Origin: Ornithinicoccus hortensis
Lineage (GTDB): Bacteria; Actinomycetota; Actinomycetes; Actinomycetales; Dermatophilaceae
Direction of reading: 5' to 3'
DNA: 64,000 nucleotides
NCBI RefSeq assembly: GCF_006716185.1
Contig: NZ_VFOP01000001.1
Location: 3,224,001-3,288,000 of the forward strand
Numbering within the stretch: position 1 is the stretch's first letter; each line of letters starts with the position of its first letter. The notes under the pieces were generated by a model. It had not been told where the DNA came from. It did not search any database and was given only the letters and a program-made list of their open reading frames with translations. Positions 1 through 64,000 of this stretch are shown piece after piece. The position numbers and the translations under genes were made by a program.

Positions 1-2262
1 GTCGACGCCGTGGTTCATGGCGAGCAGCATCAGCAGCAGCCGGGCCCGCGGGCGCAGCGGCAGGAGGTCGACGTCGCTGCCGTAGCACAGCCGGAACGCC
101 CCCAGGCAGCTCACCCGGGCCTCCGGGGCTCGCGCCCCCGGGTCCTCGGCCCGGCGCGCGGCGCTGGGCTGGACCGCCGCGCGGCAGGCCACCAGGACCG
201 TCGCGACGTTGTCGACCGCCGCCTCGCGGGCCAGGCCGGAGACGAGCCGGTCCGGCGCGGGCACCGGGGCGCCCGCGGCGGCCGCGTCCACCGCCAGGAC
301 GAGCGCCCGCACCCACAGCTCCAGGGCCGGCGCGCCCAGCTCGGCCGCCGTCGCCGCCGCACGGTCCAGGTGGTCGCGCGCCTCGGCATACTCCTCCTGG
401 CGCGCGAGCGCGACCGCCGTCACCGCCCGGATCACCAGCTCGCCCCAGGCGTCCTGGTCCCGCTGGCAGGCGCCGATCGCGCTGCGGCACGCGGCGATCC
501 GCCAGGACTGGCCGGCGGTCTCCAGGACCAGGCAGGCCTGCAGCCCCTGCGCGACCCGGGCCAGCCACGGGTACCCCTCGACGTCGGCCGTCAGGCTCAG
601 GTCCTCCAGGGTGGCGCAGCAGGACCGCCGGTGACCGGCGGCCCCGACCTCCATCAGGGCGCCGAGCAGCCCCGCGGCGATCTTGGGCCAGGTGCCGTCG
701 GTGAGGTCGGGATAGGCCCGGTCCAGCTCCAGCCGCGCCCTGGCGACCCGCCCGGCGAGCAGGTGCCCGATGGTGGCGACCACACCCCATACCGGGTCGG
801 CGTCCCCGTCCGGCCCTGCCGCCGGCACCGGGGGCCCGACGCTGCGGGTCAGCGCCCGCACGGCACCGAGCGGCGAGCGGGACACGTCCGCGGTGGGGGC
901 CCGCCCGCCCAGCCAGGCGCCGGCCTGCAGCCGCTGCGCGGCGCAGTGCGCGGCCAGGTCGGGGTCGTCGGCGGCCGCCTCGACCAGGCGCAGCGCCACC
1001 AGCGCGGCCTCCATCGAGCCCTGCCGCAGCAGGCGGCGGATCCGGGCGACGGCCAGCCACGGATCGTTCTGCTCGGCCGAGTCCAGGGCTCCCGAGGACA
1101 GCGGGCCGACGTCCGGGTCGGCGACCCCGGCACGCTCCCGGACCAACCGGGCGGCGGCACCCCAGTCACCGGCCCGCTTGTAGGCCCGCAGCGCCTCGGT
1201 GTGGTGCCCGGCGCGTTCCAGCAGGGCGGCGGCGCGGGCGTGCAGCCCGGTGACCTCGGCGGGCGCCAGCTCGTCCTCGAGCACCACCTCCAGATGGTCG
1301 CGCAGCACCTGGTGGTAGCGGTAGGTGAGGCCCTCGTCGGGGGTGGTCGTGAACAGCTGCCCGGACTCCAGGCCACGCAACACGCTCCTGCTGCCGCCCC
1401 GGTCCAGGAGTGCGTCGCACAGGGCGGGGTCCAGGATCCCCAGCGGCGCGGTCCGGAGCAGGAACTCCCGGTGCTCGGGCGAGAGCCCGTCGAGCACCGT
1501 CCTGGCCAGGTAGGACCGGATCAGCCGGGACCGGCCGTTGAGCCGGACCACCTCGGCCTCGCGCTCCACGTGGGTGAGCCCGCGCACCGACAGGTGGAAC
1601 AGCTGCAGCGCGGCGGCGAGACCCCCGACCCGGCGGCACAGGAGGGCGGCCGCCTCGGGGGCCAACGGCTCGTCGTAGACGCTGCGGAACAGGTCCTCGA
1701 CCTCCCAGGACCGGAACCGGAGGTCGTCCCCGGAGAGCTCGACCAGGTCGCCCGAGGCCAGCATCCGGCTGGTGTTGAAGGAGGGCGGCCGCCGCGACCC
1801 GAGGAGCACCCGGACCGAGGCGGGGCGCAGCAGCAGAAAGCGTTCCAGCGCGTCCTCGGCCGCGGTGCCGGCCAGGGCGTGCACGTCGTCGACGATGAGC
1901 AGCGACCCGTCCCGGGCGGGGTCGTCACCCAGCGCCGCGAGCAGCGCGTCGACCCCCGCACCCGCCGGGAGGTCCTGCCCGTCCGGGCCCAGCAGCGCCC
2001 GGGCCAGGTAGCGGACCACCGCCGGCTCGTCGTGGTCCTCGACCCCCGCGGTGAACCAGGCCGCGCTCCCGACGGAGGCCGCCACCCGGCCCAGGAGCGT
2101 GGTCTTGCCGGCCCCCGGGGGCGCCACCACCAGGGCCGTTCCCGGGGAGTCCGGGGACAGCAGGGCGTCCTCGAGCCGGGCGCGGACCAGGCCCACCGGC
2201 TTCGGGCACCGCGTCTTGAACGGCACGGTCACCGGGACCGTCCGCACAGGCGCGGGGATCAT
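1..2262 (-). CDS. SARP-family transcriptional regulator with STAND-type ATPase domain (3' end cut by window edge)
   Basis: 754 codons are visible and no stop is reached before the window edge. The N-terminal half carries a P-loop (APPGAGKT, residues 47-54) and a Walker B-like LLIVDDVHAL, followed by a long Ala/Leu-rich helical region typical of TPR-like sensor domains in MalT/AfsR-type regulators. From about residue 715 a sequence beginning SCLGAFRLCYG and continuing LRPRARLLLMLLAMN matches the start of a Trans_reg_C winged helix, as in SARP/BTAD proteins with a C-terminal DNA-binding part. The ATG overlaps the stop of the upstream cell-wall hydrolase gene (ATGA), so the two are translationally coupled. 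It probably senses a nucleotide or ligand and activates promoters. The targets are unknown. Confidence 0.8.
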   Translation of the reverse strand, partial: MIPAPVRTVPVTVPFKTRCPKPVGLVRARLEDALLSPDSPGTALVVAPPGAGKTTLLGRVAASVGSAAWFTAGVEDHDEPAVVRYLARALLGPDGQDLPAGAGVDALLAALGDDPARDGSLLIVDDVHALAGTAAEDALERFLLLRPASVRVLLGSRRPPSFNTSRMLASGDLVELSGDDLRFRSWEVEDLFRSVYDEPLAPEAAALLCRRVGGLAAALQLFHLSVRGLTHVEREAEVVRLNGRSRLIRSYLARTVLDGLSPEHREFLLRTAPLGILDPALCDALLDRGGSRSVLRGLESGQLFTTTPDEGLTYRYHQVLRDHLEVVLEDELAPAEVTGLHARAAALLERAGHHTEALRAYKRAGDWGAAARLVRERAGVADPDVGPLSSGALDSAEQNDPWLAVARIRRLLRQGSMEAALVALRLVEAAADDPDLAAHCAAQRLQAGAWLGGRAPTADVSRSPLGAVRALTRSVGPPVPAAGPDGDADPVWGVVATIGHLLAGRVARARLELDRAYPDLTDGTWPKIAAGLLGALMEVGAAGHRRSCCATLEDLSLTADVEGYPWLARVAQGLQACLVLETAGQSWRIAACRSAIGACQRDQDAWGELVIRAVTAVALARQEEYAEARDHLDRAAATAAELGAPALELWVRALVLAVDAAAAGAPVPAPDRLVSGLAREAAVDNVATVLVACRAAVQPSAARRAEDPGARAPEARVSCLGAFRLCYGSDVDLLPLRPRARLLLMLLAMNHGVD

Positions 2263-4247
2263 GACGACCAGTCCGGGTCGCCGGCCGCGGCGGCCTGCTC
2301 GAATCCGTCGGTGAGTCCGTCGCCGTCGGAGTCGACGAGCAACGGGTTGCTGCCCCGGGCCACCTCCCAGGCGTCGGAGAGCCCGTCCCCGTCGGTGTCG
2401 GCCGAGGTGGGGTCGAGCCCGGTCCGGATCTCGTAGGTGTCCGACAGCCCGTCGCCGTCGGTGTCGACGAAGCCGTTGCGGATGTTCTCGGCGAACTCGC
2501 CCCGGCCCACGACGCCGGCGATCCCGGGCAGCGAGCCCGCGTCGGTGCCCTCGGCCACCTCCTGGGCGTCCCCGATCCCGTCGCCGTCGGTGTCCGCGGA
2601 CAGCGGGTCGGTCCGGGAGGCGATCGCCTCGTACCCGTCGCTCAGCCCGTCGCCGTCGGTGTCCGCGACCGTCGGGTCGGTCCCCGCCAGCGCCTCGAAG
2701 GCATCGGTGAGACCGTCGCCGTCGGTGTCGACCGACTGGTCCGGCGGCAACCCGGCGTCGATGAGGTCGTAGCCGGTGCCGACCGGCGCCTCCGGCTGCG
2801 GCGCCGGCGGCGGGGCCACCACCGGGGTGGTGGGCACCGGGACGGGGTCCTCGGTCATCCCCGGGATGACGCCGGCATACCGGAACCGGTCGCCGGCCTC
2901 CAGCACGGTCACCCCGGTGCCGGGGTTCGCCTCGACGGTGCGGCCGTCCCCGAGGCTGATCGCGACGTGCGCCCCCGGGGGCCGCGACCCCCCGGTCGGT
3001 TCGTAGGGGAAGTAGAACAGCAGGGCGCCCTTGGTGTGCAGGGCGTCCTCGACCGAGATCAGCGAGCCCTGCGACTTCAGCGAGAGGTACTGCTCCTGCG
3101 AGGAGCGCGGGATGTCCACGCCCACCTGCTCGGCCGCCCACTGGGCCAGCTCGGAGCAGTCGAAGGCGGTCGGGTCCGGCCCCACCGCGGTGGCCCCGAA
3201 GACGTACTCGTCGCCGAACTGGGCCAGGGCCGCGTCGACGAATCCGTCGGCCGCGCTCGTCGCGGAGCCCCAGGTCGGGGCCGCGTCCGCCGTGGCGCCT
3301 GCACCGTCGGCGGGGTGGTACGACACGCTCGTCACCGTCGGCGCCATCGTGGACGGAGGGGGTATGCCGTCAGCCGGGGCGGCGGGTGGCTGGACGTTGA
3401 GCGGTGGCTCGGTGAGTGGCGCCTCGGGCGGCGGCGGGTCGGGCAGCGGCACCCCGTCCCCGGCGTCCTGGACGAGCGGGTCGGTGCCGAAACTCACCTC
3501 CGCCGCGTCGGTGAGCCCGTCCGCGTCGGTGTCCCGCAGCGTGGGGTCGGTGCCCAACAGGTACTCCCGGGCATCGGACAGGCCGTCGCCGTCGGTGTCG
3601 ATCTTCGTCGGGTCGCTGCGCAGCACACCGACCTCGATCGCGTCCGACAGCCCGTCACCGTCGGTGTCCGCGACCGTCGGGTCCGACGCGGCCGCCTGCT
3701 CCAACGCGTCGGTGAGGCCGTCGCCGTCGGTATCGGTCTGCATACCGGCCGTCACGGCCGCCGTCACCGTCTGCTGCTGCGCCTGCTGCACCTGCTGGGA
3801 CGGCGCCTGCTGGACCGGTGGGACGGGCGGCTCCGGCGCCGGGCCGGTCGGTGCGGGGGCGTTGTAGCCGGACACCCCCGACCAGTCGCCCGGCACGCCG
3901 ACCACGGCCTCGACGTCGTCCAGGTAGGTCCGGTAGTCGTGGGCCGTCCCCTTGTTGAAGTCGTGCGTGGTCGTCCACGGCCGCATGTCGATCCCGCCCC
4001 GGGAGATGTCGAAGGCGGCGCGGGCGTTGACCCGCGGATCGGAGAGGTCGCCCCACTGGTTGGTCCGCACCGCGGGGTCGATGTTGACCTGCCACAGGCC
4101 CCGGGAGTCCTCGCCCTGGTCGTTGACCGCGCTGAGGTTTCCCCCCGACTCGGCAAGGGCGATGGCGGTCCAGGTGGTCGCCTGGCTCGGACTGAAGCCG
4201 GCCTCCAGCGCAACCTGGTAGATCTGTTCGATCGAATACGTCGCCAT
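2259..4247 (-). CDS. Leaderless lysozyme-like + NlpC/P60 cell-wall hydrolase with ten TSP3-type Ca-binding repeats
   Basis: 662 residues. Residues 1-130 resemble a transglycosylase/tail-lysozyme domain (ALAESGGN with Glu33, then GLWQVNI). A Gln/Pro linker leads to four DTDGDGLTD-type calcium-binding repeats (about 172-260). An NlpC/P60 peptidase domain follows (about 335-465) with Cys364 in FDCSEL and His427 in GAHVAIS. Six more repeats end the protein (507-662). This implies cleavage of both glycan and peptide bonds of peptidoglycan, with Ca-stabilised spacers. There is no signal peptide: the ATG is set by GGAG eight bases upstream and the N-terminus is hydrophilic. Export would therefore need lysis, a phage-tail-like particle or another route. 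It is coupled to the downstream SARP/ATPase gene. Confidence 0.85.
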   Translation of the reverse strand: MATYSIEQIYQVALEAGFSPSQATTWTAIALAESGGNLSAVNDQGEDSRGLWQVNIDPAVRTNQWGDLSDPRVNARAAFDISRGGIDMRPWTTTHDFNKGTAHDYRTYLDDVEAVVGVPGDWSGVSGYNAPAPTGPAPEPPVPPVQQAPSQQVQQAQQQTVTAAVTAGMQTDTDGDGLTDALEQAAASDPTVADTDGDGLSDAIEVGVLRSDPTKIDTDGDGLSDAREYLLGTDPTLRDTDADGLTDAAEVSFGTDPLVQDAGDGVPLPDPPPPEAPLTEPPLNVQPPAAPADGIPPPSTMAPTVTSVSYHPADGAGATADAAPTWGSATSAADGFVDAALAQFGDEYVFGATAVGPDPTAFDCSELAQWAAEQVGVDIPRSSQEQYLSLKSQGSLISVEDALHTKGALLFYFPYEPTGGSRPPGAHVAISLGDGRTVEANPGTGVTVLEAGDRFRYAGVIPGMTEDPVPVPTTPVVAPPPAPQPEAPVGTGYDLIDAGLPPDQSVDTDGDGLTDAFEALAGTDPTVADTDGDGLSDGYEAIASRTDPLSADTDGDGIGDAQEVAEGTDAGSLPGIAGVVGRGEFAENIRNGFVDTDGDGLSDTYEIRTGLDPTSADTDGDGLSDAWEVARGSNPLLVDSDGDGLTDGFEQAAAAGDPDWSS

Positions 4248-4472
4248 GGCATGCTCCTAGCGCAGCCCGTGGCCCTCGGTGCTTGCCTCCCATCGTAGTG
4301 CGACTCCGGCTCCACGGCTAGGGAAAATCTTGACCAACCTGTAATGAGCCAGGAACGGTGCGCCGAAACCCTCATGAGGCGACCGCGACCTCCGCCTCAC
4401 CCGGCCCTTGAATCACTCGCGTGTGAACAAGTGGGGCCTATGGCACCCAAAAGTTTCCACACGGGCGAACCC

Positions 4473-4500
4473 GTTGCGGACCTAAAACGATTTAGATAGC
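4473..4500 (+). promoter_or_regulatory. Candidate LacI-family operator upstream of the GDPD gene
   Basis: This 28-bp block is identical at 23 positions to 10092-10119, which precedes the ABC importer operon. The shared core is CGATTTAGATAGC preceded by ACCT and AA. It has a central CG, as LacI-family sites do. It lies 31 bp before the GDPD start. The rest of the 284-bp gap from 4248 holds a 10-bp palindrome, CCTCATGAGG at 4370-4379, and no gene. Confidence 0.6.
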
Positions 4501-4531
4501 CTGCTGAGGATCCCACGGAAACGGAGCCGGC

Positions 4532-5776
4532 ATGAGGCGCGCAACGACATACATCCGCACGAAGGTCGTCCGGGGGGCGGTGATCGGCAGCGCCACCGCG
4601 CTGGTGGCGGTGGCCGCGCCGCTGGGCGCGACGGCCAACGCGACGGCCGACCCGACCGACTGCGCGGCGCCGGAGATCGTGGCGCACCGCGGGTCCGGCG
4701 GCACCAGCCCGGAGAACACCGTGGCCAGCTTCCGGGACGCGCGGACCAGCCGGGCGACCGTCGTGGAGACCGACGTGCAGCTCAGCGCCGACGGGGTGCC
4801 GTTCCTGTTCCACGACGGGACCGGGAGCCGGACGACCGACGTGGCGGAGGTGTTCCCGGAGCGGGCGGGCGACCCGATCACCAGCTTCACCTGGGCCGAG
4901 CTGCGCCAGCTCGACGCCGGCAGCTACTTCTCCCCCCGCTATGAGGGCGAGCGCATTCCGCACCTGAACGAGGCGGCCCGTCCCTTCGCCGGGTCGGACG
5001 TCACCGTCAACATCGAGCTGAAGAGCCCCGAGAACTCCCCCGGCGTCGAGGCGGTGCTGGCCCAGGAGCTCGCGACCAACCGCACCTGGCAACGGCTCAT
5101 CGCGCAGGACCAGGTGGTGGTGAGTTCCTTCGACGAGGCCTCGCTGACCACCTTCCACGAGCTCGCGCCCGACATCCCGGTGCTGCAGGTCGGCACCATC
5201 CCGGAGGACGAGGAGACCCTGGAGCGGTGGGCCGGGTTCGCCGACGGTGTGGTCACCAACTACCGCACGCTCGACCCGGCCGACATCGAACGGGTCCGGG
5301 CGCACGGTCTGAGCTTCAGCGTCTACACGCTCAACTCCCCGGAGGCCGTGCAGGCCGCCGCGGACCTGTGCGTGGACCAGGTGATCAGCGACTTCCCCAC
5401 CCAGATGACCCGTCTGCTGCGCGGGCACGACCCGCTCCCGATGGCCAACGGCATCGAGGTGCTGGACGTGGTCGCCGACGTCCCCGGCGACGACCTGCAG
5501 CCGGAGACCGGCGAGCACGTCGTGCTCACCAACACCTCGGGGCGGGCCATCGACGTCGGCGGCTACCTGCTGCAGGACGCCGTGGTCAACCGGCTGACCG
5601 TGGGCGAGGGCTACGTCATCCCGCCCGGTGGCGAGCTGCGCGTCTACACCGGGCCCGGCACCAACACCGCCGACCGCTACTACAACGACCTCGGCCGCAA
5701 CGTGCTCAACAACGACGGGGACTCGGTGGCGGTGCTCACGCCGCAGCTCCGGTTGCTGGACCTCTATGCCTACTGA
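4532..5776 (+). CDS. Secreted glycerophosphodiester phosphodiesterase with C-terminal lamin-tail-like domain
   Basis: 414 residues. A twin-Arg-poor but Sec-like signal peptide (about 1-38) is followed by a GDPD TIM-barrel domain. It has the hallmark AHRG (His52), ENT (61-63), ETDVQL and FHD motifs, and IELK further on. The enzyme hydrolyses glycerophosphodiesters to glycerol-3-phosphate and an alcohol, here outside the membrane. Residues from about 310 resemble a lamin-tail (LTD) beta-sandwich (HVVLTNTSGRAIDVGGYLLQD). It is the first gene of a phosphate-handling run, 15 bp before a Pit permease. The start has GGAG upstream. The operator-like site it shares with the ABC importer suggests co-induction with it. 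Confidence 0.9.
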   Translation: MRRATTYIRTKVVRGAVIGSATALVAVAAPLGATANATADPTDCAAPEIVAHRGSGGTSPENTVASFRDARTSRATVVETDVQLSADGVPFLFHDGTGSRTTDVAEVFPERAGDPITSFTWAELRQLDAGSYFSPRYEGERIPHLNEAARPFAGSDVTVNIELKSPENSPGVEAVLAQELATNRTWQRLIAQDQVVVSSFDEASLTTFHELAPDIPVLQVGTIPEDEETLERWAGFADGVVTNYRTLDPADIERVRAHGLSFSVYTLNSPEAVQAAADLCVDQVISDFPTQMTRLLRGHDPLPMANGIEVLDVVADVPGDDLQPETGEHVVLTNTSGRAIDVGGYLLQDAVVNRLTVGEGYVIPPGGELRVYTGPGTNTADRYYNDLGRNVLNNDGDSVAVLTPQLRLLDLYAY

Positions 5777-5791
5777 CCACCGGGGGAACCG

Positions 5792-6769
5792 GTGAACTGG
5801 GCCCTGCTCGCGGCGGCCGTCGCCTTCGCCCTGGTCAACGGCGCCAACACCGGCGCGACGATGCTCGCCGCCACCATCACCCTGGACTCGATCGGCCACG
5901 TCCTCGGGCTGCTGCTGCTCGGGCTGGGCGTCGCCCTCGGACCGGTCCTGGTCGGCACCGGCGTGGCGGCCCGGTTCGCCGGGGAGATGGTCCCGTGGGA
6001 GGGCGAGGGATCCGAGACCGGCATGCTGGTGGCCGTGCTAGTCAGCCTGCTGGTGGTGCTCGGCCTGACCCGCCTGGGCATCCCGACCGGGCTCACCCTG
6101 GCCTTCGTCGGCGCGATCGCCGGCTACGGCGCCGCCTCGGGCACCGGCATCGCCTGGCACTCGGTCCTGATCGTGCTGGGCATGATGGCCCTCGCCCCGG
6201 TCCTGGGCGGCCTGCTCGCCGCGTTCGTGATCGCCGTCTTCGCCCGCCGGCTGCGCTCGCGCCACGTCAGCCGCAGCCTGGGCCGGGTGCACGCCCTGTC
6301 CTTCCCCGCCCTGGCCGTGGGCTACGGCGCCAGCGACGGGCAGAAGATGCTGGCGATCAGCGCGGTGGCCCTGGGCCTGACCGGGCAGGGTGCCTCCGGC
6401 TCGGTGGCGGCCCCAACCCTCCTCCTGGTCGCCCTGGGGGTGCTGTTCACCCTCGGCAGCGCGGCCGGCTACCGCAGCATGTCGCGCCGGCTCGGCCAGG
6501 GCGTGCTGCCCGTCCGCCCCGTGTATGCCGTCACCTCCGAGGTCGCCACGGCGGCGGCGCTGCTGGGGTCGGCCGGGGTCGGCACCCCGGTCGGGGTCGC
6601 GCAGACGCTGACCGGCTCGCTGATCGGCGCGGGCGCCAGCCAGGGCCTGGGCCGGGTCCGCTGGCCCCAGGTCTCCACCATCGTGGTCGCCTGGGTCGTC
6701 ACGCTGCCGCTCACCTTCGGGATCGCGGCGGCCGTGGCCGGAGGCCTCCGGGCCGGGGGTGCGCTGTGA
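5792..6769 (+). CDS. Pit-type inorganic phosphate permease
   Basis: 325 residues, almost entirely hydrophobic, with about ten membrane helices. The NGANTGATMLA segment at residues 16-26 is the Pit/PHO4 family signature in a slightly altered form (the family usually has NGANDxA). Pit carriers take up metal-phosphate complexes with protons. The GTG start lies after a GGGGG ribosome-binding stretch. The gene sits between the GDPD gene and a DUF47 gene, the usual Pit partner. It probably imports phosphate released by the extracytoplasmic phosphoesterases nearby. The family assignment is strong; the substrate is inferred. Confidence 0.85.
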   Translation: MNWALLAAAVAFALVNGANTGATMLAATITLDSIGHVLGLLLLGLGVALGPVLVGTGVAARFAGEMVPWEGEGSETGMLVAVLVSLLVVLGLTRLGIPTGLTLAFVGAIAGYGAASGTGIAWHSVLIVLGMMALAPVLGGLLAAFVIAVFARRLRSRHVSRSLGRVHALSFPALAVGYGASDGQKMLAISAVALGLTGQGASGSVAAPTLLLVALGVLFTLGSAAGYRSMSRRLGQGVLPVRPVYAVTSEVATAAALLGSAGVGTPVGVAQTLTGSLIGAGASQGLGRVRWPQVSTIVVAWVVTLPLTFGIAAAVAGGLRAGGAL

Positions 6770-7398
6770 AGCTGCTCTCCCGCATCTCCCGGGCGCTGAA
6801 CCGCCGTCCCGACGCCCCGCTGGTCACCCTGTTGCGGGAGCAGGTGGCCTCGGCCATCGACGGGGTGGAGGTGGCCCGGGCCGCGGTCGCGGGGTCCGCC
6901 CCGCTGGACGATGCCCGGTCCGAGATGGCCCGGGTGGAGCACGAGGGCGACCGGCGCCGCTCGGCGGCGGTCACCCGGCTCGCCTCGGCCTTCGCCAACC
7001 CGATCGACCGGGAGGACCTGTTCCGGCTGTCCCGCTCGATCGACGACATCCTGGACAACCTGCAGGACTACGTCCGCGAGCTGGCGCTCTTCGACATCTC
7101 CCCCGGTCCGGGGCAGGACGAGATGCTGGTCGCCATCGGGGAGGGCCTGTCCGACCTGGACACCGCGATCTCGGCGATCGCCCACGACCCGCTGCAGATC
7201 CGGACCCGGTCGCTGGCGGTGCGCAAGAACGAGGTGCGCCGGCTCTACCAGGAGTCCGTGGCCCGGACGCTGAGCGGCCCGATCGACGCCGCGGCGCTGA
7301 AGAACCGCGAGCTGCTGCGCCGCCTCGACGTGGTCGGGCTCCGGCTGGGCGAGGCGGCCGACGCGCTGGCCGACGGCGCGGTGAAACGCAGCCACTGA
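6766..7398 (+). CDS. DUF47 (PhoU-like) protein, partner of the Pit permease
   Basis: 210 residues, all-helical and charged, with repeated metal-site-like acidic clusters (EHEGDRRR, DDILDNLQDYVRE). This matches the DUF47/PhoU-like family that accompanies Pit transporters. The GTG start overlaps the permease stop as GTGA, so the pair is translationally coupled. The upstream region encodes the permease and offers no separate promoter. It most likely regulates phosphate flux through the permease by an unknown mechanism. Confidence 0.85.
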   Translation: MKLLSRISRALNRRPDAPLVTLLREQVASAIDGVEVARAAVAGSAPLDDARSEMARVEHEGDRRRSAAVTRLASAFANPIDREDLFRLSRSIDDILDNLQDYVRELALFDISPGPGQDEMLVAIGEGLSDLDTAISAIAHDPLQIRTRSLAVRKNEVRRLYQESVARTLSGPIDAAALKNRELLRRLDVVGLRLGEAADALADGAVKRSH

Positions 7399-7462
7399 CC
7401 CGATCCAGACCCAGACACGCCCACACACAGACCAGACAGCAGACGACGTTGGGAGCGACCGC

Positions 7463-9049
7463 ATGACGACAGGCCACGGGGCCGGGACCCCACCGGAGCA
7501 CCGCATGCACCCGGACCGGCCGGTGGTGCGCGCCGAGGTGCTGACCCAGGGCAACCTGGCGCCCTACCACGGGCTCTCGGCCGGGCCTCCGGAGCCGCAC
7601 ATCGTGCGCACCGACCTCACCGGCGGGACGCCGTCCGGGACGCCGCGCAGCCTGTGGCACGTGGCGCACCTGACCGACGTGCAGCTGATCGACGCCCAGT
7701 CCCCCTCCCGGTTGGAGGCGGTGCACGAGCTCGGCATACGGCCCGAGACGACCCTGATGCTGCCGATGCAGCGTCCCCAGGAGCTGCTCGCGGCCCACGC
7801 GACCGAGCTGCTCGTGCGGCGGCTCAACGAGCACCCGGGATCGGCCGTGACCGGCGCGCCGCTGCAGGCCGTGGTGACCACCGGCGACAACGTCGACAAC
7901 ATGCAGCAGAACGAGGTGCAGGCCTTCCTGCGGCTGTTCAGCGGCGGCACCGTCGACCTGGACTCCGGCGGGCCGGCCTACCAGGGCTACCAGGACGGCA
8001 GCGTCGACTGGGCCTGGGCACCGGAGGACCCGGACAACCGGTGGGGTCGGGCGCACGGCTTCCCCGTCGTGCCGGGCCTGCTGTCCCGTGCGCTGCAGCC
8101 GCTGGAGGCCAGCGGCCTGGAGATCCCCTGGCTCACCTGCTTCGGCAACCACGACGGCCTGATCCAGGGGCGGGTGCCGGCCACGCCCGAGCTGGTCGAC
8201 ATCACGCTCGGCCACCGCAAGGTCACCGCGGTGCGGGCCGAAGATGTCGCCGACTTCACCGGCGACCCGATGCCCGCCTTCCGGGAGCTGCGCCGCGAGG
8301 TGGACCCCGACCCACGGCGGCGCCCGGTGAGCCGGGCCGAGTACGTCGCGGCGCACTGGGACCGGGGCCTGCCCGACGGGCACGGCTTCACCGACCAGAA
8401 CCTGGCCGACGGCACCGCCTACTACGCCTACCAGGGCTTCGAGGGGATCCGGCTGCTGGTGCTCGACAGCACCAACCCGGCCGGCGTCTTCGAGGGCAGC
8501 CTGGACCGGGAGCAGTTCGCCTGGCTGGGCGAGCAGCTGCGGGCGGCCACCGCGGCGGACGAGCTGGTCGTCGTCGCCTCCCACCACCCGCGCAGTTCGA
8601 TGACCAACGACCTGCTGGCACCGGGGGCGGACCAGGAGACCGAGGCCCGGGTGCTCGGTGAGGAGGTCGGCGAGCTGCTGCTGGCCCACCCCCACGTCAT
8701 CGCCTGGTTCAGCGGGCACATCCACCGCAACCGGATCACCGCCCACACCGGGCCCGGGGGCGGCGGCTACTGGGAGATCAGCACCTCCTCGGTGATGGAC
8801 TGGCCGACGCAGGGCCGGCTGGTCGAGCTGCTCGACCACGGGGACGGGCTGCTCTCGCTCCGGCTGACCATCCTGGACCACGAGGGGCCGCTGCGCCCGT
8901 CCTCGGTGGAGACCGTCGAGGACCTGGCCGGGTGGCACCGGGCCCTGGCCGCCAACGACCCGCACGGGGTCGGCGGGTTCGAGGCTCACGGCAGCGCCGT
9001 GGACCGCAACGTCGAGCTGCTGCTGCGCGACCCGCGAGGGCGTGCCTAG
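7463..9049 (+). CDS. Calcineurin-type metallophosphoesterase (PPA1498-like)
   Basis: 528 residues. Dinuclear-metal phosphoesterase motifs appear in order: HLTDVQLID (replacing the usual DxH), TTGDNVDN, FGNHDG, ASHHP and SGHIHRN. The Gln-containing first motif and the length recall the actinobacterial PPA1498-type group (a family I name from memory). No signal peptide or membrane segment is visible, so it may be cytoplasmic or exported in a non-standard way. GGGAG precedes the ATG. It follows the phosphate genes on the same strand. It ends 4 bp inside the convergent LacI gene. The substrate is probably an organophosphate, but this is inference. Confidence 0.8.
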   Translation: MTTGHGAGTPPEHRMHPDRPVVRAEVLTQGNLAPYHGLSAGPPEPHIVRTDLTGGTPSGTPRSLWHVAHLTDVQLIDAQSPSRLEAVHELGIRPETTLMLPMQRPQELLAAHATELLVRRLNEHPGSAVTGAPLQAVVTTGDNVDNMQQNEVQAFLRLFSGGTVDLDSGGPAYQGYQDGSVDWAWAPEDPDNRWGRAHGFPVVPGLLSRALQPLEASGLEIPWLTCFGNHDGLIQGRVPATPELVDITLGHRKVTAVRAEDVADFTGDPMPAFRELRREVDPDPRRRPVSRAEYVAAHWDRGLPDGHGFTDQNLADGTAYYAYQGFEGIRLLVLDSTNPAGVFEGSLDREQFAWLGEQLRAATAADELVVVASHHPRSSMTNDLLAPGADQETEARVLGEEVGELLLAHPHVIAWFSGHIHRNRITAHTGPGGGGYWEISTSSVMDWPTQGRLVELLDHGDGLLSLRLTILDHEGPLRPSSVETVEDLAGWHRALAANDPHGVGGFEAHGSAVDRNVELLLRDPRGRA

Positions 9050-10038
9050 TGCGGCGGTGCGGTGGAGCCGCGCACCACCAGCGTCACCGGCTGCACGTAG
9101 TCGCCGGACCGGGCGTGCGGCCGCAGCCGCTCGGTGATCGCCCGGCCCAGCGCGAACCGGTCCAGCCGCAGCGTGGTCAGGGGCGGGTCGAGCAGCGCGG
9201 AGGTGGCCAGGTCGTCGTGCCCGATGACCGAGAGCTCGGCACCCACCTGCACGCCACGGTCCCGGGCCGCCCGGTAGACCGCGTGCGCGGTGAAGTCGGA
9301 GTTGGTCACGATCGCGGTCGGGGGCTCCGGGCCGTCCAGCAGCTCGCAGGTCACCCGGTAGGCGGCATCCAGGTTGAGCGCCGTCTCGACCGGGTGCGCC
9401 ACGACGCCGAGCTCCCGGCACCGCTGCTCGAAGCGCTCGAGCCGGTCGTGGTCGGCCATCACCCCGGCCGGTGCGGAGTAGAAGGTGATCCGCCGGTGGC
9501 CGAGGTCGTGCAGGTGCTCGACGGCCAGGTCGACGGCGGCCACGTTGTCCGGTCCTACCCGGGTGATGCCCTCCTGGTGCGCCACCGCGTTGACCACGAC
9601 GACCGGCTTGCCCGGGCACAGCTCCTGCCACAGGTCGACCGCGTCGCCCGACCCGACGGGGGCGATGGCCAGGCCGTCCACCCGCTGCTGGGCGAGGTGG
9701 TGGACGTGCTCCCGCTCGCGCTCGACCGAGTATGCCGAGTCCACCGCGAAGACGGTGCTGTTGTGCGCCGAGGCCGCGTCCTGGGCCCCGCGGAAGACCT
9801 CCAGGAAGTAGGGGTTCTGCATGTTGCGGACCATCAGCCCGTAGCTGCCGGTCAGACCGGTCCGCAGCGCCCGCGCCGTCGGGTCCGGCCGGTAGCCGAG
9901 TTCACCGGCCACCCGCAGGATCCGCTCCTTGGTCTCCGCCGCGACGCCCGCCCGGTCGTTGAGGGCGAAGCTGGCCAGCGCCGTGGACACACCCGCCTCG
10001 CGCGCGACGTCGCGGATGCTCGGTCGTCCGGCCGCCAT
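9046..10038 (-). CDS. LacI-family transcriptional regulator
   Basis: 330 residues. The N-terminal LacI helix-turn-helix reads SIRDVAREAGVSTALASFALN. The rest is a periplasmic-binding-protein-like effector domain ending in an ASSxAPxH-like tail. The ATG was chosen because AGGAG precedes it; an in-frame start 33 bases upstream is less likely. The gene is divergent from the ABC importer, and the 140-bp gap holds the operator candidate that is shared with the GDPD gene. It is therefore the likely repressor of both. The inducer could be glycerol-3-phosphate or a glycerophosphodiester (inference). Confidence 0.9.
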   Translation of the reverse strand: MAAGRPSIRDVAREAGVSTALASFALNDRAGVAAETKERILRVAGELGYRPDPTARALRTGLTGSYGLMVRNMQNPYFLEVFRGAQDAASAHNSTVFAVDSAYSVEREREHVHHLAQQRVDGLAIAPVGSGDAVDLWQELCPGKPVVVVNAVAHQEGITRVGPDNVAAVDLAVEHLHDLGHRRITFYSAPAGVMADHDRLERFEQRCRELGVVAHPVETALNLDAAYRVTCELLDGPEPPTAIVTNSDFTAHAVYRAARDRGVQVGAELSVIGHDDLATSALLDPPLTTLRLDRFALGRAITERLRPHARSGDYVQPVTLVVRGSTAPPH

Positions 10039-10091
10039 CGCCAGCTCCTTCGCCCTCGAATCGGAGACCACTGCCGGGAGGCAGCCTATGG

Positions 10092-10119
10092 GTTGACCAC
10101 CTTAATCGATTTAGATAGC
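10092..10119 (+). promoter_or_regulatory. Candidate LacI-family operator upstream of the ABC importer operon
   Basis: It contains a perfect 8-bp palindrome, AATCGATT (10104-10111), extended by TAGATAGC. It matches 4473-4500 at 23 of 28 positions, including an uninterrupted 13-bp run. It lies in the divergent gap between the LacI gene and the importer, placed to control both. Confidence 0.65.
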
Positions 10120-10178
10120 GTGCGTCGAGGACCGCGTCCACCGACGTGGACACACCGACATGTGAGCGTGGAGGCCTG

Positions 10179-11267
10179 ATGTCCGAGGTGCAACTCCGCG
10201 GGGTGACCAAGTCCTTCCCGGACAGCCACGGCGGACGCACGGATGTGCTGCACGGCGTGGACATCGTCGCCCCCGAGGGACAGTTCGTCGTGCTGCTCGG
10301 CCCGTCCGGCTGCGGCAAGTCGACCTCGCTGCGGATCATCGCGGGCCTGGAGTCCGCGACCGGTGGCGACGTGCTGATCGACGGGCAGCGGGTCAACGAC
10401 GTGCCGGCCGCCAAGCGGCGGATCGCGATGGTCTTCCAGAACTACGCCCTCTACCCGCACCTGAGCGTGCTGGAGAACATCGTCTTCGGCCTCCGCGTGC
10501 GCAAGGTCCCCAAGAGGCAGCGGCAGGAGCGTGGCCTGGAGGCGGCCCGCAAGGTCGGGCTCGACCCCTACCTGGACCGCAAGCCCAGCCAGCTCTCCGG
10601 CGGCCAGCGGCAGCGGGCCGCCCTGGCCCGGGCCCTGGTCTCGGACTCCAAGGTCGTGCTGATGGACGAGCCGCTGTCCAACCTGGACGCCAAGCTGCGC
10701 CACCAGATGCGGATCGAGCTGCGCAACCTGCAGCGGGACCTCGGCCTCACCGTCATCTACGTCACGCACGACCAGGTGGAGGCGATGACGATGGCCGACC
10801 ACGTCGTCGTGATGCGCGAGGGGTCGGTGGCCCAGGCCGCCGCCCCGATCGACCTCTACACCGAGCCCGCCGACACCGAGGTCGCCTCGTTCATCGGGTC
10901 ACCGCCGATGAACCTGCTGCCCGGCACCTCCGACGGCACGAACCTGAGGGTCGCCGGCAGCCCCTCCCCCTGGTCACTGCAGGCCCGGGTGCCGAGCGAG
11001 GTGACGGTCGGCATACGACCGGAGTCCCTGGCCGTGGACGGGTCCGGCCCGCTGGAGTTCCACGGCCGAGTGCGGACCTCGGAGATGCTCGGCGCCGAGA
11101 CCCTGCTCACCCTCCTGACCGACACCGGCGAGCAGTTCGTCGCCCGGATCCCCGGCATCGTCCGGGCCACCGAGGGCGACCAGGTCCGCCTCACCACGAC
11201 CCCGCAGGAACTCCGCTTCTTCGACGCAGCGACCGGCCGTGCGCTGGTCGCCCCGGCATCCGCCTAA
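10179..11267 (+). CDS. ABC importer ATPase, MalK/UgpC type
   Basis: 362 residues. Motifs: Walker A GPSGCGKST, signature LSGGQRQRAALARAL, Walker B VVLMDEPLSNLDAKLR, H-loop VTHDQVEAM, and a C-terminal TOBE regulatory domain. This is the CUT1 group that powers uptake of sugars or glycerol-3-phosphate. The ATG follows GGAGG by five bases, which favours it over an upstream in-frame start. It leads an operon with a binding lipoprotein and two permeases. Confidence 0.9.
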   Translation: MSEVQLRGVTKSFPDSHGGRTDVLHGVDIVAPEGQFVVLLGPSGCGKSTSLRIIAGLESATGGDVLIDGQRVNDVPAAKRRIAMVFQNYALYPHLSVLENIVFGLRVRKVPKRQRQERGLEAARKVGLDPYLDRKPSQLSGGQRQRAALARALVSDSKVVLMDEPLSNLDAKLRHQMRIELRNLQRDLGLTVIYVTHDQVEAMTMADHVVVMREGSVAQAAAPIDLYTEPADTEVASFIGSPPMNLLPGTSDGTNLRVAGSPSPWSLQARVPSEVTVGIRPESLAVDGSGPLEFHGRVRTSEMLGAETLLTLLTDTGEQFVARIPGIVRATEGDQVRLTTTPQELRFFDAATGRALVAPASA

Positions 11268-11288
11268 CCCCCGCAGAGAGGTACCACC

Positions 11289-12587
11289 ATGTCCGCACGT
11301 CCCCGCACTCTCGCCCTCGCGGCCGCCCTGTCCTCCGGTGCCCTCGTGCTCGCCGCCTGCGGCGGGGACGACGGCGGCTCCGGTGACGGCACCGCCGAGC
11401 TGACCATGTACTACCCCGTCGCCGTCGGCGGCCCGCTCACCGACGTCGTCGACGACCTGATCGCCACCTGCACCGAGCAGCACGAGGGGATCACCGTCGA
11501 GGCGGTCTACAGCGGCACCTACGCCGACACGATGACCAAGGCCCAGACGGCCTCGCGCAGCGACCAGGGACCCGACCTGGCGGTCCTGCTGACCACGGAT
11601 CTCTACACGCTGATCGACAACGGCCTCATCGTGCCGCTGAGCGACGTGGACGACGACCTGTCCTGGACCGAGGACCGGTTCTACCCGGCCTACCTGGCCT
11701 CCGGCGAGGCCGAGGGCGAGCTGTGGAGCCTGCCGTTCCAGCGGTCCACGATCGTGCAGTACCACAACAAGGAGATCTACGAGCAGGCCGGACTCGACCC
11801 GGAGGCACCGCCCACCACCTGGGCGGAACTCGAGGAGCAGGCCAAGACGATCCAGGACGAGGGGGCCGCCGAGTACGGCGTGGAGATCCCCTCCACCCAG
11901 TTCGGCAACTGGATGTTCCAGGCGATGGCGATCCAGAGCGGCGTGGCGGACACCGCCGGCGTCGACGGGATCGCCAGCTACCTGGACGACCCCGCCTCGG
12001 TGGAGGCCCTGGAGTGGTGGAAGGGGATGGCCGACGACGGGCTGATGCCCAGCGGCACCACCGAGTGGGCGTCCACCCCCGACGACTTCCTCGCCGGCCG
12101 CACCGGCATCATGTGGCACACCACCGGCAACCTGACCAACGTCAAGTCCAACGCGGACTTCGAGTTCGGCGTCTCGATGTTGCCGGCCAACACCCAGCCC
12201 GGCTCCCCCACCGGCGGCGGCAACCTCTACATCTTCGACCGCGGTGACGAGGGCACCCGCGAGGCGGCCTACACGATCGCCCAGTGCCTGACTGAGCCGG
12301 AGATGGCGGCCGAGTGGTCGATGGAGTCCGGTTACGTGGCCACCGGCCCGGAGGCCTGGGAGACCGACACCATGGCGCAGTATGCCGAGGAGTTCCCGCA
12401 GGCCGCGGTCGCGCGGGACCAGCTCGAGGTCGCCGTGGGCGAGACCACGACGCACGAGAACGGCCGGGTGTCGCAGGCGATCAACGACTCGATCGCCGCG
12501 GTCCTGACCGGCCAGGCCGAGCCGCAGGACGCGCTCACCCAGCTGCAGTCCGACATCGACGGCATCCTCGCGCAGTACCAGGGCTGA
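11289..12587 (+). CDS. ABC transporter substrate-binding lipoprotein, UgpB-like
   Basis: 432 residues. A lipoprotein signal with lipobox VLAAC (Cys about 24) precedes a Gly/Asp-rich linker and a family-1 extracellular solute-binding fold. The N-terminal YSGTYADTMTKAQTA region resembles the GxY region of glycerol-3-phosphate binders such as UgpB. Specificity cannot be proven from sequence alone. The next permease overlaps its stop (ATGA). Together with GDPD and Pit, the context favours glycerol-3-phosphate or a glycerophosphodiester over an ordinary sugar. Confidence 0.85.
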   Translation: MSARPRTLALAAALSSGALVLAACGGDDGGSGDGTAELTMYYPVAVGGPLTDVVDDLIATCTEQHEGITVEAVYSGTYADTMTKAQTASRSDQGPDLAVLLTTDLYTLIDNGLIVPLSDVDDDLSWTEDRFYPAYLASGEAEGELWSLPFQRSTIVQYHNKEIYEQAGLDPEAPPTTWAELEEQAKTIQDEGAAEYGVEIPSTQFGNWMFQAMAIQSGVADTAGVDGIASYLDDPASVEALEWWKGMADDGLMPSGTTEWASTPDDFLAGRTGIMWHTTGNLTNVKSNADFEFGVSMLPANTQPGSPTGGGNLYIFDRGDEGTREAAYTIAQCLTEPEMAAEWSMESGYVATGPEAWETDTMAQYAEEFPQAAVARDQLEVAVGETTTHENGRVSQAINDSIAAVLTGQAEPQDALTQLQSDIDGILAQYQG

Positions 12588-13513
12588 TGACCGCAGCGAT
12601 CCCCACCCCGACAACGGCGCCCCCGCCCGAGGAGCGCCGTCGCCGGGCCCCGCTGCGCGGACGGCTGGGCGACCAGGCGTTCGCGTGGGCCCTGCTGGCG
12701 CCCGCCTTCGTGGTGCTGATCGCGTTCACGCACTACCCGATCATCCGGTCCGCCTGGTCCTCGGCCCACTCCAGGCGGGGCGACCTGAGCGCGGTGCAGT
12801 ACGAGACCCTGGTCAACGACCCGGTGTTCTGGCAGGTGCTGCGCAACAACCTGTGGTTCGCCCTCGGCACCGTCCCCACCTCGATGGCGCTGGCCATCCT
12901 GATGGCGGTCTGGGTCAACGGCAAGCTGCGGGGCAAGGGGTTCGTCCGGCTGGCCTACTTCACCCCGACGATCCTGCCGATGGTCGCGGTGGCCAGCATC
13001 TGGCTGTTCTTCTTCTCCCCCGGCGTCGGCCCGATCAACGGGCTGCTGGGCGCCGTCGGCCTGCCCACCCGGAACTGGCTCGGCGACCCCGACACGGTGC
13101 TGCCGGCGCTGATGGTGATGATGATCTGGAAGCAGGCCGGCTTCTTCATGATCTTCTACCTGGCGGGGCTGCAGAACATGTCGCCGGAGCTGGAGGAGGC
13201 CTCCACCCTGGAGGGAGCCTCCCGGTGGTACCACTTCCGCCGGGTCACCTTCCCGCTGCTGATGCCGACCACGCTGTTCGTCTTCGTGGTCGCGGTGACC
13301 GATGCCTTCAAGATCATCGACCACCTGTTCATCATGACTGGCGGCGGACCGAACAACGCCTCCAACCTGCTGCTGTTCTACATCTACGACACAGCGTTCA
13401 CCTTCTTCGACCCGAACTACGCCGGCGCCCTGACGATGGCGCTGGTGGTGATCCTCGGCCTGGCCGCGGTCATCCAGTTCACCGTGCTGGAGAGGCGGGT
13501 GCACTACCGGTGA
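12587..13513 (+). CDS. ABC importer permease, UgpA/MalF type
   Basis: 308 residues with about six membrane helices. The EAA coupling loop is visible as LEEASTLEGASRWYHFRRVTFP, which contacts the ATPase. The start overlaps the binding-protein stop as ATGA. The ending HYR overlaps the GTG of the second permease. The N-terminus is Pro/Arg-rich and cytoplasmic. It forms a heterodimer with the next gene product. Confidence 0.9.
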   Translation: MTAAIPTPTTAPPPEERRRRAPLRGRLGDQAFAWALLAPAFVVLIAFTHYPIIRSAWSSAHSRRGDLSAVQYETLVNDPVFWQVLRNNLWFALGTVPTSMALAILMAVWVNGKLRGKGFVRLAYFTPTILPMVAVASIWLFFFSPGVGPINGLLGAVGLPTRNWLGDPDTVLPALMVMMIWKQAGFFMIFYLAGLQNMSPELEEASTLEGASRWYHFRRVTFPLLMPTTLFVFVVAVTDAFKIIDHLFIMTGGGPNNASNLLLFYIYDTAFTFFDPNYAGALTMALVVILGLAAVIQFTVLERRVHYR

Positions 13514-14355
13514 CCACGAACGTCGAGACCCTGCCCGGGCAGGGCGGTATGCGACCCGGCCGGATCCTGGAGACCGCCGGTGCGTGGCTGCTCGGCATCC
13601 TGTGGCTGATCCCGCTCGTCTTCGCGGTGTGGGCCTCGGTGCACCACCGCGACGCGGCCACCTCCTTCGACCTCACGGCGCCGCTGACCTTCGACAACTT
13701 CGCGTCGGTCTGGTCCGGGGCACCGTTCGGCCGCTACTACCTGAACACCATCCTGCTGGTGAGCGGGATCCTGGTGGGCCAGCTGGTGCTGGGCGTGCTG
13801 GCCGCGTATGCCTTCGCCCGCTTCCGGTTCGTCGGCAGCAACATCGCCTTCGCGCTGGTCCTGGTGCAGCTGATGATCGCGCCGGACATCCTGATCTCGG
13901 AGAACTACACGACGATGGCCAGCCTGAAGCTGGTCGACACGATCCCGGCCATCGGGTTGCCCTACATCGCCAGCGCGTTCGGCATCTTCCTGCTCCGGCA
14001 GACCTTCAAGTCGATGCCGATCGAACTCGACGAGGCCGCCGAGATCGAGGGCGCCGGCCGGATGGGGCGGCTGTGGCGGGTCTACGTGCCGCTGGCCAAG
14101 CCGACGCTGGTGGCCTACGGGCTGGTCTCGGTGAGCACCCACTGGAACAACTTCCTGTGGCCGCTGGTGATCACCAACAGCGTGAACTCCCGCCCGCTCA
14201 CCGTCGGCCTGGCGGTCTACAACGGCACCGAGTCCGGCATCGACTGGACCCTGCTGTCGGCCGCCACGGTGCTGGTCGTCGCCCCGCTGCTGATCGCCTT
14301 CCTGATCTTCCAGCGCCAGTTCGTGCAGAGCTTCATGCGCGCCGGGATCCGCTGA
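13510..14355 (+). CDS. ABC importer permease, UgpE/MalG type
   Basis: 281 residues with six membrane helices and an EAA loop (LDEAAEIEGAGRMGRLWRVYVP). The GTG start overlaps the previous stop (GTGA). It is the last gene of the importer operon. Its final 23 bases overlap the 3' end of the convergent SARP gene, so the two transcripts are antisense at their ends. Confidence 0.9.
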   Translation: MTTNVETLPGQGGMRPGRILETAGAWLLGILWLIPLVFAVWASVHHRDAATSFDLTAPLTFDNFASVWSGAPFGRYYLNTILLVSGILVGQLVLGVLAAYAFARFRFVGSNIAFALVLVQLMIAPDILISENYTTMASLKLVDTIPAIGLPYIASAFGIFLLRQTFKSMPIELDEAAEIEGAGRMGRLWRVYVPLAKPTLVAYGLVSVSTHWNNFLWPLVITNSVNSRPLTVGLAVYNGTESGIDWTLLSAATVLVVAPLLIAFLIFQRQFVQSFMRAGIR

Positions 14356-15091
14356 TCCTGGCGTCCCCGCCCACCAGGTCCAGCAACCGGGGGCCGGGCG
14401 GGACCCCGAGCTCGGCGGACAGCAACAGCTCGTAGCGCCGGACCTGCTCCAGCGCCAGGCACCGGTTCCCCTCGGCCAGGTGGGCACGCACCAGCACCTC
14501 CTGGGCGCTCTCCCGCAACGGGTCGCAGGAGACCGCCAGCAGCCCGGTCTCGATCGCCGTGCCGTGGATGCCGTCGTCGCTCAGCCGCCGGCACAGCGAC
14601 TCCAGCGCGTGCACCCGCAGCTGGGCGAACGCATACTGCTCGTCGGCCAACCAGTCCTCCGACCAGTGCGGCAGCAGCGGGTGGCGCAGCAGCGGCACCG
14701 CCACCCTGGCCGGGAAACGCCCCTGCCGGGCCAGCACCTTGCGGGCGACCCGCTCCGCCGCGACCCAGTCCACCCGGACCGCGCGCCCGAGCCGGAGCCC
14801 GTCGTCCTCGGCGACCACCACGGCGGGCACCCGCGGCAACTCCCGGAGGGTGCTGCGCAGACTGGCGTAGGCTCGTGCCCCCGTCACGTCGGGCCAGAGC
14901 GTGCCGGCCACCATGGCGCGCGGCAGCCGGCGCCCGCGGTGGGTGGCGAGCAGCACCAGCAACCGCTGCGCCCTCGGGCGCAGCCGCAACTCCCGGCCGC
15001 CCTGGCTCAGCACGCACTCCGGCAGCAGGTGCAGCCGGGTTCCACCGGTGCGGACCGGCTTGGCTGGGGAGAGCGTCAGGATCGAGGTCAT
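14333..15091 (-). CDS. Small SARP (BTAD-domain) transcriptional regulator
   Basis: 252 residues. A Trans_reg_C winged-helix part (about 20-100; RLRPRAQRLLVLLATHRGRRLP, with LWPDV following) is joined to a bacterial transcriptional activation domain (about 110-245; EQYAFAQLRVHALESLCRRL, LALEQVRRYELLLSAELGVPPGPRLLDL). It is the short SARP form, without an ATPase. The gene is divergent from the MMP-like cluster across 229 bp. That gap contains three heptamers at 11-bp period just before a -10, the layout SARPs bind. It is the likely activator of that cluster. Confidence 0.88.
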   Translation of the reverse strand: MTSILTLSPAKPVRTGGTRLHLLPECVLSQGGRELRLRPRAQRLLVLLATHRGRRLPRAMVAGTLWPDVTGARAYASLRSTLRELPRVPAVVVAEDDGLRLGRAVRVDWVAAERVARKVLARQGRFPARVAVPLLRHPLLPHWSEDWLADEQYAFAQLRVHALESLCRRLSDDGIHGTAIETGLLAVSCDPLRESAQEVLVRAHLAEGNRCLALEQVRRYELLLSAELGVPPGPRLLDLVGGDARISGSRRA

Positions 15092-15187
15092 GGCGGGGCT
15101 CCGAGCAGAGATCGGACACCGGGAGGAGCGCCACTGCCCCTCCCGTGATACCTGCCCACGGCACCGGGCGGGGGCGCCGGCACCGGT

Positions 15188-15231
15188 GTCACGCCGCGGT
15201 CACGCCCGGGTCACACCCCGCCTCCTAGCGT
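15188..15231 (+). promoter_or_regulatory. SARP-type operator (three direct heptamers, 11-bp period) with -10 element
   Basis: Heptamers GTCACGC (15188), GTCACGC (15199) and GTCACAC (15210) recur every 11 bp on the same face of the helix. Nine bases later comes TAGCGT (15226-15231), a good actinobacterial -10. SARP activators are known to bind such repeats with the last one about 8 bp from the -10, replacing the -35. The rest of the 15092-15320 gap shows only a GAGGAGG ribosome-binding site before 15321. Confidence 0.7.
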
Positions 15232-15320
15232 GCCGTCCGTGCACAGGCAAGGCGCCTGCGCCGGCCGAGCACTCGGCATACGACGACCAGCCCGTCCCGT
15301 GACGGGCACGAGGAGGCGAC

Positions 15321-16340
15321 ATGGCGACCGACGACATGGTCCCGAAGTCGACCGGGGTCAAGAAGGGCGACAGCGGTGCCGACGTGCGCCGGGTCCAGCA
15401 CTACCTGACCACCTTCGGCTATCTGGAGTCGGCGACCCTGGACCGGTTCGGGGTGAGCCACGAGCTGGCGAGCCCGGCGCCGGACGAGGGGACCTTCGAC
15501 GAGGCGACCGAGGAGGCGCTGACCCGGTTCCAGGAACGCTACGGACTGAACCCGACGGGCAAGGTCGACAAGGCGACCCAGGACCTGATGAAGCGTCCGC
15601 GCTGCGGGTTCCCGGACACCGCGGAGTTCGTCGCGCAGGGCAACAAGTGGAACACCACCGCGCTGCGCTACGGCTTCGTGGAGTTCACCCCGGACCTGAC
15701 CCAGGCCCAGGTGCGTGCGGCGGTCTCGACCGCCTTCGGCTACTGGGCGGCGGTCACCCCGCTGACCTTCACCGAGATCCCGAACGCGAACAACCCGGAG
15801 ATCCGGATCCGGTTCGTGGCCGGCGACCATGGCGACGGGAGCCCGTTCGACGGGGCCAGCGGCGTGCTGGCGCACGCGTTCTACCCGCCACCCAACGGCG
15901 GGGACATCGCGGGCGACACCCACTTCGACGAGGCCGAGACCTGGTCGGTGAACCTGCCGGCCTCGGGGACCGACCTCTACACGGTTGCGGCGCACGAGTT
16001 CGGACACGCCCTCGGGCTGGCGCACTCCACCGTCGCGAGCGCGCTGATGTACCCCTACTACGGCGGGCCGCACCGGCACCTGGACGCCGACGACATCGCC
16101 GGCATCCAGTCCATCTACGGCGCCTCGCAGTGGATGACCACAACGCTGAGCAGCGTCTACGCGACCCCGCACAGCAAGAACGCGTGGGCCTACCCGGCAG
16201 GGGTCGGCTGGCGCAAGGTGACCGGCACCTCGACCGACGGGGTGACCAACACGTTCGCGGCGCTGGTGCGCGCACGGGCTTCCGGCAAATCGGTCTACAT
16301 CCACGTGACCGGCACCGACATCGACACCGTCTACCTCTGA
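15321..16340 (+). CDS. MMP-like matrixin zymogen with peptidoglycan-binding prodomain and cysteine switch
   Basis: 339 residues. A PG_binding_1 domain (about 12-90) is followed by PRCGFPD (93-99), which is the matrix-metalloproteinase cysteine switch; Cys95 should cap the zinc. The catalytic domain holds HGDGSPFDG, LAHAF and HFDEAETW, close to the structural Zn/Ca segments of animal MMPs. It also has HEFGHALGLAH (His225, Glu226, His229, His235) and the Met-turn ALMYP (Met243). The last 65 residues repeat in the next gene. There is no signal peptide, although substrates of such enzymes are extracellular. GAGGAGG precedes the ATG. Confidence 0.9.
   Translation: MATDDMVPKSTGVKKGDSGADVRRVQHYLTTFGYLESATLDRFGVSHELASPAPDEGTFDEATEEALTRFQERYGLNPTGKVDKATQDLMKRPRCGFPDTAEFVAQGNKWNTTALRYGFVEFTPDLTQAQVRAAVSTAFGYWAAVTPLTFTEIPNANNPEIRIRFVAGDHGDGSPFDGASGVLAHAFYPPPNGGDIAGDTHFDEAETWSVNLPASGTDLYTVAAHEFGHALGLAHSTVASALMYPYYGGPHRHLDADDIAGIQSIYGASQWMTTTLSSVYATPHSKNAWAYPAGVGWRKVTGTSTDGVTNTFAALVRARASGKSVYIHVTGTDIDTVYL
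16164..16191 (+). repeat. 28-bp exact repeat, copy 1 (in matrixin 3' part)
   Basis: Identical over 28 bases to 16406-16433. Both encode TPHSKNAWA. It marks a recent duplication or gene-conversion tract between the matrixin C-terminal domain and the stand-alone domain gene. Confidence 0.9.
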
Positions 16341-16366
16341 CCCGAGACCACCCGAGGAGCACCACC

Positions 16367-16591
16367 ATGGCCACCTACAACACCACCATCGGCCGCATCT
16401 ACACCACCCCGCACAGCAAGAACGCGTGGGCCTGGCTGAACGCCGCCGGTGGGTGGCGCAAGATCGACGGCACCAGCACCGACGGGCACACCAACACCCA
16501 CCTGGTGCTGACCGCCGCCCGCGACAAGGGGTCGACCATCCGGGTCGACACCAACGCCGCGGACACCCTCATCGTCGCGGCCTACCTGTGA
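16367..16591 (+). CDS. Stand-alone copy of the matrixin C-terminal domain
   Basis: 74 residues. YTTPHSKNAWAWL and GWRKIDGTSTDGHTNTH align throughout with the last 65 residues of the preceding matrixin (YATPHSKNAWAYP, GWRKVTGTSTDGVTNTF). It probably has the same small beta-rich fold, rich in Trp, Thr and Asn. AGGAG precedes the ATG, and it lies 26 bp after the matrixin stop in the same operon. It could be a free binding module or a partner or decoy for the protease. I know of no named family. Confidence 0.75.
   Translation: MATYNTTIGRIYTTPHSKNAWAWLNAAGGWRKIDGTSTDGHTNTHLVLTAARDKGSTIRVDTNAADTLIVAAYL
16406..16433 (+). repeat. 28-bp exact repeat, copy 2 (in stand-alone domain gene)
   Basis: Second copy of the sequence at 16164-16191. 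The flanking alignment falls to protein-level similarity only, so the exact tract is shorter than the duplicated domain. Confidence 0.9.
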
Positions 16592-16619
16592 GCCGCACCG
16601 ACCCGAAAGGAGGCCCACC

Positions 16620-16865
16620 GTGGCCGACATGACCATCACCATCTCCCTCGGCGACCTGCTCACCGGCGAGGTCGGCGCGGCTGCCGCGGCACCCGCCCCC
16701 GACCCCGCGATGGGATCAACGGACAGTATGTCGACCCTCGGCTCCGCCGGTTCGGCACCCGCCCCCGACCCGTCGATCGGCGGCGACGACGCCTCCTCGG
16801 GGGCCGCGGTCTCCGGCGACGGCCCGGCGCCGGTCGGGCTGGAGGAACTGGGCGGCGGTGACTGA
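16620..16865 (+). CDS. Small Ala/Pro/Asp-rich acidic protein of unknown function
   Basis: 81 residues. A hydrophobic head, ITISLGDLLTGEVG, is followed by a low-complexity acidic tail with two PAPDPxxG units (APAPDPAMG, APAPDPSIGG), ending LEELGGGD. The GTG start is set by a near-perfect AAAGGAGG seven bases upstream, the strongest ribosome-binding site in the cluster, which suggests high expression. It has no cysteine and no membrane segment. It may be a structural, carrier or precursor-like peptide. It overlaps the next gene by 8 bp. Confidence 0.65.
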   Translation: MADMTITISLGDLLTGEVGAAAAAPAPDPAMGSTDSMSTLGSAGSAPAPDPSIGGDDASSGAAVSGDGPAPVGLEELGGGD

Positions 16866-17304
16866 GTCCACGCCCGAGGGGCGGGCGCAGGCAGTCGTCC
16901 TGCGGTCCGTCCTGACCGGCCGGCCGGTGCCGGGGAGCGACTCCCCGTGCCGGCCGGCCGACCTGTCCCTGGCCACCGACCCGGACGGCACGGTGCGGGT
17001 GCTGGCGACGGACCTGTCGCCCGAAGCCGCCGATGTGGTCCGGTCCCCCGGGACGCGTGCCCGGCTGGTCCCGGCCAACGAGGTCTCCGCGCTCCGCGCC
17101 GCGCCAGGGGTGGCCGCGGTACTCCGCCTGCGACCGCCCGAGGTCCTGCCCGGCCCGGACCGGCTCCGTCGCGTCCGGATCGCCGTGGAGGTCTGCGCGG
17201 TTCGCGAGCACGGCCTGCTGCCCCTGGACTCCCTGCTGGTCGTGCTGCGCCAGGAGGACGACGGCTGGGTCCTCGACGGGCCCCCGACCGGCCTGGCCAC
17301 CTGA
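16858..17304 (+). CDS. Uncharacterised 148-residue protein, last gene of the matrixin cluster
   Basis: GTG start inside the end of the previous gene, so probably translationally coupled. It is an Arg/Pro/Val-rich soluble protein with segments VLRSVLTGRPVPG, VRVLATDLSPEAADVVRSPGTRARLVPANEVSALR and VEVCAVREHGLLPLDSLLVVLRQED. I do not recognise a family. The third-codon GC pattern and the tight overlap support it as real. It ends 27 bp before the convergent IclR gene. Confidence 0.6.
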   Translation: MTESTPEGRAQAVVLRSVLTGRPVPGSDSPCRPADLSLATDPDGTVRVLATDLSPEAADVVRSPGTRARLVPANEVSALRAAPGVAAVLRLRPPEVLPGPDRLRRVRIAVEVCAVREHGLLPLDSLLVVLRQEDDGWVLDGPPTGLAT

Positions 17305-17331
17305 GCGGCCCGGCGATCCGGCAGGGTCGGG

Positions 17332-18108
17332 TCAGCCGGCCCGGGGCTCGGTCCGCCCCAGCTTGCGCGAGATCCGTTCGGCGGCCTGCACGGTCAGCCG
17401 GGTGAGTTCGGGCACCCGGTCGGTCGACATACGGAAGCTGGGGCCGGCCACCGAGATCGTCGCCAGGATCTCTCCGCCCGCGTCCCGGACCGGGGCGGCG
17501 ACCGCGGACAGTCCCGCCTCGAGCTCCTCGTACTGCCAGGCGTGGCCGGAGCGGCGGATCTCCTCCAGCTGCCGGCGCAGCTCGGCCGGGTCGGTGACCG
17601 TGTGCTCGGTCGTGGCCTCCAGCTCTGCCCCGAGGACCCGGTCCACCTCCGCCTCGTCCAGGTGCGCCAGGAAGATCTTGCCGTTGGCGGTGTTGTGCAG
17701 CGTGGTGTGGCGGCCCAACCAGGTCACGGACAGGACGCTGTCGGAGAGGTTGACCTCGTCCACGTTGACCACCTCGCCGTCCTGGAGCAGCGAGAGGTTC
17801 ACCGTCTCCCCGGTGGTCCGGCTGAGCTCCTCGGCGACCGGCCGGGCCAGGGCGACCACGTCCAGGTCCTCGGTCACCGTCCGGGCCAGCCGGACCAGCC
17901 CCACCCCGAGGCCGTACTGCACGCCGTCGGCCTGCTGCTCCACGATGCCGCGGCGCTCGAGCGTGGCCAGCAGCCGCGACACGGTCGACTTGTGGATGTC
18001 CATCCGGCGCGCCAGCTCGGACACCCCGACGGCGCCGTCCCGCCCGAGGATCTCCAGGACGGTGACGGCGCGGTCCACCGACTGCACCAGCCCGGTCTCG
18101 TGTGCCAT
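17332..18108 (-). CDS. IclR-family transcriptional regulator
   Basis: 258 residues. A winged helix-turn-helix (about 8-70; GVSELARRMDIHKSTVSRLLATLERRGIV) is followed by an IclR effector domain with GRHTTLHNTANGKIFLA and SAVAAPVRDAGGEILATISVAGP. It lies downstream of and on the same strand as the one-carbon genes. It has its own -10 (TAGGGT) seven bases before the ATG, so it may be leaderless. It probably controls the DmdA-like operon from the inverted repeat at 22076-22113. Confidence 0.88.
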   Translation of the reverse strand: MAHETGLVQSVDRAVTVLEILGRDGAVGVSELARRMDIHKSTVSRLLATLERRGIVEQQADGVQYGLGVGLVRLARTVTEDLDVVALARPVAEELSRTTGETVNLSLLQDGEVVNVDEVNLSDSVLSVTWLGRHTTLHNTANGKIFLAHLDEAEVDRVLGAELEATTEHTVTDPAELRRQLEEIRRSGHAWQYEELEAGLSAVAAPVRDAGGEILATISVAGPSFRMSTDRVPELTRLTVQAAERISRKLGRTEPRAG

Positions 18109-18191
18109 GTCTCCGACCCTACGTTCCGTGGTGGCGGTGGCCGGCCCGACGCGCGGTCGGCCACCCGGTTGCGACGCCTCCGCTCCGGAGG

Positions 18192-19889
18192 TCAGTACAG
18201 CCCGACGACCTCGCCGTCGGCGTCGATGTCGACCTGCATGGCCGCGGGGTTGCGGCCCAGGCCGGGCATGGTGCGCATCTCCCCGCAGATCAGGTAGATG
18301 AACCCGGCCCCGACCGAGGCCCGGACCTCCCGGACCGGCAGCGTCCACCCGGTCGGGGCGCCCAGCAGCGAGGGGTCGGAGCTGATCGACAGGTGGGTCT
18401 TGGCGATGCAGACCGGCAGGTGGCCGAGGCCGAGCTCGGTGAACCGGTCCAGCTGCCGGGCCGCCGCCGGCGCGTACTCCACACCGCTGGCGCCGTAGAC
18501 CTGGGTGGCGATCGCCGACACCTTGTCGCGCAGGCTGGCCTCGTCGGGGTAGAGCATCTGGAAGCTCGAGGGTTCGTGCGCCGCCTCGGCCACCATGGCC
18601 GCCAGCTCGACGCCTCCCTTGCCGCCGTCGGCGACGTGGGTCGAGACGGCGACCCTGGCGCCCGCCGCCTCGGCGATCTGCCGGATGGCGTCGTGCTCGC
18701 TCGCGTGGTCGCCGGGGAAGGCGTTGATCGCCACGACCGGGGAGACCCCGTGGACCCGGATGTTTTCGATCTGCTTGACCAGGTTGGCGGCGCCGGCGTG
18801 CACGTCGTCGGGGTTCTCGGCGACCATCTCCGGCGGCAGCGGCTTGCCCGCGACGACGGTAAACCGGCCCGAGTGCGCCTTGAGCGCGCGCACCGTCGCC
18901 ACGATCACGGCGGCGTCCGGGGTGAGCCCGGAGGCCCGGCACTTGATGTTGAAGAAGCGCTCGGCCCCCATGTCGGCACCGAAACCCGCCTCGGTGAGCA
19001 GGAATTCGCCGCTGTGGATCCCGATCCGGTCCGCGACCACCGAGGAGTTGCCGGTCGCGATGTTGCCGAACGGGCCCGCGTGCACCAGGACCGGCGTGCC
19101 CTCCAGGGTCTGCATCAGGTTGGGCTTGATCGCCTGTTTGAGGATGACCGTCATGGCGCCGGCGGCCCGGAGGTCCTCGGCGGTGACCGGTTCCCCGTCG
19201 GGCGTGGACCCGACCACGATCCGTCCGAGCCGGGCGCGCATGTCCGGCAGCGAGTCGGCCAGGGCCAGCAGCGCCATCACCTCGGAGGCGGCGGTGATGT
19301 CGAAGCCGGTCTCCCGGACCACCCCGTCGGCCCGGCTGCCCAGCCCGATGACGATGTTGCGCAGTGCCCGGTCGTTGACGTCGATCACCCGGCGCCAGGT
19401 GACGCTGCGCGGGTCGAGCACCGGCTCGGCCCCGAAGTGCAGGTGGCTGTCGACCATCGCGGAGAGCTGGTTGTGGGCGGCGGTGACCGCGTGCATGTCG
19501 CCGGTCAGGTGCAGGTTGATCTGCTCCATCGGCACCACCTGGCTGTAGCCGCCGCCGGCCGCCCCGCCCTTGATGCCGAAGGTCGGCCCCATCGACGGCT
19601 GCCGGATCGCGACCGTGGCCCGGTGGCCCAGGTGGGCCATCGCCTGCCCGATGCCGACCGTCGTGGTCGTCTTTCCCTCCCCCAGCGGCGTGGGGGTGAT
19701 CGCGGAGACGACCACGTACTTGGCCTTCGGCCGGTCCGCCAGCTCGTCGATGGCGGCCAGGTCGATCTTGGCCGCGCCCCGCCCGTACGGTTCGAGCAGG
19801 TGCGGGCCGATCCCCATGTCGGCGGCGACGTCCGTCAGCGGACGCAGCACGGCGTCGCGGGCGATGGCCAGGTTGGACGGCATACTCAC
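18192..19889 (-). CDS. fhs: Formate--tetrahydrofolate ligase
   Basis: 565 residues, full length for the family. The nucleotide loop TPLGEGKTTTT (about 66-76) is followed by conserved FTHFS segments such as IRQPSMGPTFGIKGGAAGGGYSQV and INLHLTGDMHAV. It interconverts formate, ATP and THF with 10-formyl-THF. Running in reverse it can recover ATP from methyl groups oxidised on THF. The GTG start directly follows the MetF-like stop and has AAGGAG eight bases upstream; an ATG two codons in is the alternative. Same operon as the MetF-like and DmdA-like genes. Confidence 0.95.
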   Translation of the reverse strand: MSMPSNLAIARDAVLRPLTDVAADMGIGPHLLEPYGRGAAKIDLAAIDELADRPKAKYVVVSAITPTPLGEGKTTTTVGIGQAMAHLGHRATVAIRQPSMGPTFGIKGGAAGGGYSQVVPMEQINLHLTGDMHAVTAAHNQLSAMVDSHLHFGAEPVLDPRSVTWRRVIDVNDRALRNIVIGLGSRADGVVRETGFDITAASEVMALLALADSLPDMRARLGRIVVGSTPDGEPVTAEDLRAAGAMTVILKQAIKPNLMQTLEGTPVLVHAGPFGNIATGNSSVVADRIGIHSGEFLLTEAGFGADMGAERFFNIKCRASGLTPDAAVIVATVRALKAHSGRFTVVAGKPLPPEMVAENPDDVHAGAANLVKQIENIRVHGVSPVVAINAFPGDHASEHDAIRQIAEAAGARVAVSTHVADGGKGGVELAAMVAEAAHEPSSFQMLYPDEASLRDKVSAIATQVYGASGVEYAPAAARQLDRFTELGLGHLPVCIAKTHLSISSDPSLLGAPTGWTLPVREVRASVGAGFIYLICGEMRTMPGLGRNPAAMQVDIDADGEVVGLY

Positions 19890-20741
19890 TTATCCCTCTC
19901 CTTCCCCGGCCAGCAGGGCCTGCCGCCACTGCTCGGTCCGGGCGATCTCGTTGAACGTGAACAGGTGCCACCCGAGCACCCGCAGCGCGGGGTCCTCGAA
20001 GAGCGGGCGCAGCTCGGTGACCAGGTGGTCCGGGGTGTAGCCGGCGGCGGCGCGCACCGCGACCCCGGTCTGCCGCTTGAGGAAGCGCACCGAGTCGGCC
20101 AGGCCGATCCGGGTGGAGATCCGCAACAGCCGGGTGCGGTCCACCACCCCGGGTATGCCGAGGTGCACGGGCAGCATGATCCCCCGGTCCCGCACGGCCC
20201 GGACCCAGCCCACCACGGTGTCGGCGTCGTAGCAGATCTGGGAGACCAGGTAGGTCGCGTAGGGGGCCTTGTCCGCCATCGCCGAGACGGTCGCCTCGTC
20301 GGGGATGAAGGAGTGGCTCTCCGGGTAGCCGGTCACCCCGACCTCCAGGAAGGGGTGCCCGATCCGGTGCAGCTCCCGCAGCAGGTCGGCGGCGCCCTCG
20401 AAGGGACCGGCCGGGGTGGCGGCGTCTCCGGCGACCACGAAGACGTCGCGCACCCCGAGCCGGTCCAACTCCGCGACGACGCCGCGCAGCTGTGCGGTGT
20501 CCCGGACCATCCGGGCCGCCAGGTGCGGGACGGGACGGTGCCCGCGGCGGACCAGCTCGGTCACCACCGGCAGCGTCGCGTCCAGCCCGCGGGTGGGAGA
20601 GCAGGTGACCGGGACCGTGGCCCCGGGCGGCAGGTGGTCCAGCGCCTCCTCCAGGCCCCGCATCGGGACCATCTCGAAACGCGGGGACCGCAACGCGAGC
20701 AGCGCGGCATCCGGCACCGGCACAATCGGTTCCGCGCTCAC
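19890..20741 (-). CDS. Methylenetetrahydrofolate reductase-like protein
   Basis: 283 residues, MTHFR-fold TIM barrel. FEMVPM near the N-terminus corresponds to the FE motif of MetF. Further on are GVRDVFVVAGDAATPAGPF, VGVTGYPESHSF and YLVSQICYDADTVV, all recognisable MetF segments. The first part diverges from housekeeping MetF, so it is a catabolic paralogue. It is expected to oxidise 5-methyl-THF made by the neighbouring demethylase. The GTG start is chosen because GAAAGGAG lies seven bases upstream. Confidence 0.82.
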   Translation of the reverse strand: MSAEPIVPVPDAALLALRSPRFEMVPMRGLEEALDHLPPGATVPVTCSPTRGLDATLPVVTELVRRGHRPVPHLAARMVRDTAQLRGVVAELDRLGVRDVFVVAGDAATPAGPFEGAADLLRELHRIGHPFLEVGVTGYPESHSFIPDEATVSAMADKAPYATYLVSQICYDADTVVGWVRAVRDRGIMLPVHLGIPGVVDRTRLLRISTRIGLADSVRFLKRQTGVAVRAAAGYTPDHLVTELRPLFEDPALRVLGWHLFTFNEIARTEQWRQALLAGEGEG

Positions 20742-20783
20742 GGCCCGCTCCTTTCGCCCCTGCCCCATCCTCTCCCAGGCGGC

Positions 20784-22010
20784 TCAGCCGGCGACCTCGG
20801 CCCCGTCCCCGGCCGTGGCGACCGGGTCGACCGGCAGCCCCTTGGGCAGGTCCTTGCCCGGGTCGATGAACGGGGAGGTGGTGACCTGCGCCGAGGCGAC
20901 CCCGTGCGGGGTCCGCACCAGCAGGTCGGTGCCGAGCTCGGCATACGCCAGCGGCACCATGGCGAAGCCGATGTTGCGCTCCAACCGCGGCGAGTAGCAG
21001 GCGGAGGTGACCCGGCCGATCTCCTGGGCCTCGTCCAGCACCGGGAAGAAGTCGATCATCGCCCCGTCGTTGAACGAGCCGAGGCCCGGACCGTCGATGT
21101 GCAGGCCGACCAGCTTGCGGGAGATGCCTTCCTCCGCGACCTTCTTCAGCGCCTCCTTGCCGACGAAGTCCGCCTCCTGCTGCAGGTCGACCATCCAGGT
21201 CTGCTCGAAGCCGTAGCCGACCTCGAACGGGTTGGTGTCGTACCAGATGTCGTTGCCCCAGGACAGGATCCCGGCCTCGATCCGGCGGATGTGGCACGGG
21301 CCGATCACCTTCAGGTCGTGCGCCTGCCCGGCCTCCCATACGGCGTCCCACAACCGGCTCGCGTCGCGGCTGGCGTTGCGCAGGTAGATCTCGTAGCCCA
21401 TCTCGGCGGAGAAGCCGGTCCGGGAGACGACCACGTCCATGCCGTCCAGCTCGTACTCGCGCACGTAGTAGTAGGGGATGTCGTGGATCGAGTCGCCGAA
21501 CAGGTCGACCAGCACCCCGGTCGAGTTCGGTCCCTGGATCTGCATCGGGCCGACGTCCGGCTCGCTGATCTGCACATTCATCCCGTTGGCGTGGGCCAGG
21601 CCCTTGGCCCACAGCAGCACGTCGCTGTCCGCGAGGGAGAGCCAGAAGTGGTTCTCCCCGAGCCGCAGCAGCACCGGGTCGTTGATGATGCCGCCGTCGG
21701 GAGCGGTCACGAAGACGTACTTGGCCTGGCCGACCTTGCACTTGGTCAGGTCCCGGGAGACCAGCATGTTGGTGAAGTCGAAGGCGTCCGGGCCGGTGAT
21801 CTCGACCTGCCGTTCCACGCCGACGTCCCACAGGGTCACCGCGTTGAGCAGGTGCCAGTACTCGGCGACCGGGTCGCCGTAGTGCCGTGGGTGGTAGGTG
21901 TGGTTGTAGACGCTGTAGAGCGCGACGCCGTGCTCGCGGGAGGAGTAGAAGTAGGGCGACTTGCGGATCCGGGGGTACTGCAGGATGCCCGGGTTGGGGT
22001 TGACGGCCAT
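20784..22010 (-). CDS. DmdA-like tetrahydrofolate-dependent demethylase (GcvT family)
   Basis: 408 residues, GcvT fold. The N-terminal YSVYNHTY, WDVGVERQVEITGPDA, NDPVLLRL, HFWLSLADSD and EPDVGPMQIQGP segments are closer to dimethylsulfoniopropionate demethylase DmdA than to glycine-cleavage T protein. Such enzymes transfer a methyl group from a sulfonium, amine or methoxy donor to THF. The linked MetF-like and Fhs genes would carry the methyl to formate. No glycine-cleavage P or H gene is nearby. The substrate is undecided: DMSP, a methylated amine or a methoxy-aromatic are all possible. Confidence 0.75.
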   Translation of the reverse strand: MAVNPNPGILQYPRIRKSPYFYSSREHGVALYSVYNHTYHPRHYGDPVAEYWHLLNAVTLWDVGVERQVEITGPDAFDFTNMLVSRDLTKCKVGQAKYVFVTAPDGGIINDPVLLRLGENHFWLSLADSDVLLWAKGLAHANGMNVQISEPDVGPMQIQGPNSTGVLVDLFGDSIHDIPYYYVREYELDGMDVVVSRTGFSAEMGYEIYLRNASRDASRLWDAVWEAGQAHDLKVIGPCHIRRIEAGILSWGNDIWYDTNPFEVGYGFEQTWMVDLQQEADFVGKEALKKVAEEGISRKLVGLHIDGPGLGSFNDGAMIDFFPVLDEAQEIGRVTSACYSPRLERNIGFAMVPLAYAELGTDLLVRTPHGVASAQVTTSPFIDPGKDLPKGLPVDPVATAGDGAEVAG

Positions 22011-22075
22011 CGGAAACGGTCCTCTCTGATCGGGTGCGCCCGCTTGCTGCGCGAGGTGCTGCGCCGGCGCCCTGG

Positions 22076-22113
22076 TGTTGCGTTGTCAGCAACACTCCTC
22101 GCGATACGCAACA
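22076..22113. promoter_or_regulatory. Candidate IclR operator upstream of the demethylase operon
   Basis: TGTTGC (22076-22081) and GCAACA (22089-22094) form an inverted repeat with a 7-bp spacer. A third arm, CGCAACA (22107-22113), can also pair with TGTTGCG at 22076. It lies 66 bp before the start of the DmdA-like gene. The linked IclR regulator is the obvious candidate ligand; the pairing is inference. Confidence 0.5.
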
Positions 22114-22183
22114 GCATGCGCCGCCCGACCCCGCCCGGTCAAGAGGTGACACGCATCGGTCGACGCCCCGGCCGGAGACGACG

Positions 22184-22214
22184 AAACGGACCGGTCACGA
22201 TGACCGGTCCGTTT
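22184..22214 (-). terminator. Intrinsic terminator-like hairpin
   Basis: Perfect 14-bp stem with a 3-base loop (arms 22184-22197 and 22201-22214, core ACGGACCGGTCA), flanked by A/T-rich ends (AAA and TTT). It lies 16 bp past the stop of the Pro-rich antitoxin-like gene and could act on either strand. Confidence 0.75.
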
Positions 22215-22229
22215 CGTGGCGGGCTCAGC

Positions 22230-22820
22230 TCAGGCCTGATCGTCCTCCGGCAGCGGAGGGGGTGGCGGCGTCTGGCCGGGCGGCGGTGGGATCTGCCCCA
22301 GGGGCACCTCGCGGTCGCCCTCCTGCGGCTCGGCGTGCGGGGGCGGAGGGGGCGTCGCGCCCGACTCGGCACCGGGCGGAGGAGGCGGGGGCGTCGCGCC
22401 CGGTTCGGCCCCGGGAGGGGGCGGCGGCGGGGATGCTGCAGCCGGCCCTGCTCCGGGCGGGGGCGGTGGCGGGGTTGCGGCCGGGCCCGCTCCGGGCGGT
22501 GGCGGAGGCGGCGGCGTCGCGGCGGGCCCCGCTCCGGGTGGCGGAGGCGGTGGCGCGGTCGGCTCGCCACCCGCATCGGCGTCCGGGTGGCGGTGGGTCC
22601 GCTCCCCGCCGGTGTCGCCGGCGACCTTGTCCGCGGTGTTCCGGGCGGCGTCCTGGGCCTTGCCGATCTTGTCCGAGTACTTGCCCCCGGTCCGCTCGTT
22701 GACGGCCGCGCCGGTCTTCTCGATCGCGCGGTCGATCTTGTCTCCGTGCTTGTCGGCCAGCTCGGCGGCCTGCTCCCGGGCCTTCTCGGCAGCCTTCTTG
22801 ACGTTGTCCATGATGCCCAC
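22230..22820 (-). CDS. MT0933-type antitoxin-like protein with long polyproline repeat tail
   Basis: 196 residues. Residues 1-65 (MGIMDNVKKAAEK, DKIDRAIEKTG, ERTGGKYSDKIGKAQ) match the small MT0933/Rv0909 antitoxin family. The remainder is low-complexity: five PPPPPPGA(G/E)PxAT-type units and more Pro runs, ending PLPEDDQA. The usual family member stops at about 60-90 residues. No toxin gene adjoins it, so a true antitoxin role is doubtful. AGGAGG precedes the GTG. Single-gene unit ending in the hairpin at 22184-22214. Confidence 0.75.
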   Translation of the reverse strand: MGIMDNVKKAAEKAREQAAELADKHGDKIDRAIEKTGAAVNERTGGKYSDKIGKAQDAARNTADKVAGDTGGERTHRHPDADAGGEPTAPPPPPPGAGPAATPPPPPPPGAGPAATPPPPPPGAGPAAASPPPPPPGAEPGATPPPPPPGAESGATPPPPPHAEPQEGDREVPLGQIPPPPGQTPPPPPLPEDDQA

Positions 22821-22896
22821 GAGGTTCCTCCTGCGGTCGGTTGGACGGAGTGTTGCTCCTAGTCTGCAACGCCGCGGCCCGCACCGCAGTTCCGGG

Positions 22897-24567
22897 TCAG
22901 GACTCGGAGCCGGGGGCCGCGAGCGCCTGCTCCCGGGCGGCCGCGCTGCGCCGGACGTGGCTGCGCGCGTGCTCCAGCGCCGGCGGGAAGGTGTGGAACA
23001 GGTGGCGCCGGTCCCGGAGCGAGGAGATCACCCCGACCGAGCGCATCAGCGCCATCAGCCGGTTGGGGACGCCCTTGATCAGCACGGTGACCCCCTGCTT
23101 CTCCAGCGCCCGCACGATCTCGGCCAGCGTGTTGGCACCGGTGGCGTCGAGCGTGCGCAGTTGCGAGAACGCGAGGATGACGACCTCGACGTCGCCCTCG
23201 GCGCGGACCTCGCTGCGCACCCGCTCGGAGGCGCCGAAGAACATCGACCCGGTCAGCCGGTACACCGCGATCCGATCGTCGGCGGGGTCCGGGTCGCTGC
23301 TGATCTCCTCGCGGAAGACGCCGCTGGTGCGGGCCACCGCGCGGAGGGTGAACAGCGCCGCCACGACGATGCCGAACTGGACCGCCTCGATCAGGTCGAC
23401 CAGGACGGTCACCACCATGGTGAGCAGGAGGACGAAGGCGTCGGAGCGGGTGGCGCGCAGGATGGTGCGGATCTCGGCATACGGGATCATCCGTGCCGCC
23501 GTGAGCATCAGCACCGCCGCCAGCGCCGCCATCGGGATCCGGGAGACCGGGCCAGAGGCCAGGTAGATCACGCCGAGCAGGACCAGGGAGTGGGTGATCA
23601 CGGACAGCCGGGTGCGGGCACCCGCGCGGACGTTCACGGCGGTGCGGGCGATCGCCCCGGTGGCCGGGATCCCGCCGAACACCCCGGAGGCGACGCAGGC
23701 CATCCCCTGGCCGACCAGCTCGCGGTCCGGGTTGTAGCGGGCGTCGCCGGACAGGTCGACGGCGACCCGGGCGGACAGCAGTGACTCGATGGCCGACAGC
23801 GCGGCGACCGCCACCGCGGCGGTGAAGACGGTCTGCACCAGGGCCGTGTCGAAGACCGGCAGCGAGGGCATCGGCAGCGAGGAGGGGATCTCACCGATCC
23901 GGGCCAGCGGCAGGTCGAGGGCCTCGACCATCAGCGTGACCAGGACGATCGCCGCCAGGGACACCGGGAACTGGGCGTTCCACAGCGGGACCACCAGCAT
24001 CAGGGCGATGACGATGCCCACCGCCACCAGCGGCCACCCGACCGCGGACCAGTCCGCGTGCTGCACCGAGTGGAAGGCCGCCACCAGCGGCCGCGTGCCC
24101 ACGTCGTCGGCCGCCCCCAGGACGAGGGGTACCTGTTGCAGGAAGATGATCACGCCGATCCCCGCGGTGAACCCGGCGATGACCGGCCAGGGCACCAGCC
24201 CGATCAGCTGCCCGAGCCCCAGGACGCCGGTGACCATCAGCATCAGGCCGGCCAGGATCCCCACGAGCGCCAGCGCCGCGACCCCGTGGTCGCCGACGAT
24301 GGGCACCAGGACGACGGCCATCGCGCCGGTCGGGCCGGACACCTGCACGTTGGAGCCGCCGAAGACCGCCGCGACCAGCCCCGCGACGACGGCCGTGACC
24401 AGACCCGCCGCGGCACCGGCCCCGGAGCTGATGCCGAAGGCGAGCGCCAACGGCAGGGCCACGATCCCCACGGTCGCACCGGCCGCCAGGTCCGCGCGCC
24501 AGTGCAGGCGCATCTCGGCATACTCGCTCACGTCGGGCAGCAGCCCGCGTAGCGCCGGCACCCTCAT
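22897..24567 (-). CDS. SulP-family anion transporter with STAS domain
   Basis: 556 residues. About eleven to twelve membrane helices include the SulP signature NVQVSGPTGAMAVVLVPIV and ALSAIESLLSARVAVD. A C-terminal STAS domain (about 430-530) contains LRTLDATGANTLAEI. Substrates in the family are sulfate, bicarbonate or carboxylates; the sequence does not decide between them. The ATG overlaps the ArsR stop (ATGA), so the regulator and transporter are made together. Confidence 0.88.
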   Translation of the reverse strand: MRVPALRGLLPDVSEYAEMRLHWRADLAAGATVGIVALPLALAFGISSGAGAAAGLVTAVVAGLVAAVFGGSNVQVSGPTGAMAVVLVPIVGDHGVAALALVGILAGLMLMVTGVLGLGQLIGLVPWPVIAGFTAGIGVIIFLQQVPLVLGAADDVGTRPLVAAFHSVQHADWSAVGWPLVAVGIVIALMLVVPLWNAQFPVSLAAIVLVTLMVEALDLPLARIGEIPSSLPMPSLPVFDTALVQTVFTAAVAVAALSAIESLLSARVAVDLSGDARYNPDRELVGQGMACVASGVFGGIPATGAIARTAVNVRAGARTRLSVITHSLVLLGVIYLASGPVSRIPMAALAAVLMLTAARMIPYAEIRTILRATRSDAFVLLLTMVVTVLVDLIEAVQFGIVVAALFTLRAVARTSGVFREEISSDPDPADDRIAVYRLTGSMFFGASERVRSEVRAEGDVEVVILAFSQLRTLDATGANTLAEIVRALEKQGVTVLIKGVPNRLMALMRSVGVISSLRDRRHLFHTFPPALEHARSHVRRSAAAREQALAAPGSES

Positions 24568-24920
24568 CGGGCGTCCAGCAGCGCAGCCTGCGCCAACTGC
24601 TCCTGCTGCACCGTCAGCCGGTCGAGCAGGAAGGAGCGTGCGACCCGCAACAGGTCCGCGACCTGGGGGTGGGCCAGTTCGTAGGTGACCGCGTTGCCGG
24701 CCCGCGCCGAGGTCACCACGTGGTGCCGCTTGAGCACGCTCAGGTGCTGGGACAGCAGGGAGGCCTCGATGTCCAGGGCGCCGAGGATCTCGCTCACGGC
24801 GCAGGGGCCGTCGGCGTCCACCAGGATCTCCAGGACGCGGATGCGCGCGGGGTGCGCCAGCGCCTTGAAGAGGTTGGCCTTGATCTCATACAGGGGTGCG
24901 TCGGGGGCGGGGCTGCTCAC
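24564..24920 (-). CDS. ArsR-family winged-helix regulator of the SulP gene
   Basis: 118 residues from the GTG preceded by AAGG; a TTG eight codons earlier is the alternative. The helix-turn-helix reads ISEILGALDIEASLLSQHLSVLKRHHVV in the ArsR form (LAHPARIRVLEIL before it). The metal-binding CxC box of arsenic sensors is absent; the only cysteine is in GPCAVSE. It may therefore sense something other than a soft metal. Coupled to the SulP gene. Confidence 0.85.
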   Translation of the reverse strand: MSSPAPDAPLYEIKANLFKALAHPARIRVLEILVDADGPCAVSEILGALDIEASLLSQHLSVLKRHHVVTSARAGNAVTYELAHPQVADLLRVARSFLLDRLTVQQEQLAQAALLDAR

Positions 24921-24954
24921 GGGACCTTCATCGGGGACGGGCAAGGAGACGGGC

Positions 24955-24982
24955 GATTGATGACTTTAGCATTTCCTCAATC
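24955..24982 (-). promoter_or_regulatory. Inverted repeat, candidate ArsR operator
   Basis: GATTGA (24955-24960) and TCAATC (24977-24982) form 6-bp arms separated by 16 bp of unusually A/T-rich sequence, 35 bp before the ArsR start. Position and symmetry suit autoregulation. Confidence 0.45.
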
Positions 24983-25070
24983 GTAGTGCCAGGTGGCCTG
25001 TCCGAGGGCAGCGTGGCGCCGATCATGGGGCGATCCGGTGACGGCTCCCACGAGGACGCCCGTCTATCCA

Positions 25071-25130
25071 CCGACTGCACGTGTTGTGCACGCGAACGGG
25101 CGAAAAAGTGGCAACACCGCGTGCAGTCGG
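25071..25130 (-). terminator. Long interrupted inverted repeat after the sulfite-oxidase-like gene
   Basis: The left arm (25071-25086, CCGACTGCACGTGTTG) pairs with 25112-25130 except for a 3-base CGC bulge, giving 16 base pairs around a 25-base loop that contains AAAAA on the plus strand. It starts 15 bp past the stop of the upstream minus-strand gene. It may be a terminator or a regulatory hairpin. The arms also include the CACGTG E-box-like core. Confidence 0.5.
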
Positions 25131-25144
25131 CGCACCCTGGCCCG

Positions 25145-26689
25145 TCAGGCGCCGACCGAGACCTCGACCCGGTGCCAGCCGGTCGCCCCGTCGGGGATGA
25201 CGCCGACTTCCTCCGAGGTCTGGGTCTGCCCCTCCCCGTCGGTGGCGCGCACCGTGATCGTGTGCTCCCCCTGGGCCGGGTCCCAGGGCAGCTTCCACTG
25301 CCGCCAGGAGTCGACGCTCGGCTCGAGGGCCAGCTCGGCCTCCTCCCAGGGACCGTCGTCGACCTGCAGCTCGACCTTGTCGATGCCCCGGTGCTGCGCC
25401 CAGGCGACCCCGGCGATCACGGTGGGGCCGGCCGCCAGGTCCGCCCCGGCCCGGGGCACGTCGATCCGGGAGGCCGTCTTGACCGGCCCCCGCTCCCCCC
25501 ACCCACGGGGCGTCCAGTAGCCCTCGTCGGCGGCGAACGTGGTGACCTTGAGGTCCACCACCCACTTGGTGGCCGAGACGTAGCCGTACAGCCCCGGCAC
25601 CACCATCCGCACCGGGAAGCCGTGCCGGTCCGGCAGCGGCTCCCCGTTCATCGCCACGGCGAGCAGGGCGTTGCGGTCGTCCGTGAGCACCTCGAGCGGG
25701 GTCCCGGCGGTGAACCCGTCGGTGCTCGTGGACAGCACCATGTCGGCGCCGTCCTGCACCCCGGCCCGTTCCAGCAGCTCACGGACCGGCCACCCGGTCC
25801 ACACCGCGTTGCCCACCAGGCTGCCCCCGACCGTGTTGGACACGCAGCACAGCGTGACCAGCGCCTCGACCATCGGCTGGTCGAGCAGCTCTTCCAGGTC
25901 GATCTCGACCTCGCGGTCGACCATGCCGTGCACCCGCAACCGCCAGGTGGCGGGGTCGACCTGCGGCACGGACAGCGCGGTGTCGATCCGGTAGAAGTCG
26001 TCGGTCGGTGAGAGGTAGGTCGCCTGGCCGGGGACACCCTGCTCCGCACCGGCGGGCACCGTCACCGGCCGGCGCACCGTGGGGACCCTGAAGGCCTCGC
26101 GCGCCGCCTCGACGACCTCACCGGCCCGGGCCAGGGCGCGCCCCGCGACGATGCCGACCGCGCCGAGCACCGCCAGCCCCCCGCCCCAGGCCAGGACCGA
26201 CCGGCGGGTCGGCACGGTGGCGCCGGACGGCATACCCGATCGGGGTTGCGTCGCGGGCGCCACCAGCCGGGCGAGGACCCCGAGACCCGCCAGCACCCCG
26301 AGCAGCGTCGGGACCGCGTCGGCCGCGCTAGCGCCGGGGCGGGTCAGCACGGCGGCCATGCCCACGGCCCCGACCAGCGCGAACAGCAGCAGCCCCACCG
26401 TCCGCCGGCGCACCGCGACCTCACCCAGGACCGCGCACGCGATCACCAGGGTCAGCCCCATCCCGACGAAGAGCGCGACCTTGTCCGCGGTGCCGAAGAC
26501 GGTGACCGCCAGGTCCTTCAGCCAGGCCGGGGTGCGGTCGACGAACGCCCCACCGACCGCCAGCAGCGGCGAGGGCGTCCCCTCGCTGCCGACCGTGCGC
26601 CCCAGGAGCGCCGCCCCCACCTCGGCCACACCGAGCGTGACTGCACCCGCCGCGACTCCCGCGACCGCTCCGTCCGCCCGGCTGCTCAC
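25145..26689 (-). CDS. Membrane-anchored molybdopterin-dependent oxidoreductase (sulfite-oxidase family)
   Basis: 514 residues. The N-terminal 190 residues hold about four to five membrane helices. The rest is an oxidoreductase molybdopterin-binding domain with the cofactor Cys region VTLCCVSNTVGGSLVGNAVW, then FPVRMVVPGLYGYVSATKWV. A C-terminal Mo-co dimerisation-type beta domain (PRAGADLAAGPTVIAGVAWA) completes it. The family oxidises or reduces small S- or N-compounds with the catalytic part outside the membrane. The GTG has only a weak ribosome-binding site (AGGG). The substrate is unknown. Confidence 0.85.
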   Translation of the reverse strand: MSSRADGAVAGVAAGAVTLGVAEVGAALLGRTVGSEGTPSPLLAVGGAFVDRTPAWLKDLAVTVFGTADKVALFVGMGLTLVIACAVLGEVAVRRRTVGLLLFALVGAVGMAAVLTRPGASAADAVPTLLGVLAGLGVLARLVAPATQPRSGMPSGATVPTRRSVLAWGGGLAVLGAVGIVAGRALARAGEVVEAAREAFRVPTVRRPVTVPAGAEQGVPGQATYLSPTDDFYRIDTALSVPQVDPATWRLRVHGMVDREVEIDLEELLDQPMVEALVTLCCVSNTVGGSLVGNAVWTGWPVRELLERAGVQDGADMVLSTSTDGFTAGTPLEVLTDDRNALLAVAMNGEPLPDRHGFPVRMVVPGLYGYVSATKWVVDLKVTTFAADEGYWTPRGWGERGPVKTASRIDVPRAGADLAAGPTVIAGVAWAQHRGIDKVELQVDDGPWEEAELALEPSVDSWRQWKLPWDPAQGEHTITVRATDGEGQTQTSEEVGVIPDGATGWHRVEVSVGA

Positions 26690-26710
26690 CCCTGCATGAT
26701 CGCACCGTCC

Positions 26711-26795
26711 CCTGCAGGATTCTCGGGTTACCCGAGAATCCTGCTCTTCGTAGCAGAACCTTCCCGGTCGATAGCGCCAGGTTCCGGGGTCAAGC
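26711..26795 (+). repeat. Dispersed double-hairpin element, copy 1
   Basis: A 31-bp perfect palindrome (26714-26744; 15-bp arms, core CTCGGGTTACCCGAG) is followed by a conserved ~40-bp second part (CCTTCCCGGTCGATAGCG and onward) that has its own weak GAACCT/AGGTTC pairing. The same element lies inverted at 61035-61124. It occupies the whole gap between two minus-strand genes. Confidence 0.85.
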
Positions 26796-26806
26796 AGGGC
26801 CGGGCG

Positions 26807-27193
26807 TCAGTGCTCGACGACCTTGGTCGGGGTGACCCGCACCACGAGCCGCACGACGCCCGGAGCGTCCTCGGGGAACGGCTCCCCGGTGTACTTGTGG
26901 CCCAGCTCCTGGATCAGCTCCGGCCCGCCCTCCTCGGTGAGGGTCGCGGTCCCCCGCACCTCGGCATACCGGAACGGGTTGTCCGGATCGGTCAGCATCA
27001 CGCTCACCCGGGGGTCGCGACGCAGGTTGCGGGCCTTCTGCCGGGATGCGGTCGTGGAGAAGAGCACGTCGTCGCCGTCCCGGGTCACCCACATCGTGGA
27101 GGTCTGCGGGGAGCCGTCTCGGTTGACCGTGGCCAGGACCGCGTAGGTCGGGCCGTCGAGGAGTTGTTGGGCGTATGCCGTCAGTTGCGTCAT
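26807..27193 (-). CDS. PPOX-class F420-dependent oxidoreductase
   Basis: 128 residues, split-barrel flavin/deazaflavin-binding fold: YAVLATVNRDGSPQTSTMWV, then LFSTTASRQKARNLRRDPRVSVML, which is typical of the Rv1155-like group. These reduce small substrates with F420H2. The substrate is not predictable. Single gene or head of its own unit. Confidence 0.88.
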   Translation of the reverse strand: MTQLTAYAQQLLDGPTYAVLATVNRDGSPQTSTMWVTRDGDDVLFSTTASRQKARNLRRDPRVSVMLTDPDNPFRYAEVRGTATLTEEGGPELIQELGHKYTGEPFPEDAPGVVRLVVRVTPTKVVEH

Positions 27194-27230
27194 ACATCCG
27201 CCAACCGCGGGCGGCGCCGGGCTCTTCCCG

Positions 27231-27815
27231 TCAGGGACGGGCCATCGAGTGGTACTCCTCGTTGGGCACGAACCCGAGCGCGCTGGAGACCCGGTTGGTC
27301 ATGTTGAACATCCCGATGACCTGCACCAGCTCCATGATCTCGTGGTCGTCCATCCCGACCTCCCGCAGCGGCGCCAGGTCCTCCGCACCGACCTGGTCCG
27401 GCGCCCGGGTGAGCAGCTCGGCGTACTCGGCGATGGCCCGCTTCCGGTCCGGCAGGTCGGCCTGGCGCCAGTTCACGGCGGCCAGGTCCGCGGTGCGCGC
27501 GTCCCCGGAGTACTCGCGCAGCGCCGCACCGTGCGAGACGGCGCAGTAGGTGCAGCCGTTGAGGCCGCTGACCACCACGGCGACCAGCTCGCGCTCGGCG
27601 TTGGTCAGGTGGCCCTCCTTGTTGAGCAACAGGTTGAAGTAGCCCCACCAGGCCAGGAACTGGTCACCGTTGACGGCCTGCGCCCGGAAGACGTTGGGCA
27701 CGAACCCGAACGCCTCCTGCGACTTGTCCCAGAGGCGGGCCACGCCCTCGGGGACCTCGTCCCGCTCGGGCACGGGCAGGAAGGAGATGGGCTGGGACTC
27801 GGCGCGCTCGGTCAT
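27231..27815 (-). CDS. AhpD-like peroxidase-related enzyme (carboxymuconolactone decarboxylase family)
   Basis: 194 residues. The core motif [15 protein letters not shown] (CxxC with His four residues on) is the AhpD/CMD redox centre. FVPNVFRA near the N-terminus and the length fit the peroxidase-related subgroup. It is likely a thiol-based hydroperoxide reductase. A -10 hexamer, TACCGT, lies six bases before the ATG with no ribosome-binding site, so the message is probably leaderless. Confidence 0.85.
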
Positions 27816-27837
27816 GACCGCACGGTAGCGCCTCGGG

Positions 27838-28164
27838 TCAGTGCGCCCCGCGGATGGTCATCCGGCTGACCAGGTCGCCGTCCACCTCGAAGGTGAACTG
27901 GGACATCCCGTTGGCGTGGTTGCTGCGCCAGTAGGCCAGGACCACCACCTGGTTCTCGCGCAGGTCGACCCGCTGGACCTCCATGGTGCCCTCCGCCCCG
28001 ATGAACTCCTTGTCGCTCCAGGTCTTGATCTCCTGGCGGCCGAAGAACTCCCGCCCCCAGTCGTCGACCACCCCCGACCTGCCAAAACTGTTCAGGAACC
28101 CGTCCTCGTCGTGGGCGTTGACCGCCTCCACGAACTCACGCACCGGGCTGGGAAGTTCCGTCAT
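27838..28164 (-). CDS. NTF2/SnoaL-like fold protein
   Basis: 108 residues. [20 protein letters not shown] at the start and [20 protein letters not shown] fit the small NTF2-like fold. Members include isomerases, hydrolases and binding proteins, and no catalytic set stands out here. The ATG follows AAGGG; a GTG three codons earlier is possible. Confidence 0.7.
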
Positions 28165-28244
28165 GTTCGTCACCCTTCTGCCTCGCCGACCACTCCACCG
28201 TAGGCGACGCAGGTGAACAACGGGTATGGATCATCCACAGGCGC

Positions 28245-29036
28245 TCAGCCCACGCGGTAGGTGCGTCCGGGGGCGGCGACCCCCACCTCACCGGGCCAGA
28301 CGGCGGTGGCCTGCGCACGGCATACGGCGGGGTCGTTCCACGGCGGCAGGTGGGTGAGCAGCAGCCGCCGCACTCCCCCGGCGCCGGCCACCGCCCGGGC
28401 CGCGCGGCTGCCGCTGAGGTGGATGCCGCGGATGGCGTCCCGCCCGTCGACGTAGGCGCAGTCGGCGAGCACCAGGTCTGCCCCGGTCATCAGGTCGGCG
28501 AGCGCGGCGCAGCTGTCCGTGTCGCCGGTGTAGGCCAGCACCGCCCCGCCCGCCTCCACGCGGAAGCCGTAGCTCTCGACCGGGTGCTCGACCGCGACCG
28601 GGGTGATCGTGAAGGGGCCGACCGTGACGCGACGGCCGTCGACCAGGTCCGTGAAGTCGAAGCTGTCGGTCAGGTCGTCCGGGCCGGTCACCCCCGAGGC
28701 CCGGCCCAGGCGTTCGGCGGCGCCCGCGGGGGCGTGGACCGGGATCCGCCCGGTCGGTGGGCCGGGACGGTGGTGCACCAGGACGTCGAGGGAGACCAGG
28801 TCGATGCAGTGGTCCGGGTGCAGGTGGGTGAGCAGCACGGCGTCCACCGCGGCAGGGTCGGTATGCCGGTGCAGGGCCCCCAGGGCACCGTTGCCCAGGT
28901 CGAGCACCAGTCGCCAGGCGCGGGTGCCGCCCCCGGGGGCCGGCCCGGGGGCGGTGACCAGGTAGCACGAGGCCGGACCGTCCGGGCCGGGCAGGGAGCC
29001 GCTGCACCCGACCACGGTGAGCTGCATCCCGGTCAT
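28245..29036 (-). CDS. MBL-fold hydrolase, probable Rv1339-type cAMP phosphodiesterase
   Basis: 263 residues. The metallo-beta-lactamase motif THLHPDHCID (about 91-100) is followed by VAVEHPVESYG, YTGDTDSC and DCAY, with LLLTHLPPW near the end. It lies directly downstream of murI, the order murI-Rv1339 known from mycobacteria, where the homologue hydrolyses cAMP. The assignment rests on fold plus synteny. It forms an operon with the FAH-family and murI genes. Confidence 0.78.
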   Translation of the reverse strand: MTGMQLTVVGCSGSLPGPDGPASCYLVTAPGPAPGGGTRAWRLVLDLGNGALGALHRHTDPAAVDAVLLTHLHPDHCIDLVSLDVLVHHRPGPPTGRIPVHAPAGAAERLGRASGVTGPDDLTDSFDFTDLVDGRRVTVGPFTITPVAVEHPVESYGFRVEAGGAVLAYTGDTDSCAALADLMTGADLVLADCAYVDGRDAIRGIHLSGSRAARAVAGAGGVRRLLLTHLPPWNDPAVCRAQATAVWPGEVGVAAPGRTYRVG

Positions 29037-29046
29037 CGTGGCCCGC

Positions 29047-29892
29047 TCAGCAGCCGGTGCCGACGGCTGCCCGGTCCCACTCCTCCGGGCGACCGACGTA
29101 GGCCCGGCCGACGTGTTCGACCTCCGGGCCCAGGAAGCGGCGGGCCAGCGGCGTGAAGCCGTGCGGGTCGCCCGTGGTGAGGAACTGGTGCGTGGGCTCG
29201 CCCTCGGACTCGGACCGGAGCAGGTCCGCGTCGGTGAGCATCCGGAACAGTTCCGCGGCCGTCGCCTCGGCGGAGGAGACCAGGGTGACCGAGTCGCCCA
29301 GGACGTAGGACAGGGCGCTCCATAGCAGCGGGTAGTGGGTGCAGCCCAGGATCAGCGTGTCGATCTCGGCCTCGATCAGCGGGTGCAGGTACTCCCGGGC
29401 GGCGGCGAGCACCTCCGGGCCGCTGGTGATCCCCGCCTCGACGAACTCCACGAAGCGCGGGCACGGCTGGCTGATGACGCGCACGCTGGGCGGCGCCGCG
29501 ACGAAGGCGTCCGGGTAGGCCCGGCTCTGGTGGGTGGCCGCGGTCGAGATGACCCCGACCCGGCCGGAGTGGGTGGCGGCCATCGCGCGGCGCACGGCCG
29601 GGCGGATCACCTCGATCACCGGGACGTCGTAGCGCTCCCGGGCGTCGGCCAGCATCGCTGCCGATGCCGAGTTGCAGGCGATGACCAGGGCCTTCACGCC
29701 GTGGTCGACCAGGCGGTCCAGGCACTCCAGGGCGTACTGGCGCACCTCCGCGATCGGACGCTCGCCGTAGGGGGCGCGGGCGGTGTCGCCCAGGTAGAGC
29801 ACCGACTCGTGCGGCAACTGGTCCAGCACCGCGCGGGCCACGGTCAGCCCGCCGAAACCGGAGTCGAAGATTCCGACCGGGGAATCGGTCAC
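29047..29892 (-). CDS. murI: Glutamate racemase
   Basis: 281 residues. The paired catalytic cysteines are in ACNSASA (about 75) and GCTHYP (about 187), with [15 protein letters not shown] at the N-terminus. It makes D-glutamate for peptidoglycan in the cytoplasm. The GTG start is 12 bp after the FAH-family stop with AGGA upstream. The MBL gene follows after 10 bp. Confidence 0.95.
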
Positions 29893-29904
29893 CGTCGCCC
29901 GGTC

Positions 29905-30678
29905 CTAGTCCGCGGCGACGAACAGGTTGCTCATCGAGCCGATGCCCTCGACCTCGACCTCGACCCGCTGGCCGGCCTCGACCCGCCCGACGCCGGCGGG
30001 GGTGCCGGTCAGGATGACGTCACCGGGGAGCAGGGTGAACGCCGTCGTGACGTACTCCACCAGCGCGGCGACCCCGTGCACCATGTCGGCCGTCGTGCCG
30101 TCCTGGCGGGTCTCGCCGTCCAGCCGCGAGACCACCCGCAGGTCCGAGACGTCCAGCTCGGTCTCGATCCACGGGCCCAGCGGGCAGAAGGTGTCCATCC
30201 CCTTGGCCCGGGCCCACTGGCCGTCGCTCTTCTGCAGGTCACGGGCGGTGATGTCGTTGGCCACGGTGTAGCCGAAGATCACGCTCGCGGCGTCCTCCGC
30301 GGCGACGTCCTTGCACATCCGGCCGATCACCACGGCCAGTTCGGCCTCGTAGGAGACCTCCTGGGTGACCGGCGGGATGACGACCGGGTCGCCGGGTCCG
30401 ACCACGGCGGTGTTCGGGATGAAGAACATCATCGGCTGCGCGGGGACCTCGTTGCCCAGCTCCGCGGCGTGGTCGGCGTAGTTGCGCCCGATCGCGACCA
30501 CCTTGCTGCGCGGGATGACCGGGGCCAGCAGCCGGACCTCCTCGAGGCGGTGGGTCTGCCCGGTGAGCTCGATCTTGGTGTAGAGGGGGTCGCCGGTGAT
30601 CGCGGCGATCTTCTCACCCGCCCCGTCGACGAGGCCGAACTCAGGGTCGTCACCGGTGGTGAATCTGCAGATGCGCAC
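29905..30678 (-). CDS. Fumarylacetoacetate hydrolase-family protein
   Basis: 257 residues. The catalytic FAH fold is shown by VVAIGRNYADHAAELG, SYEAELAVVIG (metal-binding Glu pair), GYTVANDITARDLQ and GDVILTGTPAGVG. The family hydrolyses or decarboxylates beta-diketo acids; the substrate is not defined. The GTG giving MRICRF was chosen over an ATG 12 codons upstream because the family starts there. A TACTCT -10 lies six bases before it, suggesting a leaderless start for the FAH-murI-MBL operon. Confidence 0.85.
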   Translation of the reverse strand: MRICRFTTGDDPEFGLVDGAGEKIAAITGDPLYTKIELTGQTHRLEEVRLLAPVIPRSKVVAIGRNYADHAAELGNEVPAQPMMFFIPNTAVVGPGDPVVIPPVTQEVSYEAELAVVIGRMCKDVAAEDAASVIFGYTVANDITARDLQKSDGQWARAKGMDTFCPLGPWIETELDVSDLRVVSRLDGETRQDGTTADMVHGVAALVEYVTTAFTLLPGDVILTGTPAGVGRVEAGQRVEVEVEGIGSMSNLFVAAD

Positions 30679-30732
30679 GAGATGAGAGTACGGGGTCGGC
30701 CCGGCCCCCGACATACGGGATGGCCGTGAGGT

Positions 30733-30855
30733 TCACAACAGGATGAGGGTGATCACCAGGCCGAGCGAGACCAGCATCGCCAGCAGGGCGAGCAGGAGCA
30801 ACAGCAGGACCGGACCGCGGCCGCGGCGCTCGGGGGTCCCGGCCGGCTCGTTCAT
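30733..30855 (-). CDS. 40-residue single-pass membrane peptide
   Basis: Begins MNEPAGTPERRGRGP, then a 24-residue hydrophobic helix rich in Leu, Val and Ile. Arg-rich head and hydrophobic tail predict an N-in membrane peptide. A TATACT -10 lies seven bases before the ATG (30862-30867 on the plus strand), so it is probably leaderless and strongly transcribed. Too short for confident homology. Confidence 0.55.
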   Translation of the reverse strand: MNEPAGTPERRGRGPVLLLLLLALLAMLVSLGLVITLILL

Positions 30856-30889
30856 CCGGCGAGTATAGGGCGGCCTACCCTGGGGCGTT

Positions 30890-31768
30890 GTGACGGTGCA
30901 GGCGCCCGCGGTGGCGGAGACGGAGTGGCGGCAGCGGGCAGCCGCGCACGCCGCTGCCGTCGAGGAGCTGACCGCCGGCCGCCTGGAGCGCCGGCGGGAC
31001 GGGCGGCGGCACCCGGTCGAGGACTTCCTGTTCGAGTACTACGCCTTCCGGCCGGCGCAGCTGGCCCGGTGGCACCCGGGGGCCGGGGTCGAGCTCGAGG
31101 GCGCCGCGGAGCGCTCGGACTGGGCGTTCTACCGGTATGCCGGGGGGCGCGCGAGCGTCGACCTCGCCGACTTCGTGGCGCGGCGGGGCAGGGCGATCGG
31201 CTTCGTGCGCGGGCTGCTGTCCGCGACCCTGTCGCGCCCGGGCCGGTTCGGGTGCTTCGGGCTGCACGAGTGGGCGATGGTTTACCGGGCCGACGACGAG
31301 GCCATCCGGCACGCGGGGTGGCCGCTGCGGCTGGGGCGGCAGGGCACCGACGAGGTGGTGGAGGCGCACACCGTGGCCTGCTCGCACTTCGACGCTTTCC
31401 GGTTCTTCACCGACGCGGCGGTCCCGCGCAACCGCCTGCACCCCACCCGCGAGGGGCAGCTGGCGATGGAGCAGCCCGGTTGCCTGCACGCCGGGATGGA
31501 CGTCTACAAGTGGTGTTTCAAGCTGACGCCGCTGGTGCCCAGCTCCCTGACGCTCGAGGCGTTCCGGCTGGCCCGTGAGATCCGCGAGCTCGACATGCGC
31601 GCCGCGCCCTACGACCTGACCGAGCTCGGCTACGAGCCGGTGCGGATCGAGACCGCCGAGGGCAAGGCGGAGTACGTCGCGGCCCAGCGCGAGTTCACCC
31701 GGCGCAGCAACGACCTGCGCCGCCGCCTGCTCGACCTGCTCCCCGACAACCCCCGACCGGACGCCTGA
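30890..31768 (+). CDS. Conserved actinobacterial protein, often labelled 3-methyladenine DNA glycosylase
   Basis: 292 residues. HPVEDFLFEYYAFRPAQLARWHPG is typical of a conserved actinobacterial family that databases often name 3-methyladenine DNA glycosylase, but no HhH-GPD or AAG motif is present, so I do not accept that function. It has His/Cys/Trp-rich segments: CFGLHEWAMVY, HTVACSHFDAFRFFT and QPGCLHAGMDVYKWCFKL. GTG start. A TACCCT sequence lies just upstream. Its last codons are part of the 33-bp repeat array that begins at 31750. Confidence 0.7.
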   Translation: MTVQAPAVAETEWRQRAAAHAAAVEELTAGRLERRRDGRRHPVEDFLFEYYAFRPAQLARWHPGAGVELEGAAERSDWAFYRYAGGRASVDLADFVARRGRAIGFVRGLLSATLSRPGRFGCFGLHEWAMVYRADDEAIRHAGWPLRLGRQGTDEVVEAHTVACSHFDAFRFFTDAAVPRNRLHPTREGQLAMEQPGCLHAGMDVYKWCFKLTPLVPSSLTLEAFRLAREIRELDMRAAPYDLTELGYEPVRIETAEGKAEYVAAQREFTRRSNDLRRRLLDLLPDNPRPDA

Positions 31769-31816
31769 CCTGGCGGCCCCACCACCCCACCAGACGCCCG
31801 GCCTGGCGACCCGACC
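31750..31816 (-). repeat. 33-bp-period repeat array A-left (reads leftward)
   Basis: Two units at exactly 33-bp spacing (GGACGC at 31759, AGACGC at 31792). On the minus strand the unit reads CGTCCGGTCG, about 10 variable bases, then CCGCCAG and six more. It covers the stop codon of the upstream gene. Paired with the opposite-facing array at 32350. Confidence 0.8.
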
Positions 31817-31890
31817 TCCTGCCCTGTTCCGGGATACGCGGGTCCTCGGCCCACCTCGCAGCCCCTGACGGTCGGCGCTAGCGTCGAGAC

Positions 31891-32307
31891 ATGGCCACCT
31901 GGTTCAGCTACGAGTACTGCACCGATGTCTCCGCCACGCGGCAGTTCTACGGCGAGTTCTTGGGACTCACCCAGATCTGGGACGAGCCGGGTGACATCGC
32001 CTTCCGGCACGACTGCGTCCAGGTCTCGTTCCAGCGAGTCGACGCCCTCGACCGACCCGACACCTGGGCGTTCCAGCCAGGGTGGGGTCACGGCCAACTG
32101 CCAGAGGCGCCCCAAACTGAGCGTGTCCGGTCGATCTCGATCGCCCTGTCACCCTCGGGATTCCGCTCCGCCGTGAACCGGGTGAAGGTTGCCGGAGTCC
32201 ACAGGCTGCGGCCGGAACCATTCTGGGTCGGCTACTGGTCGTTCGTCGTGCGGGACCCCGACGGCCTCACGGTGGAACTCACCGACCCGGAGTCACCCGG
32301 TCCCTGA
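31891..32307 (+). CDS. VOC-superfamily (glyoxalase/bleomycin-resistance-like) protein between inverted repeat arrays
   Basis: 138 residues. YEYCTDVSATRQFYGEFLGL is the typical VOC opening and YWSFVVRDPDGLTVELTDPE the typical close. VOC proteins bind a divalent metal and include dioxygenases, isomerases and antibiotic binders. TAGCGT lies six bases before the ATG, so it is leaderless. Codon choice is less GC-extreme than its neighbours. Both sides carry the 33-bp repeat, facing outward, which suggests it was acquired as cargo. Confidence 0.8.
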   Translation: MATWFSYEYCTDVSATRQFYGEFLGLTQIWDEPGDIAFRHDCVQVSFQRVDALDRPDTWAFQPGWGHGQLPEAPQTERVRSISIALSPSGFRSAVNRVKVAGVHRLRPEPFWVGYWSFVVRDPDGLTVELTDPESPGP

Positions 32308-32349
32308 GCTCGCCTTAGCGAGGCTTGCCCTGACCCGAGCCTCGGGCGG

Positions 32350-32416
32350 GGACCGCCAGACCACACGTCCGGTCATGGGTGGAGACCGCCAGACCACGCG
32401 TCCGGTCGGGGGTGGA
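32350..32416 (+). repeat. 33-bp-period repeat array A-right (reads rightward)
   Basis: ACCGCCAG at 32352 and 32385, each followed by ACGTCCGG or GCGTCCGG, 33 bp apart. Same unit as 31750-31816 but in opposite orientation. It lies in the convergent gap between the VOC gene and ilvE. Confidence 0.8.
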
Positions 32417-32436
32417 GAGGGGTGAGGGCCCTCGGG

Positions 32437-33558
32437 TCAGACGAGGCGGTGCACCCAGCCGCGGGTGTCGTCGGCGCGGCCGTACTGGATGTCCAGCAGG
32501 GTGCGGCGCAGGTCGGCGGCGACCTCGCCGACGGACTCACCGTCGCCGACCGCGACCTCGCCACCGCGCCACTTCAGCGTGCCGACGGGGGTGATGACGG
32601 CGGCGGTGCCGCAGGCGAAGACCTCGACCAGGTCACCGGAGGCCGCGCCGTCGCGCCACTCGTCGATGGAGTACTTGCGCTCGATCACGTCGTGGCCGCG
32701 CTCCTTGGCCAGCTCGATCAGCGAGCCCCGGGTCACGCCCTCCAGGATGGTCCCGGTCAGCTCGGGGGTGACGATCGAGCCGTCCCGGTAGACGAAGAAC
32801 AGGTTCATCCCGCCCAGTTCCTCGACCCACTTCTGCTCGATCGCGTCGAGGAAGGCCACCTGGTCACAGCCCTGCTCCAGGCCCTCGGCCATCGGGGCCA
32901 GCGAGGCCGCGTAGTTGCCGCCGCACTTGGCGCCACCGGTCCCGCCCGGGGCGGCGCGCACGTAGTCCTCGGACAGCCAGATGCTCACCGGCTTCAGCCC
33001 CCCGGGGAAGTACTCCCCCGCCGGCGAGGCGATGACGCCGAAGATCGCCTGGTTGCTCGGCCGCACGCCGAGCGCCGGCTCGGTCGCGATCATGTAGGGA
33101 CGCAGGTAGAGGCTGGCCTCACCCTGGTCGGCACCGGGCACCCACGCCTGGTCCACCGTGACGAGCGAGCGGATCGCCTCCACGAACAGCTCCTCCGGCA
33201 GCTGCGGCAGCGCGAGCCGGGCCGCCGACCGGTTGAACCGCGCCGCGTTCTGGTCCGGCCGGAAGGTCCACACGGAGCCGTCGGCGTGCCGGTAGGCCTT
33301 CATCCCCTCGAAGATCTCCTGGCCGTAGTGGAAGACGGCGGCGGACGGGTCCAGCTGCAGCGGCCCGTAGGCCACGATCCGCGGGTCAACCCACCCACCG
33401 GCCCGGCTCCAGTCGACCAGCGCCATGTGGTCGGTGAACACCGCGCCGAAGGCCGGCTTGGCCAGCACCTGCGCCACCCGCTCCCCGGACGCACGGTCCG
33501 GGCGCTCGTCGACCCGGAACTGCGGGTCCGCGCTCTGGGGGGTGCTCTGGGTGCTCAT
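32437..33558 (-). CDS. ilvE: Branched-chain amino acid aminotransferase
   Basis: 373 residues, class-IV PLP transaminase. GQEIFEGMKAYRHADGSVWTFRPDQNAARFN and PGGTGGAKCGGNYAASL (with the PLP lysine) are diagnostic. It carries out the last step of Leu/Ile/Val synthesis and the first of their breakdown. The ATG giving MSTQSTPQ is preceded by AGGAGG; the longer in-frame version adds 21 unlikely residues. Confidence 0.95.
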   Translation of the reverse strand: MSTQSTPQSADPQFRVDERPDRASGERVAQVLAKPAFGAVFTDHMALVDWSRAGGWVDPRIVAYGPLQLDPSAAVFHYGQEIFEGMKAYRHADGSVWTFRPDQNAARFNRSAARLALPQLPEELFVEAIRSLVTVDQAWVPGADQGEASLYLRPYMIATEPALGVRPSNQAIFGVIASPAGEYFPGGLKPVSIWLSEDYVRAAPGGTGGAKCGGNYAASLAPMAEGLEQGCDQVAFLDAIEQKWVEELGGMNLFFVYRDGSIVTPELTGTILEGVTRGSLIELAKERGHDVIERKYSIDEWRDGAASGDLVEVFACGTAAVITPVGTLKWRGGEVAVGDGESVGEVAADLRRTLLDIQYGRADDTRGWVHRLV

Positions 33559-33617
33559 GGTGCCTCCTGGTCCGGCGACGCTGCTCGTATGCCGTGAGGT
33601 TACCTCCCGCGGACCAG

Positions 33618-34175
33618 TCACCTCTCCCCCGGCCCGGTCCGGCCGTCGATCGACTCCCGGAGCAGGTCGGCGTGCCCGTTGTGCTGGGCGTACTCCTCGA
33701 TGAGGTGCACCAGGATCCAGCGCAGCGTGACCCGCTCCTGGTCGTGGACCGTGCGGGCGGCCCGGGCGTCCAGGCCGCTCTGCCCGGCCGGACCGTCGGC
33801 GGACAAGGCCCGCGCCACGATCCGGCGGGACTGCCCGACCGAGCGGTCGAACACCTCGAACAGCTCCTCCGGGGTGTCGTCAGCCGCGCTGTGCCACTCC
33901 CAGTCGGTGTCCTCCTCCCACGGGGCCGTGTCGAACGGCGGCACGAGCGGCCCGTCCTCGAAGTGCTCGGAGAGCCACCCCGACTCCACGACCGCGAGGT
34001 GTTTGAGCAGCCCGCCCAGGGTCATCGTCGAGGGCGGGAGGGTCCGGGCCAGCTGCGCGGCATCGAGGCCCTCGCAGCGGGCACGCAGGTTGGCCCGGTT
34101 CCGCTCCAGGAACCCGATCAGCGTCGCAGCCTCGTCCCCGTCCGGGGGGACCAGGTCCCAGCTCGAGCCGGCCAT
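33618..34175 (-). CDS. DinB-like protein (DUF664), putative mycothiol-dependent enzyme
   Basis: 185 residues. DinB four-helix fold with metal-binding His residues in LLKHLAVVESGW and LRWILVHLIEEYAQHNGHADLLRE (two His in the last helix). Actinobacterial members are often thiol-S-transferases using mycothiol; the substrate is unknown. The start is either this ATG or one five codons earlier. Confidence 0.82.
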   Translation of the reverse strand: MAGSSWDLVPPDGDEAATLIGFLERNRANLRARCEGLDAAQLARTLPPSTMTLGGLLKHLAVVESGWLSEHFEDGPLVPPFDTAPWEEDTDWEWHSAADDTPEELFEVFDRSVGQSRRIVARALSADGPAGQSGLDARAARTVHDQERVTLRWILVHLIEEYAQHNGHADLLRESIDGRTGPGER

Positions 34176-34238
34176 GTCCCAGCGTGGCACCTGCGGGCCT
34201 CTGGCCGCTACCGGATTGCGCCGCCCGCCGGGCGGGAG

Positions 34239-34760
34239 CTACTCCTGCGCTCGGGGCGACGCGACGGTCAGCAGGCGGGCGGACCCCTCACCCAGGTCGG
34301 CCCAGTCGCCCTCGTGCTCCAGGACGGCGCAGGTGCTCGTGCCGAAGCCCTGCCGCAGCCTGGTGAAGGCGGCCCCGTCCGAGGCCTCCTCGTCGGCCAG
34401 GCCGGCGGCCAGCGCCGGGACACCCGGGGAGTGGGCGACCAGCACGACGGTGGAGACGGCCTCGGGGACCTCCCGGACGGCCTCCAGGAGCACCCACGGC
34501 TCGGCGTTGTAGAGCCGCCGGTCCGACCACACCTCGACCTCACCCAGACCACCGGCGTCGGCCATCCCGGCCCAGGTCTGACCGGCCCGGACCGCCGAGG
34601 AGACCAGCGCCAGCCCCGGGGCACCGACCTCCTGCACCAGCCACCTGCCGGCCGCGGCCGCCTCGCGCCGCCCCTCGGGCAGCAGCTCTCGCGCGTGGTC
34701 GCCCCCGGCGTTGCCCTGCTCGGTCCTGGCGTGCCGGACCAGCACCAACGTCCTGGTCAC
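34239..34760 (-). CDS. Histidine phosphatase-superfamily protein (SixA/phosphoglycerate-mutase type)
   Basis: 173 residues. The catalytic LVLVRHARTEQGN opens the protein and a second His is in LVAHSPGVPALA. It is SixA-sized. It removes phosphoryl groups from a protein His or a small metabolite. The GTG overlaps the stop of the upstream dehydrogenase (GTGA), so the two are co-translated. Confidence 0.85.
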   Translation of the reverse strand: MTRTLVLVRHARTEQGNAGGDHARELLPEGRREAAAAGRWLVQEVGAPGLALVSSAVRAGQTWAGMADAGGLGEVEVWSDRRLYNAEPWVLLEAVREVPEAVSTVVLVAHSPGVPALAAGLADEEASDGAAFTRLRQGFGTSTCAVLEHEGDWADLGEGSARLLTVASPRAQE

Positions 34761-35695
34761 TGCCCGTCCCCCTCCCCGGGACCGACGGCGACCACGTTGT
34801 CCAGCCGACCGGTCTCGACATACCGCTCGATCAGCCCCCGGACGTAGGCCGCGTGCCGCGCCGGGAAGGCGGTGCTCGCCCCACCGCGGTGCGGGCTGAT
34901 CAGCACGTTCGGCAGCGACCACAGCGGGTGGTCCTCGGGGAGCGGCTCGGGGTCGGTGACGTCCAGCGCCGCCCGCAGCCGGCCGGCCGAACACTCGGCG
35001 ACCAGCGCGTCGGTGTCCACCAGGGGGCCCCGCCCGACGTTGAGGACCAGGGCGTCGTCGGGCAGCAGGCCCAGCCGGCGCCCGTCGAGCAGCCCGCGGG
35101 TCCGGTCGGACAGCGGCAGGGCCAGCACGAGGACGTCGGCCTCCGGGAGCAGGGCGTCCAGCTCCTCGATGCCGTGCACGACGTCGACGAGGTCGTCCCC
35201 GGCCCGGGCGCGGCTGGCCACCGCGGTGACCGGCGCCTCGCAGGCCAGCATCCGGCGGGTGATCGTGCGCCCCACGCCGCCGTACCCGAGCAGCAGCACC
35301 CGCGCGTCGGCCAGCGACCGGTTCACCGCCTGCGGCAGCCAGGTCCGGTCCGCCTGGGCCCGGACGAACGTCGGCAGGTCCCGCTGGGCCGCGAGCGCCA
35401 GGGCGAGGGCCAGCTCGGCGGTGGCGGTGTCGTGCACGCCCACGGCGTTGGACAGGGTCACCCCCGGCGGCAGGAACCGGACCATGTGGTCATAGCCGGC
35501 GGAGGAGAGCACCACGCCCCGCAGCTTCGGGTGGTCGGCCAGTTCCCGGACCCGCGGCGAGTTCCACGGGGGCACCACCATCACCTCGATGTCCTCGCGG
35601 GGCGCGGGCGCCTGCATGTCCCAGGTGACGATGTCGGCACCGGGGACCTCCCCCACGAGGTCGGCGATCTCCGGCGGCACGCTGATCACACTCAC
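34757..35695 (-). CDS. D-isomer-specific 2-hydroxyacid dehydrogenase
   Basis: 312 residues. The NAD-binding motif VLLLGYGGVGRTITRRML (GxGxxG) is followed by NVGRGPLVDTDALV, the catalytic Asp/Glu region DVTDPEPLPEDHPLW and the active-site His in LISPHRGG. It reduces a 2-oxoacid to the D-hydroxyacid. GTG start; TAGCGT lies seven bases upstream, again suggesting a leaderless message. Confidence 0.9.
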   Translation of the reverse strand: MSVISVPPEIADLVGEVPGADIVTWDMQAPAPREDIEVMVVPPWNSPRVRELADHPKLRGVVLSSAGYDHMVRFLPPGVTLSNAVGVHDTATAELALALALAAQRDLPTFVRAQADRTWLPQAVNRSLADARVLLLGYGGVGRTITRRMLACEAPVTAVASRARAGDDLVDVVHGIEELDALLPEADVLVLALPLSDRTRGLLDGRRLGLLPDDALVLNVGRGPLVDTDALVAECSAGRLRAALDVTDPEPLPEDHPLWSLPNVLISPHRGGASTAFPARHAAYVRGLIERYVETGRLDNVVAVGPGEGDGQ

Positions 35696-35742
35696 GCCGC
35701 CTACGCTAGCCGCAGCGACCCGACCCACGAGGGGGTGCCCCG

Positions 35743-36831
35743 ATGGCCCCGCCCCGCCGCCCGACGGCATACCTCGTCCTGCCGTCGCTGGTGCTCGCCC
35801 TGACGGCCTGCTCCGCGGATCCCGGGCCGGGCCGCCCCGCCGACCCGCGGCCCACGAGCGGTGCGGGCCCGACCGTGCTGGCTACCGGCCTCGACGTGCC
35901 CTGGGGCCTGGTGCTGCTGGAGGACGGCACCGCCCTGGTCGGGGAACGGGACACCGCCACCGTATGGCGTGTGCCGCCGGGGCAGGACCCGTCGCCGCTG
36001 GTGACGGTCCCGGGGGTGCGGGCCGGCGGGGAGGGCGGGCTGCTCGGGTTGGCGGTCCCGCCGGGCGGCGGAGGGGACACGCTGCTCGCCTACCTGACCA
36101 CGGCGGAGGACAACCGGGTGGTGCGGCTCGACCTGCGGGCCGGCGCGGAGGGCGGTGAGCCGGTCGTGACCGAGCTGGTCACCGGCATCCCGAGGGCCGG
36201 CAACCACAACGGTGGGCGGATCGAGTTCGGCCCGGACGGCTACCTCTACATCAGCACCGGCGACGCCTCCGACGGCGCGCTCGCCCAGGACCCCGGGTCC
36301 CTGGCCGGCAAGATCCTGCGGGTCGATGCGGGCGACGGCTCGCCCGCGCCGGACAACCCGGCCCCGGCGTCGCCGGTCTACTCGATGGGCCACCGCAACG
36401 TGCAGGGCCTCGCCTGGGACGGACAGGACCGGCTGTGGGCCAGCGAGTTCGGGCAGGACGCGCTCGACGAGCTCAACCTGATCGAGGCCGGCGGCAACTA
36501 CGGCTGGCCCGAGGTGGAGGGCCCCGGCGGCGCACCGGAGTTCGTCGACCCCGTGCTGACCTGGGCCACCTCCGAGGCCTCCCCGTCGGGCCTGGCCCAC
36601 GGCGGCGACGGCGCGCTCTACCTGGCCGCGCTCCGCGGGGAGTCGCTGTGGCGGGTGCCGCTCGGGGCCGACGGGGAGGTCGGCGACCCGGAGCGGCTGC
36701 TCGCCGGGGAGTACGGGCGGCTGCGCAGCGTCGTCGCCGGGCCCGACGGCCTCTGGGTGCTGACGAACAACACCTTCCGGGGTGCGCCCGCGGAGGACGA
36801 CGACCGGATGCTGCACCTGTCGCTCCCCTAG
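35743..36831 (+). CDS. PQQ-type sugar dehydrogenase lipoprotein (glucose/sorbosone dehydrogenase family)
   Basis: 362 residues. Lipoprotein signal with LALTAC (Cys about 23), then a six-bladed propeller: GLDVPWGLVLLEDG, GEGGLLGLAVPP, NHNGGRIEFGPDGYLYISTGD, GHRNVQGLAWD and NYGWPEV are the family signature. Surface-anchored. Whether it truly uses PQQ, and its substrate, are unknown. Divergent from the 2-hydroxyacid dehydrogenase across 47 bp. Confidence 0.88.
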   Translation: MAPPRRPTAYLVLPSLVLALTACSADPGPGRPADPRPTSGAGPTVLATGLDVPWGLVLLEDGTALVGERDTATVWRVPPGQDPSPLVTVPGVRAGGEGGLLGLAVPPGGGGDTLLAYLTTAEDNRVVRLDLRAGAEGGEPVVTELVTGIPRAGNHNGGRIEFGPDGYLYISTGDASDGALAQDPGSLAGKILRVDAGDGSPAPDNPAPASPVYSMGHRNVQGLAWDGQDRLWASEFGQDALDELNLIEAGGNYGWPEVEGPGGAPEFVDPVLTWATSEASPSGLAHGGDGALYLAALRGESLWRVPLGADGEVGDPERLLAGEYGRLRSVVAGPDGLWVLTNNTFRGAPAEDDDRMLHLSLP

Positions 36832-36855
36832 CGCCCCCTCGTGCTCGGCCGGCGC

Positions 36856-37575
36856 TCACCGCGAGGGCGCCACCCGCGGGTAGTCCTCCACGGCATACAA
36901 CCGGACCAGCGGGACCCCAGCGGCGGCCCGCAGCACCGCGCCCTCGGGCGACGGGACCGTCTCGTCCTCCAGGATCGAGCCGAGCGCGGTCGCGACCAGT
37001 CCCGGCCCGGGCACGGAGACTCCCCCGTCCTGCGCCGTCACCTCGACCCGCGGGTCCGCCCACAGTGCGAGCAGGAGCATGCCGTGCACCGGGTCGGCGG
37101 CCTCGTCGATCGCGGGCTGGAAGTAGGGCAGGTCCAGCACCCGCGCCCCGTGCCTCCCGTAGAACCGCAACCGGGCGGCGGGGTCGCCGAAGGCCTCCGA
37201 GCCGGTATGCCGATCCGGCCGTTCCACCTCGGCGACCACCAGGGTCGGCCGGTCCCGTGCGCGCACGTCGTGCAGCATCCGGGTGAACAGCGCGGACCCG
37301 ATGCCGCGCCCGCGCATGTCGGCCCGGGTGGCGAAGTAGGTCAGCAGCACCACCCCCTCGCCGAGTTGCTCGCTGACGGAGGTGGCCACGGGGCCGGACG
37401 CGTCCTCGGCCACCAGCACGGCCACCCGCCCCGAGGCGACACCCTCGGTCAGCCACTCCGGCGGGACGAGCTCGGAGGGCGGGAAGGACGGGACCAGCAG
37501 CGCGGCATACACCTGCGCGAGCCCCTCGGGATCGGTGACCTCGCGGGTCGGGTGGTCGGGCGGGAGGCCGGTCAC
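36856..37575 (-). CDS. GNAT-family N-acetyltransferase
   Basis: 239 residues. The acetyl-CoA motif TRADMRGRGIGSALFTRML (RxxGxG/A) sits at about residue 90. The C-terminal third (from about 150) is extra to the GNAT core. AAGGAGG lies just before the GTG, which overlaps the stop of the large membrane-protein gene. The acceptor substrate may be linked to that partner. Confidence 0.85.
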   Translation of the reverse strand: MTGLPPDHPTREVTDPEGLAQVYAALLVPSFPPSELVPPEWLTEGVASGRVAVLVAEDASGPVATSVSEQLGEGVVLLTYFATRADMRGRGIGSALFTRMLHDVRARDRPTLVVAEVERPDRHTGSEAFGDPAARLRFYGRHGARVLDLPYFQPAIDEAADPVHGMLLLALWADPRVEVTAQDGGVSVPGPGLVATALGSILEDETVPSPEGAVLRAAAGVPLVRLYAVEDYPRVAPSR

Positions 37576-39833
37576 GGGTCCTCCTTCGGGGTGAGCGTGC
37601 GGCGGGACCAGCGGTAGCTGGCGTAGCCGACCAACGCCGCCAGCGCGAGCACCATGATCACCAGCACCACCGAGCCCCACTCCTCCACGGCGAAGCCGGT
37701 CTGCACCATGGCCAGCACGCCGGAGATCCCGATGCCGGTGAGCACGGCGATCATCGTGTCGATCCGCAGCTGGTTTCGGCGGGCCTGGTCCTCCTCGCGG
37801 CGTGCCCGGTCCTCCTCCCGGCGGCGCAGCCAGGTCTCGATCAGGTCGGTCACCCGGTCTGCGAGCGCCTGCCCGGCCACGTCGGTGAAGTCGGCCCGGC
37901 GGGTCCACACCAGCCGCAGGTCCAGGAAGCGGGTGATCGTGTCGCGCATCACCGGCGAGGTCACCAGGGCCGGGGAGGCGATGAACAGCAGGGTGACCCG
38001 CGCGGAGGTGAGGAACTGGCGCAGCCGCAGCTGGCTGTGCTCCAGCGCGGCCAGCGTCTTCTCGAGGTCGACCTCGGCGTCCGTCTCCAGGTCGCGCAGG
38101 TGCGGGGTCAGCCCGAGGTAGAAGGCGCTCAACTCGTCCTGCCACGCGGCGAACATCCCCTCGATACTCGCGGCGAACTCGGCGGCCTGCCCCACGGTGG
38201 AGACCATGTAGTCCGGGGAGCTGAACGAGGCGATGAGCGTGTGGTTCTCGCTGACCAGGAGGTACTCGTCGGTGAGGCCGGCGCAGTCCACCACCGTGCC
38301 CAGCGGGGCGCTGTAGCGGGCCCAGAACGCGATCGACCCGACGCCGGCGGGGATCGGGTGGCAGACGGACTGGCTGCCGAACAGCAGCGGGATCCGGCCG
38401 GCGGCATCCAGGGCCACGGCCCCCTCCTCCCGGCCGCCCGGCAGGACCGAGGCCTCCCCGATGGTGGTGACCACGTGGTACATGCCGGGGCGGAAGCTCA
38501 GCGAGACGGTCGGCATACCGGACCGCTCGAGCTCGGCGACCAGGTCCGTCAGCACCTTCTGGACCATCGCGCTCAGGCGCACCCAGCCGCCGGTGGCCGG
38601 CGGCTCCGCCTCGTCGTCCTGGTCCGGCGGGGCGAAGACGAGCCGCTGGTCGACCTCGTGCAGGTCGCCGTACTCCGGCGCCGCCATCCACACCAGGGAG
38701 GCCAGGGTATGCGGTCGCGCCCCCTCCAGCGGCAGCTCCACCCGCACGTAGTGGTTGCCGAGCTGGGAGATCGTGATGGTGGCCCGCGCCCGCACCGGCT
38801 CGCCCTCGCGCCCCACCAGGAGCAGGTCCGGGAGGTCGAGCTGGGTGCCCTCGTACCGACGCTTCAGCGGGTCGTCGCCGCGCCAGACGTCGTCGACCAG
38901 GAGCAGGCTGGTGGGGTGGTTGGCCAGCGGCACCGAGCCCAGGCTCCAGTCGGCGGCGTGCTTCTGCACCGTCGCCACGACCGCGGCCTGGTCGGCGTGC
39001 CGCAGGCCGAACGGGAAGGTCGCCACCACCGCACCCTCGTCGACCCGCAGCCAGTCCTCGTCCCGGGCCGCCACGAGCCGCTCCACCGCGACCCGGTGGG
39101 CCCGGATCTCGCTGCGGGCGGCCGCGTCGTCGACGTCGGCCTCCGCGGCCTCGAGGGTCTCCAGCGCCTCCTCCAGCGTGTCGCCGGTGCCGTCGAGGAA
39201 GTCGGCCGCGGCCCGCGCCCCCGCGTCCACGGCGTCGGCGTAGACGGCCTGCCCGGAGAGCAGGTCGACGATGTGCCGCCGCAGGGGCGAGTCGGCGCCC
39301 TGCCCGGCGGCCGCGACGTCCCCGGCGAGCAGGTCCCCGGCGGCCTGCGCCGCCCGGACGGTCGTGCGCAGATCACCGGTGCTGCAGGCGGACTCCAGCG
39401 TCAGGTCGACCCGCAGCGCCAGCATCGCCCGCACTGCGGCCGCCGCCTCCGAGCCCGGGTCCGGCGGGGTGGCGGCCCAGGCGTCCTCGGCCGCGGCCAG
39501 CACCTCGAGCAACGGACCGTGGTCCCAGGTCAGGTCCCAGGCGGCCTCGCAGACCACCCGGATGTAGAGGGCCAGGAACGGCTCCACCGGGTCGCCGGCC
39601 ACCACCGGGATCACCTCCCCGACGACGGCCACCACCTCGGGGCGGTCCCCGTCCCCCTCGCTCCGGCTCCACCACACGCCCTCGATCAGTTCCCGCAGCA
39701 GCGCCCGCGCGGCCGGGCGCACCCCCAGCCGGGCCAGGTCGGCGTCCAGCAACCGACCGAGCACGTCGACCCGTTCCTCCTCCAGCGCGGGCAGCCACGC
39801 CTCGCTGGTCAGGGTGCCGCGTGCGTCGTGCAT
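37572..39833 (-). CDS. Large uncharacterised protein with C-terminal double membrane helix
   Basis: 753 residues, no family recognised. Residues 1-300 are Ala/Leu/Asp-rich helices. The middle (300-560) is beta-rich, with RARATITISQLGNHYVRVELPLEG and VSLSFRPGMYHVVTTIG. A long charged coil (about 620-690, including RRREEDRARREEDQARRNQLR) leads to two helices and an Arg/Lys-rich end (RRTLTPKEDP). Coil plus two terminal helices recalls CorA-type topology, but no GMN motif was seen. TAGCCT lies six bases before the ATG (leaderless). Coupled to the GNAT gene. Confidence 0.7.
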   Translation of the reverse strand: MHDARGTLTSEAWLPALEEERVDVLGRLLDADLARLGVRPAARALLRELIEGVWWSRSEGDGDRPEVVAVVGEVIPVVAGDPVEPFLALYIRVVCEAAWDLTWDHGPLLEVLAAAEDAWAATPPDPGSEAAAAVRAMLALRVDLTLESACSTGDLRTTVRAAQAAGDLLAGDVAAAGQGADSPLRRHIVDLLSGQAVYADAVDAGARAAADFLDGTGDTLEEALETLEAAEADVDDAAARSEIRAHRVAVERLVAARDEDWLRVDEGAVVATFPFGLRHADQAAVVATVQKHAADWSLGSVPLANHPTSLLLVDDVWRGDDPLKRRYEGTQLDLPDLLLVGREGEPVRARATITISQLGNHYVRVELPLEGARPHTLASLVWMAAPEYGDLHEVDQRLVFAPPDQDDEAEPPATGGWVRLSAMVQKVLTDLVAELERSGMPTVSLSFRPGMYHVVTTIGEASVLPGGREEGAVALDAAGRIPLLFGSQSVCHPIPAGVGSIAFWARYSAPLGTVVDCAGLTDEYLLVSENHTLIASFSSPDYMVSTVGQAAEFAASIEGMFAAWQDELSAFYLGLTPHLRDLETDAEVDLEKTLAALEHSQLRLRQFLTSARVTLLFIASPALVTSPVMRDTITRFLDLRLVWTRRADFTDVAGQALADRVTDLIETWLRRREEDRARREEDQARRNQLRIDTMIAVLTGIGISGVLAMVQTGFAVEEWGSVVLVIMVLALAALVGYASYRWSRRTLTPKEDP

Positions 39834-39874
39834 GGAGGGAGGCTACTGTCCATCAGCCCGTTTCGGCAGCACCC

Positions 39875-40345
39875 TCACGGCACCCGGTAGACCACGCGCA
39901 CCTCGACCCCGTCGACGACGCCCGTCTCCGACCAGCACCCGGACGCGGGGAACTCCACGACCGTCGGCCACCAGGACAGCTCGTCGGTGTGCGCGTATCC
40001 GCCGTGGGAGGCCGCCGCGGCACCCTGCCCGTCCAGTCCCTCGGCTCCCACCCCGGGGTCCCCCCGCTCCTGCGTCGGCTGCCCGTCCTCGTCGAGGGTG
40101 ACCCAGGCGTGCTTCAGCCGCGGCGGACCGTCATCGGTGATGAACTGCTCCGCACCGGGGACCGTGGTCCACAGCCCGTCCCGCCCTGTCCAGGCCTCGC
40201 CGGACCCGCGGAGCACCTCGGGCAGGTCCGCGGCCGCGACGGGTTCGGTCACCGCGCAGGACGGTGCGTCGTCCCCCGAACAGCCGGCCACGAGGAGCCC
40301 CAGCGCCACCGCGGCGCTCGTGAGCAGTCTGCCTGCGGGTGCCAT
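39875..40345 (-). CDS. Small lipoprotein of unknown function
   Basis: 156 residues. Lipoprotein signal with lipobox LLVAGC, then SGDDAPSC. The mature part has no domain I recognise; it is Gly/Asp/Trp-rich and ends VEVRVVYRVP. The ATG is eight bases after TATCGT, so probably leaderless. Convergent and divergent neighbours make it a single-gene unit. Confidence 0.75.
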   Translation of the reverse strand: MAPAGRLLTSAAVALGLLVAGCSGDDAPSCAVTEPVAAADLPEVLRGSGEAWTGRDGLWTTVPGAEQFITDDGPPRLKHAWVTLDEDGQPTQERGDPGVGAEGLDGQGAAAASHGGYAHTDELSWWPTVVEFPASGCWSETGVVDGVEVRVVYRVP

Positions 40346-40367
40346 GGGCACCGACGATAGGACCGAT

Positions 40368-41000
40368 TCACCCGGCCCGCGACAGGAGTGGCACCCCGGG
40401 CCCGGACAGGTCGTCCACGGCGACGTGACGGCCGGTCGCGACCAGGACCAGCGAGAGCAGCGGGCCGGTCACGACCGGCCCCTGCCCGAGGACGAGGTCG
40501 GCATCGGTGGCGGTGAGCGTCACCAGGGAGCGCAGGTGCTTGCCGCCGCCGATGGCCTGCGGGGTACCCAGCTGGTGGAACAGTGCCGCCTCCAGCACCG
40601 CCTCCGGGTAGTTGCGGGTCAGGCCCAGCGGCCGCCGGATGTCCTCGCCGTGCGCCACCTCCTCGACCAACCGGCTGGGCAGCGCGGTGAGCCACCTCGG
40701 CGGCGCGGCGGTGCTGCCCGCCACGGCGCGCAGCCGGTCCAGGGTCTCCCGCGGGGTGGCCCCCCGGTGCCGGGCGACGCCCTGGTCGTTCTGCCGGTCG
40801 AAGTCGAACCAGGCCCGGGCCATCGCCAGGAGCAGGTAGCGGCCGGTGGCGTGCGCGTTGTCGACCAGGTGGGCGGCCACGTCGTGCACCGTCCAGCCGT
40901 CCGCCAGGGACGGCTGCTGCCACTGCTCGTCGGTGAGACCTTCCAGGTCCCCGATCAGCGCCGCCCGCTCGGCGTGCACCAGCGGCCAGATGTCCTCCAT
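40368..41000 (-). CDS. Maleylpyruvate isomerase-family (mycothiol-dependent DinB-like) protein
   Basis: 210 residues. ADGWTVHDVAAHLVDNAHATGRYLL carries the metal-binding His residues of the MDMPI/TIGR03083 group, and LVEEVAHGEDIRRPLGL is the second conserved block. The group includes mycothiol-dependent maleylpyruvate isomerase; most members are untested. It starts 15 bp after gatB stops and may be read with it. Confidence 0.82.
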   Translation of the reverse strand: MEDIWPLVHAERAALIGDLEGLTDEQWQQPSLADGWTVHDVAAHLVDNAHATGRYLLLAMARAWFDFDRQNDQGVARHRGATPRETLDRLRAVAGSTAAPPRWLTALPSRLVEEVAHGEDIRRPLGLTRNYPEAVLEAALFHQLGTPQAIGGGKHLRSLVTLTATDADLVLGQGPVVTGPLLSLVLVATGRHVAVDDLSGPGVPLLSRAG

Positions 41001-41015
41001 TGCTCGCGGCACGGG

Positions 41016-42554
41016 TCAGGTGAGGCGGCCCAGGATCAGCTCCCGGACCTTCGCGGCGTCGGCCTGGCCGCGCATCTCCTTCATCACCTGGCCGATGAGG
41101 GCACCGGCAGCCTGCACCTTGCCGCCGCGGATCTTCTCCACGACGTCGGGGTTGGCCTCGATCACCTTGTCGACGGCGACCTCCAGCGCGCCGTCGTCCT
41201 GGACCAGCTCCAGCCCGCGGGCGTCGGCGACCTCGGTGGGTCCGCCCTCCCCGGCGAGCACGCCCTCGAGGACCTGGCGGGCCATCGAGTCGTTGAGCCG
41301 TCCGTCGCGGACCAGGCCGTCCAGCTCGGCGATGTGCGCCGGCGTGACGCCGAGCTCGGTGACCTCGGCCCCCTCGGCGTTGGCGCGGCGGGCCAGCTCG
41401 CCGGTCCACCACTTGCGGGCGGCGGCCGGCGTCGCGCCGGCGGCGACGGTCTCCTCGATGACCTCGACGGCACCGGCGTTGAGCACGTCGCGCATCTCCA
41501 GGTCGCTGTAGCCCCAGTCGGCCTGCAACCGGCGGCGCCGCTCGGCGGGCGGCTCCGGCAGGGTCGCCCGCAGCTCCTCGACCCGCTCCCGGGTCGGGGC
41601 GACCGGCACCAGGTCGGGCTCGGGGAAGTAGCGGTAGTCGTCGGCGTCGGACTTGGGCCGGCCCGAGGTGGTCACCCCGGTGTCCTCGTGCCAGTGCCGG
41701 GTCTCCTGCAGGATCGAGCCGCCACCGTCGAGCACGGCCGCGTGCCGGCAGATCTCGTAGCGGACCGCCCGCTCGACCGAGCGCAACGAGTTGACGTTCT
41801 TGGTCTCGGTGCGGGTGCCCAGCGGCACCTGCGCCTGCTCGGCCGACGTGGGGTCGTCCCCGGCGCGGGACCGCAGCGAGACGTTGGCGTCGCAGCGCAC
41901 GTTGCCCTGCTCCATCTTCACCTCGGAGACGGCCAGCGCCTTGAGCAGGTCGCGCAGCGCGCCGACGTATGCCTTGGCCACCTCCGGCGCCCGCTCCCCC
42001 GCCCCGGTGATCGGCTTGGTGACGATCTCGATCAGCGGGATCCCGGCCCGGTTGAAGTCGACCAGGGAGTACTCCGCCCCGTGGATGCGGCCCGTGGCGC
42101 CGCCCACGTGGGTGGACTTGCCGGTGTCCTCCTCCATGTGCGCGCGCTCGATCTCGACGCGGAACACCTCGCCGTCGGACAGCTCCACGTCCAGGTAGCC
42201 GTCGAACGCGATCGGTTCGTCGTACTGGCTGGTCTGGAAGTTCTTCGGCATGTCCGGGTAGAAGTAGTTCTTCCGGGCGAACCGGCACCACTCGGCGATC
42301 TGGCAGTTCAGCGCCAGCCCGATCCGGATCGCGGACTCGACCGCCGTGGCGTTGACCACCGGCAGCGCACCGGGCAGGCCCAGGCACACCGGGCAGGTCT
42401 GTGTGTTCGGCTCGGCGCCGAACCCGGTGGCGCACCCGCAGAACATCTTGGTCGCGGTGTTCAGCTCGACGTGGACCTCCAGGCCCAGCACCGGGTCGTA
42501 CCGGGTCAGCGCCTCGTCGTAGCCGACCACTGCCTCTGCCGTCTGCGTGCTCAC
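41016..42554 (-). CDS. gatB: Aspartyl/glutamyl-tRNA amidotransferase subunit B
   Basis: 512 residues. [38 protein letters not shown] and [24 protein letters not shown] are GatB hallmarks; the C-terminal YqeY-like tail is intact. It binds misacylated Glu-tRNA(Gln)/Asp-tRNA(Asn). The GTG overlaps the gatA stop as GTGA. Confidence 0.97.
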
Positions 42555-44080
42555 GCGGACACCTCCGTCGCCTCGACCTCGGGCGCCCGGTCCAGGACCG
42601 GCCCACCCCACTGCTCCACGAGCGCCGCCTCCAGGGCGGCACCCACGGCATACATCCGCTGGTCCTGGGTCGCCGGGGCGAGGACCTGCAGGCCGACCGG
42701 CAGCCCGTCCTCGTCGGCCACCCCGCTGGGCAGGGACAGGCCGGGGATCCCGGCCAGGTTCGCCGGGATCGTGGCGATGTCGTTGAGGTACATCGCCATC
42801 GGGTCCTCGGTCTTGTCCCCGATCTTGAACGCCGTGGTCGGCGCGGTCGGGCTGATCAGCACGTCGGCCTGCTCGAAGGCCGCCTCGAAGTCGCGGGCGA
42901 TCAGCGTGCGGACCTTCTGCGCCTGGCCGTAGTAGGCGTCGTAGTAGCCCGAGGACAGCGCGTAGGTGCCCAGGATGATCCGGCGCTTGACCTCGTCGCC
43001 GAAGCCGGCGTCGCGGCTGGCCGCCATGACCTGCTCGGCGCTGGGGCTGGCCACGTCGTCCGGCCCGACCCGCAGGCCGTAACGCATCGCGTCGTAGCGG
43101 GCCAGGTTGGAACTCGCCTCCGACGGCAGGATCAGGTAGTAGGCCGCCATCGCATAGCGGAAGTGCGGGCAGGAGACCTCGACGATCTCCGCGCCGCGGG
43201 CGCGGAGCAGTTCGACGGCCTCGTCGAAGCGGGCCTGCACCCCGGCCTGGTAGCCCTCCCCGGTCAGCTCGGTGACGATGCCGACCCGGGTGCCGGCGAG
43301 GTCCCGCGTGGCGCTGGCCTCGAGGACGGCCGGGACGGGCGCCTCGATGCTTGTGGAGTCCATCGGGTCGTGCCCGCCGATCACCTCGTGCAGCAGCGCG
43401 GCGTCCTCGACGGTGCGCGCGCACGGCCCGATCTGGTCCAGGCTGGAGGCCAGCGCGATGATCCCGTAGCGGGAGACGCCGCCGTAGGTCGGCTTGGCGC
43501 CGACGGTGCCGGTCACGGCCGCGGGCTGGCGGATCGAGCCGCCGGTGTCCGAGCCGATCGCCAGCGGGGCCAGGAAGGCCGCGACCGCGGCGGAGCTGCC
43601 ACCACCGGAACCGCCGGGGATCCGGTCGGTGTCCCACGGGTTGCGGGTGGGGCCGTATGCCGAGTGCTCGGTCGAGCTGCCCATCGCGAACTCGTCCATG
43701 TTGGTCTTGCCCAGGATGGGCAGGCCCGCCTCGCGCAGCCGGGTCACGATCGTGGCGTCGTAGGGCGGGACCCAGCCCTGCAGGGTGCGCGACCCGGCGG
43801 TCGTCGGCAGGCCCTCGGTGCAGGCGATGTCCTTCACCGCCACCGGCACCCCGGCCAGGCGGTGCAACTGCTCCCCGGCGGCCCGGCGGGCGTCGATGTC
43901 CCGGGCGGTCGCCAGGGCGCCCTCGGCGTCGACCAGGAGGAAGGCGTTCAGGGTCGGGTTGAGCCGGGCGATCCGGTCCAGGTGGGCCTGGGTCAGCTGC
44001 TCGGAGTTGAACTCGCCGGCGGCCAGGCCGTCGGCCATCTTCGCGGCGGTGAGCCGGGTGAGGTCGGTCGGGTTCGTCAT
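42551..44080 (-). CDS. gatA: Aspartyl/glutamyl-tRNA amidotransferase subunit A
   Basis: 509 residues. Amidase signature with the Ser-cisSer-Lys triad: [11 protein letters not shown] (Lys), then [19 protein letters not shown] and [12 protein letters not shown]. It supplies ammonia from glutamine for GatB. It begins eight bp after gatC stops. Confidence 0.97.
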
Positions 44081-44088
44081 GCTCGTCC

Positions 44089-44385
44089 TCACTCCTCGTC
44101 CAGGATCCGCGGGACGCCGAAACGCTGCTCCTCGGCCACGGGGGCGCCGGAGAGCGCCTGCTCGGCGGTCAGGCTCGGGCGGACCTCGTCCGGGCGGGTC
44201 ACATTGGTCAGCGGCAACGGGTGGCTCATCGGCGGCACGTCGGCCGCGGCGACCTCGTTGATCTGGCCGACCCAGCCGACGATCTGGTCGAGCTGACCGG
44301 CCAACCGGTCCAGCTCCTCGTCGGTGAGCTGGATGCGGGCCAGCATGGCGACATGCGCGACATCGTCGCGGGACAGTGCGGACAT
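44089..44385 (-). CDS. gatC: Aspartyl/glutamyl-tRNA amidotransferase subunit C
   Basis: 98 residues. [22 protein letters not shown] and the terminal GVPRILDEE fit GatC, which stabilises GatA/GatB. First gene of gatC-gatA-gatB. TAGACT lies six bases before the ATG, so the operon message is probably leaderless. Confidence 0.95.
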
Positions 44386-44462
44386 GGGGCCAGTCTAGGT
44401 TCCCCCGCGCGGGCTGCTGAAACCACTCGTCCACAGGCCCCTCCGCTGGCAGGATCGGCCGT

Positions 44463-45293
44463 ATGCCGAGCAGCTCACCCCTCCCCGTCCCCGGACCGGA
44501 CGACTTCCGGGCCCTCGCGCGCTCCTCGCCCTGGCGGTTCGGCAGCCTGCACTTCACGCACCGGGCCGAGGGTGCCGACCCGGTCGAGGCGTGGCTGCGG
44601 CGACCAGGGCACCTGGAGGTCCTGGACCAGGGCGAGCGGCACGTCGAGACGGGCGTGCCCTACTCGCGGTCGGTGCTGTATTTCGAGGAGCCGCCCACCG
44701 GGATCCAGCGGTTGCTGCCCGGGCCGCTGCGCCGTCTCCCCCGGTGGGGAGCGGAGCCGGGTCTCGCACCGCCGGATGAGTCCAGCAACCCGCCGATCCG
44801 GCCACCGCAGGAGTTCGAGCCGTTGCGCCGACCCGACGGGCTGGTCCTGGAGCGTCCGTTCGAGGCGGACTACGACGACCCGATGTGGGAGAACTACCGC
44901 TGGGTGGCGATGCTCGACCCGGTGGAGCTGTCCCACGGGGTCGAGGTCAGCGAGGTGCACACCCGCGACCGACTCGGCCGGACCACGTGGACGGCCACGG
45001 TGCGGGCGCTGCCGGAGTCGGCGGAGGATGCCGGTGACGGCTATGACCCGCGCTGCTCCTGCTGTCCCCTGCTCTTCGGTGAGGTGAGTCAGGCGCTGGA
45101 GTTCGGGCCCGGCGGACGGCCAGACAGCGCCAACGAGGGAGCCGACTATCCCACGGCCTACTGGGTCAGCCTGGACGTCGAGACCGGCATCGTGGTGGAT
45201 GTCGAGCCGCTCGACGGCGACCGCGCACATGCCGCGTTCACCAACCAGATCCACGAAGTCGGGCTGCTGCCCGCCCCCAACTCGTCTCAGTAG
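44463..45293 (+). CDS. Uncharacterised 276-residue soluble protein
   Basis: No family recognised. Notable segments are [46 protein letters not shown] and a cysteine cluster, [12 protein letters not shown], that could bind metal. The last third, [21 protein letters not shown], is beta-rich. Divergent from gatC across 77 bp. It begins the accessory stretch that interrupts the gat-ligA order. Confidence 0.6.
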
Positions 45294-45307
45294 TCCTCAT
45301 CCATAGT

Positions 45308-45763
45308 TCAGAAGAACCCGAGCTCTCCGAGCAGGCCTGTGGCTGCGGTGACGATCGCGTGAGCTTTCTCGACAGCTTCAGTTGCTTCTGTCGCGTCGGC
45401 GTCATCGCCCGGGCGTTCGGGGTACTCAAGTTCGTTGCGGCGCCGGCGGAGCGCACCGAACTGGCGAAAGCCCTGCCCGAACTGAGCCCGAACCGCCCGC
45501 TCGACGGCGTAGTGGCCACCCCTGGTTGTCGGTCGCAGCCCCTGCTGGGCGAGGAGCCCCGTGAGTGCCTGACGCGCGGCGTCGTAGGCGAGCACAAAAG
45601 CGGAGTCCGGGTCACTCTCGATCGCTGACCTGGCTGTCGCCAGCGTGGTCAATGCCTTGGTGAGCAGCAGCTGGCCGTTGGCTACCTCTCCGGAGAGTTG
45701 CTGTAGCTCACCGTCAGCCAGGAGTTTCTCGATCTCGGCCTCACCGGCCCTCCACCTGCCCAT
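45308..45763 (-). CDS. HEPN-domain protein, probable toxin of an MNT/HEPN pair
   Basis: 151 residues, all-helical HEPN fold: SAFVLAYDAARQALTGLLAQQGLR, then the HEPN catalytic region ALRRRRNELEYPE. The usual Rx4-6H motif has Tyr where His is expected. It may be a weak or inactive RNase, or act by another route. Its ATG overlaps the MNT stop (TAATG). Lower GC than its surroundings. Confidence 0.8.
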   Translation of the reverse strand: MGRWRAGEAEIEKLLADGELQQLSGEVANGQLLLTKALTTLATARSAIESDPDSAFVLAYDAARQALTGLLAQQGLRPTTRGGHYAVERAVRAQFGQGFRQFGALRRRRNELEYPERPGDDADATEATEAVEKAHAIVTAATGLLGELGFF

Positions 45764-46356
45764 TACGCGCCCGCCATCTCATCAACGCTACTCACCGTCA
45801 GGTGAGGCGATGCCTTGATCTGCTTCACGAGGGCATCCTTGGGTTCGACCCACTGGTGCACAGAGCGTACGACGGGGTTCACCTCGATGCCTAGCCGCTC
45901 GGCTGCCCGGTCGGCCGCCTCGTACACGTCGGCACGGTCTACCGTGCCGACTACTAGCACGTCGATGTCGCGAGGCGGCGTGCCAACCTCCCCGGCATGG
46001 CGAGCCGCCCACGACCCGAAGATGACGACCCGATCCGCGCCCGGGATCGCGAACTCTTCGCCGATCACTGCACGAGGACCAAAGGTGACCTCCAGGAGGT
46101 GGGCAAGTGGCTTGGCTGCTGGGTGGTCCAGGTTGGCTCGGACCAAACGATTGCGCCCGAGCGTGCGACTGGTGATGAGGCCCGCCTCGTCGAGTCGTAC
46201 AACCTCACGGTGCAGGGTCGACAGAGGCACTCCGATCCGCTGGGCGAGGTCGCTGACGCCGTACTCGGTGTGGGGATGCAGGTAGAGCCACATCAGCAAC
46301 TCCGCCTGATGCTGTGACCGGAAGACCGGGAGCAACGCTGGACCATTACTACGCAT
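45763..46356 (-). CDS. MNT nucleotidyltransferase antitoxin with N-terminal winged helix
   Basis: 197 residues. An ArsR/MarR-like winged helix (about 8-80; YGVSDLAQRIGVPLSTLHREVVRLDEAGLI) precedes a minimal nucleotidyltransferase with GSWAARHAGEVGTPPRDIDVLVV (GS and DxD). In such pairs the MNT protein AMPylates and silences the HEPN toxin; the extra winged helix would add autoregulation. The ATG is chosen because it lies inside the operator just after an AT-rich promoter. Confidence 0.85.
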   Translation of the reverse strand: MRSNGPALLPVFRSQHQAELLMWLYLHPHTEYGVSDLAQRIGVPLSTLHREVVRLDEAGLITSRTLGRNRLVRANLDHPAAKPLAHLLEVTFGPRAVIGEEFAIPGADRVVIFGSWAARHAGEVGTPPRDIDVLVVGTVDRADVYEAADRAAERLGIEVNPVVRSVHQWVEPKDALVKQIKASPHLTVSSVDEMAGA

Positions 46357-46386
46357 AACTGAAATATATATCCCGTCTATGCGTAG
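46349..46386 (-). promoter_or_regulatory. Operator/promoter of the MNT/HEPN pair
   Basis: Perfect 9-bp inverted repeat CTACGCATA (46349-46357) and TATGCGTAG (46378-46386) with 20 bp between. The middle holds ATATATA, the most AT-rich stretch of the window. The MNT start codon lies in the left arm, so a bound protein would block both promoter and start. Confidence 0.7.
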
Positions 46387-46466
46387 CGTCAACGACGGGT
46401 GGCCGGACGCTATATCAACCTGGGCGCTCCACAACACCACCGTGAAGCATTGCTAGGCCGGCGCCG

Positions 46467-46814
46467 TCACAACTTCTCCCGCAGCAACTCGGCCAGGACC
46501 ACGGCCTGGTTGTGTTCCTCGTCCTTGGCGCTATAGAGCAGAGCTACCCGCTTGTTGCCGCGGGCCTCCTCGAGCAACTCCTCGAAGGCGGCTGAGCCGT
46601 CGAGCTCCTTGCGGTAGCGCTCGGCAAACTCCTCGAACTTGTCCGGGTCGTGGCCGAACCACTTGCGCAGCTCTGTGGAGGGGCCGACCTCCTTGATCCA
46701 GGTGGCGGACAGATCCTCCTTGGCGATGCCCCGGGGCCAGAGCCGGTCCACCAGGATCGCGTGCCAACCGGGAGGCGCCCCGTCGTAGACGCGTCGGGTC
46801 GAGATCTCTGTCAT
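46467..46814 (-). CDS. DUF488-family protein
   Basis: 115 residues. RVYDGAPPGWHAILVDRLWPRGIAKEDL and WFGHDPDKFEEFAERYRKEL are typical of DUF488 (the YeaO group). Function unknown; often linked to stress genes. Overlaps the preceding glutaredoxin stop (ATGA). Confidence 0.9.
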   Translation of the reverse strand: MTEISTRRVYDGAPPGWHAILVDRLWPRGIAKEDLSATWIKEVGPSTELRKWFGHDPDKFEEFAERYRKELDGSAAFEELLEEARGNKRVALLYSAKDEEHNQAVVLAELLREKL

Positions 46815-47239
46815 GCCATGGCGTCCAGTCGCGCACGGACCATGCCGGGGTCGGGATTCGTGTGCGGCTCGCCGTCGATTACTACGGTCGGCACGGTCTC
46901 GTTGCCGTCGTTTACGCTGCGCACGAACTCAGCCGCCGCGTCGTCCTGCCAGATGTTCACCCAGTGGGCCTTGTCGCGCAGGCCGTCGAGCGCGGACTTC
47001 AGCTGCATGCAGTACGGGCAGCCCGGCCGCCAGTAGATGACCACCTGTCGCTCCTGCTCGGGCATGGCTTGGACCTCCTCGTGTCGCACGCTCCTCCCAC
47101 CCTGCCACGGGCTGAGCCAGTAGGACAGGCCACCGCCGACCGTGACGTAGACGGCGGCCAGTGCCCACCGCCCCTCCCAGGCAGCCTCGCCCGCCAGGTA
47201 GGTGAAGAGGGCGAGCATCGGGAACCACAGCCAGCGCAT
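46811..47239 (-). CDS. Membrane-anchored glutaredoxin/mycoredoxin-like protein
   Basis: 142 residues. Two short membrane helices in the first 45 residues (MRWLWFPMLALFTYLAG; WALAAVYVTVGGGLSYWL) are followed by a glutaredoxin domain with the active site WRPGCPYCMQ. TVPTVVIDG carries the cis-Pro. The soluble C-terminal part resembles mycoredoxin, which reduces mixed disulfides with mycothiol. The membrane form would act at the inner face of the membrane. Confidence 0.85.
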   Translation of the reverse strand: MRWLWFPMLALFTYLAGEAAWEGRWALAAVYVTVGGGLSYWLSPWQGGRSVRHEEVQAMPEQERQVVIYWRPGCPYCMQLKSALDGLRDKAHWVNIWQDDAAAEFVRSVNDGNETVPTVVIDGEPHTNPDPGMVRARLDAMA

Positions 47240-47337
47240 GGCCCCATGATCCCGCGGCTGCGGTGACGCGTCCCGCTCTGCCGTGCCGCACGATGGTGTG
47301 ATGACTCGACGCGGCGCCCTCCTCACGGTCGGGCACG

Positions 47338-47355
47338 GGACGGTTGAGACCGTCC
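47338..47355 (-). terminator. Hairpin directly after the MFS gene
   Basis: Perfect 7-bp stem and 4-base loop (GGACGGT, TGAG, ACCGTCC) starting one base past the MFS stop. No T-run follows, as is usual for actinobacterial terminators. Confidence 0.5.
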
Positions 47356-48822
47356 TCAGGCGTGGGGCGTCGAGCCCCCGCGGCGGTCGAAGAGGTCCTT
47401 GTAGGCCACGGCCAGGGCCACCGCGATGACACCGGCGATCAGACCGAAGCCCAGCGCGGTCGCCGTGGACCAGCTGGTCGACTGCAGCGAGGCGAAGACC
47501 GCAGCGGTGATCACGGCGATCCCGATGGAGGTCCCCATCCGCTGACCGGTCTGCATGATCGCCCCGGAGCTGCCGGCATACTGCAGCGGCACCTCGGCCA
47601 GGGTGAGGGTCTGGTTCGGGCTGATCACCGTGCCCTGGGCGACCCCGATCAGAGACAGGGTCAGCAGCAGCCACCAGACACTCAGACCCACGGCGTCGTG
47701 GAGCACGACGACGGCTGCACTCAGGCCGAGCCCGGCCAGCGCGAGATACAGCCCAGCAATGACGAGTCGGCGCCCGAGGCGCAGCACCCGGTTGCCGGCC
47801 CAGTTCGCCGCCAGGGCGGACAGCACTGCCGAGGGCAGCCCCACGATGCCGGCCTCGAGCGCGGAGTGACCGGCTCCCTGCTGCATGTAGAGCGCGATGA
47901 GCACCCAGATGCTGGTCATGCCGAGGAAGTACAGCGTGACGATCAGGGTGCCATTGCTAAAGCTGCGGGTGCGGAAGATGCTCAGGTCCACCATCGGGCT
48001 GCCACCGCGCCGCTTGAACCGACGCTCCCAGCCCAGCCAGAGACCGACCAGGAGGATCCCGGCCGGGAACAACAGCCAGGTCACCGCGGAGGAGCGCGCC
48101 TCCATGAAGGGCCACAGGATCGCCAGGACGGCCACGCCCAATAGCAGGGATCCCACCGGGTCCAGCGAGCGCAGGGTGCTCAGCACCGTCCCGGCCGCGG
48201 CGCTGCGCCGGATCAGCGGCTTGGGGAACCACAGCAGGGCCAGGACAACGGTGAGAATCCCGATGGGCACGTTCACCAGGAAGGTGAGCCGCCAACCCAG
48301 GTCGTGACCTCCCGCGTCGATGAGTAGACCGCCCAGCACCGGCCCGATCGCCACGGAGACCCCCACCGTGCTGCCGAAGTAGCCGAAGGCGCGGCCGCGC
48401 TCGGCTCCCCGGAAGTACTCCTGGATCATGCCCACGCCCTGCGGGTTCAGCAGCCCGGAGCCCACCCCCTGGGCGAAGCGGGCGATGACCAGCCACTCGG
48501 CGCTCGGCGCGAAACTGGCGGCGACCGAGGAGAGGGTGAAGACCACCACGCCCACCAGGAAGATGGCTCCGCGTCCCAGCACGTCGCCCGCCCGTCCGGC
48601 GGCCACGAGCACGACGCCGAAGGTCAGCGCGTAGCCGGACAGCACCCACTGCAGCCCGGAGTCGGTGGCACCGAGGCCGTCCTGGATCGCCGGGAGGGCG
48701 ACATTGACGATGCTCACCGAGATCAGCGACATGAAGATCGCGGCGAGCAGCACCAGCAGGACCCGCCAGCGTGCGGGGTCGGGGACATAGTCCACCTGGC
48801 CCGGACCGGCCTGTGCCTGCAC
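47356..48822 (-). CDS. MFS drug exporter, DHA2 (EmrB/QacA) type
   Basis: 488 residues, 14 predicted helices. Motif A (AGRAGDVLGRGAIFL), the DHA2 opening ISVSIVNVALPAIQDGLGA, and motif C-like FGSTVGVSVAIGPVLGGLL in helix 5. Proton-driven export of cationic or amphipathic compounds; substrate unknown. The GTG has GGGGAG six bases upstream; earlier GTG/TTG codons are possible starts. Confidence 0.9.
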   Translation of the reverse strand: MQAQAGPGQVDYVPDPARWRVLLVLLAAIFMSLISVSIVNVALPAIQDGLGATDSGLQWVLSGYALTFGVVLVAAGRAGDVLGRGAIFLVGVVVFTLSSVAASFAPSAEWLVIARFAQGVGSGLLNPQGVGMIQEYFRGAERGRAFGYFGSTVGVSVAIGPVLGGLLIDAGGHDLGWRLTFLVNVPIGILTVVLALLWFPKPLIRRSAAAGTVLSTLRSLDPVGSLLLGVAVLAILWPFMEARSSAVTWLLFPAGILLVGLWLGWERRFKRRGGSPMVDLSIFRTRSFSNGTLIVTLYFLGMTSIWVLIALYMQQGAGHSALEAGIVGLPSAVLSALAANWAGNRVLRLGRRLVIAGLYLALAGLGLSAAVVVLHDAVGLSVWWLLLTLSLIGVAQGTVISPNQTLTLAEVPLQYAGSSGAIMQTGQRMGTSIGIAVITAAVFASLQSTSWSTATALGFGLIAGVIAVALAVAYKDLFDRRGGSTPHA

Positions 48823-48891
48823 CGACTTCTCCCCTCTCACCAACTGGGGACAACGCCAACCGGTGCCGAAGAGATTCCCCCCGGGTGCGGG

Positions 48892-51009
<2,118 letters not shown>

Positions 51010-51159
51010 TCAATACTCCACCACGGCACCGACAGAGGCGGCGGCCACGGCATACCGGCGGTGTGACGAGGATCACGTGTCGGGTGCAACGTGGGCGCGG
51101 GTCCACCTCGTCCCACATGGTGCGGGGCGTTCCCGCCCCGCTCGATGAGGAGGGATTCG

Positions 51160-52146
51160 ATGACACGCTCGATGACCAACCGACCTACCACGCGAGCCCT
51201 GGTGGGGATGACCCTCGCCGCGGCGCTGGGTGTTGGCCTGAGCGCCTGCGGCGACGAGGCACCCGAGTCGGGCAGCACGCCGACCGATGCCATCGACGGG
51301 GGTGACGTGCAGGACGAGCCGACCGAGGGGGACGGCACGGAGGAGACGGTCACCGAGACGGTGACCGAGACCGTGGCCCCACCTGCCGAGGAGACGGAGG
51401 CGGAGACCGAGACGGTGTCCGCCACGTCGGGGGACGATGAGGGGGCCGACGACGGGGACACCGAGGGGGACGGTGAGGGCCAGGCCCTGGTGCAGGAGTA
51501 CACCGACCTGCTGCTCGCGGGGGACGCGGAGGGCGCCTACGGGATGCTGAGCGCGGAGTCCGAGGCCTACTTCGTGGAGGCGTCGGAACTGACCGAGTCC
51601 GCGGGGATGCCCGAGATGATAGAGGACCTCTCCTCCTCGGAGAACCTGCAGTGGACCTCCCGCCCGGCCTACGAGGAGACGCACAACAGCGCCCAGGCCG
51701 TCACCGCGTGGGGCAACGACGCGGACGGCGAGCCGTTCGCCTACGCGTGGGCGGCCCGCACGACCGACGATGGTGAGTGGGTCGTGGACCAGGACCGGTT
51801 CGAGGTGTCGACCGGGGCGAACCGCGTTGCCTGGCTCAACCCGGGGGCGGGCGAGGACCCGACGCTCATCAACGCCGACGAGGCGCCGCTGTTCGGCCTG
51901 ACCACCGTGGAGGGCATCGAGAACGTGGCCGTCAACGCCACCGTCGACGGCGGCGACGTCTTCGTCGGTGACCTGCTGACCGAGCTGCCGACCGAGGGGG
52001 TCGTGCAGTACGAGCTGACCGGGTTCGACTACGGCACGCTCGACCCGAACTCACCCCACGCGCTGACCGTCGCCTTCGTCGCGGAGGACGAGCCGTTCGT
52101 GCACGTGCAGGCGACCGGGTTCACGCTCTCCGTGGACCACGGCTGA
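51160..52146 (+). CDS. Acidic lipoprotein with Thr/Glu repeat linker
   Basis: 328 residues. Lipoprotein signal with GLSACG, then a long acidic, low-complexity linker (about 25-105) with TVTETVTETV and Asp/Glu/Gly runs. A folded part starts ALVQEYTDLLLAGDAEGAYGML, which resembles NTF2-like DUF4878-type domains. The last half is beta-rich, with VDGGDVFVGDLLTELPTEG. Surface protein of unknown role. GAGGAGG fixes the ATG. Confidence 0.78.
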   Translation: MTRSMTNRPTTRALVGMTLAAALGVGLSACGDEAPESGSTPTDAIDGGDVQDEPTEGDGTEETVTETVTETVAPPAEETEAETETVSATSGDDEGADDGDTEGDGEGQALVQEYTDLLLAGDAEGAYGMLSAESEAYFVEASELTESAGMPEMIEDLSSSENLQWTSRPAYEETHNSAQAVTAWGNDADGEPFAYAWAARTTDDGEWVVDQDRFEVSTGANRVAWLNPGAGEDPTLINADEAPLFGLTTVEGIENVAVNATVDGGDVFVGDLLTELPTEGVVQYELTGFDYGTLDPNSPHALTVAFVAEDEPFVHVQATGFTLSVDHG

Positions 52147-52155
52147 CCGGTCCGG

Positions 52156-52188
52156 CTGGCGGCGGGTGCGTGCTCAGCCCGCCGCCAG
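52156..52188. terminator. Bidirectional terminator-like hairpin
   Basis: Perfect 11-bp arms CTGGCGGCGGG and CCCGCCGCCAG around an 11-base loop, lying between two convergent genes. It includes the last codons and the stop of the MetE-like gene. Confidence 0.5.
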
Positions 52189-53175
52189 TTCGGCCAGCGC
52201 CCGGGCCGCATCCACGCTGGCGGTGGTGATGGCTCGGGCGTCCGCCGGGGTCGCGCCCGCGAGTCCGCAGGCCGGGGTCACGGTGACCCGGGTCAGCGTC
52301 TGCGGGGGCAACCCGAGTCGGTGCCACCGGCTCGCCAGCCGGTCGACGACCCGGTCGTATGCCGGCGGCCGATTGGTCGTAGGCAGCGCACCGGCCCACA
52401 GCCGGGTCCCGGACTCGACGACCTCGGCGACGGTGTCCCAGCCGGGGTCCCCCAGCCGGGCCAGGTCGACCGCCACGGCATCCGCCCCGGTCCGGCGCAT
52501 CAGGTCCAGCGGCGGCAGGTCGCCGCAGCAGTGGACGACGGTCGAGGTGGCGCCGGCGTCGCGGGCGGTCTCGAGGACGGACCGGAGGGTGTGCTCGACC
52601 CGGTCGGCCTCCGGAGCCGGCAGCACGCGGTAGCCGGACTCCGAGCGGACCCTGCCGAGCAGCACCGTGGGCAGCGACGGCTCGTCGATCTGCAGCACCA
52701 GCTCCGCGCCCGGCAGCAGCCGCTGCACCCACGCCAGGTGCTCGCGGAGGCCCTCGCCGAGCGACTCCGCCAGGTCGCGGGTCGCGCCGGCATCGGACAG
52801 GACCCGGTCGCCCCGGGGCAACCACACCCCGGTCGCCAGCGTCCACGGACCGGTGACCTGCAGCTTCAGCGGCCCCGACCACCCGTCGTAGGCCTCGGCG
52901 AGCTCGTCCAGGTCCTGGCGCCACAGGCTCGCGGTCCGCTCGGCGTCCAGGCCCGGGTGGTCCACCAAGCGCCACCCCTGGGGCTGCAGGTCCACCGCCA
53001 GGCCGACGAGCAGCCCGGCGCTGCGCCCGACCATGTCCGCACCCGGCCCCCGGGCGGGGAGCTCGGGCAGGTAGGGCAGACCCACCAGTTCGGGCGGGAC
53101 CTCGCCAAGCAGGTCCCGGACCGCGCGCAGCGCCTCGCCGACGTCCGTGCCGGGCCAGGACCCGATGCCGGTCAC
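52174..53175 (-). CDS. Cobalamin-independent methionine synthase-like protein (MetE C-terminal family)
   Basis: 333 residues. TGIGSWPG, LVLQIDEPSLPTVL, VVHCCGDLPPLDLM and VTPACGLAG carry the MetE C-terminal zinc ligands (His/Cys/Cys pattern), but the N-terminal half of true MetE is missing. Its place next to ligA matches the Rv3015c order in mycobacteria. The methyl donor is unknown. The start is uncertain: GTG at 53175, or a CTG six codons upstream that abuts the previous stop. Confidence 0.78.
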   Translation of the reverse strand: MTGIGSWPGTDVGEALRAVRDLLGEVPPELVGLPYLPELPARGPGADMVGRSAGLLVGLAVDLQPQGWRLVDHPGLDAERTASLWRQDLDELAEAYDGWSGPLKLQVTGPWTLATGVWLPRGDRVLSDAGATRDLAESLGEGLREHLAWVQRLLPGAELVLQIDEPSLPTVLLGRVRSESGYRVLPAPEADRVEHTLRSVLETARDAGATSTVVHCCGDLPPLDLMRRTGADAVAVDLARLGDPGWDTVAEVVESGTRLWAGALPTTNRPPAYDRVVDRLASRWHRLGLPPQTLTRVTVTPACGLAGATPADARAITTASVDAARALAELAAG

Positions 53176-53189
53176 GCCGACGCGGGCGC

Positions 53190-53504
53190 TCAGTTCGTCG
53201 CCAGCCACTGGGCCAGGAACTCCTCCGCCGACAGGGCGGACAGGTCGGTCTCCAGCTGCTCCAGCGTCGCGTCGACCGTGTCGAGGCTGGTCGGCAGCCG
53301 CAGCACCGTGACGTCGTCCCGGTCGGTGACCAGGATCTCGCCCGTCTCCGGGTAGGGCAGCAACCCGTCCCCCACGGCCCCGTTGACCAGGGTCGAGGCG
53401 ACCCCCCACACCCGGTGGGCCACCCGCAGCACCGGTGAGCGCTCACGCGTGGCCAGGCGCACGGCATACTCCTCGGCGGCGGTCGGTCGGGTGAACTCGC
53501 TCAT
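53190..53504 (-). CDS. Conserved small actinobacterial protein of unknown function
   Basis: 104 residues. TRPTAAEEYAVRLATRERSPVLRVAHRVWGVASTLVNGAVGDGLLPYPETGEILV contains one hydrophobic segment; the rest is acidic (LEQLETDLSALSAEEF). TAGGCT lies seven bases before the ATG, so it is leaderless. It overlaps or abuts the MetE-like gene. Confidence 0.65.
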   Translation of the reverse strand: MSEFTRPTAAEEYAVRLATRERSPVLRVAHRVWGVASTLVNGAVGDGLLPYPETGEILVTDRDDVTVLRLPTSLDTVDATLEQLETDLSALSAEEFLAQWLATN

Positions 53505-53533
53505 GGCGCACAGCCTACGGCGCCCCCCACCAT

Positions 53534-53627
53534 CCACCGGACGCCTCACCTGGCGGCCCCTACCCCCGACCGGACGCGCGAGCTGTCGGCTTTCCCGGGG
53601 CACCGGACGCCTCATCTGGCGATCACG
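53534..53627 (-). repeat. 33-bp-period repeat array B-left (reads leftward)
   Basis: Three units at exact 33-bp spacing (GGACGC at 53539, 53572 and 53605). Same unit and orientation as array A-left. It lies in the 205-bp gap before the DUF2087 gene; the rest of the gap shows no other gene. Confidence 0.85.
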
Positions 53628-53709
53628 ATCATGACTGGAAGGTCTGCCCTGCCGACAACCTGGGTGAAGTCGACGGGACACACCTGCATGCAGAGGGCAT
53701 GCTGGACCC

Positions 53710-53985
53710 ATGGACTTTCCGACCCCACCGCCTGACCTCGCCCGGCTGTTCAACAAGCACGGCGACCTGGTGTCGATGCCGGTGAAGAAAGATCTGCGGC
53801 TGCAGTTCCTGACGTGGATCGCCAGCACCCTCCCGAAGGGACGGGACCTGACGGAGACCGAGATCAACGCCGGGCTGCGACCGATCGACGGTGACGTGGC
53901 GACGTTGCGGCGGTACCTGGTCGAGGCAGGGTTGGTGGAGCGTCCGAGCCCCGGAACCTACCGGGTCCCCGCAGTGGCGGACTGA
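53710..53985 (+). CDS. DUF2087 protein between inverted repeat arrays
   Basis: 91 residues. The LQFLTWIASTLPKGRDLTETEIN and DVATLRRYLVEAGLVERPSPGTYRV segments match DUF2087, a winged-helix-like domain often joined to MarR-type regulators; here it stands alone. It might bind nucleic acid. The 33-bp arrays on both sides face outward, as with the VOC gene. Confidence 0.82.
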   Translation: MDFPTPPPDLARLFNKHGDLVSMPVKKDLRLQFLTWIASTLPKGRDLTETEINAGLRPIDGDVATLRRYLVEAGLVERPSPGTYRVPAVAD

Positions 53986-53999
53986 GCCGCGCCGCCACA

Positions 54000-54120
54000 T
54001 CAAGCGTCCGGTCGCCCCCCGGGACCGCCAGCTCACGCGTCCGGTCGGGGGTAGGAACCGCCAGCTCATGCGTCCGGTCGCCCCGTGGGACCGCCAGACG
54101 GAGCGTCCGGTCGCGCGGGG
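54000..54120 (+). repeat. 33-bp-period repeat array B-right (reads rightward)
   Basis: Four units at exact 33-bp spacing (GCGTCCGG at 54004, 54037, 54070 and 54103) with CCGCCAG between. Longest array in the window and inverted relative to B-left. It lies between the DUF2087 gene and the convergent ASCH gene. Confidence 0.9.
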
Positions 54121-54132
54121 CCGGGGTCCCGG

Positions 54133-54726
54133 TCAGAGGCCGTGGCGCTTGGCGGCCCGGCGCGCCGAGGCCGGGACGAGCACGACGAACCGCTCCAGCA
54201 CCACCAACATGTCCTCGTGGAAGGTCTCGCCCTCGGGGGCGTTCGCGGCAAAGAACGCGCGGTGTGTGGCACGCCAGTGCTCCAGCGAGCCATCGCCCTC
54301 CCCCTCGCGGCGGGCGTGCTCGGCTCCGACCTCGCGGAACGGCACCACCGCCACGTCGGTGGTCCTGACCAGCGCCCGGGGCGTCCCGGCGCCATCGAGG
54401 ATGATCGACAGCAGCCCGGGCTCGGGCAGCACGGCGTCCAGGTCGGTCCTGGTGGCGACCGCGACCGCCCCCTCACCGCCGCCCTCGTCCTCCCGCGCCG
54501 ACAGGGCGGGCTCCCGGTAGTCCCAGTAGGCACTGGCGGTCGCCGTCTTGCGGCCGGCCAGCACCAGCGCCAGCAGCTCGTCGGCCTGCGCCGGGTCGTC
54601 ACCGAAGGACCAGGCCGGGGGCGGGACCGTGTCCGGGATACCGGCACCGACGTAGGCCTGGGCCGGGTTCAGCCCGCCCCGGATCCGGGCATCGGCCCAG
54701 AACGCCGCGATCTGCTCCTCATTCAT
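54133..54726 (-). CDS. ASCH-domain protein
   Basis: 197 residues. LLALVLAGRKTATASAYWDY and LVRTTDVAVVPFREVGAEHARREGEGDGSLEHWRATH are typical of ASCH proteins, a PUA-like fold for RNA or modified nucleotides. Function unsettled; some members act on acylated nucleosides. Confidence 0.85.
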   Translation of the reverse strand: MNEEQIAAFWADARIRGGLNPAQAYVGAGIPDTVPPPAWSFGDDPAQADELLALVLAGRKTATASAYWDYREPALSAREDEGGGEGAVAVATRTDLDAVLPEPGLLSIILDGAGTPRALVRTTDVAVVPFREVGAEHARREGEGDGSLEHWRATHRAFFAANAPEGETFHEDMLVVLERFVVLVPASARRAAKRHGL

Positions 54727-54769
54727 CCGAACTCATCCGCATCCATCCGATTCATCCTCCCGACCGCGG

Positions 54770-55456
54770 CTACCGCAGCAGCACGCTGACCACGGCGGCC
54801 AGGATCACCGTGTTGAACACGAAGGCGACCACCCCGTGGGCCGCCACGCTACGCCGCATCCTCGGGTGCAGCACCTGGACGTCGGAGGCGGCGAACGTCG
54901 TCGTGAGCGAGATGGAGAAGTACAGGTAGTCGGTCCAGGAGCGTGGCCCCTCCCCCGGGAAGGCCAGCATCCGGTGCCCCGACCGGGCGTCCGCGCACAG
55001 GTAGGCCACGCTGTGGGTCAGCGCGACGGTGAGCCAGGCCATCACCACCAGCGCGGCCGCCAGCACCCCCCGGGCGCCCTGCGAGAGGGTCGACCCCGGG
55101 TCACCCTCCGGGAGCCAGAACACCGCGGCCATCAGCGCCAGGACGCTCACCATCGTCGCCACACCCGCACCCGGCTTGGTCCCCAGCACGAAGTGCTGGA
55201 ACCAGGTCCCCGGTTCGGAGCGGGCCGCCCACGACAGGGTGGTGCGGGTGGGCGTCAGCGCGAAGACCAGCACGGTCACCGCCAGGTAGGACATCAGGTA
55301 GGCGGCGACCGCCAGCAGGGCCATCTCGACCCCGTTGGGCTGCCAGGCCTCCGGCAGGGCGGGGCGGGCCAGCGCCCAGCCCACCATCACGACCAGCCCC
55401 AACGAGACCCCCGCGTAGGCGCGCCGTCCCTCCGCCAGCCATCGCTGCCCCGTCAC
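54770..55456 (-). CDS. DUF1345 membrane protein
   Basis: 228 residues with six or so helices. Contains SYLAVTVLVFALTPTRTTL and DYLYFSISLTTTFAASDVQV, the conserved DUF1345 segment. Function unknown. GGAGG lies nine bases before the GTG. Confidence 0.88.
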   Translation of the reverse strand: MTGQRWLAEGRRAYAGVSLGLVVMVGWALARPALPEAWQPNGVEMALLAVAAYLMSYLAVTVLVFALTPTRTTLSWAARSEPGTWFQHFVLGTKPGAGVATMVSVLALMAAVFWLPEGDPGSTLSQGARGVLAAALVVMAWLTVALTHSVAYLCADARSGHRMLAFPGEGPRSWTDYLYFSISLTTTFAASDVQVLHPRMRRSVAAHGVVAFVFNTVILAAVVSVLLR

Positions 55457-55559
55457 CTCGGGTCCTCCCCGGTCATTGGTCCTCGCTCTGGTCGGCCCCC
55501 AGCATGCCACCCCCCCGACGACTCCCCCGGATTCCGTATGCCGTCCGCCGGGTGGGCGC

Positions 55560-56657
55560 TCAGGCCCTCCCCGCCTCGGCGATGGTGGCCGACCCGACGA
55601 CCCGGGTGCCCTCGTAGAGCACCACCGACTGGCCGGGCGCGACCCCCTGGATCCGGCGCTCGAGACGGACCTGCACGGCGTCCCCGTCGGCCCAGGCCGT
55701 GGCAGGCACCTCCTCGCCGTGGGCCCGGACCTGGGCCCCGACCGTGACGATGCCCTCCGGCGCGGGACCGCACCAGCGGGCGTGGTCCCCGGTGATCGCG
55801 TCCACCCCGAGCAGGTCACGGGTGCCCACGACGACGGTGTTGGAGCGGGGCTCGGTCGCCACGACATACCGGGGCTGTCCGTCGGGGGCGGGGACCCGCA
55901 GCCCCAGCCCCTTGCGCTGGCCGACGGTGTAGCCGAAGGACCCCCGGTGCTCCCCCAGCACGGTGCCCTCGGTGTCCACGATGTCGCCGGGCCGCTCGCC
56001 GAGCCGCTGCTCCAGCCAGCCGCGGGTGTTGCCGTCGGCGATGAAGCAGATGTCGTGGCTGTCCGGCTTCTTGGCGACCGAGAAGCCGCGCTCGGCCGCC
56101 TCGGCGCGGATCTGCGCCTTCGTGGTGTCGCCCAGCGGGAAGAACGACCTGGCCAGCTGGTCGGCGTCCAGCACGCCGAGCACGTAGGACTGGTCCTTGG
56201 CCGGGTCGACCGCCCGGTGCAGCTCGCGGCGCACCCCGCCGTCGGCCGACGCGTCGGGCACCTCGACGATCTGGGCGTAGTGGCCGGTCGCGACCGCGTC
56301 GAAGCCCAGCGCAAGCGCCTTGTCCAGCAGCGCGGCGAACTTGATCTTCTCGTTGCAGCGCAGGCACGGGTTGGGGGTGCGCCCGGCGGCGTACTCGGCG
56401 ACGAAGTCCTCGACCACGTCCTCCTTGAACCGCTGCGCCATGTCCCAGACGTAGAACGGGATGCCGAGCTTGTCCGCGACCCGGCGGGCGTCGCCGGCAT
56501 CCTCGAGGGTGCAGCAGCCGCGGGCGCTCTCGCGCAGCGTGGCCGCCGACTGGGACAGCGCCAGGTGCACCCCGACGACCTCGTGGCCGGCCTCGAGCAT
56601 CCGGGAGGCCGCGACCGCGGAGTCGACGCCACCGCTCATCGCCGCGACGACACGCAT
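55560..56657 (-). CDS. mnmA: tRNA-specific 2-thiouridylase
   Basis: 365 residues. PP-loop [12 protein letters not shown]; catalytic cysteines in [12 protein letters not shown] and [17 protein letters not shown] and GRSFGYT-like [14 protein letters not shown] blocks. It puts sulfur on U34 of Lys/Glu/Gln tRNAs. The ATG overlaps the cysteine desulfurase stop (TGATG), so sulfur donor and enzyme are coupled. Confidence 0.97.
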
Positions 56658-57865
56658 CAGCCGGCCCGTCCGGTGCTGGCCGCCCGGGCCCGGCGGGCCC
56701 GCTCGACGGCGGCCGGGAGCGCCGCCAGGAAGGCGTCGACGTCGGCCTCGGTCGAGGTGTGGCCCAGGGACAGTCGGAGGGCGCCGCGGGCGTCCGCCTC
56801 GTCGATGCCCATGGCCAGGAGCACGTGGCTGGGCTGCGGCACGCCCGCCTGGCAGGCCGACCCGGTGGAGCACTGCACCCCGGCCGCGTCGAGCAGGTAG
56901 AGCAGGGAGTCGCCGTCGCACCCCGGCACGCGCAGGTGGGCGTTGGCCGGCAGGCGGTGTATGCCGTCACCCGGGGTCCACGCGCCGGTCACCTCGATGC
57001 TGGGGTCGAGCGCGAGGGCGCCCTCGATGAGGCGGTCCCGCAGCGTGACGAGCCGGGTGGCCAGCTCCGCCTGGTGGGTGACCGCGTGCCGGACCGCGAC
57101 CGCGAGACCGGCGATCGCCGGCGTGTCCAGCGTGCCGCTGCGGATCTGGCGCTCCTGCCCCCCGCCGTGCGACAGCGGCACCGGCTGCTGGTCCCGGCCG
57201 GCCACCAGCAGGCCCACCCCCAGCGGCCCGCCGATCTTGTGACCGGTCAGGGTGACCAGGTCGGCCGGGTGCTCGTCGAGGGCGAGCGGCACCTGACCCA
57301 AGGCCTGGACCGCGTCGGTGTGGAAGGGCACCCCGAACTCGCGGGCGACCGCGCCGATCTCGGCGACCGGCTGCACCGTCCCGACCTCGTTGTTGGCCCA
57401 CATCACGCTGACCAGGGCCGCCGAGGTCGGGTCGGCCTCCAGGGCGGCGCGCACCGTGTCGGGCTGCACCACACCGTCCGTGCCGGGCTCCAGGAAGGTG
57501 ACCTGGGCGTCGTGGCCCTTGACCAGGTACTCCACCGAGTCCAGCACGGCGTGGTGCTCGATGCCGCTGACCAGGATCCTGGTCCGCTGCGGGTCGGCGG
57601 TCGTGCGGGCCAGCCAGGTGCCCTTGATCGCCACGTTGTCGGACTCGGTGCCGCCGGAGGTGAAGACGATCTCCGAGGGACGGCACCCGAGGTGCTCGGC
57701 GATCGACTCCCGCGACTCCTCCACGACCCGGCGCGCGGCACGGCCGGTGGTATGCAGCGAGCTCGGGTTGCCCAGCCGCGCCATCTCCTCGGCGACCGCC
57801 GCGATCACCTCCGGGAGCACCGGGGTGGTCGCGGCGTGGTCGAGGTAGGTCAGCTGGTCAGGCAC
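56657..57865 (-). CDS. Cysteine desulfurase, sulfur donor for MnmA
   Basis: 402 residues. PLP lysine in [13 protein letters not shown], catalytic Cys in GSACQAG, and the opening [15 protein letters not shown]. IscS/NifS-type (group I). The GTG is six bases after TAGAAT, a near-consensus -10, so the message is leaderless. Conserved order with mnmA supports the role. Confidence 0.92.
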
Positions 57866-57919
57866 TTGAGAATTCTACGTCCTCCCCGCGCCGGGACCTC
57901 GCGACGGGGACCGCCGCGG

Positions 57920-58876
57920 TCAGCCCTTGCGGGACTTCACCTCGGCGGTGGCCTGCGGCAGGACCTGGAACAGGTCGCCGACGACGCCGAAGTCGACCAG
58001 CTCGAAGATCGGGGCCTCGGGGTCCTTGTTCACCGCGACGATCGTCTTGGAGGTCTGCATCCCGGCCCGGTGCTGGATCGCCCCGGAGATGCCGGCCGCG
58101 ACATACAGCTGCGGGGACACCTGCACACCGGTCTGCCCGACCTGGGAGGAGTGCGGGTACCACCCGGCGTCGACCGCCGCGCGGGAGGCGCCCACCGCAG
58201 CCCCCAGGCTGTCGGCGAACTCCTCCACCGGACCGAAGTCACCGGCCGTGCCACGACCACCGGAGACCACGATCGGGGCCTCGGTCAGCTGCGGACGACC
58301 CGACTTCTCCTTCGGCTTGGTCTCGGTGATCTTCGCCGCCTTCGCCGCGTCGGACACCGACACCTCGACGGCCTCGACGGTCCCGGGCGAGGGAGCCTCG
58401 GCCACCGGCATCGAGTTCGCCTTCACCGTGATGACCGGCGACCCGTGGGTCACCAGGGAGGTCACCGTGTAGTTCCCCGCGAAGACCGACTGCGTGGTCT
58501 GCACCCCACCCTCACCAGGCGCCACGTCCACCGCATCGGTCACCAGACCGGACTCGGTCTTCACCGCCAACCGGGCCGCGATCTCCTTGCCCTCGGCGTT
58601 CGAGGGCACCAGCACCGCGGCCGGGGAGGTCTTCTCCACCAGCTGGGCCAGCACCTCGGCCACCGGGGCCACCAGGTAACCGGTCACCTCCGGGGAGTCC
58701 ACCGCATACACCTTGTGCGCACCGAACCGCCCCAACAGCGGCGCGATCTTCTCCGCGCCGGCCCCGACATACACCGCCGAGGCCTCCCCCAGACGGGTCG
58801 CCGCGGTCAACATCTCCGCCGTGCTCTTACGCACCGCACCGTCGACGTGGTCGACCAGAACGAGAACTTCAGCCAT
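57920..58876 (-). CDS. etfA: Electron transfer flavoprotein alpha subunit
   Basis: 318 residues. The C-terminal FAD-binding part carries VSGGRGTAGDFGPVEEFADSLGAAVGASRAAVDAGW and GISGAIQHRAGM. It moves electrons from acyl-CoA and similar dehydrogenases to the chain. It follows etfB by 33 bp with AAGGAAG upstream. Confidence 0.95.
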   Translation of the reverse strand: MAEVLVLVDHVDGAVRKSTAEMLTAATRLGEASAVYVGAGAEKIAPLLGRFGAHKVYAVDSPEVTGYLVAPVAEVLAQLVEKTSPAAVLVPSNAEGKEIAARLAVKTESGLVTDAVDVAPGEGGVQTTQSVFAGNYTVTSLVTHGSPVITVKANSMPVAEAPSPGTVEAVEVSVSDAAKAAKITETKPKEKSGRPQLTEAPIVVSGGRGTAGDFGPVEEFADSLGAAVGASRAAVDAGWYPHSSQVGQTGVQVSPQLYVAAGISGAIQHRAGMQTSKTIVAVNKDPEAPIFELVDFGVVGDLFQVLPQATAEVKSRKG

Positions 58877-58909
58877 GACTTGCTACTTCCTTATCCGTTC
58901 GGGGTCGAC

Positions 58910-59689
58910 TCAGATGAACTTGCGGGAGGCCAGGAACGCGGCCAGGGCCTTGCCGCCCTCGCCCTCGTCGGTCACGACTTCACCGGCCGTGCGCGGCGGC
59001 CGCGCCTCGATCGACTGCACCTTGGACCAGGCGGCGTCCAGCCCGACTTGCCCGGCCTCGACCCCCAGGTCGGCCAGCGACCAGGTCTCCACCGGCTTCT
59101 TCTTCGCCGCCATGATGCCCTTGAACGAGGGGTAGCGCGGCTCGTTGATCTGGTCGGTCACCGACACCACCGCCGGCAGCGAGGCCTCGATCGTCTCCGA
59201 CGCCGCGTCCCCGTCCCGACGGATCCGCACCGTCGACCCGTCCACCGTCAGCTCGGAGGCCACGGTCACCTGCGGCAGCCCCAACCGCTCGGCCAGCATC
59301 GCCGGCAGCACACTCATCGTCCCGTCGGTCGAGGCGAACCCGGTCAGCACCAGGTCGATCCCCTCCAGCTTCTGGATCGCCGAGGCCAGCACCAGGGAGG
59401 TCGCCAGCGCGTCCGAACCGGCCAACGCCTCGTCCAGCACGTGGACCCCACGGTCCGCCCCCATCTGCAGCGCCTTCTTCAACGCGTCGGCGGCCCGCTC
59501 CGGCCCCATCGTGAGCACGACGACCTCACCCTCGCCGTCCTCCGCGAGCTTGAGGGCCTCCTCCACCGCATACTCGTCCAGCTCGGACAACAACCCGTCG
59601 ACGGCGTCCCGGTCCGTGGTGAAGTCGTCCTCGAACGACCGGTCGGACTGGGCGTCCGGCACATGCTTGACCAACACAGCGATGTTCAC
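58910..59689 (-). CDS. etfB: Electron transfer flavoprotein beta subunit
   Basis: 259 residues. VLVKHVPDAQSDRSFE, DEYAVEEALKLAED and VLTMGPERAADALKKAL show the AMP-binding beta subunit. GTG start with AAAGGGA upstream. Partner of EtfA; the electron donor is not in this window, although an enoyl-CoA hydratase lies nearby. Confidence 0.95.
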   Translation of the reverse strand: MNIAVLVKHVPDAQSDRSFEDDFTTDRDAVDGLLSELDEYAVEEALKLAEDGEGEVVVLTMGPERAADALKKALQMGADRGVHVLDEALAGSDALATSLVLASAIQKLEGIDLVLTGFASTDGTMSVLPAMLAERLGLPQVTVASELTVDGSTVRIRRDGDAASETIEASLPAVVSVTDQINEPRYPSFKGIMAAKKKPVETWSLADLGVEAGQVGLDAAWSKVQSIEARPPRTAGEVVTDEGEGGKALAAFLASRKFI

Positions 59690-59801
59690 GTCTCACGTCC
59701 CTTTGCACAGATGGTGGCGATGTGCGGTCATCTTCGCACCCGCCACGGCCCCGACGCACATCGGGTTGCCGGGCGCAAACCGCCCCGGAACCGGTGCGGA
59801 C

Positions 59802-60599
59802 CTACTGCAGGACCCGGATCACGGCGTCGACCGCGAGGACGAGCACTGTCAGCAACGGGAAGATGAAGGCGAAGATCCAGCCCCCGGAGGACCGGCGCGG
59901 CGCCCCGTCCCGCGGGTCGGTGATCGGGTCGGGACGGGCCAGGTCGGCACAGGTCAGCACGACCTGCAGGGTCAATGCCACCAGCCCCACGGCGCCCACC
60001 GCGAGCCAGGACGGCTCGGCGACGATGTCGCGCAAGAGCACCTGCGGCACGATGAGCGCGACCAGCACCGCGAAGGGCAGGACGAGCACCAGGGCCTGGT
60101 GCCGGACCATCCAGGCCAGCACGGGGCCCGACCGGAGCACGACCGCGGCCGTGAGCGCTAGGGCGAGCCCCGTCGCGACCAGGTCCCCGACCGTCACCTG
60201 CACCGCCGGGTCGGCCACCCAGGCGTTGACCGCGCGGGTCACCGCCACCAGGCCGATCAGGCCCAGGAGGAGGCCGACGGCGGTCCTGGGGCGGATCGAG
60301 CTGCTCGGCCCTCCCCCGTCGGCCAGCAGCGACCGGGCATAGCCGACCGGGTCCCCGAACGCGGCGTGCACGTCCTCCCCAGACTCGGCGCAGTGCGCGT
60401 CGACCGTGGCCAGGGCGTCCCCGATCCGGTCGCCCGGCACGTCCGCCAGCCGTTGCTCGAGGACGAACGCCTCCCGCCAGGATGCGTCGATGTGCGGGGT
60501 ATGGACGTTGCGTTCCGGGCCGGTCTGGCCTCTCCGGGGAGTCTGGCCGGTCTGGCCGGTCTGGCCGGTCCGGGCCGTCCGGTCGTCGGTGTCGTTCAT
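59802..60599 (-). CDS. PadR-associated membrane protein (DUF1700/HAAS-like)
   Basis: 265 residues. An N-terminal tail with GQTGQTGQT repeats is followed by WREAFVLEQRLADVPGDRIGDALATVDAHCAESGEDVHAAFGDPVGYA, typical of the short helical domain next to PadR regulators. Then come five to six membrane helices. Its ATG overlaps the PadR stop (ATGA). Probably a regulated membrane component of unknown role. Confidence 0.78.
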   Translation of the reverse strand: MNDTDDRTARTGQTGQTGQTPRRGQTGPERNVHTPHIDASWREAFVLEQRLADVPGDRIGDALATVDAHCAESGEDVHAAFGDPVGYARSLLADGGGPSSSIRPRTAVGLLLGLIGLVAVTRAVNAWVADPAVQVTVGDLVATGLALALTAAVVLRSGPVLAWMVRHQALVLVLPFAVLVALIVPQVLLRDIVAEPSWLAVGAVGLVALTLQVVLTCADLARPDPITDPRDGAPRRSSGGWIFAFIFPLLTVLVLAVDAVIRVLQ

Positions 60600-60958
60600 C
60601 GCGCTGGCCTCTCGCTGGTGGATGTCGGTGGGTCGATGAGCGCGAGGGTCAGGTGTGCGAATCGTCCCCAGTCGCCGGCCCGGCGGGCGGCCTCGGCGCG
60701 CCCGGCCTCGGTCAGGGCGTAGAACTTGCGTCCCGGACCTCCCTCGCCCGGGCGCCACTCCACCTCGACGTGTCCGGCCGCCTCGAGCCGGGTGAGCAGC
60801 GGGTAGAGCGTGCCGCCCTTGACCGTGCCCAGCCCCGCCCCGGCGAGCCGGGTCGCGATGGCGTAGCCGTAGGTGGCGCCGTCCTCCAGGATCCGCAGCA
60901 CGCAGACCCCCAGGACCCCGCGCAGCCACTCGCTGGGCCAGGCTTCCTCGCCGCGCAT
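60596..60958 (-). CDS. PadR-family transcriptional regulator
   Basis: 120 residues. ILEDGATYGYAIATRLAGAGLGTVKGGTLYPLLTRLEAAGHVEVEWR is the PadR winged helix (YGYAI and LYPLL are diagnostic). Leaderless: the TACTGT -10 is six bases before the ATG. It probably controls its own operon at the palindrome in the promoter. Confidence 0.93.
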   Translation of the reverse strand: MRGEEAWPSEWLRGVLGVCVLRILEDGATYGYAIATRLAGAGLGTVKGGTLYPLLTRLEAAGHVEVEWRPGEGGPGRKFYALTEAGRAEAARRAGDWGRFAHLTLALIDPPTSTSERPAR

Positions 60959-60964
60959 GGCTAC

Positions 60965-60993
60965 ACAGTATGTCTGACTAGTCAGCGAGTCAA
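60965..60993 (-). promoter_or_regulatory. PadR promoter with operator in the spacer
   Basis: On the minus strand TTGACT (60993-60988) and TACTGT (60970-60965) are 17 bp apart, the ideal sigma-70 spacing. A perfect 10-bp palindrome, TGACTAGTCA (60975-60984), lies inside the spacer, where a repressor would block transcription. Confidence 0.75.
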
Positions 60994-61034
60994 CCTAGTT
61001 AGGTCAACGACCTAGCCCGGCCAGGTTCGGGATC

Positions 61035-61124
61035 GCTTCACCCCGGAACCTGGCGCTATCGACCGGGAAGGTCCCGCAACGAGGCGCAGGATTATCGGGT
61101 AACCCGATAATCCTGCGCCTGAGG
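61035..61124 (-). repeat. Dispersed double-hairpin element, copy 2
   Basis: Inverted copy of 26711-26795. The palindrome here spans 61082-61120 (19-bp arms, core ATCGGGTAACCCGAT). Where copy 1 has a C-G pair this copy has A-T, so pairing is kept. A run of GAGGT repeats follows to 61141. It lies between the PadR promoter region and the enoyl-CoA hydratase stop. Confidence 0.85.
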
Positions 61125-61144
61125 TGAGGTGAGGTGAGGGGCGG

Positions 61145-61924
61145 TCAGCGGCCGGTGAACTCGGCCTTCCCGGGGCCGTGCTGGACGAACGAGGTCATCC
61201 CGATCGCCCGGTCCTCGGTGGCGAAGGTGCCGGCGAACTGGGCCGCCTCCATCGCCAGGCCGGTGTCGAGGTCGACCTCCATCCCGCGGTCGACGGCCTC
61301 CTTGATGCCGCGCAGCGCGAGGGCGGGGCCCCCGACGTAGCGCGCCATCCGCTCCCGGGCCGTGTCGTAGACCGCGTCGGCGGGCACGACCTCGTCGACC
61401 AGGCCGATCGCCAGCGCCTCGGCGGCGTCCACCATCCGCCCGGAGAAGAGCAGGTCCTTGGCCTTGGCCGGGCCGACCAGGCGGGGCAGCCGCTGGGTGC
61501 CGCCGGCGCCGGGGGTGACCCCCAGCAGCACCTCGGGCTGACCGAGCTTGGCGTCCTCGGCGGCGATCCGGAAGTCGCAGCACATCGCCAGCTCGCAGCC
61601 GGCACCGAGTGCATAGCCGGTGATCGCGGCGACCGTCGGCTTCGGGATCCGCGCGACGGCGGTGAACCGTTCCTGGATCTCGGTGGCGCGCTTGACCATG
61701 TCCGGGTAGGACATGTCCTGCATCTCCTTGATGTCCGCGCCGGCGGCGAAGACCTTCTCCCCGCCCCAGAAGATGACGGCGGCCACGTCGGGATCGGCGG
61801 ACACCTGTGCCGCCGCCTCCCCCAGCGCGTCCTGCACCTCGATGTCGAGGGGGTTCATCTTGGGCCGGTCGATCCGCACGGTGGCGATGCCGTCGGCCAC
61901 CTCGACCCGGACGAACTCGCTCAT
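61145..61924 (-). CDS. Enoyl-CoA hydratase/isomerase-family protein
   Basis: 259 residues, crotonase fold. FAAGADIKEM and ITGYALGAGCELAMCCDFRIAAEDAKLGQPEVLLGVTPGAGGTQRLPRLVG (both catalytic Glu present) fit an active hydratase. Acts in beta-oxidation or a related CoA pathway. The ATG overlaps the YbjN-like stop (ATGA). Confidence 0.92.
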   Translation of the reverse strand: MSEFVRVEVADGIATVRIDRPKMNPLDIEVQDALGEAAAQVSADPDVAAVIFWGGEKVFAAGADIKEMQDMSYPDMVKRATEIQERFTAVARIPKPTVAAITGYALGAGCELAMCCDFRIAAEDAKLGQPEVLLGVTPGAGGTQRLPRLVGPAKAKDLLFSGRMVDAAEALAIGLVDEVVPADAVYDTARERMARYVGGPALALRGIKEAVDRGMEVDLDTGLAMEAAQFAGTFATEDRAIGMTSFVQHGPGKAEFTGR

Positions 61925-62487
61925 GCCGAGTCGCCCTCGTCCCGCGGCCGGACCCCCTCGGACAGCCACGGTCCGACCTGGGAGGTCTTGCCCTTCTCGT
62001 CCTGGGCGACCGGCGGCTCCTCCCCGGCCTCGAGGGCCGCCTCCCGCTCGGACTTGGACACGGCGTTCTTGTGCCACAGGGCGACCGCCTGCAGGATCAG
62101 GCCGGTCGCGATCTGCAGCTTGCCCTTGGGGTCCTCGTTCTTGGCGATCACCTGCTCGACGCTCAGCACCAGGTTGCCGGCGGCGATCCCGGCCTTGACC
62201 AGGTTCACCCCGAGGGTGACGTCGTTGCAGGCGTTGAGGCGGGTCAGCATGTCACCCGGCACGGTGTCGGCGATCTTCCACTGGCCGAAGGTGCGCATGA
62301 TGTCGACCTGCCCGCCCTTGAGGCAGCGGACGAAGAGCTGCTGGTCGCGCGAGGTGAACTTCACGTCTCCCGCGCTGTCCAGGTCGGGGCTCATCTGCAG
62401 GTCCTGGAGTGCGTCCAGGACCCTGCCGCGCAGCGGGTGCTCCTCGGGCGGCGGGGGGAAGTTGGGCAGCGAAGTCGGGTCGGTCAT
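61921..62487 (-). CDS. YbjN-like / type III secretion chaperone-like protein
   Basis: 188 residues. The core (about 45-130; FVRCLKGGQVDIMRTFGQWKIA, LTRLNACNDVTLGVNLVKAGI) resembles the YbjN small peptide-binding fold. Both ends are Pro- and Glu-rich. TACGTT lies seven bases before the ATG (leaderless). Co-translated with the hydratase. Confidence 0.72.
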   Translation of the reverse strand: MTDPTSLPNFPPPPEEHPLRGRVLDALQDLQMSPDLDSAGDVKFTSRDQQLFVRCLKGGQVDIMRTFGQWKIADTVPGDMLTRLNACNDVTLGVNLVKAGIAAGNLVLSVEQVIAKNEDPKGKLQIATGLILQAVALWHKNAVSKSEREAALEAGEEPPVAQDEKGKTSQVGPWLSEGVRPRDEGDSA

Positions 62488-62522
62488 GGGTTCAAACGTA
62501 CCTACTCCCTAGGCTGATCTCC

Positions 62523-64000
62523 ATGTCAGCCCCCCGCCGGTCCACCGATGTCCCGCCCCGGTTGGGAGTGACCCTGGACGTCGACGGCGCGTGGGTGGCC
62601 GTCTTCGCCCGGCACGCCACCGCCGTCGACCTGTGCCTCTTCGACGCGGAGGGCCGGGAGCACCGGGTCCCGCTGACCCACACCGCCTACGGCATCTGGT
62701 GGGACCACGTGCCCGGGATGGGACCGGGGCAGCGCTACGGCTACCGGGCGCACGGGCCGTGGTCCCCGACCGACGGCCACCGGCACAATCCCGCCAAGCT
62801 GCTGCTCGACCCGTATGCCGGGGCGCTGGACGGGCAGGTCCGCTGGGGGCCGGAGGTCTACGGCCACACGGTCGACGAGCAGTGGTCGGGCGACGGCGAG
62901 GTACCCGACGGACGGGACAGCTCGGCATACGTCCCGCGCTCGGTGGTGGTGGACCACTCCTTCGACTGGGGGCAGGACGTCCGGCCGGAGGTGCCCTGGT
63001 CGCAGACGGTCGTCTACGAGGCGCACGTGCGGGGGCTGACGATGCGCCACCCGGACGTGCCGGAAGAGCTGCGCGGGACCTACGCGGCGCTCGGGCACCC
63101 CGCCATCCTGGACCACCTCACCGGGCTGGGCGTGACGACGCTGGAGCTGCTGCCGGTCCACGCCTTCACCCACGAGCCGCGGCTGGTGCAGCTGGGGCTG
63201 AGCAACTACTGGGGGTACAACACCCTCGGGTTCTTCGCCCCGCACGCCCCGTATGCCGTGAGCCGGGACCCGCAGGGCGTGGTCGAGGAGGTCAAGGGTG
63301 CCGTGCGGGCGCTGCACGCCGCGGGCATCGAGGTGGTGCTCGACGTGGTCTACAACCACACCGCCGAGCAGGGCGCCGACAGCGGGGCGACGCTGAGCTG
63401 GCGCGGGCTGGACAACGCGACCTACTACCGGCTGGACGAACGGGGCCGGGACATCGACGTGACCGGCTGCGGCAACACGGTCGACCTGCGGCGTCCCATG
63501 GTGGCCAAGATGGCGCTGGACTCGTTGCGGCACTGGGTGACCGAGTACCACGTGGACGGCTTCCGGTTCGACCTGGCGCCGGCCCTGGCGCGCGGGCGGG
63601 ACGACGCCTACGACCCGGACCACGCCTTCCACGTGGCGCTGCGCACCGACCCGGTGCTGTCCCGGGTCAAGCTCATCGCCGAGCCGTGGGACATCGGCGT
63701 GCACGGCTGGCGCACCGGGCAGTTCCCGCCACCGTTCGCCGAGTGGAACGACCGGTTCCGGGACACCGTGCGCACCTTCTGGCTGGCCGACTCGGCCCGC
63801 GGGGCGGCCGGTCAGACGCGGCACGGCATCGGGGAGTTGGCCACCCGGATCACCGGCTCGGAGGACATGTTCGCGCTCGAGGACCGGGGGCCGATCGCCT
63901 CGGTGAACTACGTGACCGCCCACGACGGGTTCACGCTCGCCGACACCACGGCATACGAGGAGAAGCACAACGAGGCCAACGGCGAGGACAACCGGGACGG
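62523..64000 (+). CDS. glgX: Glycogen debranching enzyme, GlgX type (3' end cut by window edge)
   Basis: 492 codons visible. An N-terminal CBM48-type domain (LGVTLDVDGAWVAVFARHATAVDLCLFD) is followed by a GH13 barrel. TVVYEAHVRGLT, the NYWGYNTLGFFAP region, the nucleophile Asp in DGFRFDLAPAL, the acid Glu in IAEPWDIG and TAHDGFTLADT are in order. Hydrolyses alpha-1,6 branches of glycogen. TAGGCT lies seven bases before the ATG, so it is leaderless and divergent from the YbjN-like gene. Confidence 0.95.
   Translation, partial: MSAPRRSTDVPPRLGVTLDVDGAWVAVFARHATAVDLCLFDAEGREHRVPLTHTAYGIWWDHVPGMGPGQRYGYRAHGPWSPTDGHRHNPAKLLLDPYAGALDGQVRWGPEVYGHTVDEQWSGDGEVPDGRDSSAYVPRSVVVDHSFDWGQDVRPEVPWSQTVVYEAHVRGLTMRHPDVPEELRGTYAALGHPAILDHLTGLGVTTLELLPVHAFTHEPRLVQLGLSNYWGYNTLGFFAPHAPYAVSRDPQGVVEEVKGAVRALHAAGIEVVLDVVYNHTAEQGADSGATLSWRGLDNATYYRLDERGRDIDVTGCGNTVDLRRPMVAKMALDSLRHWVTEYHVDGFRFDLAPALARGRDDAYDPDHAFHVALRTDPVLSRVKLIAEPWDIGVHGWRTGQFPPPFAEWNDRFRDTVRTFWLADSARGAAGQTRHGIGELATRITGSEDMFALEDRGPIASVNYVTAHDGFTLADTTAYEEKHNEANGEDNRD

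Follow-up and report, generated by a model that had tools for sequence, protein, structure and literature searches.

A predicted SARP operator of known geometry and unusual setting before a matrixin protease cassette in Ornithinicoccus hortensis

The window analysed here is a stretch of 64,000 nucleotides from Ornithinicoccus hortensis. It contains a short SARP (BTAD) regulator of 252 aa (14333–15091, minus strand) that is divergent from a matrixin protease cassette on the plus strand. In a Pfam search, this small protein matched BTAD (PF03704) with 51.1 bits against a cut-off of 22.1 and Trans_reg_C (PF00486) with 17.5 bits, which is under the cut-off of 26.2; no other family was identified at E 0.1. 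The definition of small SARPs given in the available text of PMC12224297 includes Trans_reg_C PF00486. A profile made from an alignment of 11 short SARPs, the window SARP included, matches AfsR (8hvr) across the whole SARP domain (E 1.3e-21).

To the right of the predicted operator, four genes form an operon-like row (15321–17304). The first encodes a matrixin-type metalloprotease of 339 aa (15321–16340, plus strand) composed of PG_binding_1 (PF01471, 57.8 bits), Peptidase_M10 (PF00413, 180.7 bits) and a C-terminal domain of approximately 70 aa, the last being apparent from an alignment (A3). The sequence PRCGFPD is found ahead of the catalytic domain, and HEFGHALGLAHS and ALMYP are also present; we take these three to be the cysteine switch, the zinc site and the Met-turn. 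The second gene (16367–16591, plus strand) encodes a 74-aa stand-alone copy of the matrixin C-terminal domain, as judged by alignment, with an AlphaFold model of mean pLDDT 87.2. No Pfam family was over cut-off for this copy and a Foldseek search of the model returned nothing at E ≤ 0.001; the best matches were OB-fold subunits (E 0.03), so that the predicted structure may bear a weak resemblance to an OB-fold. The third gene (16620–16865, plus strand) encodes an Ala/Pro/Asp-rich protein of 81 aa with no Pfam family, and genes of similar composition were noted by eye at the same place in Ornithinimicrobium sediminis and Microbacterium ulmi. The fourth (16858–17304, plus strand) encodes a 148-aa protein of no known family that is kept in both of these other cassettes with 43% and 34% identity; no Pfam family was over cut-off and its AlphaFold model is unreliable (pLDDT 49.7). 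NCBIfam also gave nothing over cut-off for the SARP, the matrixin, or the 81-aa and 148-aa proteins.

The C-terminal domain of about 70 aa was matched in five of 394 class genomes, the genome of the window included; thus, the matrixin cassette is rare in the class. The same domain also ends other kinds of protease in Bacteroidetes and Proteobacteria (L080–L088), with a small stand-alone copy coming next; the protease kinds were named by eye with the exception of the Humibacillus astacin of L083.

The intergenic region of 229 bp between the SARP and matrixin genes (15092–15320) contains three heptamers on the plus strand with an exact period of 11 bp: GTCACGC (15188–15194), GTCACGC (15199–15205) and GTCACAC (15210–15216). 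A gap of nine bases (15217–15225) leads to a predicted −10 element, TAGCGT (15226–15231, plus strand), for which O. sediminis has the same letters at the same distance. A probable ribosome binding site, GAGGAGG, is located at 15310–15316 (plus strand). The earlier note on this DNA had described the heptamers, the TAGCGT nine bases on, a divergent short SARP gene and a four-gene protease cluster, and each was found as described, the SARP gene as an open reading frame with a BTAD match. On the minus strand, TATCAC (15145–15150) was noted by eye as a possible −10 element of the SARP gene; TATCGC (L045:5824–5829) and TATCAG (L044:8823–8828) occupy similar places before the SARP genes of O. sediminis and M. 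ulmi, again by eye.

A search of the whole genome (3,935,242 bases) for GTCACRC N4 GTCACRC N4 GTCACRC identified one match, with none for a backwards control. A further pattern, STCAC(N6) taken three times and followed by TANNNT, was matched in two of 58 genomes, the genome of the window included, at the matrixin cassette in both cases and with a backwards control of zero. The intergenic region was also fitted to a model of three STSACGS heptamers followed after 8 or 9 bp by TAnnnT. The best fit had one mismatch and was equaled by none of 500 first-order Markov shuffles, and the best three-heptamer fit to the reverse complement had six mismatches. Since STSACGS was composed after these loci had been seen, the mismatch fits and their shuffles, here and below, are not blind predictions. 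Given the shuffles, the single match in the genome and the occurrence in two of 58 genomes, both at the cassette, the repeats are not due to chance.

Two close orthologous four-gene cassettes were identified, one in O. sediminis (L045; genome G015, NZ_JAJSDQ010000003.1) and one in M. ulmi (L044). The O. sediminis cassette has a divergent SARP gene (53% identity), and the intergenic region reads CTCACGC, CTCACGC, GTCACGC and CTCACGG at 11 bp followed after 9 bp by TAGCGT. The best three-heptamer fit had no mismatches and was reached by 0 of 500 shuffles. In M. ulmi, the matrixin is 76% identical and the SARP (40%) is encoded convergently at the far downstream end of the cassette. Before the matrixin gene is the sequence CTCACGC-GCGC-ATGACGA-CGCC-GTAACGG-9 bp-TACCTT. 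The three-heptamer fit (three mismatches, 0 of 500 shuffles) is alone convincing here, as the two-heptamer fit was reached by 16 of 500 shuffles. A second triple further upstream, GTCATGG-TCTC-GTCACGT-TCTC-GTGACGG, was noted by eye. With the SARP gene of M. ulmi elsewhere and the operator still before the matrixin gene, the operator stays with the protease promoter. Direct repeats at 11 bp are conserved in both cassettes, and the distance from the last repeat to the −10 element is 9 bp in the window, O. sediminis and M. ulmi alike.

In all, 45 matrixin loci were found, and a sensitive profile placed a short SARP within the fetched DNA of three of them (L044, L045 and L083). Thirty-six loci were scanned upstream over 320 bp to the match start, which falls inside the protein for a few (L074–L077 and L079). 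The two with a short SARP fit best, with 0 and 3 mismatches; the 34 without one, as judged within the fetched DNA rather than the whole genome and with one side short in some, had four mismatches (L065) or at least seven. The earlier note had proposed a search for the heptamers before orthologous matrixin genes and had held that orthologous loci lacking both repeats and a SARP gene would speak against its reading. The O. sediminis and M. ulmi loci have both, which came out in favor of that reading, and the 34 other loci have neither a short SARP within the fetched DNA nor a three-heptamer fit with at most three mismatches. The third locus, from Humibacillus (L083), contains a related cassette with a short SARP and an astacin-type protease. 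No operator was recognisable there, since the best fit was reached by 255 of 500 shuffles with two heptamers and by 48 of 500 with three. This result is against a simple rule of SARP plus operator.

The 11-member alignment (A1) was used as a profile across the 394 class genomes and gave 53 listed matches above 175 bits, followed by a gap to below 150 bits. Fifty of the 53 were used with their flanks, leaving out the window itself, a seed (G040) and a duplicate in G226; among these 'short' loci, seven have frames of more than 500 aa according to mechanical ORF calling. A long-SARP control was assembled from 20 lower-scoring matches with long open frames; those whose frames were short, which may be classical small SARPs, were left out. 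The window SARP scored 219 bits with a profile from the 50 loci, from which it was excluded, and 144 bits with a long-SARP profile. A tree was built from 73 sequences, which included 12 of the 20 long SARPs. It groups the window SARP with those of O. sediminis and M. ulmi in one clade (99/98) and sets the short SARPs apart from the long ones (99/96), with a bootstrap that is not fully settled. From these sequence comparisons, the clade of matrixin-cassette SARPs is placed within a distinct short-SARP subfamily.

Repeats near the subfamily genes were counted in the region 4800–7900 of each locus, which is off-centre for L160 and L179; loci shorter than 9 kb (L177, L185, L204 and L209) were entered whole. 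In a motif-free ranking of words recurring at lag 11, which leaves out a run-of-N word from one locus, the top words were CGTCA (27 times, 16 loci) and GTCAC (26 times, 16 loci). Pairs of GTSAC at lag 11 numbered 30 in 19 of the 50 non-seed loci, and the other 31 loci had none in the regions counted. At other lags from 6 to 33, there were 0–6 pairs each with the exception of lag 22, which had 10, and Markov shuffles gave a mean of 1.7 pairs at lag 11 with a maximum of 6 in 200. The long-SARP control, counted over whole loci (240.8 kb), had two pairs at lag 11 in two of 20 loci, and the far flanks of the short-SARP loci had 12 in nine of 92 segments. In the far flanks of L160–L209, there is also a GTSAC peak at lag 15, with 14 pairs spread over 12 of the 92 segments, which is unexplained.

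After merging three split entries, 23 distinct subfamily operators were read in both directions (46 readings). The pattern nAnnnT follows the last heptamer six times at 8 bp and eight times at 9 bp, compared with 13 occurrences summed over 20 other offsets; the strict form TAnnnT occurs at 8–9 bp in one of the 46 readings, at 9 bp. Of the 23 operators, 14 have nAnnnT at 8–9 bp in a single reading, none in both, and the remaining nine in neither. Eleven of the 14 aim at a gene start on the same strand or sit in the 5' end of a called frame. As put in the available text of PMC10936776, SARP operators consist of direct repeats at 11 or 22 bp, the last of which, on the 3' side, lies some 8 bp from the −10 element. 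The earlier note had cited such a rule, and the predicted operators of the subfamily agree with it.

The genes beside the subfamily members, identified for a minority of the 50 loci, are varied. Mn-catalase genes adjoin short SARPs at three loci according to Pfam (L169, L171 and L188), each with GTSAC pairs at 11 bp close by; a literature search of open-licence papers for SARPs together with manganese catalase found no paper. Polyketide cyclase and ketosynthase genes adjoin short SARPs in L163 and L173. A second type of protease cassette is found in G006 (L116:9788–12800), where a papain-type protease with a C-terminal extension is accompanied by a small protein, a short SARP and, on the other strand, a gene for a chagasin-family inhibitor (I42). 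The papain promoter reads GTGACGC-GGGC-GTGACGT-8 bp-TAGCGT, a two-heptamer fit with one mismatch that none of 500 shuffles reached. Genes for small peptides with LLP/LPxRET-like stretches also adjoin short SARPs (L117:8089–8292, L189:5232–5450 and L198:5543–5779), and are followed in L117 and L198 by large proteins with ParA/MinD-like domains.

Sheath or Pvc16-type injection-system genes are located near short SARPs in L175–L177 and in the seeds G028, G030 and G017. A search with CIS markers matched two of the 50 loci and Pfam added a third (L175); with CIS genes at three of 50 loci, injection systems are one use among several. BTAD is named a shell domain of eCIS loci in the available text of PMC8213781. 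The genome of the window has a contractile-injection-like cluster at approximately C1:3209790–3222869, upstream of the window start, in which the sheath was identified by PF04984 and the tube, spike, PAAR, gp25 and baseplate genes by eye. A link between this cluster and the matrixin operator was considered and rejected, since the cluster ends about 15 kb before the SARP gene with unrelated genes between. A stretch of 46 kb from the same genome contained no second heptamer triple and three looser pairs, which lie before the injection cluster. In the 20-kb stretch of O. sediminis around the cassette (L113), no eCIS gene was noticed among the gene calls by eye. Within the window, a lysozyme/transglycosylase-like gene was noted by eye at 2259–4247 (minus strand).

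It is very likely that the three heptamers form the operator through which the divergent short SARP activates the matrixin operon. What the analysis shows is the repeats themselves, their spacing from the −10 element, their conservation together with a SARP, and the link of the subfamily to GTSAC at 11 bp. Activation of the protease cluster by the SARP had been proposed in the earlier note and is further suggested by both close orthologous cassettes, which share the layout and have SARPs from one clade with that of the window. Binding, activation and the mechanism are drawn by analogy from the available accounts of AfsR (PMC10936776) and PimR (PMC5930380). In such a mechanism, SARP protomers would line up head-to-tail on the same side of the DNA, each occupying a single 11-bp turn, and would overlap the −35 region. 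The bound SARP would then hold RNA polymerase on a weak promoter with TAGCGT as its −10 element and so turn the matrixin operon on. Because of the GTSAC pairs in the subfamily, the placement of nAnnnT at 8–9 bp and the variety of neighbours, the site in the window is taken as a predicted SARP operator with a known geometry, its own heptamer and an unusual setting.

The 11-bp period is shared by another class of site, the PHO box, whose direct repeat units of 11 bp, of the type G(G/T)TCAYYY, are bound by the OmpR-family regulator PhoP. If the repeats were a PHO box, PhoP would control the protease genes according to phosphate supply. The sequence GGTCACGCCCG does resemble a PHO-box unit, and TCA is present in all three heptamers of the window. 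According to the available text of PMC10936776, the sequences bound by AfsR overlap those bound by PhoP at some Streptomyces promoters. However, a search for the exact triple found it just once in the genome, and across the 36 scanned loci the repeats track the SARP and not matrixin genes generally. The G006 and M. ulmi repeats partly carry TGA or TAA where PHO boxes need TCA, and the GTSAC enrichment is near short SARPs and not long ones. Control by PhoP is therefore judged quite improbable.

It is also unlikely that the repeats are a SARP operator at which the SARP acts as a repressor or mainly regulates its own gene. A site between divergent genes would suit such a role, and the L191 operator points at a short-SARP gene; however, the −10 element at the right distance is on the matrixin side only, the reverse reading being the one with six mismatches, and the M. 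ulmi operator is still before the matrixin gene even though the SARP gene there is downstream and convergent. Repetition by chance in GC-rich DNA, with no regulator involved, scarcely merits belief. The words CGCCG (25 times, 15 loci) and CGCGC do recur at lag 11 near short SARPs as well, but the 0 of 500 shuffles, the same −10 distance in two other cassettes and the enrichment across the family all stand against it.

AfsR T88 and R92, which contact bases according to the available text of PMC10936776, were matched by eye to Ser80 and Glu84 of the window SARP. The residue aligned with R92 is Gly in O. sediminis and Gln in M. ulmi; among the eight other A1 sequences it is Arg in five cases and otherwise Lys, Gln or Leu. 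Across the wider subfamily, heptamers mostly begin with G (30 of 38 pairs), and the 14 operators with nAnnnT all begin with GTGAC where the window reads GTCAC. The matrixin clade varies at the first base (G, C or A), and of its 10 heptamers before the −10 element, eight have C as the third base. That helix and heptamer are drifting jointly in this clade is offered as an idea and not a result.

Taken more broadly, we lean modestly toward a short-SARP subfamily with an operator code of its own (GTSACGS at 11 bp, 8–9 bp before the −10 element) that would serve as a portable local switch. It may have been fitted to protease cassettes (M10, papain and perhaps astacin), contractile injection systems, Mn-catalase and polyketide genes, with the end of the recognition helix (W-R to R-E, R-G or H-Q) and heptamer bases 1 and 3 having drifted together in the matrixin clade. 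Such a code is concrete and testable as the DNA code of a SARP subfamily, and could allow the genes activated by a short SARP to be predicted from sequence. In the available text of PMC12224297, 864 of 1053 small SARPs in Streptomyces are in biosynthetic clusters, in agreement with the statement of the earlier note that SARPs usually serve antibiotic clusters. The role outside such clusters that it had suggested has a precedent in the BTAD regulators of eCIS loci (available text of PMC8213781), and the conserved neighbours here are a protease cassette. Thus, proteases are probably also turned on by regulators of a type known chiefly for antibiotic genes, and SARP control likely reaches beyond antibiotic clusters to take in a protease cassette, with injection systems and Mn-catalase perhaps as further cases. 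A literature search of open-licence papers, mostly as abstracts, gave no account of this operator or of a SARP before a matrixin gene, and in the open-licence texts available the heptamer, the regulator clade and the target were not found described.

Among known systems, the PHO box of PhoP is like the site in the window in having 11-bp direct repeat units that contain TCA. From the available text on AfsR, the afs box of the Streptomyces coelicolor afsS promoter also consists of 11-bp direct repeats, which overlap the −35 region, and AfsR is a regulator with OmpR-type DNA-binding and BTA domains, whose SARP domain (8hvr) is matched by the short-SARP profile. Unlike the window SARP, AfsR has additional NOD/TPR domains and acts globally. 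The −35 element in the AfsR site is TTCAGC where the window has GTCACGC, and the base-contacting R92 of AfsR stands against Glu84 in the by-eye match. The PimR operator at pimM of Streptomyces natalensis, as given in the available text of PMC5930380, likewise has three heptamers and 4-bp spacers, at least two heptamers being needed for PimR binding. It differs in the heptamer itself (CGGCAAG) and in not overlapping the −35 region, and PimR is a SARP-LAL protein from a polyene antibiotic cluster. The eCIS BTAD regulators, for which the available text of PMC8213781 gives neither an operator nor a mechanism, resemble the window regulator as SARP-type genes outside antibiotic clusters, whereas the matrixin cassette itself sits outside any eCIS cluster.
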